Origin: Apiotrichum sp. Y4204
Taxonomy: Eukaryota; Basidiomycota; Tremellomycetes; Trichosporonales; Trichosporonaceae
Assembly: GCA_025531455.1 (NCBI GenBank)
Contig: JAMYHL010000037.1
Span: 351,607-415,606, forward strand
DNA length: 64,000 nt
Direction: 5' to 3'
The notes beneath the pieces were generated by a model. The model had not been told where the DNA came from. It saw only the letters and a list, made by a program, of their open reading frames with translations, and made no database searches. Shown piece by piece: positions 1 through 64,000 of the stretch; positions within the stretch are counted from its first letter, which is position 1, and each line of letters starts with the position of its first letter. Position numbers and translations under genes: made by a program.

Positions 1-1779
1 GATGATGTAACCAATAGCCTTGATAAACGCCGCAAGTGTCTTGCCACGGTGCTGACGGACACCGAGCCAGAGGGGCTTGAGGACGTTGTCGAATGACTCG
101 ATACCGTACGGTGCTGCGGCCTTGGCGAGGTCGGCGAGGGCGATGGCAGTCATCGTGCGGACCTTCTGCTGCTCGTCCTGCAGACCGTCTGCGATTGCGT
201 CGACAAGGTTGCGCAGATGGGGGAGAATCGCGCAACCCATGGCAACGGCAATCTGCTGGATGATGCGGATACCGGTATGGCGGGCCTGCCACGACTTCTT
301 CGAGCGACACACGGCGCGGAGGAAGGGGAGAAGCGCAGGAACACCAAGTGCGGCAGCGACGACGGCGAACGCACGCGCTGTCGTGTTACGCACGTACTCG
401 TCGACGTGGTCGATATCCGGACGCATGGTCGAGATCATGTGCGCAAGACCGGCCGCCTTGGCCAGGTTTGCAATAATCTCACGACCCTCGACACGGGCGT
501 AGTAGTCCTCGTCGATAAGGAGCGGCTCGATGACAACCAGGATCTTGTGCACATACGGCCGGACGAGGTCGTCGAGCTTGTAGAGGATACGGTCAATGAC
601 CTTGACGAGCAGATGGCGCTCCTGGTCCTCGAGACTACGCTCCATGAGCAGCGGGAGGATCTTGTCGAACAGCGGACCAGCACCAAACTCGCGTGCCTTG
701 TCGGTGATCTGGCGAAGCGCCGTCTTACGCACCGGCGGCGTGCCGTTCTTGATCTTGAGGAGCAAACGCATGATTTTGCGCTCCTTGAGCTCATCGAGCG
801 AGTAGTGCACGTCCTCCGCCTCGCCACCGCCTTCTCCAAGGACCTTTGCGAAGTACTCGGCATCCTCCTTCTTCAGGAACTGCAGTGTTCCAATACCCTC
901 AATCTCCGTCTGCTCTCCCGAGCCCTGGAAGCCGCCTGCAGCCGTGACGGCGCGCGCGGCGGCACCCTCGTCCTGCATCATGAAACCGTCCGAGGCGTGC
1001 TGAGAAGTCGAAGGAACCATCTTGCGCACCGCCTGCGCCGGCTGATAGTCCTCGGGCACGGGGACGATAACGTAGCCTTCGCTCGGGCCAGGCAGAAGCG
1101 AGTTGAGCTCCTCATCGGTGATCGCGCGGTATCGCCTGTCCTCGACCATCTTGGGCTTCTCGTCGAGCGCCGACGACGATGCGACCATCGAGCCCGACCC
1201 AGCGTCGGGCGTCTGGTCCCAGCGCGACTTCTTCTGCTTGGCGGCCTCCTCCTCCGTCGGCATCTGGTCCCAGCGGCTGCGCTTCTTCTTCTTCGGCGCC
1301 TCCTCCTCCTCCTCCTTCTTCACCTCCGTCTCGTCCCACTTCCGGCTCCCAGGCGACGCGCCCTCCTCCTTAATCTGGTCCCGGGGCGGGGTCACGTCTC
1401 CCTCGAGCTGGTCCCGCGGCGGCGTCTTGTCGTCCGCAACAGCGACCTGGCGGTCCGACTCGGCCTTCTCGCGGTCCTCGCGCTCGCGCTGCTCGCGGAA
1501 CCGCCGCACGCGCTCCTCCTCACGCTCGAGGTTCACGCGCCGCATGCGCTCCTCGTACGTCTCGTCCTCACCCTCGCCGAACCCGTCGCGCCGCTGGAAT
1601 CGCCGGAGCTGGTAGTCGCCCTGCCGCGCGGCAATCTGCTTGCTCCGCGACCGGTCCTGGATCTCGTCCAGGTGCTCCCCCTCCTCCTCCTCCGCCATGC
1701 GCGCATGCTCGTCCAGCAGCTCCTGCGGTGCAGAGTAGCTTGCCAGCTTCGGGTACGCGTTGTCCTCGTTGTCGGACAT
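1..1779 (-). CDS. HSH155: Splicing factor 3B subunit 1 (SF3B1/Hsh155), 5' part, truncated at window start
   Basis: Core HEAT-repeat subunit of SF3b in the U2 snRNP; it clamps the branch-point helix during spliceosome assembly in the nucleus. The reading frame is open from ATG at 1779 to base 1 with no intron, giving the first 593 residues; the C-terminal HEAT repeats lie outside the window. The disordered N-terminus carries two U2AF-ligand type motifs (RSRWDQ and KSRWDQ). HEAT repeats begin around residue 330, and segments such as [12 protein letters not shown] and [19 protein letters not shown] are nearly identical to human SF3B1. The position matching human K700 is Lys (K539), but the position matching K666 is Arg (R505, in HTGIRIIQQ). 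The start follows an A-rich context (CAAAATG). It is divergent from the Roadblock-like gene. Identity is very certain. Confidence 0.96.
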
Positions 1780-2256
1780 TTTGGATAACTGAGTGGCGGG
1801 AAGGGTGGATTAAAAGGAGTGTAATGTGGAAGTGTCGCTGTCGAGTCGCGATCGTTCGGAATCCCGGTCGCGCTGGGCCAGGCTATCGCGCTCGATGCGG
1901 TTTTGAGAATGAGAGAGGGGGTGTAGCAAGCACAAGGAGCGAGAGGTGTTGTGGATGTGATTGTTGTTGCGAGATGGAAACGCAGCGAAGTGCCGGATGC
2001 TGACTGACCTCCTGGCAGAGTGATGATCCTGGCTGAGCCCCTCCACCAGAGCGAGCGAGGCCAGCCCAGCCAGGCGGAAAATGGCAAATACCGACGTGTG
2101 GCACATGGCACACTCACCCACCCAGTCAAGATCACAGTGGTGGCGAGTGAATGCATTGTGCATGGTGCATGGTATGACGCGTTTCCATGCAATCAATGCA
2201 TTCATGTTCATGCTTGACGTTCGACACTACCCCCAATCTCACTCCCTACTGCCGCC
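1780..2256. promoter_or_regulatory. Divergent intergenic region, SF3B1 / Roadblock-like gene
   Basis: 477 bp between two divergent start codons. It contains a TGCATTG/TGCATGG/TGCATTC-rich patch near 2150-2210. I see no convincing ORF or RNA gene; short open frames here lack supporting features. Confidence 0.5.
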
Positions 2257-2896
2257 ATGCTCATCTCGCCTATACGCATCTACGAGCTGCTCTCCTCGCT
2301 CCTCGAGGCGGACGAGAGCGCGGGCCCGCACACCGCGCTGCTGATCACGCCGTCGGGGCAGCTGCTTGCCCACGCCACGCTGCCTGACGGCGAGGACGGG
2401 AGTGGGGGCGACGAGGGGGGAGATGAGGGCGGCGGCGAGGATGAGGTCGATGGGGAGGAGGAGGAAGGGGATGGCGCGTCAGAGGGCGCAGAGGAGGGCG
2501 ACGACGAGCCGTGGCTTGAGGGCCCCGAGCGCCTCCGCCTCCTTCTCGGCCTCGCGTCGCAGTGGGAGGAGGACGCCTCGCCGCGCGTAGAGTGCGAGGT
2601 GAGTGTATTGAGTGCTGCTGAACCAGAATATCACAGCACGCAGAGCTATATGCACTCAAGATCTATGCTAATCCCAGCTTGGCCGCCTGTTCCTCCGCCC
2701 CATCGCACTCCCGGAGCCCGAGGTGCCGCCCGACAACGCCGCCGTCCCGACGTACCCCCAGCCTGTGTTCAACTCGTTTGTGCTCGTTCTCAACGGAATG
2801 CCGGATACGCCATGGAGTGAACTCGCGAACAAGGTGGGTTGTGTAACCCAGAATGAATCTGACTCTTAGGCGGACCAGTTCCTTTCCGCATGGTAG
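2257..2896 (+). CDS. Roadblock/LC7-fold protein, LAMTOR2-like (Ragulator/EGO type)
   Basis: Three exons (2257-2598, 2678-2833, 2870-2896), all phase 0, 174 aa. The N-terminal helix (LISPIRIYELLSSLL), the strand HTALLITPSGQLLAHATL, the segment ECELGRLFLRPIA and the closing helix SELANKADQFLSAW align in order with human LAMTOR2 (helix, TLLLNNEGSLLAY, CMEGRVAITRVA, C-terminal helix). In that family the protein scaffolds Rag GTPases on the lysosome/vacuole for TORC1 signalling. Unusual: an acidic Gly/Glu/Asp insertion (about residues 44-84) interrupts the fold after the second strand. The second intron is only 36 nt and the last exon encodes eight residues. It is convergent with SEC13, 206 bp downstream. 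The fold is fairly secure; assignment to LAMTOR2 rather than another Roadblock protein is inference. Confidence 0.65.
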
Positions 2897-3102
2897 CCTG
2901 ACCTGCGCATGCTGTCCACGTTCCGTTCCAGCCTTGCACTCGCGCCTTCGCTGCTCCCTCGACCTCCGCCACCCCTTGCCGGCCTACCCGCACTAGATAC
3001 ATACCCACCCTATCGTTGTACTTATGCATCCATCATCATGTCCTACACCGTTGCAATATCGTCTGCGAGCTACAGCTACAGCCACGCTACACTCTAGCTG
3101 CT

Positions 3103-4513
3103 CTAGCTGGTAAAGTCGCTAACACACTCCCAGCCCTTTCCAACACCCTCCTTCCACAGGCTGACCTTGCCATCACCGCACGAGACAGCCAGGATGTTGC
3201 CCGCAATGGACCATGACACGCGCCAGACCGCGTCTGGGAAGTGGGGGTCCTGCGACTCGGGTGCAGATGGCTGGAGTGCTGTCGACTGCCAAGGCGCGTT
3301 GGGCGACTCGCGCTTGTGGATAAGAACTGTGCGGTCCTGAAGAAGTCAGTGATGACACTCGAGTGACTGGGCCTGGCTTGACAAGCAACAACGAGCCACC
3401 ATTACTTACCTGCGATGCACTCGCAATGTACTGCCCCGGGAGGCCGATATTCGGCGCCCACGCAACGTCGCGTACCCAGTTCTCGTGACCGGAAATCTGC
3501 TCCTCCTCGACCCACTTCTTGGCCGTCTCGTCGAATCCCCAGATGCGAATGACATTGTCCGATCCGCCAGACGCGAAACGCTTCTGCGCAGTAACCGAGC
3601 CAGATGGTGAAGGCTTGGCACCGGCAGATGCAAGAACCGACGGGGCCCAAGAGATGGCGTTGGCGCCGGAGCCGTGGGCGTTGAAGATGACGGCGTCAGT
3701 GGAGCCGTCGTCTGGGAAGTTAGCATTGTGGGCTAGTTGATGAGCTCCAGCCTAATGAGCGCCAAATCCGCTCCAGCGATCCACTCTCCGTGCCCGAATG
3801 CTCAAAACGAAGCACGGCTCTTGCCCTGCAACGGCGATCCCTGCCTCGCACGTCTCTTGCACTCACTCTGGAAGCTCAAGACCGAGATCTTGCCGTCGCT
3901 GGAAGCGCACGCAAGCATGGGTCCGAGGTCGTACGGCGCCCACGAGATGGAGTTGACGCTAGCGGAGTGAAGGGTGTGCTCCTTGATGCGCTCCCAGCCG
4001 TCCTGCACGTCGCCGCCGCTGCCCTTGCCCTGCCCCTGGCCGACCTCCTTCCATATGAAGACGCGGCCGTCGTACGAGCACGACGCGAGAATCGAGCCGA
4101 ACGAGGGGTGCGCCCACGAGACCTGCCAGACGGGCGCGGTGTGGCTGGGTGTTAGTTCCAAGTAATCAAGTTTCCGAGACGGCGTTCCTCCGGCGTGCGA
4201 TTCGATCAATCCATCCGCATATCACGCAGTACTCACCCCTTGAGCACGACGGGGTCGCCCTTCGCCTCGCCCTTGACGACATTGAAGATGCGGATCGTCT
4301 TGTCCGAGGACGCGGTTGCGAGGCGCTTGCCGTAGTAGTCCAGCTGCGCGTCGTGCTGACAGTCAGTAGGCAGCTCGGCCAAGAAGAGATTAGCTGCTCA
4401 CGATCATGTCCTCATGTTGGGTCTCAACGGCAACAGCCTTGGATGCTTGTGCCGCAGACTGGAGTCAGTATGAAGTTCCTCCCAGGCTGTTAGTGCTGCA
4501 AGTTACGCACCAT
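3103..4513 (-). CDS. SEC13: Sec13, WD40 subunit of COPII coat and nuclear pore
   Basis: Beta-propeller shared by the COPII cage (with Sec31), the Nup84/Nup107 nuclear pore complex and the SEA/GATOR complex. Exons on the minus strand: 4511-4513, 4402-4458, 4237-4355, 3867-4144, 3410-3732, 3103-3336; every junction keeps frame and the product is 337 aa. Diagnostic stretches are [53 protein letters not shown] and [18 protein letters not shown], matching Sec13 repeats 1 to 6. The predicted first coding exon is the ATG alone, followed by a 52-nt intron with a GTGCGT donor; reading straight on meets TAA after seven codons. It is divergent from MCMBP. Identity is certain; the start structure is less so. 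Confidence 0.94.
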
Positions 4514-4815
4514 GTCGGAGTGAGTGATGGAGAGTGTTTTGTGTCGCGAGATGGAGAGATGTATTCAGCGAGTTGGGTCTAGAGTGATGGGTCTGTTGGC
4601 CATTGACGACGTCGAGTGCACCACCGAAGGCCACCAACATCATTGTGTGTGTTCCGCACTGGCACGTCAGCGCTGATCCACATGTCCCACCCTGGAGAGA
4701 CGGCAGGCGTGGAGACGGAATCAAAAGCCACGTGGATGCCGCCTAGTGACGGAACTAAAATATTGTATTAGCTTCTTTATGTAATACGATTACAACGCGC
4801 GCAGATTCATTTGCG

Positions 4816-4821
4816 ACGCGT
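4816..4821. promoter_or_regulatory. MluI cell-cycle box (ACGCGT) upstream of MCMBP
   Basis: An exact ACGCGT palindrome within a run of CGCG-rich sequence lies 154 bp before the MCMBP ATG, in the 461-bp spacer (4514-4974) shared with divergent SEC13. In yeasts this motif binds MBF-type Swi6/Mbp1 complexes that drive G1/S transcription of replication genes, which fits the target. Only one exact copy is seen, so function is inference. I see nothing else notable in the spacer apart from an AT-rich stretch at 4755-4795. Confidence 0.45.
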
Positions 4822-4974
4822 CGCGCGTCGTCGATCCTTCGGCGTTGAGAGAGAGGCTTGAGAGCTTCGAGACGATGAGACAGCGACGGTCGCCACCAAT
4901 TCCACTACGACCACGACCCGACCACCGCTCCTCCTCTTTCATTCTCTTCCTCATCCCACTTATTTACCTTCACC

Positions 4975-6689
4975 ATGCTCGCAGTGGAGAACATCATCCG
5001 GATAGCTCTCCGGGAGACCGACGGCCCTGGTAGGTGGTATTTGCTGGAACCTACTCACGCCAGCCCCTGATGCCGAGGCCTACGCCGCGTCCGTGAAGCG
5101 TGCCCTTGAGAAGCCCGAGCAGGTGTGTTTTCACTCTCTTGCGTCATTCTGACCCCAGATTCCGACATTCACCCGCACATCGCGTCCGCTCGACGTCGTC
5201 CGCTTCCGGTGTCTGCTCCAGGACACCGGATACCCCGCAGAGGTATACCTCCCCGAGGACCAGGAGGGCGACAAGGTGGACTGGAGCAAGCTGCAGGAGC
5301 GCTGGGTCGGCTGGGCGACTGAGTACGTGGTGTGTTGTCTGTTTGTTCTAACCACGCAGAATTCCTGGGGAGCAGGAGTGGGCGAATCTCAAGCCCACAT
5401 CGTCGGAGAAGGACGTCGCGGACGCACTGGCTGGTCTGGCCGTGACGGAGCTCCCAGCACCAGTCAAGGGCAAGTTCCCGCTCGCGTCACAGGGAGAGTA
5501 CACGGGAGCGCTGCTCAAGGTCTACGACGCGGAGGCAGCGTACCGTCCAGCGTCGGCGTACGACTTTATCGGCATTGTGTCGATCGCGCCGCTCCCGACC
5601 CCGCTGGACGAGGCGGAGGAGGGCGAGGTGGAGATGGTCCCCGCGATTCATATTCTTCTTCCCCCGACCACGGTCTTCCCTACATCTCCGATGCCGAAGG
5701 ATGTCCCCAGCACGCGCGCCGCCCTCATTTCCCACCTCGCGAACGCCTTTTCTCCCCCAGACGCCGTCGCAGCCGAGCTCCTCCTCCTCGCCATGATCGC
5801 CACCCCAGCATCGCGCCGCGCCGGCATCCCCTTGGGCACACTATCGCTCAACCTTGTCCGCCCAGCTGGTGACTCCGCCCTTGTCCCCGTCCTTGAGTCC
5901 CTCCTCCCCGCGGTTGTGCCGCTGGACATGACCATTCCTCTCCTCCACTCCACTGCATTCGTCCCCTCGTCCGACGGCGCATCCCTCGCCCCCGGCCTCC
6001 TGCAGCTCGCACCGGGCACGCTCCTCGTCGTTAACGAGGACGGGCTCGGTAACGGCGGGGCGCTGGCCGAGAAGGCCCTTCGTAACGTCCAGGCACTCAC
6101 GACCGCCATCGCCGACCAGACAGTGAGCTACGCGTATCCTTACACGGACGGCGTGCGCATCGAGTGCGCCCTGCGGAGCATCATCACAAGCGAGGGCAAG
6201 AGCCTGCTTCCGGCCGACATGCACGTCCCGGTCACGTTGGCGACCAGTGCACCTTCCACCGAGCAGCTCGCAGAGTTCCGCGAGTACCTCTCCGCCGTCG
6301 CTGCCCCCGCGCACGCCGACAAGCTCGTCGTGCCCGACGCGGTCGGAGAGGCGATCCAGGACGCGTTCGTCGCGGACCGGAAGAAGAACGGGAGCGGGAG
6401 CGCCGACGCGGCCGAGGCGCGTCTCCGGCGCCGTATGAAGATTGCTCGGTAAGTGCTCTGGAAGAGTATATCGGCAGTCGCTAATTCCAGACTGATGGCC
6501 ACGTCGTACCCCGCTGCGGAGCTCACGACCGAGCTGTGGGCGCGCACGGTTGCGTTGGATGACGAGGTGGAGAGGCGGCTTGCGGAGCGCGAGGCGCGTC
6601 GGCGAGAGGGAAAGATTGGCGCGCCGACCCAGGAGGCCAATGGCGTGGAGAAGGTTGAGGGCACGGCGAAGCACGAGGTGGCTGCATGA
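4975..6689 (+). CDS. MCMBP: MCM complex-binding protein (MCMBP/Mcb1)
   Basis: Binds MCM3-7 assemblies, acting as chaperone and unloader of the replicative helicase and supporting sister cohesion. Five exons: 4975-5029, 5064-5122, 5159-5322, 5360-6448, 6491-6689; all junctions keep frame; 521 aa. Landmarks shared with human MCMBP include RPLDVVRFRCLLQDTG near the N-terminus, FPLASQGEYTGALLKVYD, the segment GIPLGTLSLNLV, the LLQLAPGTLLVVNEDGL block, SIITSEGKSLLPADMHV, and a C-terminal stretch with QDAFVADRKKN followed by ARLMATSYPAAELT. The variable middle linker of the animal protein is much shorter here. Introns are 34-42 nt. An MCB box lies upstream. It is convergent with the hydrolase gene, 182 bp away. 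Confidence 0.93.
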
Positions 6690-6871
6690 TGGACTCTATA
6701 GTATGCATGTATTGATATTCTATTTGACCCTCAGAGGGTGTATGGTTGTTTTACGGATTGCAATGCGTATTGGTCGAGTTGTTTGAGAGAGGGGGGAGTG
6801 GTGGCCACTCTGGAAGATCAACAATCCCCCGAAATTCGGTGAAGAATTGCTTATGTGCAGCGGTATACAAC

Positions 6872-9147
6872 CTACTCACTCTCGCCATCGCTGTACTTCT
6901 CACCCTCTTCATCATGGTACTGCGCGGTGAACGAGCCCACCGCGTGCCCGACGGCGGCACCGAGGTCGAGGGCAGGCACGTCGAGGTTGATGAGGTTGAT
7001 GCCGTCCGAGCGCATGTCCTCGAACACGGCAGCGGGCGAGTCGGGTTGGGCGAGCATGCGTGGCGAGCGGTGCGCACGGAGCGCGAGCCGGTCGGAGCGG
7101 TGGGCGCGGCGCTCGGCGCGGAGGAACGGCGAGAAGGGCGATAGGGGGGAGAGAGGGGAGAGCGGGGACATTGTGATGTGTGGAGAGCGCGGGGAGGGGC
7201 GGATACGAGGGGAGGGGAGCGGGGCGGGGGCGTCCATGATCGGAGAGGGGAGCGCGAGGGGACCCATGTCCGCAATGTCCGCAAACTCGTCGTCGTCGCT
7301 GTCCTCCTCGCTCAGGAGGTTGCGCAGCCACTCGTCGAGCTCTTCGTAGACCTCGGCGGCCTCGCGGCCGAACCAAGGGAAAATGAGGAAATCGTGCACC
7401 GCGTCCGGGACGGTTATGATGTGGTCTGGGACGGCGGAGCCAGCTGGGCGCGAGAGCTTGACGCGGTGGAAGAGCTCGGTGATCTCGGGGCCAATGCGTT
7501 CCGCGTCGCCGTGCACGACGAACACGGGCGGGAAGTCTTCGAACGATGTGGGCCCTGTGCGTGTCGCGGGTATGAGGCGGCCGGCGGGGGAGACATAAAC
7601 ATTGTCGTGCATGGTACTCTCAGGCAGGCCGCGGAGTAGGAGGGATACGGCAAAGACTCCAAAGGTGTCCTCGATTGTGTCCACACCGCGGTTGTGCGCC
7701 AGCCCTTCAGGCTCCCACTGCTGTGTGAAGCCTAGATCGCACCAGGGAGAAAAAGTGAGAACTGCACGCGGGCCCTGCAGGCCCAAAACACGCCCCTCGT
7801 CGCGAAGCCACCGAGTGAGCGCGAGAGCGAGGTGGCCGCCAGCCGAGTCGCCGCCGACCAGCAGGTCGCGCTCGTCGACTCCCTCTGATATAAGATATGC
7901 GTACGCGGTGATTGCATCTAGGAGGGGAAGTGGCCAGGGCGCAGCTCCTGCGAGGCGGTAATCAACAGACAAGACATGGTCGACAGGCGTGTGGTTGACC
8001 ATGCTCTTCGCAATGTTGCTCGTCATGTCGTGCTCTGCAGCTGATCCGACAACGTAGCCGCCGCCATGGAAGAGGAGGAGCACGGGCTCCCCTTGCTTCC
8101 GGGCGGGACGCGACGCCGAGTGGTGCTCTTTGCGTCCGCAGTACCAAAACCCTTGGACCGTGGTGAATCCGTACTCTTGTCTCTCATGGGCAGGGGGATT
8201 CCACTTGCCCCACGGACCGGAACGCGAGGGGCGGTAGATAAACTGTGGGTGCCACTTGCCTCGTGTTGAGTAGAGGTGTCGCAACATTTCCGCCGGATGG
8301 CCGCGCAGCCAGTCTGGTGGTGCAGGTGGCATCATGACGGGGTGGGAGTGTGTCAATGACTCTGGTGCCTGCGTAATGCGTGAGTATTCAGCAAACGTCG
8401 CACATAGGAATGAGGGTGTGGAGTGCCTTGTGTAGGCGCATCACAGGAGCTTCAGCAAGGCTGGAAATTGTGGATACCCCTAGCGACATGTCGCAGGCTG
8501 CGACTGTTCACGGACCGCTCGCTGTCGGCCTCGTACATAGCCTCTGGACTCGAGACCGTCAGACGGAACATCGGTCCCCGCGAGTATCCGTACGACCGAG
8601 GGGTCGGGTTCATTCAGTCCGCTTCACAAATTTGAGGCTAACTCTGCCTCTCTGCGAGCAGAGTCACGCCTCCCGGCGGCCGGAGGTACTCACCACACGT
8701 TTAGCTGAATTGCTACCAAGGTAGTCTATCTCGCAGAAGGCCACCAGACCACAGAGGCGCCGACTCCAGCCGACTCGAACACATTTCTTGACGGTCCATG
8801 ACTTGCGGGGCCGGTTCGACTGTGGGACGTAGTAGACCAACCAGAAGGGGACGAGGAATATAAGGGTGGATAGGAGGAAGTAGGCCAGATATATTTGCCG
8901 CAGGACCGGCTGGCGGTGAAGGGTGTTATTGCGCGGCGCAAATTGCATCTGTCAGGTCAGCACGGGCGGTGAGAGCTGGCCGCGGTGTCACTCGCTTCGG
9001 CGGCAGTGGACATTCGCCGTCGAGAATCAGCAAGGCAACACTGATACCCACACAGCGGGCTCGGATCGCCTCCGAGGTCATCTCTTCCGGAACATCACCG
9101 GACGGGGAGGCGTGCTGGCGGCGACGCGTGAGGGAGCCATCGGGCAT
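6872..9147 (-). CDS. Membrane-anchored alpha/beta hydrolase (HSL-like esterase/lipase)
   Basis: The large 3' exon (6872-8368) carries a full HSL-family catalytic core: oxyanion motif HGGGY, nucleophile elbow GGDSAGG (Ser312 in my model), acid Asp425 in HGDAERIG and His462 in PDAVHDF. That exon has no usable in-frame ATG upstream of the core. Two upstream exons fit in phase 0: 8694-8948, containing a hydrophobic anchor (IYLAYFLLSTLIFLVPFWLV) followed by basic residues, and 8992-9147 with an ATG in a good context (CACAATGCC). Together they give 635 aa. The third intron would be 325 nt, long for this region, so a missed exon is possible. The C-terminal about 110 residues are disordered with SP repeats (SPLSPLSPLSPFSP). 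The substrate is unknown; such fungal enzymes act on small esters, sterol esters or xenobiotics. Confidence 0.75.
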
Positions 9148-10752
9148 TGTGGAAGATGGGTAGATGCCAACAAGAGGGATGGTGGGCGGCTGTTCAAGAG
9201 GTGTTGGCGGTCGTGTGAATGGTGCAGTGGTGGGGGGCACACCGTCACGAGGCGTTTAGACCGTGGTATAGAGTGATGCACCGCCGACGGTGAAGTCAGT
9301 GGCGCTCACTTTGCAGAGCGAAGAAACGAAACAAAGTCGATCAGAAAAGTTGCACTACGCGTAGTGGTGGAGTGGAGTTGCGGACTTGAGTGTGGACAGG
9401 CCGGAGTGTTGTTTTGGGGTGGACTGATAAAATTACGAACGTTCGTGGCAGCAGGTTGATATTATACTGCCACGGTGTGGGCGTGGTGTGGAATTGTGGA
9501 CGGCGCGTCGGGAAACTCGACAACAACAAAAAAAGAAAGGAGAGCAAAAGCAAAGCTCATACCATTTCGACGGTAAGTGAGTAAGCGGTCAGCTCGGGTC
9601 AGTGAGGGGGGTGGACAATGGTGAAGAGAGTGTGGTGGTAAAAAACCCTCTGCCCAGACATTGCAAAGTGGGACTGAGAGAGATGGTCGTGTGAGCAACA
9701 TGAAAATGATGGCGTAGGCCACAAAAGTTCAGTCAGCTCACACAGCCCAGCACAGACCAGCAGCCAAGGTCAACTCGGATATATGCGTCATGCTTGATAT
9801 CCTGGATGGGTGGTGTCTGCGCAGCGAGGAAGAGGCTGAGTCAATGACGTAATGTGATGAATCCACTTTGGGTACGCAGGTGCGGCATCTCTTTGATCTT
9901 CGAGGCAGTGCAAAAACGCACGAGAAAAGGGATCGGCATGTCGGACAACACCGGCCCGGTAAAGGGCCACTCTGCTCTGGCAGTTGCAACCCATGTGCTT
10001 TGGTTTGGTTTGTTAATTTGTTACGTTTGTTTGAGTGGCGAACTACTCTGTGTACTCTGCAGCAGAGGAATACATACTCCCGTTTTTCACAACGCGTATC
10101 CACGCCGTCTTATGCATCTGTTTTGTTTGGTAACAGAGTAGGGACGCCGACGGGGAACAGCCTGTCATGCATTGCGGGTAGAGTCGGTCTGTATGGGGAG
10201 ACGGGAGGGGAGCGAGTATAGATCCAGACAGGGCCCAAAAGAGTGTGACTTGCGGTTGATGTCAAGTACTGTATGCAGCAACTTTGGTGCAAAGGAGCAG
10301 AACAGGGCAAAGGCAAAGACAACAACAGCAAGCTTTCGCATGCAACAACACGCCATCTGGCCATCTGCTTTCCAAGTTTCCCAAGTACCCAGAGACCACA
10401 ACAACATCGCCCTTTATCTCATTTCTTGCATTGCATCCATCTACACACACTTTAGTACACACTATCGAACTATCCATCGGAGCAGTCGTCCATCAAGCCG
10501 TTTTCCTCGCATCACGTCGTCACAGTCGGTCACTCGAGAACCCTTGATTCAGAAATCGCGCACTTGGCTCCACTCACATTCCGCCCTTTTCCTTGTTGAC
10601 ACATCGCCGCATCATCCTTATAATCACTCCGACGGCACCGACAACCCCCCTCTGAGACTTCCGTCTTCCCATTCACGCACATTGAGATCCCATTGCAACC
10701 CTGGTCTAATCGATTGCCGAGCAGCTTCTCCCTACTCCATCGCCACCTCACT
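9148..10752. other. Gene-poor spacer (1.6 kb)
   Basis: No gene recognised. The minus strand has a 58-codon ATG-initiated frame (10165-10341) whose N-terminus looks like a signal peptide; see the findings. The rest holds short frames with no family resemblance and a run of CA-rich sequence just before the MFS gene that is probably its promoter and 5' UTR. Confidence 0.4.
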
Positions 10753-13690
10753 ATGGCCCCTACACCGCCTCCGCTTGATCGCGGTCCACCGTTGAGCGCG
10801 ACCAGCTCGACCTTCGACCTAGATGACAGCCCGTGCCCGTCGCCCTCTACCAACAGGTCGCGGGTGACGTCCGTAATCGGGCAGCGGGGCTCGCTCGGTG
10901 TCGCCTCGGGCTCGGCGCAGGTGACTCCCGCGTATCTCCCAAGACGTGTGTCACATGTCCGGCCTTCCTTCTCAACGATGCGTCGCGTCTCTCGCGTACC
11001 CACCCTTGACGATGATGGCGACGGTCCAAAGCTCCCCACTCTTGTCCCCGGTATTCGCCCTGCCTATTCCACCCCTCTGCCTGTTCTTCCCATGCTGGTC
11101 CTTTGCATTGTGGGTGGCCAGGGCTGTTCTGTAAGCTTACCCACCAGGCAATGCTGTCCGAGCTTCTCTCCGCAAACCTCTCCCAGCCCTTCATGCTCAG
11201 GATGGTGGAAGGTAGGCGCACGGCATGCAGGCGAGTTCTAACGCAAAGGCTTTTTCATTGCAGAGGGGCGCACTCCGGACCATGACATGGAGGCACAGGT
11301 TGGCTTGTGGACTGGTACGTGTCACCCCGACCGATCGCGTCTTCCGATCGACTCTGACATGTGACAGGCAATCTTGTTTCGGTTTTCTACATCACCCAGT
11401 TCTTCACGTCGCTGCTGTGGAGCAGCATCGCAGACCGACATGGCCGTCGTGCGGTTCTTGTCGCCAGCATGTGTGTGAGTAACTCGGGTGCAGTATTATT
11501 GGTTCAGAGTGCTCACATGTCCAGGGAAGCGGACTTGGTATGAAACGGCGACGCCACCAGGCCACTAACGTCAGCTCTTCTTATGTTTGGAACGTCCACT
11601 TCTGTAAATACTTACGGAAGAGCAAATCTGACCCCAGCTCCCAGAGGCAATTTGTGTTCGCCTGATCCAGGGCATTTTCGGTGGCGCCATCGGTGTGGTA
11701 AGTTGTTGGTGCAACGATTCCGCTGATATCCCAGTTCCGCGGATCTGTCCGTGACATCACCGATGAAACGAATGCGACTCGCGCGTATGCTCTTCTTGGC
11801 TTCTGTTGGGGTCTTGGTGGTGTTGTCGGACCGGTATGTGCACTCTGGGTACTCAGCGACTGACCTGCAGATCATTGGTGGTGTGTTCGAAAGCCCCGCC
11901 TTCAACTACCCCAACACGTTCTTCGGGCGCATCGAGATATTCAAGCGCATGCCATACTTCCTTCCAACCCTTCTGGGCGGAATAATCATGTTTGTTGGCG
12001 CCATTTTGGCCTGCTTCCTCTCGTGGGATGGTGGTGTTCGCGGTGGATCTCGTATCCAGCTGGAGGTCGAGAAGGACGAGCCGCTTGTTCCCTCTCGTCT
12101 CGACACCGTCTCGCCTCCTCGTACAGAGCACCGTCCGAGCGCTGCTTCGGCAGTGCGTATTCACCCCAACCGGCTTTTCTCCCCGAACAACGCAGACGAA
12201 TCGGAGGCGCCCATGGCTTCCTCGTTCAAGCTCCGTCGTGAGAGCCTCGCCAGTCTCGGAACTGCTTATGGGTGGGTGAGAGCCTGTTCCAAACGCTAAC
12301 CGACAGCTATGGAGGTATCCGTTCGAAACACCCTACCCTCGCTGCTCGTCGCGCCATCGAGGCTGCTCGTCGCGCGTCGGCAGCAGAGCGCCGTCGTGCC
12401 GGTGAGGAGGCGGAGCAGGAAAATAACCGTAACGTCAGCTTTGCAACCAAGCTGCTTCTCGCAAACGAGGACAACACGTTCAACATCAACGACCTCTGGC
12501 TGTCCGCGGCTGTGGCACAAGACACTGCTGTGTTTGACGATGATGACGAGTACGACGAGGACGCTGAATATCTTGATTCCCGCATCGATTTGGACGATGA
12601 CGACGACAGAGAGTCCCTGGCTCCCACTGAGGCCGATGACACCATTACAGGTGGACCTGGATCTCCTGGATCGCCCCGCCGTGGGGTTCCTCTGACGCGT
12701 ACAATGTCCTCGGTCCGTTCCGGGGCTCGTCACCGTGTTGCCAGCAACGCGTCTGAGATTCACCGCCTCATCCGTCGCCAGTCCGCTGCTTCCCGCCGCC
12801 AGAGCGTCTCCTCGAATGTTGTTCCGTCTATCTTCGCCAACACTGGTCTCCAGTCCACCGCGTATGATGTTGATGACACACCGAGCACTCCTGCCGATCC
12901 CTTCTCGCCCCCTGGTACTATTCGTCGTGCGAACGCTCCCGCTCCCCTTACTGCGATCCAGGAGGGCAACGTCGCTGGAGCGTCGCCTCGTAGCGACACA
13001 GGCACCATGGTAGAGAAGCCTCCAACCAGCCGCTGGAAGCTGCTTCCTCTGCTCCTCATCTGCCAGTACGGCCTTCTCTCCTGCCACGATTCCACCCATG
13101 GTCAGATTTTCCTGTCCTTTGTTGTTACGCCATACAAGTCGGGTGGTGTTGGTATAACTCCGGCGCACTACTCGGTCCTTGTCGCAATCATGTGCGTCGG
13201 ACAACTTATCTATCAGTTCTACCTCTTCCCGCGTCTGGGCCCCCCTCTTGGTCGCTTCAACCACCTGCAGATGTTCCGTCTCGGCACAGCCCTTTTCGTG
13301 CCCGGTTACCTTCTCGTTCCTCTCATCCACCTCTTTGCGTCACCAAACAAGAGTGGTGGATTCCTCGTCATGCTGGTCATGTCACTCATTTCCGCCATCC
13401 GTTATTGCGGTGGTACCTTTGCGTACACCTCCGTGATGATCCTCATTGTGAGTTACAAAGTGGCCCAATCGTGCTGACAGAAGAATGCCATGACCCCTCC
13501 GCACCTCATCGGACTTGCAAACGGTCTCGCTCAGTCTATCGTGTCGTGCGCCCGTTTCTTCGGTCCCGCCCTCGGCGGTGCCATCTGGAGTGCCAGCATT
13601 AACGGTAACCCTGCTGGATACCCCAAGGGTTTCTTCACTGTGGCGATATTCGCTGCTGTGCAGGTTCTTGGCACGCTCTTCATCCGCTAG
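10753..13690 (+). CDS. Large MFS transporter (YCR023C/ZIF1-like, DHA1-type)
   Basis: Integral membrane transporter of the major facilitator superfamily. Eleven exons: 10753-11109, 11148-11211, 11264-11314, 11368-11474, 11525-11537, 11575-11603, 11638-11697, 11735-11833, 11871-12271, 12307-13447, 13481-13690; all phases agree, 843 aa. Exons 5 and 6 are 13 and 29 nt, and seven of the introns are 33-38 nt. Topology: about 110 cytosolic residues, six helices with motif A (SSIADRHGRRAVL) and LIQGIFGGAIGVFRG, then a loop of about 310 residues rich in acid and Ser/Arg, then six helices (from RWKLLPLLLICQYG). The closing segment MTPPHLIGLANGLAQSIVSC is typical of the YCR023C-like group. Substrate is not predictable; plant ZIF1 relatives move zinc chelators. 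Confidence 0.8.
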
Positions 13691-14404
13691 AGCACGGTAT
13701 CATTTCATTGGCGCTCTCATCTCGCATTCACTTCACACCTGCCATTCCTCTCGGATATCTCTTCAACTACCCACTCCCCTGCACTCGCATATACCCGCAT
13801 CCATCCCTATAGCTGTACTTGACCCACGATCTCCATAGTCTTTCATGCGTGTCTGTCATTCATCACCATCACCCTCATCCCCTCATCCCATCGGCCCTAT
13901 CTCCACAGCAGTCGTAGCATTCTCATGACCCGATGCTACTTGTTCTAAGCCTCCTGTGCACCTGTGCAATGTCTCTTTTCGGCGAGAGCTTGAGATGTTG
14001 GGATGACCCCCAAGAGTTGAGCAGCGCGAGTGGAGGTACGTCCGCTTTACACGTGTCATTGTCGCAAGCGTTCCCTCTGGCCCGCCTCGCCCACTGCCAC
14101 CGTGTGTATCCCGTGTGGTGGTCCCTGAAGAGAGAGAGTGACCGTGACGTACCAGCGCGGTATCAGCCCCTCTCTCAGTACAGCCTGGCAGCAGTCTCCC
14201 ATTCTGGGCAGTCTTGCCTGTCTGCCTGATGAGCACCGCAGCCACACGCTCCGTCCCTGTGTGCACTGCTGCTCGTCGTCACCACCCATCCACCACCACC
14301 CACCACCACGACCACGACCGCAGTGACCACCAGCCAACAACACTCGACATCCATCCATCACATTCACCCACCACCCCACCTCTACATCATCACCATCTGG
14401 GACC
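13691..14404. other. Spacer between MFS gene and VMA2
   Basis: 714 bp. The last 150 bp before VMA2 (about 14250-14400) are a CCACCA/CACC-rich low-complexity stretch, probably promoter or 5' UTR. No gene seen. Confidence 0.5.
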
Positions 14405-16517
<2,113 letters not shown>

Positions 16518-17064
16518 TCCCCTAGACGTGTGCTAGTAGTGTGCTAGTCGCAGTGTGACCGAGAATGTAATACCCTAGCCGTGGCGTGCGCGGAGAGGTG
16601 AGGATCGTGTATGATTGACTGCAGCGGTGTGATGAGACGTCGAGGATCCCCGACAAGATCCCGGACATGAAGATTCCGGCTTTGTGGAGCCAGCTCTTCA
16701 CTCTCAACCATCACCACGACGTCTTCAATAATGCGCTGACTGAAACAACCGTCCATGACCACACGACTGACAACACCACTGATGGCAGCGTCACGATTCC
16801 CATTGTTGACAGACACACATCCCACATCTCTCGCACCCAGCACACACTTCATGACCCATAACGCAATACATTGTTCCCATGATGGCGAGGACGGCGACGT
16901 GGGACGACAAGGACAGGAGTATATATCACGATGCCTTGTTCCCTCCATCCTCCTCCATCTCCTTCCATCTCCCCATCCTCACCGTCTTTACCGTCCTCAC
17001 CGTCCTCACCATCCTCACCGTCCTCACCTTCTTAACCGTTGATCCCCCAAGCTCCACGTCTGCA
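16518..17064. other. Spacer with TATA element and tandem repeat upstream of cysteine-cluster gene A
   Basis: 547 bp. TATATA at 16920-16925 lies 140 bp before the next ATG. At 16975-17028 there are about six imperfect copies of a 9-mer close to CTCACCGTC. No ORF of interest. Confidence 0.45.
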
Positions 17065-18021
17065 ATGTCCGCAATCATCGGCATGGCGCACTACGCGTTT
17101 GCCCCGACGCGCCCGCCGCCCATGCGTCCGATGCCGCGCACGCCCTCACCGGTACCGCGCGCGTCGTCCGACTCAATCGTGTCGGTGGCGCCGGCGCGTA
17201 CGCCGGCGGGGTGTGCGGGGAGTAGGGATGGGAGAAGGAGTTTTGATGGTGGGTACACTGAAAAACGAGAGTGAACTTTCTGTCTCGAACCGATGGTATC
17301 GGGCGAGAGGGGGACTGCGATTCTCGCCCTGTTCACACTTCCTCTTGCCTTGTCTCATTCTCTCTCCTCTGACAATCTGACACCAGGCACCTGCGTCTAT
17401 CTCCGCGACGGGACGGGCTATCCAATGTGTCTGTACTGCCGCGTTCTGCGCCGGCGCGAGTTTGTGTACGTAAACAAGTAGAACTGGACTGACGGCAGGA
17501 CTGAGGCGGAGGCGGAAGCGAAAGCGAAAGCAGAAGCCAGGGCGGCGGCCGCAGCCGAGGCGGAAGCACTGGCTGCGATGACTGCGCCACAGGACCAGTA
17601 CGAGTCTGAAGAGGACGACGAGGAAACTCAGCTGCCGCAGCTGCCGTCACGCTCCCGCTTTCACGGCGTAGTCAAGGCTTTGCTCCGCCTCGCGCGCCCC
17701 GAGGCCACGATCTACGAGGAGCCCGAGACGCTCGGCGAACGGCTGCGTGAGGTGTACCGTCCGCGGCGCTCGAGCTCGGTGGGGACCAGGAGCTTGAGCA
17801 CGATGAGTTCGATGAGCTCGATGGCCTCGAGCAGCCACATGAGCTCGACGACTTCCATCTTAGCTAGCAGCCGGAGGACTAGCACAATGAGCCTCGACAC
17901 AGACACACCCGCGCCAAGCCGGACACGTCGGGTCAGCTTCCAGGAGCCGCTTCAGCGGGGGCGGCGCTGGCGGCGGACGGCGTCAGAGGGTGAGACGCGG
18001 AACAATGAGTGCAATGAGTGA
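17065..18021 (+). CDS. Cysteine-motif family protein A (261 aa, uncharacterised)
   Basis: Not recognised as a known family. Three exons: 17065-17248, 17387-17465, 17499-18021. Cysteines C50, C64, C76 and C79 form C-x13-C-x11-C-x2-C (core: TCVYLRDGTGYPMCLYCRV). The first intron is phase 1 and splits the codon two positions before C64, exactly as in the genes at 18223, 20146 and 21422. The N-terminus is proline-rich and probably disordered. After the motif come a basic stretch (RVLRRREF), a Glu/Ala/Lys helix-like run (about 89-113), and a long Ser/Arg-rich tail ending with RTRRVSFQEPLQRGRRWRR. It is the longest family member; the others stop soon after the motif. The cysteine spacing suggests a small metal-binding ribbon, which is inference. 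No signal peptide or membrane segment is seen. Confidence 0.6.
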
Positions 18022-18159
18022 GGGGGAAGAGGGGGATGCGGGATGGTATCAGCATGAATCATTTGACACAAAAGATGCATTGATATACACAGGACTTGTG
18101 TGATTCGCGCCGCTGAGAGCGTGTACTGATCCCAAGTATTTTTCTCATGACGGCGAGGA

Positions 18160-18165
18160 TATAAG
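18160..18165 (+). promoter_or_regulatory. TATA-like element upstream of cysteine-cluster gene B
   Basis: TATAAG 58 bp before the ATG at 18223, at a plausible distance for a TATA box driving a short transcript. This is positional evidence only. Confidence 0.35.
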
Positions 18166-18222
18166 TCACATCTAGCGCCCGCTCTCCTTGCCACCCAACC
18201 CCATCCCACTCTTACTCCCCAA

Positions 18223-18422
18223 ATGGACGAAATCCAGCTCTGTGTGGGAAACTACGCCTTTGAGCGCAACCGCGGCCGTGAGTCCCCCGAGAGCATACAG
18301 TACTGACGACAGAGCCGTGCAAGCCGTACCGCGCGACTGACGGGGCGAGGTGCGCGTTCTGCGGGCGCGGTGTGCCCCCCGCGAATATACATTGGGCAAT
18401 CTGGACGACCGCGCCCGTTTAA
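18223..18422 (+). CDS. Cysteine-motif family mini-protein B (54 aa)
   Basis: Two exons, 18223-18277 and 18313-18422, joined at a phase-1 codon (Q19), giving 54 aa. Cysteines C7, C21, C32 and C35 give C-x13-C-x10-C-x2-C with core PCKPYRATDGARCAFCGRGV. The 35-nt intron has a consensus GTGAGT donor and a CTGACGACAG branch/acceptor, and without splicing the frame ends at once after the donor, which supports splicing. The tail is hydrophobic/aromatic (HWAIWTTAPV). There is no signal peptide. It is one of the two minimal members and is essentially just the motif. Too short for most gene callers, so it could be missing from annotations. Function unknown; metal binding is inferred from the cysteine spacing. 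Confidence 0.6.
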
Positions 18423-18690
18423 GCTGCTTGAGAGCGTGTAGAATGTAGAACGAACTGTGGTGTTTGTGTATGTACAGTGCAGTGGTGAACAATGGGTTTC
18501 TGGCGGGTGTCTTTGATTATTGTGGAGTGGTTCAGAACGAGTGGAGTGAGTGTGGCGCGTACAGTACAAACGATACTCAATCTTTGCCACATACATACAA
18601 ACGGCTCGCCATGTACAGTGATTATGAAGCTTCAGACCTATCTACAGCATGCGAATGACAGTCACTCATGACTCTCAGTCTCCTCGCAGC

Positions 18691-19403
18691 CTACACGCCG
18701 TGCTTCAGCCAGATTTTGAAGCGCGTCCATCGGCTTATCCCCTTCTGCTCTGTGGCTGTACACGCCGCACAGATTCCGCACGGCGCTAACGTATGCGCCG
18801 CGGGGCGCACCCCGCCGCCAGTCACTGTCGTCAGAACGTTCTTTGTCGCCGCCACTTACCGCACTGGCAGTAGAACTGGGTATTCCCACCGAAGCGGGGA
18901 CATTTCCGGTCGTGGCGCTCATACGTCTTCCACTTGGCCTCGGCGTCCGCCCGGTCTGGGGGTTTCGGCGGTGCCTCGGTGGGCGGGAGGCGGGGAAAGT
19001 CGTCCCAGTGCACGGTACGGTCGGCGGCCTTCTGCGTCTCGGAGGGGGGTATGCCGGGCTCGAGGGAGGGCAGGGGGCGGTGCGCGAGTTGTGAGAGGTA
19101 TGGGTATTCTGGATCGGGAAGGCGGATGGGGAGGCCTGCGTGCGTCGGGCAGCGGCCGCACGTACACAGTGCGGGGTCCGGGTGACACGGCTTCATAGTA
19201 GGTACGCGAGCTGAGTGACTCCACGGTGTGCCGTTGGTGTAGTGCTTTGCCATGTGTTCGTCTGAGAAGCCTCCAAGCGCGGCAGAGAGGGTGCGCGAGG
19301 GGGTCGGGCTGTTGAGGCCGGCTAGCGCGAGGCCCTGCTGCCGTTCCGAGAGGGGCGGGGAGTGCTCGCTGAACCCCGAGGCGTTGTACCCATGGCCTGC
19401 CAT
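18691..19403 (-). CDS. Divergent Cys-rich protein C within the cysteine-motif cluster
   Basis: Exon 1 is 18860-19403 (ATG at 19403, context CTCCATGG). Unspliced, the frame ends at 18831 (190 aa) with CPRFGGNTQFYCQCGK close to the C-terminus. A perfect GTAAGT donor lies inside that end; splicing to 18824 or to 18785 stays in frame and adds a CGICAAC motif and the tail RWTRFKIWLKHGV, stopping at 18691 (225 or 212 aa). With the 18785 acceptor the phase-1 codon again lies two positions before a cysteine (A|P-C), as in the clear family members. A second cluster, CTCGRC, lies mid-protein. The N-terminal half is Pro/Ser-rich and probably disordered. Family membership and the 3' structure are uncertain. 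Confidence 0.45.
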
Positions 19404-20145
19404 GGAGTGGGGAATTAGAAGATGAGGAGGTAGTGAAGGACGTGGAGCTGGGGGGACAAGGGATCGGGCGTGAGATAGTGTCTGTTTGCGCGGATGGGCG
19501 CGGTCACTGCCGATCAACGCGTCATTTGCCACCAGCGAGAACACAGGTGGCACGCGCACAGATGTTCTGAGCCATGAGCGACCAAGACACCGGAAGTGTT
19601 GGAATTTTGGTACGACATGGATCCATGCGGGTCGGTTCTGGACTTCTTCCAAGTTCCGGATGTCGTGGGGACATGGTGGCCGCGGACCTGGCATTGCACT
19701 GAGTGACCCCCTGCCAGCCCTGCCCGCCCACTCTTGGCGCCACATCCGTCGCGTCAAATCCATTCCTGGTGGCACAACCTTGTACTCAGAACATTGTGGT
19801 TCCAAGTCCACGCTGCACACGCGTACAGTACACGCGCACACGCGCTTACACTATATAATAACGTCCTGTCTCGTGTGGATATCTGCATATAGCTCATCTC
19901 CGTATACAGACCCGTCTGCGCCAAAGTTTTACACCGTACGACCAGGGACTCTTGAGTCCGTGCGGAAGCCACAGCCGGGTGTGGGGGCAGATTCTGCTTT
20001 TGGGTGGGGGAATGTGAGGAAAAGCCCCCTCAGGCGGGCCGGAGAGAGTTTGTACGAATGCATTATGGCACAATATGTCTTGGATGGTAGAGTACAGCCG
20101 CCCGCCAGCGGGCGGTTTTTGTCGTCGCTTGCTTGCCTGCTCGCT
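19404..20145. other. Spacer between cluster genes C and D
   Basis: 742 bp. It holds an alternating CA/CG run (about 19812-19848) followed by TATATAA at 19853-19859. No convincing ORF. Confidence 0.4.
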
Positions 20146-20354
20146 CTAACCGTCTAGCCCCTTGGCGCCGTCGTAGATGAGCCGACGGCAATACGCGCAG
20201 TACATCTTGTCGCCCATGATGCGGGGCGCGCAGTAGTCTAGCGAGTTAGTACCGCAACAGGGAACTGGGAGTGTGGCCATGACTCACTGCCAATGTTATT
20301 TGCGTGCGCGTCCCCGAAACACCAGATGTCTGTGCCTTTTGCGCAGTTGGGCAT
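20146..20354 (-). CDS. Cysteine-motif family mini-protein D (52 aa)
   Basis: Two exons, 20288-20354 and 20146-20237, joined in phase 1 (codon N23), giving 52 aa. Cysteines C12, C25, C36 and C39 give C-x12-C-x10-C-x2-C, with one extra Cys at position 4; the core is YCAPRIMGDKMYCAYCRR. The intron (20238-20287) has a GTGAGT donor and a textbook TACTAAC branch point before CGCTAG. The ATG is in a good context (CACAATGCC). Like gene B, it consists of little more than the motif, with a short tail (LIYDGAKGLDG). Donor context and intron position match gene E (GGC-A before GTGAGT in both). No homology to a named family is recognised; function unknown. Confidence 0.6.
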
Positions 20355-21421
20355 TGTGGGTTGTGAGGCGGAAGACGCTGTGGGTTGGCGTTGAAAGAGC
20401 AGTCGGCTGGCGCTCGATAGACGACGACTAGGTTTTGTTGAGGTTGAAGCTGCAGCACAGAATGAACGAGAGAATATTGTCAAGAAAGGAAGACTGACCA
20501 GCTGGGACCGTAAATACTGGACGCTGCTGAACGAGGGTGCTCCCCCATCAGTGCTGCCTCGAGAGAACCTCAAGCCTCTGGACCAATACGAGAGACCGCC
20601 TGACATACACCAGTAGCAAGCGGTCCTCGTAGAACAAAACACGTTGAACACACAGCTTTCGAATTGTCAGACGCTCGCACCATCGATCGCGGATGACCAG
20701 ACATGATATTACGACGCGACTTGTGTGTGAGGTCATTGAAACGCGTCGCAGTCCGATCATGTCGGATCTTAGGTGTTCCAGCTGGTAGAGGATCACTGGT
20801 GCCGCTGGTCACATCCCAAGCGCGACAGGTCCAGAATGCGGGCAGTGCTGCGCGGCGAGACTGGGTTGTCACGACCGTTAACCTAACGGTTCCAGACTCT
20901 GATTGTGACTCAGGCCTTGGATGTATTCTGGTACGAGCTTCCCCTGGCTTGACCAGAGTGACGCAGACCCAAACGTGACCGTACAGAGCTGTGGGGATGG
21001 GCGTTGGGTTATTCTCGTTGAGACCTTCGCCACGATCGCCACTCTCACGCCACGACCCCACATGCTGCACGCGTTGGACAAAGTGCTGTGACATGTGTGG
21101 TCGTGCCACACCTGACGGCGCCACACCGGCCCCACCCCAGCCATCCGGAACTTGGGACAGTGGGGTACCAGGGATGTGTTCCAATGCCCGTTATGAATAC
21201 ATGTCTACAAAAACAGATGTGCTATTGATGGCCAGAGTGAGCTTTATGGACCCTGGTGATGCGTGTGTGTGGTGTGGTGTGTGGTGTGCTGAGCTCGCGT
21301 TGGAGCGTGGAGAGTTCGTGACAATATGCAGGTGTCGTGTCGTGCTGGTACAGTGAAGGTGGAGTGGAAAGATCGGCGACATGTGTGGCAGAGATTGTTG
21401 AAGGGATGCCTTGCTCGGTCT
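20355..21421. other. Spacer between cluster genes D and E
   Basis: 1,067 bp without a recognisable gene. A GTGTGGT-type low-complexity patch lies near 21262-21292. Confidence 0.4.
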
Positions 21422-22030
21422 CTACTTCAAGTCGCGACCGCAGTAGAAGCAACGCAGCTCGGATCCAAAGTACTCCATGGCACAGAGGTCTGAGCGAGTG
21501 AGTCCTGAACGGAGGTATGACTGCAGATGGCCATCGCACTATCTCAAGCGGCGGTACTCACTGCCGTTGTTCTTCTGGTCGCCCTTCCGCCCATTACAGA
21601 GTCCAATGGTACTGGGCGGACCGGTGATAGTAGTATGCGGGGGTGGGGGAAAGATCTCGCCTTGGACAGCGTCCTCGTCAATGGCCGGAACCCCTGCTGG
21701 GCTGGGGCCGTCATCCTCGCGGTAGAAGTACGACTCGAACGAGCCATGGCGTTCGGTCCGGCCGGCGAAATACGGTTGTGGAGGCGTTTCCAGCGCCTTG
21801 GAGCTAATATGACACCAGCCCAGGGCACCGGAGATGGAATGGGAGCGGCCGGGGGTCGGCGACAGCGGCGTGGCCGGCAGCGAGGAGAAGGGCGACAGAT
21901 GGGAAGAGGCCGTCGAGCTCGGGGACGGAGGGGCGGTGGACGCGGACATGATGAAGTCCGTACAACAGTATGTGGGTGGTGTTTGCTTGCTCTTCGCTGG
22001 TGGCAAGGGCGTTGGGATTTCAGCTGCCAT
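21422..22030 (-). CDS. Cysteine-motif family protein E (178 aa)
   Basis: Two exons, 21562-22030 and 21422-21489, joined in phase 1 at codon N157. C145, C159, C170 and C173 give C-x13-C-x10-C-x2-C (core LCAMEYFGSELRCFYCGRD), and the protein ends five residues later. The upstream 140 residues are Ser/Pro/Thr-rich (for example SSLPATPLSPTPG) and probably disordered, with a DFIMSAST internal methionine as an alternative start. The intron (72 nt) begins GTGAGT directly after GGC-A, as in gene D. Its C-terminus shows where the domain ends: right after C-x2-C-G-R. There is no signal peptide or membrane segment. Function unknown. Confidence 0.6.
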
Positions 22031-25000
22031 TCGACACAGCTTTATTATGTGGTGATGGTGGTTTGTCTTTGTCGCTTCTGCCGGGTGTCGTGGGTTCTTT
22101 AAAGTAGAACAGAGATGGAGGAAATATTCGCAATGTTCAAGTGGAGAGGAATGGATCTGGGCTCTGTGGAACACTGGCCTGAGACGGGGATATGTAGAGT
22201 TTATGGGCTGCTGCCAGAGGACCGGAGGCTCTTAAAGTCACCTTCCGAATACACCATTGCACGCGTATGCTGTATGCAGTGCGAGTGCGCTATGCGCAGC
22301 CAGGAATGCAGTGCTCGTGTGCGGCCACCGCATGACATGCAGATATGTCATGTCCAGGTGCAGGAGAACCTGCAGGACAAACATTCCACTCCGGCCCAGT
22401 GGCCAGTCGACATCCCCAAACGCCACCCTGTCTCACACCCTGTCGGACCGCCCCGGTTCGTCAACTGCCCAGCAGCGCCAGACAGCGGCAAGCCCGCGGC
22501 AAGATGTCTGTAATGCACCGAAAAGCTGGCGTGCTTGCAGCGTGCCGCGTGAGCTCCCACCCCACTCCGCCGGAGAGGCTTGTCGGGCATCAACGCCATG
22601 ACATCGACGTGGGTGGCGCTCAAATCCTAAATTACCCCGAGAGTTGACCCCGACATAATCAGGGACTTGTACATTCTGAGGATTCTGGGAAGCGGCCGCA
22701 GTGCAGACCAGAAGTGCATCTGCATCGTTCTCTCTCCTTTGGCAGTTTGCTTACTCGCTGACCGAATGGTTCGGTAAATGCACTGTCCGACAAGGCACGA
22801 GACGAGTGGGGCGAGGCATCACAAACATCGAGAATGGCAGGTATGATGGCGAGCTGTGGAGCTCCCTCCTGTGTTTGCGCGATGACAGAGAATAGCTGTG
22901 GTGCTCCAAATACCTTGCAGAAACAACGTAACATCTGGAGGTTGGAATCACAGCCGCGGCTCTCCCGATAACGAGCACCGGCAAGCTAGCTCCAGCTAGC
23001 TGCCCACATGGGCAGACTAGCGACTAGGGCCAAAAGTATCGGAATCTCAGGGCGTGCTGGCCGCGGACGCGCTCCCGGTTGGAGCGTCCGCGTCCCATGT
23101 TTCTGCATTTGTGCATTTGTGTCGGCCTTCTCGGTCATCCATTCATCACATCGTGACATCGTTCGGACCCCGGACCGGTCGCGCCTGTCGCGCTGTCGCG
23201 CCCGGTCGTGACTGTCACGTTGCTAAATACAAATCGCCCCAACCCACTGCAACTGCAGGGAACTCACAAGCGTTTGGCCTGCTCGCACCTGCGGCGACCT
23301 GGGCAAGCGCGCAGGTGGCGTCCGGCGGTGGTGGCGCGTGCTGAACCAGCACCTGGCGCTTAATGGGAGACGAAGGGGCATCGAAGGGCGAGCAATTGGC
23401 CAGTACTGGCCATTCGTCTGGCCCACCGAGACCAAAGTTGAACGTCCTGTCCTGCCGCCTCGGTCTCGGTCCCTACCGTCTTTGGCAACCGCCTCTCCAC
23501 TCCTCCTCCCTAGGTGTGACGTACCGAACAGCATTCCGGTGCTTGTCCTCTGTCTGCAAGAGCTCCAGCTCTCAGGATCTCAGGGTTCGGCGTCTGCGAC
23601 CGGGGTCCAGGACACGGGAAACTTAACGCCATCAGGCAGGCGCCTATTCCGTCCACTGTCGATGCCTCATGTCTACGCTGTTCGTCGCTGTACTGCGACC
23701 TCGGCGCTGCGGCGCCGTTAGAGTCATTGGTCTACGGCAGCAACGTTATTAAAACACCGATAACGGCGCCCCAGCTAGGGATAAAGGTCCCGATATGGCA
23801 GGAATGGTCCAGGCACCCTGCATGACGCGGTTCAGGACGCTGTATCCTTGATCCTTGCTCAATCAGCACACAGAGTATATCGAGTTGCGCTACTATTTTA
23901 ATCTCTCAAATCTGTCATCGTCGTCCTCCGAGCTCTCTCTCTCCTCCACTTTGTTCGGAGCATTCTTGGGTGGCTGCGGCGTACCTTCCAAGTCCGACCC
24001 GAAAGCTCCCTCTCCCTGCGTTCCTCAATGAGATAACTTTTGACAAAGCATATACTGTACACTCCTCGCCGTACTACCGCTCTTCTCTCCCTTGTCGCCT
24101 TCTTACATCCGTCCTCGATGCGGTCTGTCCCGAACAGCGGAATGGGCCGATTCAAAGTCCGGGGAGTCCGGAGCTTGAAATGTGCGGACGGCGCCGCCAC
24201 ACCTTGACTAACTGGAGCTGAGCACCGGCGTGCCAGCGCAGCCGTACCCGGGTCTGCCCAACCTCCGTCCTCTGTCCTCTGGGCCGCATTCACATAATCT
24301 CCTGCCACTCCGGCGTCACCGGGCCCGGGTAAGCGCGCGATAAGCGCTAACAAGCCATCATGTAGTTGCAGGAAACGCATATCGCGACGTCTTGCGACAC
24401 ATACTTTGGGCCGCACGGCCCTGGCAGCGTAAGTGTCAGCCCCCCCACAAGCAGCATTTGGAGCAACAAGCAAGTTGGCCAAGACGTCGAGGAATGCGCC
24501 GGAGTGCAAGGCAATTCAACGCAGCACGTGTAACACGGTCTGAGAGACGCCACGGCACGGCGGCCCCCCCAAACCCTCTGCGCCCATCACTGTACAACGG
24601 CGCTCGCCGACGACTCGTGAATTCGCGACGGCTGCTGAGGCACTTCTCGGACTCCGAGTTTGCGAATCTCGCCTCATCGGCGGCCGATTAAGTATCTGCT
24701 GAGCATTCAAAGGTGTGGCGTTTCCAGGAGCCCGGCCATGGGGCTCCGAGGTTCCTGGGAAGCTGCACTCACTGCCAAGATTGTATCCCTGCCTGTTCCC
24801 GCGACACGTTGGGTAGTTCATCACTATCGAGTTCGCTGGGGATGGGTTGCTGCTCGCGACTGAAAGGTGGGTTGAGAACGTGTCAAATGGTGGAGGGGAG
24901 TAGGAAAGTGCTGATGATAGTCAACGTCAAGCTCTCCCCTACACCGACTTTATATAAGTCTCCCCACCATCTTGTCCACATTACTTGCTGCCAAAGGTAT

Positions 25001-27376
25001 CGTCGCCCCCGGAAATCCGGCGCGAGAACATGAGAACACCAACCGCAGAGCAATTCGCACGCGACAAGATGTTCACATGTACTCGAAACAGGACGCACCA
25101 CGCTCGCAATCGGGAGCTAATGATTGGTATATCCTCTGCACGGCCTCCACGCACATCTCTGCGTGGCCAGCGATCCCGCAAGTCTTCCTACTGAAGCCCC
25201 CTCGATCCCTTTGATCTGATAGCGGCTTGCACTCTACATTTCTCACCGTGAACATTCGCAGCAAGTTTTGAGGCTTTGGCCATTACCTGCCACGACCTCT
25301 GGGTCCCGGGTCGGAGAACCTCCTCAAGAGGCTCAAACACCAAACGACGGAGAGTTTTGTGTCCCATGGCTGACTTCTCTCTGTGGGAACCTCGACGCCA
25401 CCAGATGCAACCGACGCATCTGCGTTGGGGCACCGCGGGGCCGCCGCCAAACGGTCACACAAACGATCATGTGCTCCCCACCAGGATCCAGACCACCAGC
25501 CAGGCCACAGCCATGCTAGCCGCGCCAGCCACGCTGTCATGGCCAGCCATGCGAGGAGGTTTCACTCGAATACTGAAGGGCACCCAAGATCCGGTCCTTG
25601 ACGTCGCGTGACTCCTCATCCCCTTGAGATCTCACGATCATATATAATGACGGAATTGCTGCATCGCGAGGTCACAAGAACTTCTGAGAATCGCTGATAC
25701 ATTGCCTGCCCTGCATTACTTTGCCACCCAGCGTCTCCCACGCCCTACTCGACCTGGTTGCCCGTAAGCTCACGCACACGACCACTTCACTCACGGGAAC
25801 TAATGTGCATGCGCTAACGACATCTCATGCTACTGATAATATACAGAATGATGGGGGGATAACTTGCGTGTGGTGGTGCGGTGGGTCAGTCTGCGCAGTT
25901 CGGCCGCTCATCCGTTGGCCGTAGGAGGGGGCACATGCACCTGGGGGGAAAGATACACCTGCGTGCAGAAAGTACAGGCGCTGACACCGGCAGCGACACC
26001 GAGGAGAACGCAGGGTTCTGGGAGTTAGCTTGGCCGAACGGGGAACGCACTACCAGAGTTGGCGCCCGTGCGGATACTGCCCGCGCAGACGGAGCGCGGC
26101 GGAGGCATGGCGTTGAAGGAGTACGCGGTGGTGAAGGGCTTGGTGACGGCGGGAAGTGAAGACCAGTGGAGATGCCAAATGATGAGAGGAGGACAACGGA
26201 GAAGTTAGAGGAGAGCTGTGTGAGTTGGCCATGGAGCACTGTATTAGTACTGCACTGCTCAGACTCGCGCGACTCACCTTCCACCCCATGACGATGGCTG
26301 TTGGGGTCTGACACAGTGCCAAGGCGTCGCGGAAAAGCACCCCGATGCAAGGCTGGCGTTATCTTTTCGGTCTGAGGTGGCGGCCATATCCGTTGGTGCA
26401 ACCACTCACACGACATGTCATGAACTGCAAGCTGATGAGTTCCCACTCGTTTCATGGGGGCGGAAGACAAGATCTATGGATCTCTGCACCACAGGGTGTG
26501 TCCTTATCCTCTTCGTCTGGGCAGTGGCGGCCATGTCCGCTGGTGAAACCTCTCACGCGACCTACAATGAACTTACTGTAGAAGCTGATGAACCTCCCAT
26601 TCGGATTGTGGGGGCGCAAGACTGTGCCCGCACACAGCGTCGGTCCCCAACCAAACGCTTGTGCTCAGGACCCCAGTGCTTAGACCTCCTCCCGTATCCG
26701 AATTTCTTCCGGGGCAACGCGAGCTGTGCTTCTGTTCCTTGTTACAATATACTGTACTGTAGAAGGCTCTGCTCCTGGCTTTCAAGGTGGTTACTAACAT
26801 GGCACGGGCCAATGCCATGTGGTGACCCCACCATTTGTGCAAGAGCCATGGCGTTCCAGTCATTCCTTATTAATTTCCGCAGGCCTGTGCTTGGAGCGAC
26901 AAGCGCTGGAATTGACCTTCTTTTGGGTTTCCCTAAAAAATACAAAAACTATCTGTTATTGAAGTATCTCCGCGACTGTCGATCGCGTGTGTTGTTGTTG
27001 ACATCTTCTCGGACGGCGTTCCTTCCTTCCCTCACTGGCTCACAAACCTCACCAATGCATGAACAAATTTTTGGGATAAATTGTCGTTGATTGCGCGTTC
27101 AAAAATGCGATGAAGTTAAGAGCATCAAGGCATGCATCATGGAGCAACTACAATGATGGGGCCAAGGGAAGGTCGGAGGGGTTGGATGGGGAGGGGGATA
27201 ACAACAACAAGCGTATCGTACGAAACTATCTACAACGCCATTGACATGAATTAAATCGATACGCAGCATTTCGGAACTTGCAGGCTGAGGGACATCGAGC
27301 CACTATGTGGATGAGCTTTGCACAAACAAAACGTAACACTAGACGATGGTACTCACGGCTTATTGAAGGGCCGCCT
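22031..27376. other. Gene-poor region (5.3 kb)
   Basis: I find no gene I can support. Frames are short, lack family resemblance and are not joined by credible introns. TATA-like sequences occur at about 24950 (TTTATATAAG) and 25640 (ATATATAATG) without a convincing downstream ORF. A diverged direct repeat sits at 26377-26622 (listed separately). It could hold decayed mobile-element or paralogue remnants, or non-coding RNA genes that cannot be recognised by eye. Confidence 0.4.
26377..26622. repeat. Diverged direct repeat, two units
   Basis: Unit 1 (26377-26468) and unit 2 (26524-26622) start with GTGGCGGCCAT and end with GGGGGCG-AAGAC. In between they share (C/A)-rich CTCAC-CGAC, ATGAACT and AGCTGATGA blocks with small indels. 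Unit starts are 147 bp apart. Similarity is clear to the eye but far from exact, so the duplication is old. No coding potential is conserved between the units. Confidence 0.55.
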
Positions 27377-27883
27377 TCACTTGCCCTTAGGGATCATACG
27401 CCCATTGGGCTTTGCCTTCTCAATGGGAGCAGCCGAACGCTGCATGGCTGGAAGGCTTTGGCGGGGACCGCCGGTGGAACGGCCAGAAGCCGAGTTGTTT
27501 GACGAGTAGGAGAGGAGCGACACGCTCGCCTGGCCGCCAGCGGGGCCAGGGGTCGGAGTCACCGGTGACTCGTAGTGGCCATACGGCCGAATCCTCGAAA
27601 TCCGAGGGGCAGGAGGGGCCGTGCGAGGCCCATAGCCGTAGACGGCAAAGTGCAGGTAGTCGTAGCCCTCCTCGTTGATACTCTGAGGGTCGAGGTTAAT
27701 GGGCGCACCCAAAGAGTTTACAAGGGAAGTATGAACAGGAGGGACACCGCCAGCGGCAGTGACGGCAGGGAAGGGAGTCGACGCCGTCTCCTGTCCAGGA
27801 GCACTTGAGGGATTGCCCTGGCGAGAAGCGAGGTGCTCGGTGCGCTGGGCGCCCCCGTCGGCGGTTTCATTGGTAGCAGGCAT
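27377..27883 (-). CDS. Low-complexity hypothetical protein (168 aa)
   Basis: A single open frame from ATG at 27883 (ATGCCTGCTACCAATG) to TGA at 27377. Composition is Pro/Gly/Ser/Thr-rich and probably disordered. The most structured part is the middle: DPQSINEEGYDYLHFAVYGY, followed by basic RISRIRPYGHY; the C-terminus is basic (AKPNGRMIPKGK). I do not recognise a family. There is no signal peptide or membrane segment. The frame is the longest ATG-initiated frame in this otherwise gene-poor region, and composition is consistent with coding sequence of this genome. Additional 5' or 3' exons are possible. Confidence 0.5.
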   Translation of the reverse strand: MPATNETADGGAQRTEHLASRQGNPSSAPGQETASTPFPAVTAAGGVPPVHTSLVNSLGAPINLDPQSINEEGYDYLHFAVYGYGPRTAPPAPRISRIRPYGHYESPVTPTPGPAGGQASVSLLSYSSNNSASGRSTGGPRQSLPAMQRSAAPIEKAKPNGRMIPKGK

Positions 27884-29715
27884 CTTGCGTGAGGCGTTAC
27901 GAGTGATGAAGAAGAAGCGACGATTTAACTCAATTGATGAGGAGCAAGTAATGGGCAATGGTGAAGAGAGATGTTTGGAAAATTGATGAGGAGAGGAAGA
28001 GAGAGAAAGAGAGGATGAGAGAATGGTGGGGGGAGGGATACCTCGGAGGGGGCTGGAGATATACCTTTTCTCGAGGCAAGGCGACCATGGATTTCCAGGC
28101 CAGCGGACTCAGCAGCTGGGCAAGCAAGTCGACGGCTCCCAGGCGCGGGGCCTGAGGGGCGGGGTTTGCTCTCTTTTGTGGCACTTGTGTGTGGCCTCAG
28201 GCGTTGCAGTTGTGTGTGTTGGCGACCTTCCCTCCTCGTACGACTGTCATTTTTGTCTTCCTCGCTGCCTCTCCTGCCTTCCTCGCTGCCAGCGTACGGG
28301 GGCCCAAAGGCTACCTCGCCTTCCCTCTCCCAGTAAAAATATACGTATGCCAGATCACGCGTCGCGGGCAGTGATCTGATCTGATCAGACGCCATTGGCA
28401 GTAACAGGGAATCAAAGTCAGGGCTTCACCACCAAGGCCTGGGGCCCATGGGCTCGGGCCACACGCTCCCCACCGTCGGAAAAGGTTAACGCTAAAGTGG
28501 ATCTCGGCGCTGGATCGCTGGAACTGCCTCCGAGACCAGAGGGAATGATTCTTCATTTCTCCGGACGCCCCGAAACTCCATGCCGCCGGCAACGACCATG
28601 TCCTGACCATCAACTGCTCCTCCCCTCTGTTCTAGCCGTAGTAGCCCAAACAGCCCCATCATATTTAGCGTCTAGCTCTTCTGAGCTGCCAGTACCTTCT
28701 ACCATTTTCTAAATTTGGAGTTGTGGCTTGGGCTTTGGAGTAAGGCTGGGGCAGAGGGCAGGAGGGAAGGCGGTTGACAGGATTCCAAGTCGGCCTCTGT
28801 GTTTGTGTCTGTGTTTGTTTACCTCTTTGTCAAAGCTGTGTGGGTTCGCCAGAGTGCCAATAGGCTGTTTGGGAAGTTTTCCGTAGCTATTACCGGGTCT
28901 GGAGACGCAGCTGGCTATTGCGTTGGAGAGGGGAGGCCCCAGCCCGTCCTTCTCGTGCTGGAGCGGGAATTGCCTCTACAGCGGGAGGGCGAGTCCAGCG
29001 CGTCTGTGGTGTCTGTGACAAGCAGCTTTGCATTGTGCTAATGTGCTGAAGCCCCATCAAAGACCAGTCGCACAAGGTTGTCATATTTCCAAGTACATTT
29101 TCTGATTTTGTGCTGTTTGGCAGTGGGAAGCTGGAGACCCTGTCGGCCTGGAGGAAGGTGTAAACAACAAACGGCACCCTCATTCTCCCCTCCTTCTTTT
29201 CCAACCCCATACCAACCCAACACAATAATTTCTCTTCCTCACAGTACATCTAGACTGTAAGTAAAATATCGGGGACCCTCTTCATCAAGCCCGTCGCGTT
29301 GCTCGGACAGCTCTGACCACAGGTCCGACGCCGCCACCGCCACAACACGAGTTCGACACGATGATCGCGAGGAACCGTTTCCCAGGGCGCCAGCAGTGAC
29401 CCAAGCTGAGTTCAAATTGGTCAAAATACTCCTTGATCTAACCCCAGTCCGCGACGGTTTCTTGGCTTCAATGCATGCCGTTGGGCAGAAGTTCTGATGG
29501 TTTCATCAGATGTCTGCAGCTTGTTGCTGTGGTCCCCTTTGAAACGGAAGCAAAATGCGGCCAGCCAAGGAGTGGGGGGCGCAATGTTTACGACCTCCAC
29601 CTTTGAACCTCTGACGCGTCTCGAGCTCGATCCTGACTTTGTGCTTCTCTCCATCGACTTTTTGACTTCCTCTTCCTTACACTCGATTTCTCGACACAGC
29701 CCCAAAAAAGCCAGG
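27884..29715. other. Gene-poor spacer (1.8 kb)
   Basis: Contains purine-rich sequence near 27980-28045 (likely promoter of the minus-strand gene) and a short GATCTGATCTGATCAG self-similar run near 28374-28389. No gene supported. Confidence 0.4.
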
Positions 29716-30451
29716 ATGGTTAGTTGAACATTCTGCCTTGAACTGACAGCAGAAACGGAGCGACATCCACCACGTTACTTTCCATGTTTCCAAGACGGCG
29801 GTCATGCTCAGCGTCACGGAGAAGACGTGAGTTCCTCGCGGTCCAAGTGTCACTTTTGCTGTCAATGACTGTGGGTCTATACCCCAGCTTGATTCTGTGC
29901 GGTGTTATGAAGAAAGCCCTGTCATGAGGCCGAATCGAGCTTGCCCCTCCCTATGCTTCCGAGCTCGCTTGTTCGCCTCGTCTTCCTTTCTCCCCTCCTT
30001 TCTGCCATATGCCTCATTCTTCCCTTACACCCCAATATCCATCTCTGCCCGTCTTGGACCGCCGAATACTCACACGCAGAACACTCCCCGACCTGCGCGA
30101 CCAGCTCGTCGTGGCACTCGCCCCGCTCGCGCCACACCTTTCCACTTTGCCGCCGACGGACCCGAGCGACATCCAGCTGTGGGACGACCGCTTCGTCGAG
30201 GGCGCCGAGGGCGACCAGGGCATCCGCGCGCTGCTGACCGAGGACGAGAGCATGATGACTATCAAGGAGCTTGGGTGGGGAAGGTGGAAACGGTTGTATC
30301 TCAGGTGAGTGTATTGGTTGTGATTATTTGTCTGCTATCAACCGCGTGTTGACACTCCAGCTTCCGTGGACCGGATGGCGAGTTCCCCAAGCCCGAATAT
30401 ACAGTGCCGAACCCCGAGGATGGCGAGGAGGAGGAAGAGCAGCAGCAGTAG
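29716..30451 (+). CDS. 131-aa unknown protein, possibly ubiquitin-like (beta-grasp) fold
   Basis: Four exons: 29716-29718 (ATG only), 29750-29826, 30080-30304, 30361-30451; frame is kept at every junction. The order of predicted elements is strand (IHHVTFHVSKTAVMLSV), turn, helix (TLPDLRDQLVVAL), an acidic middle (SDIQLWDDRFVEG), TIKELGWGRWKRLYLSF and an acidic/Gln C-terminus. A strand-turn-strand-helix start is ubiquitin-like, but I cannot name a family. The exon 2 acceptor is a tandem CAGCAG, so Gln2 may be optional. Intron 2 is 253 nt. It is convergent with the LysM gene, 149 bp away. The joined product reads coherently across four exons, which supports a real gene. Confidence 0.6.
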
Positions 30452-30600
30452 TTGCGTGCAGACTGCCCTGCGCAACACATTTCCCACGGCCATGTGTAAT
30501 ACCATATACCCGGCCATACCATCCATGCCGCCTCTTGACAGATATCCTCTACATGCATGTGATTGTGACAGCCTCTTACGATCTAAAGTCATTACAACGT

Positions 30601-32296
30601 CTAGTCAAGCTTCTTGTTTGTTTTCCGCAGGGTCCTTGGTGTCGACCTCCCATTCGAGCTACCCCACGGGCGCGCGTCCATCTCCAGCTCAGCTTGTACA
30701 ACTACCTGGGGCACGGCGTCCGACCCAACACTGTCAGAGCGCGCGGGGCGCGTCTCGCGGGGCACCCTTGGTCGAGAGGGTGGGTTAGCCGCAGGCGGCG
30801 GGGGCACAGTAAACAGGCTGCGCAGCTGTCCCGCGAAAGAATCGTCCCTTGGGGCCGGTGCTTGTGGAGGGCGTAACCGGACGACGCGCTTCTTCGGCGC
30901 GACTGCTGCCTCCGCAGCAGCAGTGAGTGCGCCCAGCGGAGCAAACATTGTTGCACTAACACTCCGCCCGACACTGGCGCTCATTTCCCGCTCGGCCGCC
31001 CTCGCCTCTCGCTTCCGGGCGCGCTCGGCAGCAGACAGACCGCGAACGCTGTCTGCCGACCGAGTTATGTCGCTGTCGAGTGAGGCGCGCGAGCGAGGCG
31101 TTTCGCGCTTGCCTCGAGGGAAGAAGCGCAGCTGAGAGGCGGGGAGGCGAACGATATCGAGGACTTGTGATCCGTCATCTGCAGTGCCAGACGTGGATCC
31201 ATCGCCTCCAATGTCATCGGCGGTTCGGAGTTGCGCGTCTTCTGGGGTGATCGTCCCATTCCCACTTCTCTCGCTGAATCCCGAGGACGAATGGTTGCGC
31301 CGCAGAGTTGTCTCACTTCCATTCGTCTTCCCCTCAAAGGCCGAGCCATTGGGCGTGACGCGCTTCTTGTGCGGAACAATAGTGACCTGTCCACCGCCTG
31401 GCCCACGGACAATCTGGTCGCCGTTCGCGGTTGGCCGGCACGCGTCCAGGGGCACATAGAGATGCGTCCGAAGATGCACTGGATCCGAAGGCCAGAGCTT
31501 GTTCACTTTACGAAGCACAGCCAGCTGAGGTGTCAGCCCAAGCATCCTGGGTCCTGCAGGGCCGGCATCCCCGGTGACCACGGTCACTTACCTCGATGCC
31601 ATATCGCAGCGCGATGCCAGGTAATGATTCATTGGGCTTGACCTGCCTATCAGAGATTTGAACGAGATGTGGATCCATCGGCCCGTCGTTTCGCGCTGCG
31701 AGCGCCACGCCAAACGATATAACCCTGTCCGATCTACTCACCTGGTGAACAATGACCTCGACTTCGGCCCGCGCCAAGTCGACACTCCCCCGCCCACTGC
31801 TTCCCACTTCCGATCCACAGCGGCTCTCGGCCCTGCTCTGCGACTGGCTCTCCGCGACTTGCCGGTCCGCGATGCTCGTGACGCGCTTCAGTGCTGGGCG
31901 GGACACGTCGCTCATGTCCGTATCGGATGCGATGGACAGCTTCTCGAGGCCCTCCAACGCAAGAGGATGGGAGGCACTACGTGCCGGTCGCGTTGACGGC
32001 CCAGGGCTGGGAGATAGCGAGATGCCCGGTGGAGGCTTGCCCGTCTTGCTCGCCTTTCCCCGCACAGTCGACGGGCGCGGCGACGCCGCTCCGCTCGGCG
32101 GTCGGCTGGAGGTGTATCCAGACCCTTCGCGCAAATGTGCACGCTCATCAGCAAGGAGTGTGAACGGTGAGCTGTTGGTGGAAGGAGGTGATGGTGGGTA
32201 CGGCGCTGAGAGAGCTCGATTGCGGGCGGTGCGGGATGACTCGGCGCGTTCGAGCGCGAGATCCTCGGCCCACGGGTCATCGAGGTCGACAGACAT
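30601..32296 (-). CDS. Intracellular LysM-domain protein
   Basis: Exons 31742-32296, 31592-31642 and 30601-31524, all phase 0, 509 aa. One LysM domain spans about residues 184-232: VIVHQVKPNESLPGIALRYG, then IELAVLRKVNKLWPSDPVHL and RTHLYVPLDAC. The 51-nt middle exon encodes its first half. There is no signal peptide, and the flanks are long Ser/Pro/Arg-rich disordered regions, so this resembles the eukaryotic LYSMD1/2 type or TLDc-associated proteins rather than secreted chitin-binding effectors. The C-terminal part has KKRVVRLRPPQAPAPRDDSF and a basic region. Role unknown; cytosolic LysM proteins are poorly characterised. It is convergent with the 131-aa gene. Confidence 0.82.
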
Positions 32297-33169
32297 GCGA
32301 AGTGATGGGTGGAATGGTGAGGATGTGAATGAGATTCAGGTTGATGATGTCGTCTATGTCGGTGAGCGCGGGGCGGACACTCGTGCTCGCAGGCTGTGAT
32401 GCTCGTGACGCGGTCGATCCCTTGATCCCTCTGCCGGTTGTGCGTCGAGACCGATCACTTTGAGATAACGGGGCGTGGCCACAAGTGGATGTCGTATGTC
32501 GTGTCCTGGAGGCGTGTGTGAACCCTGTGGAGTCTTGTTCGGCAGCCCCCTGTCGAGCGTTCTCACGGATGCGGACGGCGATGGATGGCCGGCCGGCGGG
32601 GCGCGATTCGCGATTCGCCAGAGTCGTACGCGTCGAGGAATGGGAGGTATAGTACAAGATGATACAAGATGGAGAGAGTTGTGGTCGACGATGCACGATG
32701 GCAGGATGGCAGCAATGCCCGGATCTGGATCCGGGAATCAAGCGCGCCGCCCAGATGCGGCGCTGTCATCAGCTCGACTTGAATGAAAGGGGTGGGTGGA
32801 GGTTGTCTCGGTCCCCCCGGTTTCAGGGCGTCAGCCACGCGGATTGCACAGGGCTGCTAAACTCTCCTGGGCGGATGTGGCACAGCTCCTATTCGTCTCC
32901 ACACCGCCTACTTTCCTGTCCGTATCGCCTTTGACGGCGCGTCAACGCCGAGCGGCGGCGAGCTCGACTCGCTCAGGTCACTGTCAAAGTACGATGTTGC
33001 TTTCGATCAAAAGCTAAGTTTCGAAAACTTCCCCTCGGTCTTGAGTCCATCGCCGTTTATCATGGCATATCTCATCACATATCTCATCATCACATATTGG
33101 ACAAAAGGATGGAAGGTATTATCAACAAAAGTCCCATGGGTATCGTCCCGTGCGTTTCGTATCGCTCTG
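32297..33169. other. Spacer between LysM and DUF4246 genes
   Basis: 873 bp upstream of the LysM gene and downstream of the DUF4246 gene. No gene recognised. Confidence 0.45.
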
Positions 33170-35594
33170 CTAGTGCTCGCACAGATTGAAAGAGGAACTG
33201 TAAAGAACCTCGGAGGTTGACTGGTCGAGACCTTTGCGCTCCTCCATGAGCTCCTCGCGGAGCTTCTTGGCCTCGTTGAGCGAATAAGGGCAGGCAAGGT
33301 CGTCATAGATCATTTGGGCGAGCTCGGGCGGCAGCTTGCTCTCGACATTTGTAAGACTGCCCCAGTGCTTCTGCTGTGGCGGTACGTTGGCCGTGGAGAT
33401 GACAGGCGCCTTGGGGTCGACAAGGAACAGGGCGAGAATCTTGCGATGGCCAGGCTTCGTCTTGTCTGCGAGCTCGAACGGCTGCACTTGGTGCTGGTAC
33501 ACGTTCGGGAATGCGAGAAGACGTCCCTCGCGAGTGTCGACATCGCCAAGCAGAACAAGAGCATCCTCCTTCCCCTCGTTGCCGTACAGGTGGTCAAACG
33601 TGGCGTGGTCTCCCTGCTCGTACTCGAACGTCATGGCAAACTGCTCCGCATCGCCAACGGTGCGGAAAGCGAGTCGGCTCGGAGTCACGTTATCATTGTC
33701 GTAGTAGTATAGGGCGGTAGCACAGATGTGTTCGTTTAACTGGCCTTCAATGTGCCACGAGCCACCGGGGTACGACGGCTTCTCGGGCGTGAGCTCGATG
33801 TTGGCAAGCTTGACGATCACTTGGATTCTCGACGTGTCCGTATAGGGCGTGAACCAGGGGCCGCCAGTCCTGTAGTTCTCAAACCCAAGGAAAGTGTAGG
33901 GAATTGGTTCGGGCATGACAACCTCGTGAGTCTTCGCAAACCATGCGTCGTCTGCATCTTCGCGCTTCTCCCACGCCTCATCCTCGTCGTCCTCTCCGTC
34001 CTCCTCTATTTGCTCGTCGCTTGGCCGGCCCGGGCGGTTTTCTTTGTGGCAACACTCCCACTCGGAGTTTTCGCAAATGTTGGGGACGCCACAAATCCTC
34101 TCCGCGCGAAGAGCCTGAATACGGGAACGAGACAGGCGCTCCCCGGGCTTCTGGTACCGCGGCTCGCTCCTAGGGTCCTCCAGCATGGCGCTCCACGACA
34201 TTGTCTGTTCGTAGACGGCAGACCACAGCGGAAGGGAGGCATCGATGACCTTCTCGATGGCGGCGTATAGATCCTTGTTCTCGGCAGGAGGCAGGTTGTT
34301 GATATAGCTCAGAATCTTGGCAGACGAGCTCACGTCCACCTCAGCAGGGAGCCACTGGAACTTTGTCGAGTAGAGATGCCTGGTGTTGTATCCCTTCGAA
34401 GGCTTGTAATCGGGAACGGGGATCGTTTCGCCACTAGCGTATGCGGTCATGCAAGTGTCAAGTGTGAGGTCACGGTCGGCGAGGATTCGAGTTTTGCCAT
34501 ACACCAGGGGCCAGAGGGAGGGGTGAACGAGGTCGAGGACCTGCCATCGCGTGAGCTCAAGCTCCACCGTGAGAATAGCTCACCTGCTCATTGCTTCCCG
34601 GGTGCCAGTCTTTCTCATCCGCAGGGACATCCTCCAGAGGCTTAACAGCCTTGCGGAGCGCCTCCTTGACGTCCCCAGTCACGGCAGTGTCGCTCTTGAA
34701 CACGCCCGTTGCGCCATCCAGGGTTCCGACAATTTCATGCGCCTTGTACAGCTCCGCCTTGTCGCGCAGCTCCTTGATGCAGAAGTCGAACATGGCGTCG
34801 GAGAAACCGTGGGAGAGCGGCAGCTTGGGCGCTTTCTCGTTCTTGAGCTTGTTCTGGTACGCTTCTGAGAGCTCTTTGGCAATTTCACGCTCCATGTCGG
34901 AGTCGAGCCCATAGTCGTCGCTGTCGACGTTGCTCCCGCGACCCGAAAAGAGGCCATCGACAAGGCTGTCGGGGCCGTCATCGTCATCGTCATCCTCCTC
35001 CTCGTCGTCGTCGTCTTCATCATCCTCATCGTTGTCGTTCTCGTCTTCCTCAGGTCCCTCGGCGGCGCTTCCTGTATCGGCGTTGACATTCGCATCCTTC
35101 TCGACATCGTTGGCATCGCTGTCGCCGGTGTTCTCCGTTGCTGCGGTCTCCTCGCCCGCGACAGCCGGAGACTTGGCCCCCGCTTCCGGGGCATCTGCAG
35201 CAGCCTCCTCAGCATCCGATTCAGCCTCGGAGCCGTCATCGTCCTGGTCCTGGTCCTGGTCCTGGTCGTTGTCATTCTCGTAGTCCTTGTATCTGTTGTC
35301 CCATTCCTCATCGATCTCCTTTTGAGACGCAGACTGCAGGGCAACGAGCTCGGCAATCTCCTTCTTCCACTTGCCCACAATCGTCTCGTCGTACACTTTC
35401 TCCCACCACCGCGGCTTCTCAGTTACGTGGTTGATGAACCAGAGCATGCCGCGCTCGCGGACCGTCGGTGTGTTCGATAGCCAGTTCTGCACGGCCGAGG
35501 GGAAGAAGCCTGCGGGGGTGTGCGGCTTAACGCCGACGGGCGCGCGCGTGTACACCTCGAGAGGGAGGCCGAAGCCAGGTCGTTCGAGCGGCAT
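33170..35594 (-). CDS. DUF4246 family protein (fungal, putative Fe(II)/2-oxoglutarate oxygenase fold)
   Basis: Two exons, 34584-35594 and 33170-34540, joined by a 43-nt phase-0 intron, 793 aa. Signature DUF4246 blocks are WFINHVTEKPRWWEKVYDE near the N-terminus, GEDGED-linked middle parts, VIVKLANIELTPEKPSYPGG, SWHIEGQLNEHICATALYYY and LLAFPNVYQHQVQPFEL followed by GHRKILALFLVDP. H600-x-E602, H687 and R703 could be the iron and 2-oxoglutarate ligands of a double-stranded beta-helix, but that assignment is inference. About residues 105-210 form an extremely acidic Asp/Glu run (DQDQDQDQDDD and EDDDDDDG) inserted between conserved blocks, longer than I would expect for the family. Function and substrate are unknown. 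Confidence 0.85.
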
Positions 35595-37210
35595 CGCGGA
35601 GGTGCAAGATGAGTGGGCAGTGGAGGGATGAAAGAGAGGAGGAGCGCTGGGGGTCGAGAGTACGGATTATAAGCAATCAGGACAATGGTCTGTGCGCGAT
35701 AGTCCAGTCACGGCCAGTCAGCTCTATACTGGGCTGTCCCGGCGCCGCGGGAACAGGGCTTGGCACCGGCAGAAGCGCAAGACGTTTGCACTCTGGAGAT
35801 AGGGAGGAATTGGGCGCAAAAGGGAGTGGGGGGGCGCACGCCAATTGAGACGCGTTTCAAAAAGGCACAACATTGCACCGGGACAGAGAGGCACAGGATC
35901 ACCGGCTTCGCGTAAAGGGCCCAGGGCCCCAGGGCGGCCCTTTTCCATTTGTTGTTCCATACTGCCGATCCCCACAGTTTCATTACCCGGATTTCAAATG
36001 TGGTAAGCTTAACTACAGTAACCACAGGGCTGGATCCAACCTTGGTACACAGAAACCAGATGTCGTGTTGTTACTGCTGCACCAGAGTTCTCATGTACGG
36101 CAGCTGCAAACCACCGGCTCTACTTGGGAGCTACCCCGGGCGCTAGCACCTTTCCATCGGGCCTGATCGTGATGAAGCCGGCTTACTGAGCGCCCTTGCC
36201 CCTCTGCACCTGCGGTAAGCAGGGACCAGAGCCAACAACCTCCACCTTCGCGTTCACGCGCATCCAGTCCATTGGCCTGTCGAGGAGGGACAGAAGAAGA
36301 CGCATTCGGTGGTCTGTTCCGATGACGTTCCACATTCCTGGCTTTAAATACTGTCGCTCTGGTCATTAATGAAAAGCGCGCTCGCCGAGGCCATGCGGCG
36401 TCTTCCTGACAAAGGGCGTAAGCTGGATAAGCATTTCGCGGGACTGTAGTTTGATGGGGCAAATCGTGCGCCAACCCCGTGTAGTTCTTGCTGATCATTG
36501 TATCAGGCAGCGTCTTAAGGCAGCCAGGTGCCAGCCACAGATGCACAGACTGCTGCCCAAACGTCAGGTGATCAGGTGATGAGCCACCCGGCAGATCCAG
36601 TTACAATCCATTGATCCATTGTCCATTGATCCATTGATCCATTGATGATCTGTGCAGCTGTGCAGGATTGTCGTTTCCCCACTGGTTGATCGACAGGGGA
36701 CTAGGGGACGTGATCTACAGAAACTCCTCCGATCCCCCGGCTCCATCCCCACCGGCTCCACTTCTCTCTATTCACCACTCAGCGCGTCACGACGGTGGAT
36801 AACATGCGGCCCGCACCGCATCGCAACGAGCATCTTGGGGATCATAGAGGTCGGCGTCGGGACGCCGTCGACGACAGCTGTAGGCGAGCTCTCACAAAGG
36901 CGATACCAGAACGCTGGCGATGGAGGACGAGGCGGCATGCAATGCAGGAGGGGAGCAACGTTATCATTGTTTTGAACCTGTATCACCTGTCAGTTAAAAT
37001 GCATAAAACTGATCTATCTGACAGGGGTCCGTGGATAAAATGCATTTATCTGACAAGAGTCCGGGACCCAGGTCCGGGGACGCAAGACTTGGACTTGAGA
37101 CCCAGGACCTAGTCGGCCAAAAGAGTTTCATTAGGAACTGCATTACAAACTTGATTAGGAAACAGTGTCGGCTCACTCCTGGCGGACAAGCATTTCAAAA
37201 GGATATCCAA
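35595..37210. other. Gene-poor spacer before tRNA-Glu (1.6 kb)
   Basis: No gene supported. It contains the ATTGATCC tandem repeat (36606-36650, listed separately). Confidence 0.45.
36606..36650. repeat. Short tandem repeat, ATTGATCC-type
   Basis: About five copies of an 8-9 nt unit (ATTGATCC, one variant ATTGTCC) in 45 bp. Simple sequence; no gene association is seen. Confidence 0.7.
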
Positions 37211-37307
37211 TCTTCGCTAGTATATCGGTTAGTATAATCGCCTCTCAAGAGAGAGCCTTCTAATCAGAAGATCGCGATAGAGCAGGGTTCGACTCCCTGG
37301 CGGAGAA
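37211..37307 (+). tRNA. tRNA-Glu (CTC anticodon) with 25-nt intron
   Basis: The sequence folds as a canonical tRNA once an intron is removed. Acceptor TCTTCGC pairs with GCGGAGA, then T8 A9, a D-arm with GGTTAG, anticodon stem ATCGC/GCGAT with loop CTCTCA plus C (anticodon CTC at 37244-37246), and T-arm CAGGG-TTCGACT-CCCTG; the discriminator is A37307. The mature length is 72 nt. The intron (37248-37272) sits after position 37 as expected, and its GAG repeats can pair with the anticodon. Both internal promoter boxes are present (A box from TAGTATATCGG, B box GGTTCGACTCC) and a T6 run follows at 37311. The intron itself contains CTTCTAATCAGAAG, which mimics a tRNA-Arg(TCT) anticodon arm. Confidence 0.9.
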
Positions 37308-37310
37308 ATC

Positions 37311-37316
37311 TTTTTT
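37311..37316 (+). terminator. RNA polymerase III terminator of tRNA-Glu
   Basis: Six consecutive T residues starting 4 nt after the discriminator base. Confidence 0.85.
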
Positions 37317-38276
37317 GCCCTCGGCCGCTGGGCCTTGACTCACGGGCTATCGGAGTCGCAGAGTCGTGTTTTTTTTCTTTCTCTTCATGTGGTATCCATG
37401 TGCACCATGTGGCCCGGGCTCACGGTTGCTGCGTCCACGAGCTTGTTACCGATTGCCGAGATGACCTTGGGAGTAGATAGGTCGGTAATCCTGTTGGCGT
37501 CCCGCTGCACATTCACTTGGGTCGTCAGTCGACAACAGTGCCGTGCCGCTCGATGTGGATGGCAGATGGGGAACGTAAAGAAGAGGGAAACGCTCCATTC
37601 ACCGACCCCAGTCGCTGCTTTTATAGCCTGCCCGACTGGGAGTGTGCCACATTAGCGTGCTTGAGTGAGACTAGTAGTGGAGACCGTCAGCAACAGATGC
37701 GCTATACTGCGACATGCCCTCGTGGCGATTCAATGTGTTCATATTATATATTATAGTCCGTCGTGCGTGAACTTAGGAGACCGAATGGTCTTCCCAGTAT
37801 GGCTGAGGTGAATGTGGACGCAGTCACGAGGTCTTATCGCACCTGTCTCCCATGGTCCTCTGAGGCGGGTTCGTTGACAATCCGAGTCAAGCGTATTGCC
37901 ACCCAGTGGAGATGTTCAACAACTCGCTGGATCGCTGGATCGTGGCTGCAAGCTGAGCTGGCTATGAGTAAGTGACGTTAGAGTGTCAGATCTCAGTAAG
38001 GTATGACACCTCTCATTTGCTCTCTCCCACCCTCTCCCACCCCGCTCTCCACCCATCATCTGCTCCCCTCCTGTTGTCCACCACACTCTCCAACTCGGCA
38101 TTCGTTCTGCGAGACCCTAATACATTCCTGGTACCAAGGCCCTGGGGCTGCGCTATGCAAGGCCGTTCCTCGCTCCTCTAGAAGAGCGAGAACAAACGGG
38201 GGATGGGGGACGGCGATCGGATAAAAGGAAAGACTAATCGTGCATGTCTACACCACTCGAGTCGTCGTTTTTGTGC
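37317..38276. other. Spacer between tRNA-Glu and RPL33
   Basis: About 0.96 kb. It has an AT-rich patch (ATATTATATATTATAG, about 37740-37755) and no gene that I can support. Confidence 0.45.
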
Positions 38277-39127
38277 TTAGATGGTCGAGGGGAAGAGCAT
38301 GATGCGGCACGAAGCACCGAACACCTTGGCGGGGAGGTTCGAGGTGAACTCGGACTTGACGACGCCCGAGTTGCCGTGGGGGCGCGAGACACGGCCCCAG
38401 ATGACACGAACACGCGAACCGTTGATCTCGCGCTTGGCCTTGTAGACGTAGGCAATGCGCTGCGGGGTTAGCACTGTGACTGTTTGGAGGACACTGGGTC
38501 TGCTGGCATGTCGTGAGACGGGGATCGCAAGTGGGTTGTTGTTCAAAACAACTCGAGAGCAAGCTGAACTGCGAGGCCTAACGCTCTGCCAGATGCTCCA
38601 GACAGCGCGATCGCTGCTGTCGCTCTCTGGCAGATTCTTCTAGCCTCGCCCGAGCTCATTCTCCCTCCCCATGGCAGCCCTCGGCCAAACGGCACCACTT
38701 GCTCCTTTCCGTCCCATCTCGCCCGTCCTTCCATGCCAGCAGTCGATCGCCACTAACCTTGCCGAGGTAGGAGCGCGCGGCCTCCTTGGAGTCGACACCC
38801 TCAATCGCAACAAGCGACTGGTTGGGGCGCGAGTTGCGCTTTCCACGCTTGTGGCCGAGGATGCGGCCCTTGGTGTAGAGACTGGATCAAGGCGATATCA
38901 AACAACAGGCATAGACATCGAGCGCGCGGGGGGAAGATGGTATCGCGAGTCCGGGGTGTTCGCGAGCGCGGGAGAGGACATCGAAAAAAATACGCGGATC
39001 GAGATCGGGTACAGCGGTGAAGACGGAGAATCGGCGTCAGCATTACATCCAAGACAGTCTCCTCGTCGCCATCGTAGTCGTCGTCGCTGTTCGCTGTCCT
39101 GTCCTGTACTCACCGACCGGAACCCAT
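38277..39127 (-). CDS. RPL33: 60S ribosomal protein eL33 (RPL33/RPL35A)
   Basis: Structural protein of the large ribosomal subunit. Exons 39114-39127 (14 nt), 38758-38881 and 38277-38459 give 106 aa, the usual eukaryotic length. It begins MGSGRLYTKGRILGHKRGKR, and the core RIAYVYKAKREINGSRVRVI, WGRVSRPHGNSGVVKSEF and SNLPAKVFGASCRIMLFPS is unmistakable. Introns of 232 and 298 nt are much longer than elsewhere in the window, a common trait of ribosomal protein genes. I looked for box C/D snoRNA signals in them and saw none. The upstream region carries a long CAGC/CCAG repeat (39213-39319), which may lie in the promoter. Confidence 0.97.
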
Positions 39128-41802
39128 TTCGTTAGTTTTGACGGATAGAGGAACGGACACAGAGTCAGTTGGGTGAGCGGTGACAAGCAGCAGCGAGGAG
39201 TCGGCGAGCACACAGCCAGCCAGCCAGCAGCCAGCAAACCAGCAAACCAGCAACCAGCCAGCCAGCTGCCAGGCTCCAGCCAGCAGCCAAACCAGTCCGA
39301 GCCAGCCAGCCAGCCAGACTCCACCACCCCACCCAAAATGACTTCTCCACCGAGGACCACGCCGGTCAACCAGCCAGCGACCAAGTCGGCTTTGCTTCAG
39401 CCCTCTCATGTGGCCCCAGCCAGGGTGGCGGACGAAAAAAACCCTTCCTCTGCCTTCCAAACCACGGGAGCAAATTGAACTCGGCCGGGCGAAATTTGGG
39501 TGCCACATTCGGTCTCATCGACCTCTGTCGGCGATAAATCTTATCACCGAAAAGCGGAAGTATTCCGAGGAGCTCACCCATGCACCCAGCTCTGTCAGCC
39601 ACCGAGGGCCATACAAGCGAGCACTAGTTCATCACCCAGGACAATCTCATTGACGCCGCCGCCACCCACCTGTCCTGCATGCTGTATGCTGCACACTCTG
39701 CTTGATCTGCATGATCGACGGTCGCCAACTACGTCATTTAGTTTGCATCTTTGCAGGTCGGTTGCGTATCGAACCCCCCAGCCACAAGTCATAAACAACA
39801 ATCATTGGATCCAACAGCCATCGGGCCAACTGCATGCTGCTCGCACGATGAAACTCAACAAGAATAACAATGACAGGCCTGTAGAGCTGCAAAAGTCAGA
39901 AACACAGCATATGTGACGCATAAAGACTACCGGGTTGCCTGGGCAACTCGCATTCACACGCCTACTGTAGGTGAACGTTACGAAGCGCACAAGCTCTGAG
40001 CACTCGGCGTTGCCATTCGTATTTGCTTGAACGACATGCGCCTGATAACAGTCAACAGCAGAAGTCTCGGCGCTCAGGAGGGCATGCAGGGATGAGGTCT
40101 CTGATATACCCTCGGAGCTGTGCAACGGACTGGACGTGTTGATGTAACGTTACGGCCGACGGAGAGGGATCGCGCCGGGGAAGTTCGGCATCTTGCGATC
40201 CATAATATTTCGCCGCAGCACATAGTAGTGAAGAGGCCAAAATCAACCTGATGTTACAAGTAGACCGAGGGTGGAAATCTTGAGAACGGCACCGAGCTGC
40301 ACCGAGGTACCGATGTGAAAATGCAGGGTTACCGTGTTGACGGGAATACTAGTCGGCGCGGCAGCCTCCGAGACCCAGGGACATGGAGAAAGTACGAGAT
40401 TGAAACCCTCCAAAAAAACCCTCCCAAGCTTGAGTAGTCTCACGAGCTCATGAGTAGAGCGCTGATGGCTCTGATCGAAAAGCGTGAAGCATGCATGCAC
40501 TTGAGCCAAAGTGTGAGCGCATGGATGGGCAGAGCGCGAGCCTTCTCCTCCAACCTTTCAGGGCAGACAAAAAAAAGAAGCTCAGGAGGATTATGAGAGT
40601 GGGAGTGCCAAGAGTGCGTAAACCTCTGTTTACCTCTACACCCAGTCTGATTCGGCCGGCAGATTGGCAGAGGTGCTGGTTATTAATACGCACCATACAC
40701 CAACCCGTTCCCTTTGCCAAGACAATGTTTTCATGGAGAAACTACGCATGCCAAACCGGCCAAAAAGCTTGTCTTGCTGGTTCTGGTCAATTAAGATACC
40801 GAATGGGAGGATGACCCAAGGATGATGAGAGGTGGGAGATTGTTTGACTCGAGAGAGTTTGGGCGTTCTTGCAATGAATGCACAAAGGAACGCTAAACAT
40901 TAGACAGTCTGCTGTGCGTGCATTTTTTGTACCTGAGTAGCTTATAGCTGAGTGAGACAACTACGCGAGTGTCCAGAAAACGACGCCCCAACGCGCCCAG
41001 TTCCCATGGATTCCCACTCTGCAGAGTTTGAATACGAGAATGCCCACCGCGCCTGTTCTCCCTCCGCTCTTGTCCTGTTGCTTCCCGCGCGCGCCCCGCG
41101 CTGGAGCGGTCCCACTCTTCTGTGCCTCTGGGACGTCGCATTCCTGTGGGCTCCTGAGTTGTCTCTATGATGTCTGACATCACCTTGTCGGCCATTTAAC
41201 GCACATAATCGCCGTTTGCCGCACCGGCTCGCGATCAAAACTTCCCTTTGGATCCCTTTTGGATCCCTTTTGGATGGCTTGGACGCGCCGGGCGGCATGT
41301 TTGGCATTCTATTGAACCTTAGCGAGCGGTCCACACACGCCACACACGCGTACCCACGGACACTCTTTACACACTGGGCCGCCCTCGGTACCCTCTGTCC
41401 TTGTGCTCAGGACATGAGCAGGGCAATCGCACCCCGACGCCACTTCCCGAAGCACCTGAGCTGGCTCGCTCAACCTGCCTGAACCTTTTCTTTGAACACC
41501 GCCTGTTTGCCCGAGCTCGAGACCGTCCGTCCGCTCTCGACGAACGCGCGCCAATACAAAATGTTATCATGCGAATGGATGGTCCTTCTCAGCCTCCCAC
41601 ACACACCCTATAACTCATTCGCACGGTTGATTTCTTTTCTCTCTCCCGTTCTCTTCTCGTCGTGTGTGGCACCCCTTTCTCCCTTCGAACCGGACAATCT
41701 CTCCAAGTCCTCCGACTTGATTCACGCTCATTAACACTCTTTTAATTTCTGGCCCCCGCCTCTTGATTCTCTTGTCCCCGCACCGACACGGCACCACACA
41801 CG
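39128..41802. other. Gene-poor region between RPL33 and chitin deacetylase (2.7 kb)
   Basis: The proximal part (39213-39319) is a CAGC-rich repeat. A 100-codon minus-strand ATG frame (40893-41195) has no family resemblance. CT-rich sequence at about 41630-41800 probably belongs to the chitin deacetylase promoter and 5' UTR. No other gene seen. Confidence 0.45.
39213..39319. repeat. CAGC/CCAGCAAA simple repeat upstream of RPL33
   Basis: About 107 bp composed almost entirely of CAGC, CCAG and CAGCAAAC units in imperfect tandem, starting 86 bp upstream of the RPL33 ATG. Either a transcribed UTR repeat or a promoter simple repeat. Confidence 0.75.
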
Positions 41803-43222
41803 ATGCCCAGCATTCTCTCCATCTCGGCGCTCATCGCGTCCATCGGCGCCGTTGTCGCGCAGGCCCCCGAGGGCTCGCAGGCCGCCGCCCCCTACTCCAT
41901 CCCGTAAGTGAATACCCCGGGGAGAAGCAGTTGAGATATGAAGAACACGCCTCTCCTGCCAGCTATGATCAAGTTTCCTATGGCCCACCGAGCTCACGCC
42001 CAGCCCGCTTTCCGAGATCACAAAGGGCGCCCCTGCCCAGCAGACTCCCGGGATTACAAAGACCTGGACTCCCGGCTCGCCGGCGCCGACCTATGTCCCC
42101 GGCGCGCCTGCGATCCCCAAGCCGCAGCCCATCTCCAACTACCCCACCGTCGACAAGATCCCGCCGACCGACTCGCCCGAGGTCAAGCAGTGGATCTCGG
42201 AGATTGACTGGTCCAAGGTCCCGACCTTCTCGAACACGACCGGCGAGTGTGGCACCTCGCCCGAGGCCGCCAAGGAGCGCGAGCGCTGCTGGTGGACATG
42301 TACCTCGTGCACGCGCCCGACCGACATCACCGAGTGCCCGGACAAGATGACCTGGGGTCTCTCGTTCGACGACGGACCCTCCGAGCACACCCCCGTTCTC
42401 CTCAACTACCTCAACCAGAACAACATCACCACTACCTGGTTCCTCGTCGGCTCGCGTGTCATTGAGCTCCCTGAGATTGTCGTTGCGCAGTACCAGACTG
42501 GCCACCAGCTGTCCGGCCACACTTGGTCGCACCACGCCCTCACTTCGCTGACCAACGAGCAAATCGTTGCTGAGCTCGGCTGGACCTCGAAGGCCATGCG
42601 TGATGTCACCGGTGTCACCCCCAACACCTTCCGTCCCCCCTTCGGTGACATTGACGACCGTGTCCGTGCCATTGCCGCGCAGATGGGCCTTACCCCCATT
42701 ATGTGGACCGGCCACAACGGCATGAGCTTCGACACTAACGACTGGTCCATCAACACCGGCAAGGAGACCGGCGAGTCGACCTACAAGCGTTTCCAGGACA
42801 TCCTGACCAAGAACGTGCCCCAGCTCAACACGGGCTTCATCGTCCTCGAGCACGACCTGTACCAGTACACTGTCGACATTGCCGTCGGATACCTCATCCC
42901 TCTTGCCCTCCAGTCCAAGTTCCTCCTCCAGTCCGTCAGCGACTGCCTCAAGATCCCGCTTGCCGACACCTTCCACGAGACCTCGCGGAACCTCACCACC
43001 ACCCAGATCACCGCCGTCCCCTCGGGCACCTTCTTCCAGCCCAAGGTTGGCCCCCAGGCCACCACGACTGCCGCCCACAACGCCTCCGCCTCGGCCGGCG
43101 GCAACTCGACCCAGAACACCGCCGCGCCCGCTGCCGGTGCCAACAACAACTCGGCCTGGAACACTGCCGCGCCCCTTGGTCTGGTCCTCGGTGCCCTTGC
43201 GGCCTCCATGGTTCTCGCTTAA
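41803..43222 (+). CDS. CDA: Chitin deacetylase, GPI-anchored (NodB domain, CE4)
   Basis: Converts cell-wall chitin to chitosan at the cell surface. Exons 41803-41903 and 42004-43222 (acceptor CTCACGCCCAG; nearer AGs give the wrong frame), 439 aa. There is a signal peptide (MPSILSISALIASIGAVVAQ). The CE4 motifs are in order: FDDGP with D156/D157, HTWSHH from residue 206 (His210 ligand), RPPFGDIDDR, DTNDW and LEHDLYQY. Upstream cysteine-rich CWWTCTSCTRP is typical of the Cryptococcus Cda proteins. The C-terminus is Ala/Asn/Ser/Thr-rich with a final hydrophobic stretch (LGLVLGALAASMVLA), consistent with a GPI signal. It is convergent with MPP6. The family is sure; the orthologue number among CDA1-3 is not assigned. 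Confidence 0.95.
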
Positions 43223-43708
43223 TGCACGAACAACCTGGACCCTAATGTTAGATTTATAGCATTCATAGTAACCCGCAGCGGACATTAATGCATTGCTGCA
43301 TGATCAATGAGTTTCCTGCTGCTGTCGAGAGGAATGGAGGAGGGTCGGCTCTGCTACGTTGTGAAGGTATTGCCAGAGGCCCGATGAGTTGCTCGGCGTG
43401 CATCAGTCTGCCAGATGTGGTCCAGATCGTCCAAATGGCTCGCCAGCGTCTCTCGATAAGAACTGATCAATGCCGGATGAGTTCTGGGTAAGTAGTCAGA
43501 TAACCGACAATCAGCGCACCGCCACGTATCCTGCTGATAGCGCCCTATCTCCTAGGCGATACTGAACCACACCGCATGCGCCCCAGCCACCGTAACGTAG
43601 CCCGAAAGATGTACATCGCCATGCTAGCCAAATGATATGCGCTCCCTCCCGCTCCAAGACAAAGAAAACATGCGCCCCAGCGATCACAAGGGCCACAAGC
43701 GCCCGCGC
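43223..43708. other. Convergent 3' spacer, CDA / MPP6
   Basis: 486 bp between two stop codons. Nothing recognised. Confidence 0.5.
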
Positions 43709-44580
43709 TCACTTCTTGCCCTTGTTCTTCTTCTTCTCCTTCTTCTTGGCCGCTTTGAGCGCCTTCTCCCGCTCGTCGAGGGTGCTCGGCGCGTTCGTCG
43801 CCTTGGTCGCGTTCTTCGCATTCGGCGCACTCTTGGCGTTCTTCGCGCGCTTCGCCGCCCCGTCCTCTCCCGCAGGGTGCGCCCGCTTCTTCCCCGCTGT
43901 CGGTGTCGACGCGCCGCTTCCCCCCGGTGTCGGTGTCGGCGAGACTGAAACAGCCTTCATCCCGGCTATCGTCGCACGCAGCTTGTCCCCTGTCCGTGGG
44001 GAGTCAAAGCCCGCTGGCCGCTGGAACGCCCGTGGCTTTTGTTCCGGTACCGGTGCGCTCTGGATGTCAACTGGGTCGCGACAACGAAAGAACCCACCAT
44101 ACTCTCCTCCTTCTTCTTCCCCTTCTCCCTCCCCTTCTCTCTGCTCTCCTTCCGCGTAGCGACCACCTCCTCCATCTCCCCATCGCTCCGGAGAACAGCC
44201 TCAATCTCCTCCTCGTCGCTCTCCTTCACTTCCTCCTCCTTCTCCCCGAACCCGCCAAACGCCCGCCGTCCTCCACCCATCCCCACCTCCGGCGCCTCCA
44301 TGAAGGGGAGGTACGACGACACAAACGACACCTGCACGCTCGGCTGGCGGGAGGGCCCTGCGTGCGCGCGCCGCGGAAGGACCCATTTGCCCTCCTCTTC
44401 TGCCGCCGTTGATGCTGCGGGAGCCGGGGCTGGCGTGCCCGGCGCGGAGGGAGCGGACGGAGCGCCCGGGGTCGCGGCTGGTGACGCAGAAGTGGGCTTT
44501 GCCGGGGATGCAGCGGCGTTGCGCGCGGCCGCGCGCTGCATAAACTTGAGATTCAGCGTTCCGGCCGAAAGCGACGACAT
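43709..44580 (-). CDS. MPP6: MPP6-family nuclear exosome cofactor
   Basis: MPP6 bridges the nuclear RNA exosome and its helicase Mtr4 in rRNA maturation and RNA surveillance. Exons 44103-44580 and 43709-44070 (32-nt intron, phase 1), 279 aa. The conserved N-terminal element LNLKFMQR (residues 9-16) and the downstream RRAFGGF (105-111) match the two short motifs that define this otherwise disordered family. The middle is acidic (KESDEEEIEAVL) and the C-terminus strongly basic (KKKEKKKNKGKK), typical of RNA-binding exosome cofactors. It is larger than human (160 aa) and yeast (186 aa) MPP6 because of Pro/Ala linkers. It is divergent from MED4, with 218 bp between the two start codons. Confidence 0.78.
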
Positions 44581-44798
44581 GGCGCGAGATGAATGTGGGA
44601 TGTGGGAGATGCAGAAGAGAGTTTACCATCTCGAGAGCTTTGATAGCTCGCTCGCTGGTATGGGAGTTTGTAAAGTGACGCAAATTGACGCGGACAATAG
44701 ATCATCTCCGTATTTCTCACAACCGCCTTTATTGACCAGTTCTATTGATCTCCTCTTTGCCTTTTGTTGTTGTCCTTTTTGTTGTTGTCCACACCACC

Positions 44799-45658
44799 AT
44801 GACTCAGCCACTGACCGACCCGCCGATCCGCTCCTCTCTCCTGCTGGCGCTGAGCACGCAGGGCGCGCTGCTACAGGATCTCTTCGCGTCCCTGCCCTCT
44901 GGGGGCTCTGACGCGCCGGGACTGCACGCCGCGCTCGTGCAGAGTGCGGCAACGCTCGACGCGCTCGCTGCCGAGGCGGAGGAGCACCAACGCCGGTGGG
45001 GAGAGCTGCAGCGCAAGAAGCGCGAGGTCGAGGGAATGGAGCGCCGCATCCGCGGGCTGGTGAAGGAGCTCGAGGGGGGGTATACCGAGCTCGAGGCGAT
45101 GGTAGATGAGGGCCGCAAGCTGGCAGAGAGTATTGATAAGAGCGAGAACTGTGAGTCTGGATGGAAGCTAGTACATTATGGCTCTTGGATCGGGTGACAT
45201 GAGACTGGCAAATCACCCATTTAGCATTGTACCTTCGTTTGCTGACTCCAGCACCCGCTGGCGTCCCTGTTCTCCTGGCACACGCGCACGCGCTCGCACG
45301 CACGACGTCGGCGCCGGTCTCGTCGCTGCTTGCGCCAATCGACAAGGCGCAGGCGACGCCGTGGCCGAACGAGATGCATATGCGCCAGGGAATCCTCTTC
45401 CAGCACGAGGGCACGATGAGCGGCATGGGATACGTCGGGACTGTTGGCAGCGGTGAGTTTGCGGTGTCCAGGCTGGAAGGGGTTTTTCTTCAGCCGATGC
45501 GACAATGTCTGCCTTTGAATTATGGCTCACTTTCAGAACCTATCGTTGCGGACAAGAAGGAGGAGCGCACCGTCGTCGTCGAGGACTCTGGGCGACGGTA
45601 CGACCCCGGTGCCGTGTTCAGTCTCGATCTCAACTCGGACGACTCGGACTCGGACTGA
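44799..45658 (+). CDS. MED4: Mediator complex subunit 4
   Basis: Middle-module subunit of Mediator, linking activators to RNA polymerase II. Exons 44799-45150, 45252-45452 and 45537-45658, frame kept, 224 aa. It shows the Med4 plan: an N-terminal helix bundle and coiled coil (about residues 50-115, LQRKKREVEGMERRIRGLVK), then the conserved block LLAHAHALARTTSAPVSSLL followed by PWPNEMHMRQGIL, and an acidic tail (SLDLNSDDSDSD). It is divergent from MPP6 and convergent with MAK16. Confidence 0.85.
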
Positions 45659-45887
45659 GGTGGAGGAGAGACATGAGAGAATTTGGAGGGAGAGATCAGT
45701 GGCAGTGGTTGGCGTGAATCACAGTCGAGATGTAATCGACAACATGTTGTATGCATGCAGGGGTACCCAAATGAGTGAGCGGAGTGGAACTGGGAGTGGT
45801 CCAGTCCCGTAGGTAACGAATCTATGAGCAGAGGGTATATGATATGTGGTGAGGGGAGGCCCCCTCTTTTGTGTGTCCGACAACTCT

Positions 45888-47303
45888 CTACCAGTTGTTG
45901 ACCATCTCGCGCGAGAGCGGCTCCGTCTCCATCTCGTACTCGACGTTGACATGGGGCGCGCCTGAGAGTCAGCATTGTGAATGATGCAGGACATTCTATC
46001 CGTTGAATGAGCTGCCTCCCACAACGAACAGCACAATCCACGACGGTACTCACGCCTCTTGGCCCGCTTGGGCTCCTTGGTCGCCTTGCGCTTCGCCCCC
46101 GCAGCTGGTGCCGGCGCCTTGCCCTTGCCCTTCTTGGGCTTGGGCTCGTCCTCCTCGCTTCCCTCGTCGTCGTCCTCGCCCTCCTCGTCCTCGTCGTCCT
46201 CGTCCGAAACCTCGAGGTCCGAGGGGAACTCCTGGCCCTCGTCGTCCGAGTCAAACTCATCAAACTCGGAGCCAGAGTAGTCCTCGAGGTCGCCCATATC
46301 GCTCTCGTCCGAGTCCTCGACAAACTCGCGCTGGCCGTCCTCCTCGTCCCACTCCTCCTCGTCCACCTGCGACATGTCGTCCTCGAGCTCCTCGTCCAGC
46401 TGGCCCTTGCCCTTGTCCATCTCCAGCACCTGCCGCCACACGTCCTCGTTGACGTTGAGGGGCGTGTCACCGTACGCCTTGGACCGCAGACGCTCAAGCA
46501 GCTCCTTCTCAATGTTCTTCTCCAGCTTGGCTGCTGCGAGCGCCTTGCGCTCACGCGTCGCCTCGCGGCGCTCGAGCTTCTTCTTGATGCCGACCAGCGT
46601 GGGCCTGTAATTAGTATACATCCGCGTTATGTGGAGAAGCTGCGGATTGCCTGTGGCACAGCTTCCCAAACCACACTCACTGCTGGGTCATGCTCAAACG
46701 CCTCATCTTGATGAGGTACTGGGTGATCTTCGTGAGACGCTGCTTGCACTTGTGCGTGATAAAGTTGGGCCAGTAGATGAGCTCCTTGTCAATCTGCTCA
46801 AGCGCCTTGGTGTAGTTGTTCGACAGCTTGATGCGCTCCCACAGGTTGGCGGGCGAGTGCGCACGCTCAATCGTCTTGACGTAGAGGTAGATGACGCCTG
46901 CGGTTAGTTGAAACTGTGGGAGGAAGATGGAAACGTTGGGCACATTGAGCGGCTCCGTGAATGAATCTCCTAGCCGTACCCCGACATCTTCACACTCACC
47001 CTCCTTCTCCCTCACGGTCGCGTACCGCGAGTTGGCGAGCGGGCAGCTCTGGCGCGAGCAGAAACCCGTAAGGTTGTACTCATTGCGGCAGAAGTTCTGG
47101 GTCACAGTCCTGTCTGTCAGCTGATGTCTCGGGAATATTTGAGCTGTGTACGCACTTGACCTTGTACGAGCAGAACCTGGGATGTCAGTGGATCCTGCGG
47201 AGGGGAAGTGGAGGCACATACTGCTGGTTGATGACCTGCCAGATGATCTCGTCGGACTGCGGTGAGCGGGGCTCGGAAAGACAAGAGTGAGCCTTACCTG
47301 CAT
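45888..47303 (-). CDS. MAK16: Ribosome biogenesis protein Mak16
   Basis: Nucleolar factor in early 60S assembly (with Rpf1). Seven exons: 47298-47303, 47222-47256, 47156-47176, 47000-47109, 46681-46897, 46054-46604, 45888-45961; all phases agree, 337 aa. The first exon is six nt (MQ) and the third 21 nt. The N-terminus [18 protein letters not shown], then [39 protein letters not shown] and [20 protein letters not shown] are hallmark Mak16 sequence, including the Cys pairs. The C-terminal half is acidic ([18 protein letters not shown]) and ends with a basic stretch and VEYEMETEP, as in the human protein. Confidence 0.95.
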
Positions 47304-47715
47304 CGTGGGGGATGTTGGAGTCGAGAGTCGGGGGTAATGGAGATGAGCAAACAACCTCTTGTCTTCGAGATCAACATGCACTCTGCGATATGCACACGAC
47401 AAAGTCGCGGGTCGTCACCGATCAGAAATCTTGAACTTTTCAACTAGGCATGCGGGTATATAGGCCAAGCCACAATATTTTAAGCTTTCCCCCAATTATC
47501 CTTCACGCCTACTTATTTGCCACCCAATTTCGCAATCTTCCTTCTACCAGGGCCCAGAATGGGCCGCCCTGCGGCTGCAGAGTGGGGTCACACGGTGCCG
47601 AGCACCGATCGACACGCGCTTACTCGAGACACAACTTCGGGACACGGGCCGCTCCGTCAAATCCAGCAAGAATCAACAATCAATTCCTCGTATCCACATC
47701 TTCCACTCCACCACA
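47304..47715. promoter_or_regulatory. Divergent promoter region, MAK16 / FMP32-like
   Basis: 412 bp between start codons. No discrete element that I can name with confidence. Confidence 0.5.
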
Positions 47716-48642
47716 ATGCTCAGCCTTCTCTCGCAACCCACGACGTCGCGCGCCGGCGCGGCCCTCGCGCGTAGTACGTACGAGGTATAGGTCCACCTCT
47801 GACGCCAGCCCTGCGATCAACACCAGCCCGGCGGCGGCTGCACGCCTCTTCCCCAGCGGCAATCTCGCACTTTGACACGCAGCTGCTGGTCGAGAAGCTG
47901 CAGAACCACGGGATGACGCACGAACAGGCCGAGGGCGTCATGACCGTGCTTGCGGAGGCGGTCGACGAGAGCATTCGCAGCATGGAGGCCGGGCTTGTTA
48001 GCAAGGCCGAGCAGGAGAAGGTGCGTGTAGGAAGAAGAACGCGTAGTCGTGCGGGTGTGGTTCTGGGCGTCGCTGCGATCCACTCCCCAAACATCTAGCG
48101 ACGAGAACGAGAACCGTGTCCCATGACGTTCCGCAGACATTCCGGTGTGGCTAGGGGGGGGTTGTCTTTAGCCGCCGTAGATTGTGCTGCCTTTGCCAAC
48201 TCCACAGCATGCTGACCCTGCAGCAACGCTATACGCAGAATGTCGACTTCGCTCAGCTCAAGTCCGAACTACAGCTGCACGAGAAGAACGACCTGACGCT
48301 AATGAAGGCGGAGAATGACCGGCTGATGGCGGACGTCGAGAAGCTCAAGCAGCGCCTCCGCGAGGAGATTACGCGCACGCAGGCGGGCGTGCGGCTCGAC
48401 ATCAACCTCGAAAAGGGGCGAATTCGCGATGAGTCGGCGCAGCAGGAACTCAAGATCAAGGAGGTGGATACCCGTATCGAGAGCGAGATTGCCGGCCTCC
48501 GCACCCAGATTGAGCAGGCCAAGTTCTCCATCCTCCAGTACCTCGTTGGTGTGGCCACTGGTTCTGGAGCGCTGCTGCTTGCATACATGCGTATGATGGT
48601 GAGCTAGTCTTCTTTTTGACCCAGCTGACAGAACAGAAGTAA
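47716..48642 (+). CDS. FMP32: Mitochondrial inner-membrane coiled-coil protein, FMP32/MCUR1-CCDC90 family
   Basis: DUF1640-type protein; relatives act in respiratory complex assembly or calcium-uniporter regulation. Exons 47716-47773, 47809-48020 and 48224-48598, with a probable last exon 48637-48642. There is a basic, acid-free presequence (RSTLRSTPARRRLHASS) for mitochondrial import. Then come HFDTQLLVEKLQNHGMTHEQ and AEGVMTVLAEAVDESI (family start), a long coiled coil (residues about 90-195) and a single C-terminal membrane helix (YLVGVATGSGALLLAYMRMM). Reading through the last donor ends at TAG (48607, 217 aa); splicing to the acceptor at 48636 gives MMK-stop (216 aa). Intron 2 is 203 nt. 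Confidence 0.85.
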
Positions 48643-49200
48643 GATTGATAGAGTTGTGCTAGAGATGGACTTGTATGCCGTGTTCTATAGCTCCTGGGAT
48701 CCGCAGCTGAGAACGGTCGAACGATACATTAACATTGGGTTGACATCTAAGCGGACGCGTTCTGGTGACAGATTATTAGCCATGAATGTGGCCTGTTCAG
48801 TGGACATGATAATAATGGAAGGAGCTGCCATGAGTGTACTGCCCATTGACACCTGCTACCAGTCGCAGCTGCAACTAGGAGTTGCTTCTCCATACCTCTT
48901 GCACCTCCAGCACTCGCTGCGATGAACACTTAACGTCATCAAAAGATCTTGCATGCGTCCGGTCCCTTGCGAGCGACCAGGCGCGAGCTCATCGTGAGGG
49001 TTTATTCGTCTAAAATGCTATATTCGACATGTGTACAACATGCTTTCCCAACCAGTCCCGCTCTCCACGGCATCGTATCCTTTGCGGCGAGGCCGCGCCA
49101 GTTGTCGTTGGGCCATGATATGTCCTGTAGGCAGATGCGAGGTGGAGCACAGCTCTACCTGTCTCTGCACGTCCTGTGGATCTCCAGCAGTCACAACTGC
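48643..49200. other. Convergent 3' spacer, FMP32-like / MOB1
   Basis: 558 bp. No gene recognised; a 90-codon plus-strand frame here is an in-frame continuation past the FMP32 stop without independent support. Confidence 0.5.
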
Positions 49201-50287
49201 TTAGACCTCGAGAATGCCCATCTCGCGCCAACGCTCCGCGAGCTCGGCGACACCCTGGCCCATGCCCTGGGGCGTCATCAGGTCCTTCATGACGAGGAGA
49301 TCGAACTCCTTGCCGAACGCGAGGAAGTGCGCGAACAGCGAGTTGAAGTGGGCCTCGATCGAAAGGTGGACGACCTGCTCAAAGTGCGCGTGGTACAGGT
49401 GCGCAAACACGCGGAAGAGGTGCTTGTAGATGTGCTTGGCAGTGTATGCGAACGAGGTGGGGAAGTCGCGTCCTGAGCGTGAGTTAATGTGCGAAGGGGC
49501 GCTAACGCTACGGGAACTTTCAGCGCCAGCAGTTTCACTCACCGGACTTTGTAGGGAAGACGTTTTCGTCCTCGAGTAACTTCTGCAGCCAGCTCATGAC
49601 AAAGTCAATGTATGTAGGCGCGGGGAGCGAGACGAGGCGCTGGTTCTGGTCCGGCCAGAGGAAGTTGAGTCTGGATATATCAGCGGGGTGCACCTTTCAT
49701 CAGACCTCCGCACTCACGAGGGACCAGCGGACATGGTCGGGCACTTGTGGATCGTGCAGAACTCGGTGAGCGCCGAGTAGAAGTGGTTGAGGTTGTGGTA
49801 GAAGTCGAACACTGGGGGGTCAGATCCGAAACGGCTGCGTGGCGGCGGCGCAGGGGTTATGTGCGATTCCAACACACACCGCGCACACTCGCGGGGCACT
49901 CACAGTTGATGGCGACCCACTCGTTGACGTCGACGTACTTTGGCGGTGCGACGATCGTCTTGAAGCTGCCCTTGACGAGCGCAGCCTTGACGAACGGCTG
50001 GCAGAGGAAGAGCGGCTTGGGTCCCGGAGAGCCGGGGGGCGCCGAGCTCATTTCCGCACCGGGCGACAGGAGAGGTGCATCGTACACGCCGCCGCCTGAC
50101 TGGCCGAGCTGCGAGGGGATGGGTGCGCGCTTGGGTGCGCGGAGACGCCTGGCGTTAGTGATCAAAATGGGTGTTGGAGATGAACGCGCGAGTTGCAGGC
50201 CGCGCCGTACGGTGCAGTAACAGCGCACGCCGAACGTTGCCATGCAAGGCTAGATACCCACCCAATTGAGTTGAGGAAGCCGGACAT
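49201..50287 (-). CDS. MOB1: Mob1, NDR/LATS kinase co-activator
   Basis: Adaptor that binds and activates the Dbf2/NDR-family kinase in the mitotic exit/septation network. Exons 50262-50287, 49904-50148, 49718-49811, 49543-49670 and 49201-49472, frame kept, 254 aa. The zinc site is complete: C109 and C114 in EFCTIHKC, H189 and H194 in FAHLYHAHF. Other hallmarks are FVKAALVKGSFKTIVAPPKY and VDVNEWVAIN, NFLWPDQ, and the C-terminal EFDLLVMKDL. The N-terminal about 60 residues are a poorly conserved linker (SGGGVYDAPLL). It is divergent from SRP9. Some orthologues carry a longer N-tail; here it is short. Confidence 0.95.
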
Positions 50288-51040
50288 GGTGCCAGATAAT
50301 GCAGTTCAGAGCTGCAGCGCGTCGACGAGATGGGATGCGTAAAACGTGGAATAAGGGGAGGAGCGATGAGCTCTCGCACTCGTTGGTCGTTGCGTGTCGT
50401 GCCGGGCCGGGGTTCGTCTGTCCTTTATTCTGCACGCCGTGTCGAGCAGAGGTCTAGAGAGCGTGGTACGTCGACGATGCGATGGGGAGGTTGTACAACA
50501 ACGAAAGAGGTGAGAATGTCGATGTTGCAGAGCAGCAGACGGGACGGGGACGGGGAACGAGGACACCAAAGATCGAGGATCAAGGATCTCGACCACGTAC
50601 AGCGGCTTGAAGGGATCGAGGGTCGCCGCGAGGGGGCCATTCGAGCATCGAGACTGTCCTCGCGGCACGCGAGATGCCGTCCAGGGTGAGCAGGGTGTGA
50701 TCTGAGACCGCCACGCTCGAGGGCTCCTACTGTACTTGCTACTACTATTGTGGAGGCCACCCATTCCAACCTTTACGCTCGATCGGCCCATTACAGTTTC
50801 GTTATCAATGAATCCTAATGAGACAGATGACGGGATATTTACGTGTAATTCCCAAATTGACTCTTCCTCTGTCAGCCCACGAGCAAAAGGCGCGGACACC
50901 AGCGCACCAAGTTGCACGCTGCACAAGACCACACGAGCCAGACGGGCCACAGGACAATGCACAGTCTGAACACAAAGTCGGATTTCTCGAAACAACCTCC
51001 ACAACAACATCCTCCAACACCATCGGGCTCATCGCGGACA
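50288..51040. promoter_or_regulatory. Divergent region, MOB1 / SRP9
   Basis: 753 bp between two start codons; no gene seen. The last 130 bp are CA-rich and probably the SRP9 5' UTR. Confidence 0.5.
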
Positions 51041-51952
51041 ATGGTCTACATCAAAAAGTGGACCCAGTTCGAGAGCGTGCGTATCCTGGTCATGCGGTGT
51101 ACACTGTGCAGTGTTCACCGCCGACGCTGTCGGCAGCGCGCTGTCCAGCTGTGAGATAACCGAGTTAGCTGACGAACACAGGCGGTGATCGACTTGTATA
51201 ACAAGTCTCCACGGAAAGTGAGCATCGACGACGAGCAGGTTTAGCGACCGCAGACTTCCGGCGGTGGCGCTGGGATCGCGGTGGAAGCGGGTGTCTCTTG
51301 CTTGCCAAGTCGGACCTCGACAGTCCCGGGGGATGGGACCTTCCCTTCGACTCTGCTTGGTCTCGATACGTGATGTGCATTTGCAGATTGAACGGAAGTA
51401 AGATCTGCGAGGGTGCTCGTCTTGCGTATGGATTTCGAGCAGAGGGGCATTTCTGGAGGATCCGAGAGACCGACCGAAATGTCTTCGTGACTCTCGCGAC
51501 GCTGGAATCACGGTGCATTCCCCGCCCATATCATGTCTTCTCCCGCCCTGGCTTCTTCTCCATCCTGCCAAACCACATGCTAACTTCAGACGCGCTATGT
51601 CATCCGCTTCGTACCCACAACGGGTCACCTCGTCCTCAAGGTGACCGATGACACCACCGTGAGCTCGATGTCATCGTTTTCCAGCTGACATCAGTGCCTG
51701 CAATACAAGTCGTTCTCGGCCATCATCCTGAATCGCTTCGAGTCGCTCAACCTCCGCCTCCTCTCCAACATCGGCAATGTCCGGCGGCGCGCACCCGTGC
51801 TCTCCGGCAGCAGCGCGGCGACGCCTGCTGCTGAGGGCGACGACCCCATGACCGGCGCAAAGCCGGAGACCGGCACATCCGCAGCGCCGTCCCCCGCCCC
51901 GACGCCAGCACCAACTGGAGGGAAGAAGAAGAAGAAGAAGGGAAAGAAGTAG
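51041..51952 (+). CDS. SRP9: Signal recognition particle subunit SRP9
   Basis: Alu-domain subunit of SRP that retards translation during ER targeting, normally with SRP14. Exons 51041-51076, 51182-51217, 51590-51658 and 51695-51952, all phase 0, 132 aa. Matches to the SRP9 fold run in order: YIKKWTQFESAVIDLYNKSP, RKTRYVIRFVPTTGHLVLKV, TDDTTCLQYKSFS and the C-terminal helix RFESLNLRLLSNI. A Pro/Ala linker and a basic tail (GGKKKKKKGKK) follow, which recall fungal Srp21. Intron 2 is 372 nt, about eight times the usual length here; I saw no RNA gene in it. Confidence 0.88.
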
Positions 51953-52273
51953 ATGCGATGCATGTTGTATGGGCTTGGGCTTGAATTATATGGGTCGGAG
52001 GCGTGGAAAGCTGTCCGCCAAGCCTGGAGCTGCCTGTGCGGCGGGGGCATGAGGCCCCTAACCGTTCTTGAGCATGGTATACGACAAATCGATGCGTGTC
52101 GTCGCATACTAGCTGGCTGTGCGGGCATCGCGCACATTTCGGCGGCCAGAGTCCAGTGCACTAGTGTCTGTACTGTATGTCAGCTGTCAGCTGCGACGGT
52201 GAGATCCAATAAGCTGACCTACAGGTAGCGCTTCCTGCGACATCTACCAGGATGCAATACATAAAGCCCAGGA
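51953..52273. other. Convergent 3' spacer, SRP9 / small hypothetical
   Basis: 321 bp, nothing recognised. Confidence 0.5.
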
Positions 52274-52646
52274 TCAGCTCTTGATCTGTGCGTCAGCAAC
52301 ACCCAAACGGACGACCCACATTCTTCTCCGCATACTCCTCTAGGGCGGAGCGCACCTCCTCCGCCCCAGCCCGGATCCGTTCGAGGGTTTCGCCATCCAC
52401 GTCCCGCCCCTCGCCAATGACGTTGCCCTGCACCTCTTCGGCGGCAGCACGCATCTCGACGACGTACGCGCGCGCAGCGGCAACGCTCGCGTCGACCCCG
52501 GCACTAGGGTCGAAGGTGGCCAGCTGCGCGCGGGCCTGTCCGACCGCAGGGTCGGGCGGCGGGGCGGGCGATGACGGGTCGATCAGCCGTTGTAGGACCG
52601 CCGGGGGGAGAGAGGAGAGTGCGGCGAGATCGGACTCGAGGGACAT
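52274..52646 (-). CDS. Small helical hypothetical protein (112 aa)
   Basis: ATG at 52646. Exon 1 (52320-52646) is followed by a probable 34-nt intron (donor GTGGGT, branch/acceptor CTGACGCACAG) and a last exon 52274-52285 encoding IKS-stop. Without splicing the frame ends at 52293 as GRPFGCC. The protein is almost all helical: an N-terminal helix (SLESDLAALSSLPPAVLQRL), a Pro-rich hinge, then two amphipathic helices (VAAARAYVVEMRAAAEEVQG and LERIRAGAEEVRSALEEYAE). The size and coiled-coil look resemble small complex subunits (BLOC-1, DASH or dynactin types), but I cannot assign one. Confidence 0.6.
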
Positions 52647-53551
52647 TGTGGCCTGTGGGTTGTGCGGCGGATGGTGGGTGGTTGCAACAGGTGATGGACT
52701 CTTGATTCTGGTCTTGGATCCTGGTCAGTCGCGGGCGCGTCATGTCAACATGGGGGCGGGAGTAAATTGGGTGGTGGCAATGTGAATGTGGCAGTGTGGC
52801 ATCGAGTAGATCAGTACTAATCCCATCCTCATGACCCGGCGGCTAGAAAGGAAATGCAAGGCGATGTAGACGCCTCTGAGTGCATAGTTTGATATCTATG
52901 CTTCTGTGTCTCACGAGCATGCACTTGTATGTATGAAGGGTGAGTGATCTTGCCGGACAAAACAGATATTGCAGCGCCGTTCCAGTCGCTCCACGTTGCC
53001 ACGTCCCGTCGTATCAAGTGCTCACATTGGGCTCGCTGGGCTAGCTCCTTGGGTCAGCACAAGAGGTAGGAAGGTATGTATTGCAATTGTCTGTTTCCTC
53101 TTAAATCACAGAACAATCGAAGACCTGGAGTTTTCGGTCATCTGCAAAGTATAAGTGGTGGCATTTGCCAGACACAGTACGCAATGATCCGCCGGAACGC
53201 TTGCAGTCTAGAGTCCAAAACAACAACATAGCTCAAGCTCAAGCTCGTTACACTGTTCAAAGGAAACAGGAAACGCTGATAGAGGTCGACCTATATTTTT
53301 TATTTATTTTACGGATTTATTCTAGATATATTGTTTTCACTTATCACGCTCTGCGGCGTTGACCCAAGCAGTATCAGTATCTAATCGTCCAGCTCCCAAG
53401 AGCACAAAGTCCCTTGGCTCTTTCCGCTCTCTTCAGATCTGCAGTTTCCACCGTCGCAACTCAAGCGCGGCGCGACTCATGTCGATTCGTTCAGTTCGGG
53501 TACCCGCAGCAAAAGCAAAAACGACACCGCTCTGATTCGAACGACGACCGC
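52647..53551. other. Spacer between small hypothetical and tRNA-Thr
   Basis: 905 bp. It contains the probable tRNA terminator (A-run 53517-53521 on the plus strand) and an AT-rich patch at about 53290-53340. No gene supported. Confidence 0.45.
53517..53521 (-). terminator. Probable Pol III terminator of tRNA-Thr
   Basis: T5 on the minus strand, 30 nt beyond the tRNA 3' end. There is no closer T-run of four or more, so read-through to this site is expected. Confidence 0.5.
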
Positions 53552-53635
53552 TGCCCCGTAGCCGACTTGAACGACTGACCTTGTCATGATCTGGTTAGAT
53601 ACTAGTGACACGCTCTACCACTGAGCTAACGGGGC
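53552..53635 (-). tRNA. tRNA-Thr (AGT anticodon) with 12-nt intron
   Basis: The minus strand reads acceptor GCCCCGT/ACGGGGC, D-arm GCTC-AGTGGTA-GAGC, anticodon stem TGTCA/TGACA, variable AGGTC, T-arm AGTCG-TTCAAGT-CGGCT and discriminator A. Removing 12 nt (53588-53599) leaves the loop CTAGTAA, identical to the tRNA-Thr(AGT) loop of yeast as I remember it, and a 72-nt mature tRNA. The B box GTTCAAGTC is intact. It is transcribed toward the small hypothetical gene, 236 bp from the RAT1 stop. Confidence 0.92.
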
Positions 53636-53871
53636 GCACAAAATAAAACACGGATCGATGATCCGCGTCCAAATGATCAGCAGACGCGCCGCGTCCGAGG
53701 GTGTGAATCAGTCCATTCTCGTGATCGTCCAATGCAGATGGTGTCCCTCTGTCCCCTCCGCACTTAGGCACTAGTACAGACCTGAATACAATACATCTAA
53801 GCCTACGCTGCTAATGCTACGCTGCAAATTGCTGCAAGATGATGTCGCTGTAAGGGTGATGCTGATGCCGT

Positions 53872-56800
53872 CTAGTGGCGGCGAGGGCCACCCCGTCCAC
53901 CGTACGGGTTTCCACCGTATCCGCCTCCGCGGCCGGGGTTGCCGCCACCTCCGTACGCGTTCCGACCATAGCTGGCTCCTGCTCCACCTCCACCGCCATA
54001 TGCGCCAGCACCGTATCCAGCAGGCGGGCGGCCGTATGATGGCGGCGGGGCACTGTAGCCACCACCTCCGTACCCGCTACCGCCATAGCCACCGCCCCCG
54101 CCATAACCGGAACCACCGTATCCACCACCGCCGTATGGTCCACCACCGCCGCCATAACCTCCACCACCGTACGCGGCAGTTGGCGGGGGCGCACCGTAGG
54201 GGTTACGAGGAGGTGGGTAAGCGCCACTTCCGTAGCCGCCACCGTTGCCGTACGGGTTACGAGGAGGGGCGGAAGGGTACATCGGCTGACCAGAATAGGC
54301 GTTCGAGGGCTGGCTGCGCCCAGGGCCACCGCCAAATCCGCCGCCACCGCGACCACCCCTTCCCCCGTCTCTCGGGCCGCCACCACCACCACCACCACGA
54401 CCGCCACCACCGAAGTCTCCACGGCGGATACGGTCCTTGTCGCCAGCGTTCAACTTGCCCTGTGGGGGCCTGTAGCCGTTCAAAATGACGGAACGATGCC
54501 GGTGTGCCTGGCGGGGGAAGTAGTATCGTACGTAAAGCGCATGATTGTCCTCAAGATCGGGGCACTCTTCGACAGACGGGATAGGGGTCTCGAGGCGCGA
54601 GTGGGGAACGAACTTCGGGTCGGCAAGCACTGAACCTGAGACACCATGGGACAGTTTGGTGTCCAGAGGTACCTGCTTGGTCTCGGGCTTCACGCCATAC
54701 AGGGCGCGCGACAGCGTGGGAGTGAGATCATTCTCGTCGGCGATGAGCATCACATTGTCGCCCCACTTGTTGCGCCGCTTTTCATCGTCGGTCAGCTGAT
54801 CGACCTTGCTGGCCAGGGCATCCAGAAGACGCTTCTGGTCAATAAACGGGAGGAGCGCAATTCCCTGCCATAGGAACTTCTTTCCGTTCATGTCCACGTC
54901 GAAGTCTGACGGATAGAAGTCGATGATGGGCGAATCCTCGTCAACCATCAGTGTCTGCAGAGGCTCCGGAAGATGGATGCGCCTGTGGGGTTAGAGTGGA
55001 TACATAAGGGTAGCCGGTCGCTTGACTCACGAAGCAGCAGGGAAAACACCGAGCAGCTGTCCAAACGGTGTGAATGGCATGCTGCTGGGGAATTCAATCT
55101 TGAGGCGCCCAACGTTGTGGAAGTCCGCGGCAAAGGGGGCGTGGTGATATGGGTAATACCAGTCCCACGCAGGAACTCCCTGGTAATAATACTCAAGCAC
55201 CCAGCAGAGGCCCTCCATGTACGACTTTGTTACCCTGGCAGTTAGCAATAGTACAATTTCAGAAACTGTATACGCACTTGTCGATAAAGTCGTCGTCGGG
55301 AAGTATGACACCAAACTTCTGCTCATAGTAACGAGTGCGGTATCCAGGCTCCCACAAGCGAACGGTGTCCTCGTAGTCGACAGTTCCATCGGGGTTGACT
55401 TTGAGCTTTGCCTTGGCCGGGGCAACGGCAACGGCATCCCCGGGATTGGCAGGCGCTTCGTCGTCGTCATCCTCCTCCTCCTCCTCCTCTTCTGCTTCCG
55501 CCTCGTCGTGCGTCCTCTTCTTGCCGTGGGGAGAGGTCTGGTCCACTTCCATGGAGTCATCGCCCGCATTCGGCCCATCGGCATCCTCCTCAGTCTCCTG
55601 AGTCTCACCCTCAGGCTTCTCCTCGACAGTCTCGTCAGACTTCTCAGCGCTCTCGGCACCGTCATCAGCACCGGCATCGTTGTCGCCCGAGAGCTCTGCC
55701 TTGAGGGCCTGCGCCGCATTAATGTTGGCCATGCGGATAGCCCGGCGGTTCTTGACAACGTCGAGGTTGCTGCCACTCATAAGCTCCAGGCCAGCCTTGA
55801 GGGACGCGGCCTGCTCGGCGTATGTCAACTTCTTTCCGGGTCTAGGCGCAGGCTTCGGGGCCTCAGTAGGTACCGTGTCGAATCCAGGGCGTTCTGGAAG
55901 GGAGGGATGCATTCGGCCACCACGGGCAGTGTCAGCCGGAACGATAAGCTCCTGGTAGTCCTGTCCGTTCATGGTCATGGTGCCCTTGGCATGCTTGCCC
56001 TTCCTCTCCTCGCGGGACGCTTCCATTCGTTGGCGCTCGTGGTCATCGCGGCGGCGCTTCTTCTCTCTTGACTTTGTCTTCTGCTCGACCTCCTTGCGCT
56101 TCTGGAAGATAGAGTCCTCCTGGCTGGCGATGCCGTCGAGAATGTACTGACACCGGGCCAAGTTGACCTTGCCGTGGTTCGTCAGGTAGCCGCGCATATT
56201 CGGCAGTTCACGGCGCCATATTTTGAGAAGCACGTCGATGGCGTCCTCGCGGATCTCAAGGGAAGGAAGATGAGGAAGGAAATCGTTTCCGACGAAGAAA
56301 ATCAGGAAAATCCAGTCATCAATGGCGAGCTCCGGGTCATACGCGAAACCGACGTCGGGAACGTTGAGCTCGACACGGAGGTACTCGCGTAGTACGCACA
56401 CGTCCAACCAGATGAACGGTTTTGGGTCCACGGGAGTGGCCACAGCGACCACATTCGGGTCCTTGAGCGTCTTGGGCTGCAGACAGTTTGAAGCAAAGTG
56501 TCCCACCTTGCCACAGTTCTTGCACTCCTGCTGTCTCGGACCACCCTTATTGCTGTCGGCGAACACATCTTCACGGAGAACGCGGAAGTTAGGTTCGTGA
56601 GTCGCGAGGGCAAGCATAATAAGGTCGGCATCCAGACCGTAAATGGCATGGCTGGTGTTGGGATCCCATTCCGGGTGACTGCGCTGTCTCCTGATCCAGT
56701 CGACGATCTTGTGCTCTCCTTCACCAGGCACAGACGCGTCCGAGATAATGACCTTGAGCTGCAGTGTCAGTAGGAGGGCACACATCAACAACTCACATCC

Positions 56801-57463
56801 TTCCATCCAGGGTCATTGGTGAGCTTTTGGGAGACCCAGTACTTGAGGCTTGCCGAGAGAAGATCCATGAAGGGGGTTCCGGGGGTAATCGCGTTAGAGT
56901 CCCACGACTTTTTGTTCTTCGTCTCCTCCGAGACGGTGTTGCCCATGGCCTCCCACATGCGGATCTGCTCAGCACGCTGGGCGGCATTGTCAGCAGCCTC
57001 CTGGGCGGCACGGAAACGACGCGAGCGCTGCTGGTTCATCTTGGCTCGCGGTGCGACACCGTCAATCGCCATGACGAGCACTTTGCGCGGCCGTGCCATG
57101 TTCACCACGCGCTCAGTGTATCTGAACACCTCGACCATCATGTCCGCCTCGGTCTTGGGTGCGGGTCTGCCCTCCGGATGTGTACATGGATGGACAATAC
57201 CGTTCATATCGACTGGATCCATTAGCAAGCGCTCTGCAACGGCGAAAGCTTACGATATAGGTTGTCCACCTCGAAGCCGTTCGGGTTCGCCGACTCATAT
57301 CGCACAGGTACCTCGACTATCTCGCCATGCTCGTTGCGGACTTTTGTCGGCACATCCTCGTTAACCCGTGAAACAATCTTGGGATACTTCTTCGACAGCC
57401 ATCGGAAGAGGGCGGGAACACCCTGTACATGTCAGCGCTGTGTGGACCACACGAACATACCAT
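53872..57463 (-). CDS. RAT1: 5'-3' exoribonuclease Rat1/XRN2
   Basis: Nuclear 5'-3' exonuclease for Pol II torpedo termination and rRNA/snoRNA trimming. Exons 57461-57463 (ATG only), 57254-57422, 56797-57212, 55278-56758, 55031-55234 and 53872-54982, frame kept, 1127 aa. The N-terminal catalytic region reads [33 protein letters not shown] and [20 protein letters not shown], followed by [13 protein letters not shown] and [17 protein letters not shown] zinc knuckle ([14 protein letters not shown], about 275-288) and the lack of the long Xrn1 extension identify Rat1 rather than Xrn1. Acidic linker [13 protein letters not shown] lies mid-protein. From about residue 945 the tail is glycine/tyrosine-rich ([12 protein letters not shown] and RGG), a likely RNA-binding or phase-separating region. 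Confidence 0.96.
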
Positions 57464-58129
57464 GGTGACGGCCGCTCTTGTGAACTATGTTAGATGAGAC
57501 AAAAGGAAGGTGGTGGGTGTCTTCTCGTGATCCCGCTATTTTTTTGATATTGTCCTCTTCCCTGTCCTCTGGTGGCGACTTGTGTCGGTGGGAGAGTGCG
57601 ATTTGGTTTGCCGCGACGCGTGCGTCTCGAGCAATAAAGATGATGCAGTCCGTGTGGCGACGAGCTGCAAAGGGATGATCCGGCGTATGAGTCCTCGACT
57701 CTTTACGGGCGTGGTGATGCCGAAGAGTCGCGTGAGATGGTGGATGCCGGTGAGATGGAGACAGATGGGGAGAGGAGATGAGGGGTATGGGTTGTGGTGG
57801 TGGGATGGGTTGAATGGTGGAGTGGAGAAGTGGAGGAGGGGTGTGAGCACGACAAAGGGAACAGGAAAATGGCTGATGGCTCTGATGGAGTGGCCGCAGC
57901 CGGACATTCAAGCTAAAATCAGCCAGGCTGGGCGCGTAGACCGAGTGATTGCCACTGTCCCTGTATTCCCGTATCACCGTCTACGCAGACACGAGGCATG
58001 CGGAGCCCCGCAGAGTTGCCGATGTCGTATATAGCTTCCTGTATTGCCACCGTGGTGCCAACACGTTCCTCCCATCCAAAATCCAAGACTTGCTCCACGT
58101 CAATACTCTCAACCGGCCACAGTCTCACA
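57464..58129. promoter_or_regulatory. Divergent region, RAT1 / TVP38
   Basis: 666 bp between start codons; purine-rich/pyrimidine-rich asymmetry near 57720-57850. No gene seen. Confidence 0.5.
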
Positions 58130-59408
58130 ATGTCGTCGCATCGCGCGCACACCCACGATCTGACGACGATACGCGGTCGGGTAGAGCTGCTTGTCCACCG
58201 TGTCATTCGGCCATGGCGCAAACTGAGCGCGAAGAGTAGGGTGAGTGCGACGGGGTGATGAGCAACGTGCCTTGGCGTCTTTGGAGTGTGCCAGGTGCTG
58301 ACACCACAGGCTGCAGTCTGGTACGTATTCATACGACAGTAGACAACAAGCGCATCTTTATTAATTTATAGGCTTTGTGGGGCTGCTGCCGCCGCCTTCT
58401 TCATCGCGATACTCATCATCGGACCTAAGGCCATCGGGCAGTGGGTCCATGGTCTTGGGCAATGGTTCCATGGCATGGCCCTCGGACTGCGGGACATGGG
58501 CTGGGTGGGCCTTCTGCTCATCATGCTGGCCGTTAGTGAGTGTCGTGTGCGGTGCTAGCCGGACACGCGTAAACACGTCGATCGCCATTGGTGCCCCGCT
58601 AACGCCCAGTCGCGTCATCACACCCGCCGCTGTTCGGCTTCTCGATCTCAATGTCGATGATCGGGTTCGCGTACGGCCTCGCGTGGGGATTGCTTATTGG
58701 TAGCGTCGCGTCGCTCATAGGCGGTGCCCTCGCGTGGTACTCCATTCGGGTGGGTGTTTACGGCTGTTGTGTACTGCTTTCTGTGCGGCTTGCTGACCGG
58801 TAGACATTCTTCCTGGAGCGGATGCGCAGCTTCGGGGCCAGCAAGAACAAGCAGTGGACTGCATTCGGACACGTCATGCGCGAGAAGGGCTGGCCTCTGG
58901 TCGCCATGATCAGGTGGTGTCCTTTGCCATGGGCGATCGGGAACGGCTTGTTTGCTGTGAGTAAAACTGCAACTTGCGTCCAGCTCTTCTGACAGCAGTC
59001 CATTGATGGCATTGAATTCTGGCACTTTATGCTCGCAAACCTGTGAGTTGCCAGATATATGTGTGTTCTGACGTCAGCCTGTTCCTCCCGCGCCTCCTGA
59101 TCCCGGTCTTCATCGGCTCGCGCCTCAACAACATGACGGACGACGCCGGGGAAGAGGAGTCCGACCCCGTCAAGTTCTGGGTCAACCTCATATCTATTAT
59201 CATCTCACTCGGCGTATCGGCGGGCACAGGAATCCTCATTTACCGCTTGACGCTCGAGCAGATGCGCAAGCTGGAGCAGTGCGAGGGAGGCGACCACGAT
59301 CTGGCGATCCAAGCGCTCGAGGAGGCCGCGCTTCTCGGCGACTACAGTGACGAGGACGCCGTCAATGAGGAGCTGGTCCCCATGCGGCCCACCAGCGAAC
59401 AGGTCTGA
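58130..59408 (+). CDS. TVP38: Tvp38/TMEM64 family Golgi membrane protein (VTT/DedA-like)
   Basis: SNARE-associated/DedA superfamily membrane protein of Tlg2 compartments. Seven exons: 58130-58240, 58310-58320 (11 nt), 58372-58535, 58610-58749, 58804-58956, 58999-59042 and 59078-59408, frame kept, 317 aa. Membrane helices are FFIAILIIGPKAIG, GWVGLLLIMLAV, ISMSMIGFAYGLAWGLLIGS and FWVNLISIIISLGVSAGTGI. The family core is FGFSISMSMIGFAYG, the glycine-rich SVASLIGGALAWYSIR, RWCPLPWAIGNGLFA and FWHFMLANLL. Exon 6 has a tandem acceptor (CAGCAG), so one Gln may be optional. The C-terminus is acidic and cytosolic. It is convergent with UFE1. Confidence 0.88.
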
Positions 59409-59527
59409 TCTCTTCTGTACTGCGTAGAAACTTGTGTGTTTGTTCTTGTGTGTTTGCAGCTATAGACATAGACAACGGCCACCTGCCTGCCTCTAGATGA
59501 ACGTTATGTACAACATGCTAAAATGCA

Positions 59528-60690
59528 TTAGGCATACCAGTTGAGGAAAAGAAGGGCAAAGCTGGCGCCGAACAGGAAGACAAGGAGGAAGAGACGCGCC
59601 TCGCCGCTGCGCTCTCGTGCCTTCTTGAGCTGCTTGTTGGCGTTGCCCATCTCGGCCACGCTCCCAATTGCCTCATCGTACAACTTGTCCGTGATCTCCG
59701 TCTGCTGCACGAGGTGCTTGACCAGCTCGGTCTGGAGATTGCTGATCTCGAGCAGGCTCTTCTCGGCGGCGAGCACAGAGTCGAGCTGGCTCTGCATGTG
59801 GTCGAGCAGTGCATTGTTCTCCGACTCGAACTGTTGCAGTTGCGCCGACGAGAGCTGTTCCTCGATCGGCGGCTCGTCCGGTGGAACAATCCCAAACGCC
59901 ATGTTCGGCCCTGCGGATGAACTGGCGGCTGTCCCCTTGCCCCCCATCGTCATCTGTACAGCCTCCCGCTCTGCCCCGGCGCCGAGTGTGCGGCTCCGCT
60001 CCGCACGCCGCTTCGCCCGTTCCTCCTGCATGGTCGTCTGTGTCGCCGACAGCTTTGCGAGCATGTTCGTCAACGTCCAGATGACGCTTGCGCGGTGCGC
60101 CGTCAGGTACGCCTCCGTGTTGTCAATTGTTGTCGGGACGAGCGACGGGAAGAAGTTGAAGATTGCCGGCGTCGCGGCCGCGACCTTGTCCTTGCGCACT
60201 GCGAGTCAGTCCACCGGTCAGACCACTCACTCGCCCAAACTCACTCTTCTCCTGCTCCTCCAACAGCTCCACTCGTTCACGACACCGCCGGAGAATCATC
60301 TTTGCGCGCACGTCAATCTCGTCGCGCTCGCGTTCGGAGAGGTACTTTGTCCCCTCAAAGCGCTTGAGCTCATCGTCGTTGCTCGCCGGGCGCGCGCGGC
60401 GCGCACGTGGCGGGGGCTCCGTGGTCGAGAGATACGGCTTGCGGATCGTCGCGAGCATGTGGCCCAGATCAGCCAGGTGGCCATACTGCGTGTTAATGCC
60501 AGACAGAGTTAACACATACGATCTGGTACGCCTCCTTGAGGAAGGCGCCGTCGTTTCCCGTCTCCTTCGTCTTGCGTTTCCGGTTCGCGGCGCGGCTTGC
60601 GGGCCGGGAGGAGGACGCGGACGCCGGCTGCGAGGACGAGCCCTGCGCCACAAGTGACCGGAAGTCGGCCGTCTGATCCGTGTACACCAT
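59528..60690 (-). CDS. UFE1: Syntaxin-18/Ufe1, ER t-SNARE
   Basis: Qa-SNARE for Golgi-to-ER retrograde fusion. Exons 60520-60690, 60245-60485 and 59528-60198 (introns 34 and 46 nt), 360 aa. Like human STX18 it has the N-terminal element AFLKEAYQIYGHLADLGHML, then YLSERERDEIDVRAKMILRR, a SNARE motif (about 260-325, containing QLQQFESENNALLDHMQSQL and LVQQTEITDKLYDEAIGSV) and a C-terminal anchor ending LFLNWYA, matching LFLDWYDS of STX18. The central Q is in LVQQTEITDK. Its neighbour TVP38 works in the same membrane system; the two are convergent, 119 bp apart. Confidence 0.92.
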
Positions 60691-63600
60691 GATGCCGAGG
60701 GGCGGAGAGGATTGTTGTGAGACGTTGGGTGAGTAGTTGAGAGTTGACGGTGACTTGACGGTTGGGTGTGGCGTCGTCTCGCGTCAATGGTTTCCCACGG
60801 TTGTCTATTTCATGACAGGTCGATCGAGATATCGAGACCATCATCTGCTGTTGTGTCATGATGGCCAACGGCCAACGGCCGGCAGCGCGCAGGGCGTGCT
60901 AAGGACAGTGCAACATGCAATACGCAACAGGAACAGACTATGCGAACCGGGACGCAACGGAGAGTAGGGATATGATCTATGATATGCATGTGCCTGTGGA
61001 TTGCATGGATTGGGAGCGCTGACGCGTGGGCGTCGTGAGTTCGGACTGCATCCGAGCAACACCCGTGACTGCCACAGCCCGAGACAACGCTACCGCGCCG
61101 CCTGCCGCAACCTTGTTGCTAGACTTGAACGAGACGGCCTGATCGTGACCGCCCCTACGTGCAAGAGGAGCGCGCCAGTAAGGCCTCCCTGATGGATCCC
61201 GGAACGGCCACTACGCTAATATGGAAACCTGGGAGCCAGCGATCCTGGGATGTCCATGCTCACAGCCGTGCATGTGTGCACGTCAACAGTCGTTGGGGCC
61301 TAGATCTGACCGCCGGCCCGTCCACGCAGGTGGGATTCCCCGACCTCGTGGTCGAGATGCTTCTGGCTCTGGCTGTCTCACATCTGTAACATCGCGTTCC
61401 AGGCTGCAGATATGCGCAGGCAGGAGAATCGCCAGAATGGTACAAATGAGGAGTGTGGCCCACGCGCTCCCACGGCTCTCGTCTCCGGTGCTGGGTGGCA
61501 CCCATGGATGCGTGTGCATGCCACTGCCGGGATGCCTCTGGCATGCCGGTTCCGAGGTCCCGAGGGTCAAAAGGCTGTTCCGAGATTCCATGTCGTGATA
61601 CGGTACCTCTTGCTCTTCGGTCTCGTTCCTACTGGCCAGCTGCCGGCTCTGGCGAGAAGGACTCTGAGCGCTCACTGCGAACTACTGAGGGGCTTCCATA
61701 TAGCCACATAGCCAGTTCATCGGCACTTGGGGTGCAGGGGATCATCCCAAGACACGTCTCATTGCCGGTACCCTTGCCAGGGTGTTCTGTAAAGTGGATC
61801 TGTGGGTCTTGCGACCTTCTAGATTACATCGCTTGGTTAACCTGGACAAGTCCACCCTGCCACCCTGCCACGCAGCCACTGTCGGGTTGAGGAATTGTGG
61901 GTGGCTCTTTGCGCCGAAACGCTCAATGCTCGATCTCGATCTCAATCTGGCTCGAGCGCTCGAGCGTTCGAGGATGTCGAGTGCCCCCAGTCTTGAGAAC
62001 GGCAGCATGGTGGCAGACGTATTTGTAGGGCCAGGGCGCGCAAGACTGCCAGGCCCCGGAACAGGGTTGAACTCGGAAACGGGTTCTGCCGTCCAGGAAG
62101 GAAAGCCAGGGTCCAACGAGGCGCAAGGGGGAAATCTCGAATCAAAGGGCGCCAACAGAGGAGCACAGAGGCGCAAGTTTGGCGTGTTGGCGCGTTGGCG
62201 CTGTTGGTGCGTTGGCACAGATGTGGAACAGCACAAATCGCACAAAGCGCAGAGGGAAAAGCGCCACAATGGCAGCATGCCAACTGCCACTCATGGGCAT
62301 GGGCATCCATCGACAGGGTCCTCTTGGCGGCGCACGGGCGCAGAGGGCGCAGAGGGGGCGCACGGATGCACGGGTGCAGAGTTGATGTGCAGATCGCCCC
62401 CTTCAGGCCTTCAATGCATTCATGGCAATATGGCTTGGGGCCTTGGGGGCCCATGTCCTGCATATCCTGCAAATGAACTGCAATATACCCGGCTATATAT
62501 AATAGGCCGAGGAACGAACGGACGGCAAAGGATGACATTAGCAGTTCATTTGTGAAACACCTAAGTCGGGGCTGATTTTTTCCTACTAGGCTGCCTGTGA
62601 TCGGCTGATCTGCTGATCTGATAGGATCTGATACGAATCTGACACTTACCCCCTCCCCGTCGTAATAATCCATCCTCGTGGAAGGAATTTGTATTTTCAT
62701 TGTCCCGATTTGTATTTCATCCTCGAACAATGTCCATGCATCATCCTCTCGGCGCCAGTGCGCAATTGTACGACGGACATGGCTCACTGTCGCTGTGGCG
62801 CGAGAGCCAGAGCAAGAGATGGATAGATGGAATTTGGAAGATGATCAGTAGCATGCGAGAGCGCCACAGTCCACAGTTGGTTTGCCGCGATAGCGCATCT
62901 CACGCGATCTGACGATCCACGATCCTATCGACCACTTTGTGGACGACGGTTCGTGTTGGAGTGGTCCTCCGAGCGGATGTGTGCGCCGCGTGCGTTGAAT
63001 ACTCCGAAAGCGGTACTCCATAATTGGCTGCAGGTTCTCAAAGTAGCTTCAGAGTTGACTCTCGACATGCCAGCATGCTGTCAACCAGTAACCAGACACG
63101 AAAGTCTGAACTGTCAGAGATCTGAGAATACGTCTTCATGGGGAACGTGGCTGCACTCTTGTGGCTCCATGGCTCTCTGGCGCTCCCTCCGGCCGTGCTG
63201 TGGTGCCCTGGGTGCCAAACTGTAATACCGTAATTGATTGGGCTTACTTTTTCGGCTTGCTGGCGTGCAGAGGCGCAGAAGCGCCCGCGCGTCCTGAGGG
63301 CTGCGGCTTTGTTCCACACCCACCAACCGGCATCGACCGACTCCACTCACACAGACAGGGTTGCGTTTGGGATGTACAAGAGAGGACACGACTCTATCGT
63401 CTGTGGTAGGTTGCAAAGTCGTTTCGCTCGTCGCCACTTGTCACAGACTGAGGCACGTTCTGGTGCCAAGTGTGGCTCGGTTGTTCTGTACAGCTGCACA
63501 GTTGTCTCCCACTTCGTGCAGTGTCGGAGTGTCTTTCCATGACTGACTCAATGGTTCCGGATTACCGGTGGATGTGTGAGATTAGTGTCCATTTGGCCTC

Positions 63601-64000
63601 ATTTGGGTCTGCCGTAGGCCGCGAGGCCGGAAAGTCTGTATGCCGTTTTGCCTGGTCACCGTTGTTCGGAGTGTCAGCACGACCCTTTACCTTTTTTATT
63701 CGTTCCACTACTGTGGCGCGCGCGTGTGCACACGCGCGCGCCAGCTCCCCCCCTCCGTGTTGTCCCTTTCTCTGATCCTCCCTTTCCTTGCTTCCTCCTC
63801 CCCTTACCTGCCCTATACCCTGGTAGGGCCCTGGCTGTGTCTCTCGCTCTGCCCCTTTGTGCGCCCCCCCCCGTCCTTGGGCCCTTGTACTCCAATCCTA
63901 CGCCTTTGCACACACTCCCCCCCCTCCTTGGATCCCGGTCGTCTCGTGTCGTCCTCGATCCCCCGTCCTTCCCTTCAGAGTCGTCTCCCCGTGCCATCAC
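60691..64000. other. Gene-poor right end (3.3 kb)
   Basis: No gene supported. The region has many overlapping short frames on both strands, a repetitive GGCGCAGAG/GTTGGCGC patch at about 62160-62400, a TATATATAAT at 62494-62503, a 28-bp perfect palindrome (63715-63742) and a CT-rich end. The composition is unlike the housekeeping genes to the left, so it may be subtelomeric, a mobile-element remnant or the start of an accessory region beyond the window. Confidence 0.4.
63715..63742. repeat. 28-bp perfect GC-rich palindrome
   Basis: GGCGCGCGCGTGTG followed immediately by its reverse complement. It is purine-pyrimidine alternating throughout, so it could form a cruciform or Z-DNA. Confidence 0.85.

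Follow-up and report, generated by a model that had tools for sequence, protein, structure and literature searches.

Among the closest described systems are the C(P)XCG one-domain zinc finger micro-proteins of Haloferax volcanii, which are archaeal, smaller than 70 aa, numerous in each genome and furnished with cysteine-based predicted zinc sites (PMC6562870 and PMC11241148, in the portions drawn on here). Zinc was present in only nine of 14 purified predicted zinc-finger micro-proteins, and AlphaFold2 was unable to tell whether a set of four cysteines is arranged to bind metal (same portion of PMC11241148). MicroProteins, in the extract of PMC6003976 used here, are single-domain small proteins that are related to larger proteins and interfere with the complexes of those relatives. 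NUBP1/Nbp35 carries an N-terminal CX13CX2CX5C motif that binds [4Fe-4S], attached to a P-loop NTPase (extract of PMC8007109).

We analyzed a stretch of 64,000 nucleotides (the window) from the 48.9 Mb genome assembly of Apiotrichum sp. Y4204, together with a homoeologous contig (C115) that is about 91% identical to the window's own. The window contains a cluster of five adjacent related genes (A, B, C, D and F), each with a four-cysteine core, and a neighbor (E) inside the cluster; counterparts of all five are intact on C115, in the same order. The gene models, obtained by splicing and translation, are as follows.

Gene A, plus strand: exons 17065-17248, 17387-17465 and 17499-18021 (including the stop codon); 261 aa; C50-C64-C76-C79, core at residues 50-79 (x13-x11-x2).
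Gene B, plus strand: exons 18223-18277 and 18313-18422; 54 aa, barely more than the core; C7-C21-C32-C35 (C-x13-C-x10-C-x2-C).
Gene E, minus strand: exon 1 19403-18860, a 35-nt intron, exon 2 about 18824-18691; about 225 aa; neighbor.
Gene C, minus strand: exons 20354-20288 and 20237-20149 (stop codon next); 52 aa, barely more than the core; C12-C25-C36-C39 (x12-x10-x2).
Gene D, minus strand: exons 22030-21562 and 21489-21422; 178 aa, core at 145-173; C145-C159-C170-C173 (C-x13-C-x10-C-x2-C).
Gene F, minus strand: exons 26108-26051 and 26017-25908; 55 aa, barely more than the core; first cysteine C8 (C-x13-C-x11-C-x2-C).

The four start codons (17065, 18223, 20354 and 22030) and the cysteine positions that an earlier sequence-only reading had given for A to D are recovered once introns are removed. 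The spacing it called the same is near-identical in these four but not identical (B and D agree, and A and C each depart from them), and its list of four genes, all of which hold, was incomplete: gene F lies 4 kb beyond A-D, was found by an exon-aware scan, and has an intron of 33 nt that contains a branch-like CTAAC. Gene A has a long Ser/Arg-rich carboxyl-terminal extension (disorder judged by eye), and its second intron (17466-17498) is one of several readings; with this intron retained the frame ends in EFVYVNK, and the C115 copy in DFVYVNK. In gene D a Pro/Ser-rich amino-terminal extension precedes the core, and translation may start at the second in-frame ATG (M28) instead of the first.

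The five cores follow the consensus C-x-G-x(7-8)-[GD]-x-x-C-x(10-11)-C-x-[YF]-C, and each of the five members has a phase-1 intron that interrupts the codon two positions ahead of the second cysteine. A spliced-motif scan over three intron phases and seven offsets, with spacing limits taken from the five genes themselves, returned exactly five matches in the window and their five C115 counterparts (all phase 1, offset 1), no match when the window was resampled 200 times under a first-order Markov model, and none in 30 kb of C114 upstream of the window. The core alignment score was 51, compared with a mean of -176 (standard deviation 35) for permuted cores, none of 20,000 permutations scoring as high; when gaps were re-optimized for real and permuted cores, the score was 60 versus -123 (standard deviation 36), again with none as high among 5,000. 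Because the intron position and phase are common to all members and core scores lie far above those of permuted sequence, A, B, C, D and F are, judged from their sequences, one old paralogous family, which bears out the paralogy proposed earlier. An unspliced pattern scan gave six matches, none by itself a family member. Looser spliced-scan loci at 49131 in the window and its counterpart at 186128 on C115, and at 172398 and 151623 on C115 only, were rejected, their spacing or residues being a misfit and the loci being lost under a stricter rule.

The two contigs provide a built-in selection test. All 20 core cysteines are kept between them, and the five genes plus exon 1 of gene E contain 109 mismatches and no indels over 2358 coding sites, versus 569 mismatches and 61 indels over 7636 other sites; the frames, whose non-conservation the sequence-only reading had named as grounds against the genes, are kept on C115. 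The ratio dN/dS was 0.19 for A (Fisher p 1.2e-6), 0.15 for B (p 0.03), 0.10 for D (p 7.5e-9) and 0.29 for C (alone not significant, p 0.23), and F has no nonsynonymous and three synonymous changes (p 0.021). Purifying selection is therefore detected in four of the five genes singly, and also in the three mini-genes pooled, with family ratios of 0-0.29 compared with 0.03 for one exon of a neighboring V/A-type ATPase subunit gene. Judged by these comparisons, the five family genes appear to be genuine and maintained by selection. The earlier description of them as fast-evolving holds for the paralogues, which are far apart (7-12 identical residues of 31-33 core positions, cysteines counted), but not for each gene, which is conserved between contigs.

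Gene E, Cys-rich, is also under selection (exon 1 dN/dS 0.11, p 5.5e-9 versus C115). We considered it as a sixth member and kept it as a neighbor: it lacks C-x12/13-C-x10/11-C-x2-C, carrying when spliced KC-x11-C-x-C and PCGICAAC, and the spliced-motif scans did not return it. Its acceptor is uncertain (three readings were tried), and because with one possible acceptor its intron, too, is in phase 1 and lies two codons ahead of a cysteine, E may be very distantly related to the family. Its 5' flank has an 18-base near-match to that of A (E 0.003).

No known family had been recognized from the sequence, and our searches agree: Pfam, NCBIfam, the PDB and two protein-database searches yielded no convincing relative, and the open-licence literature no description of the five-gene family. 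The sole Pfam family found with A-E was DUF2252 (E 0.046, on C), with BIR unmatched, and F and spliced E gave no Pfam match; all PDB sequence matches were at E > 0.05. A protein search with D gave none of 189 candidates at E <= 10, and one with profile A3 none of one candidate. When the neighboring DUF4246 frame was used as control in the same search, 7997 proteins were scored and 3835 of them reached E <= 1e-20; because named Cutaneotrichosporon and Vanrija proteins were among the best 120 of the matches listed, the database includes some Trichosporonales. The result is nonetheless weak evidence that other fungi lack relatives, because the search needs shared five-residue words and genes this short may be left out by gene callers. 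The lineage-specific system proposed earlier, perhaps of regulators or stress factors, is a hypothesis, the comparison with other fungi being through this database. Within the genome, protein queries with A, B, C, D, E, F and the concatenated A-D cores matched nothing beyond the locus and its counterpart on C115, apart from ten weak matches (E >= 0.03); nine of these loci were scanned for the spliced motif without a match, and the tenth, on C147, gave no locus. With divergence of this degree, such queries fail to detect paralogues: none of the single-gene queries recovered a second member, and F turned up only with its own sequence as query. Further paralogues may therefore exist outside the roughly 194 kb covered by splice-aware scanning.

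How does the core compare with known cysteine sites? A classical zinc ribbon has two CxxC (or CxxxC) knuckles. In all five members only the carboxyl-terminal pair is CxxC and the first pair is C-x12/13-C; because the first half lacks CxxC, the family is not a classical zinc ribbon, and the zinc ribbon suggested earlier is plausible for the carboxyl-terminal half alone, where the exon-2 fragment of B was modeled as a beta-hairpin leading into CxxC (pLDDT about 77 for residues 1-10 and 83 for 11-20). The model of this fragment, which is not the whole spliced core, has a mean pLDDT of 69 and a pTM of 0.36, and Foldseek against the PDB returned seven matches at E <= 10 and none at E <= 0.001. The archaeal RNA polymerase subunit P/Rpo12 zinc ribbon (4qiw, 36ro; 49 aa), which has two CxxC knuckles, matched at its CxxC knuckle with E 0.42 or worse. 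The zinc knuckle of the DIAP1 BIR domain (1sdz, 3sip) is similar in its hairpin-type GD-x-x-x-C-x-[FY]-C (weak profile match, E 0.05-0.4), but in BIR domains C-x2-C comes first, followed by His and Cys, whereas here CxxC is the last pair. The Haloferax micro-proteins resemble the family in size and in having predicted cysteine-based zinc sites; the family here has a single CxxC plus C-x12/13-C, and no sequence likeness is shown. B, C and F resemble microProteins in size and in having their core in common with the larger A and D.

Crude hydropathy analysis revealed no clear signal peptide in A-F, and the members are probably intracellular. Reduced thiols and metal binding therefore fit better than disulfides, and the cysteine pattern suggests that the family cysteines probably bind metal, most likely zinc. 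RVxF, the PP1-docking pattern, occurs in A and E but was discarded as a docking motif because shuffled versions of these proteins contain it too, in 10% and 9% of cases.

The explanation we favor, with reasonable though incomplete confidence, is an old, locally clustered family: five small proteins, probably intracellular, that share a 30-residue, four-cysteine domain, which would bind metal and might serve in docking, with bare forms perhaps competing with extended ones. The four cysteines would hold a single metal ion, most probably zinc. The beta-hairpin that exon 2 encodes would bring the second cysteine and CxxC together, and the first cysteine, from exon 1, would close the site. That three members are nearly bare (52-55 aa) and two have long extensions points, more tentatively, to an interaction module; the domain might then serve for protein docking, A and D might be the working regulators, and B, C and F would perhaps, by analogy with microProteins, compete with or buffer them.

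Of the other explanations, an iron-sulfur cluster or redox switch as in NUBP1/Nbp35, in place of zinc, appears doubtful; four of five members have that protein's C-x13-C spacing, but the remainder is C-x10/11-C-x2-C rather than C-x2-C-x5-C, the full motif occurs in none of the five, no P-loop NTPase is attached, and the Tyr/Phe before the last cysteine and the modeled hairpin into CxxC resemble zinc sites more. Ranking next, and also improbable, are metallothionein-like proteins of the cytosol whose thiols would store or chelate zinc or copper: the tiny size, multiple copies at one locus and four invariant cysteines would suit them, yet there are merely four to five cysteines per 52-55 aa, the strict spacing and invariant Gly indicate a folded site instead of a flexible chelator, and A and D are mostly extension that is not Cys-rich.

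Secreted disulfide-bonded effectors or antimicrobials would be in keeping with small Cys-rich proteins in a fungus, but we consider them highly unlikely, as the hydrophobic stretch of F (peak 2.21, residues 23-34) is internal, between the second and third cysteines, that of A (residues 1-12, 1.27) is mild, the peaks of B-E are 0.24-0.94, and an aromatic within CxxC is typical of metal knuckles. Small size, four cysteines and no evident signal peptide would also accord with CX9C-type proteins of the mitochondrial intermembrane space; twin CX9C proteins are defined by two CX9C pairs, which all five cores lack, leaving this possibility scarcely credible. Chance open frames we discount almost entirely: short frames are easily found, and unspliced C-x9-12-C-x2-C occurs 29 times in the six frames of the window, where 30 resamplings averaged 16.8 (range 9-24), but the spliced motif, the purifying selection and the core score, all reported above, argue against chance.

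The metal-binding docking family that we favor would, if its domain does bind metal, have a compact site with unusual ligand spacing, and near-bare and extended versions at one locus would make a ready system for studying microprotein origins. A bolder version, which we regard as unlikely, is that a new eukaryotic metal-binding mini-domain family forms a self-contained regulatory locus, with near-bare microproteins tuning or blocking extended regulators and each subgenome of a hybrid yeast keeping the whole set in parallel. To the extent of our searches, no described protein family appears to match the cluster proteins. Intron-containing proteins of about 50 aa are easily overlooked by gene prediction, and F surfaced only through splice-aware reading.

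Codon usage of the cluster genes gives no sign of high expression (with one gene as reference), and promoter motifs common to them are short matches only. The cluster's neighbors are the V/A-type ATPase subunit gene and the DUF4246 frame. TATA-like words, absent from the 300 bases upstream of C, D, E and F, are found within that distance upstream of A and B.

When the four mini-protein genes A to D were spliced by hand with GT-AG introns, the start codons, lengths and cysteine numbers of the sequence-only reading all proved correct, but its count of four paralogues was incomplete. The intron that splits the core in A to D is a phase-1 intron that interrupts the codon lying two positions before cysteine 2, and splice-aware scanning with this rule surfaced a fifth gene, F, with a 33-nt intron. 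The features discussed are as follows.

17065-18021, plus strand: A, extended member, 261 aa
18223-18422, plus strand: B, nearly bare core, 54 aa
18691-19403, minus strand: E, conserved, cysteine-rich gene that fails the core motif
20354-20149, minus strand: C, nearly bare core, 52 aa
22030-21422, minus strand: D, extended member, 178 aa
26108-25908, minus strand: F, nearly bare core, 55 aa
33170-35666, minus strand: DUF4246 gene, two adjoining open frames, probably separated by an intron

A scan of three phases and seven offsets, with a match demanded in both the window and its homoeologous contig, C115, returned the same five places only (B, D and F each had one alternative donor or acceptor pairing beside the phase-1, offset-1 reading). 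A stricter scan, with spacing limits taken from the five genes themselves, found five matches each in C115 and the window, every one at phase 1 and offset 1; 200 Markov-resampled windows yielded 0. Splice-aware scanning covered approximately 194 kb of the 48.9 Mb assembly.

The aligned cores of A, B, C, D and F have the four cysteines and one glycine common to every row. Their summed BLOSUM62 score, cysteines excluded, is 51, as compared with -176 on average (sd 35) after residues were permuted between cysteines, and none of 20,000 shuffles scored as high with gaps placed on the real data only; re-optimising gaps for real and shuffled cores alike gave 60 versus -123 (sd 36; 0 of 5,000). The intron position common to all five lends independent support to a single family, and the paralogy earlier proposed for A to D is borne out on both counts. 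Judging from the low paralogue identities (7-12 of 31-33 core positions, cysteines counted), the duplications are old, and they predate the contig split, since every gene has its own C115 counterpart. Whole-genome protein searches with A to D as single queries, which are blind to such divergence, found neither each other nor F, and a concatenated query of the four cores did not find F.

The window has short introns, a GC content of 54-64% and fungal gene content; among 20 open frames scanned, neighbours include a V/A-type ATPase subunit (presumably subunit B), a polysaccharide deacetylase, L28e, an Xrn-type gene and the DUF4246 gene. DUF4246 is a large fungal family. Named proteins of Cutaneotrichosporon and Vanrija occur among the best 120 of 3835 database relatives, which points to the order Trichosporonales as the probable source of the window; the relative with the top score, a protein without a name, is 62% identical across 56% of the query. 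Two long alignments pair the window with C115 (91.1 and 91.4% identity), and because nearly the whole window has this second copy, the assembly (182 contigs) is that of either a hybrid or a diploid of very high heterozygosity. Hybrid genomes are on record in Trichosporonales (PMC7026411, PMC12820176, PMC6642101), and the 48.9 Mb found here exceeds the 16.4-42.4 Mb spanned by the 33 Trichosporonaceae strains reported in PMC7026411.

Between the two contigs, dN/dS is 0.19 for A, 0.15 for B, 0.29 for C, 0.10 for D and 0 for F (0 nonsynonymous, 3 synonymous changes), with 0.11 for E exon 1 and 0.03 for the ATPase subunit exon. The synonymous excess is significant by Fisher test for A (1.2e-6), B (0.03), D (7.5e-9), F (0.021) and E (5.5e-9), not for C alone (0.23), and for B, C and F pooled (0.0008). 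Across 16524-26600, coding sequence (the five genes plus E exon 1) is free of indels over 2358 sites; the remainder, which takes in introns and E's unsettled second exon, has 61 in 7636.

Consistent with the earlier remark that no known family was recognisable, Pfam left A, B, D, E and F without a match and gave only DUF2252 for C (E 0.046, below the family cut-off), and NCBIfam gave a single chance-level match (E 0.094, one of nine rows). Matches to PDB sequences were weak (the DIAP1 BIR domain at E 0.05-0.4, HP0958, RNA polymerase subunit P/Rpo12 and ribosomal S26) and fell mostly on the CxxC side of the core. An AlphaFold2 model of B exon 2 only, with four paralogous rows and with the first cysteine, from exon 1, outside it, has a mean pLDDT of 69 and a pTM of 0.36; its strands at residues 4-7 and 10-13, running into C13-x2-C16, would place the second cysteine near the CxxC, as in many metal knuckles. 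Foldseek with this model returned no significant match.

By hydropathy only, none of the six proteins has a clear signal peptide (the first 12 residues of A are mildly hydrophobic). Because of this and the CxxC hairpin, our best guess is that the core of the five proteins would hold a metal inside the cell, zinc being the likeliest. Nearly bare B, C and F beside extended A and D would be the layout expected for microProteins and their larger same-domain relatives as described in PMC6003976, by analogy and not membership. The same holds for the single-domain zinc micro-proteins of Haloferax. These are reported to be important when growth conditions are special, with a phenotype in 12 of 16 deletion mutants (PMC6562870), and zinc was present in 9 of the 14 that were tested (PMC11241148).

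Retention of the second intron of A (17466-17498, plus strand, 33 nt) brings an in-frame stop within a few codons in both contigs, and A may thus yield a short core-only isoform besides the long protein. Residues 231-235 in its extension, RRVSF, which we take to match the PP1-docking RVxF pattern adjoining a PKA-type site, are kept in C115; the pattern also occurs in approximately 10% of shuffled A sequences.

Gene E, within the cluster, contains KPCHPDPALCTCGRCP, FYCQC and PCGICAAC. A stretch of 18 bases in its 5' flank nearly matches A, a hint that the two may be distantly related. Upstream of D, 22031-22600 is 94.9% identical between contigs, as compared with 86.7-91.0% in five other intergenic stretches, and this unusually high conservation suggests that a long 5' leader, an overlooked exon or regulatory sequence lies there.
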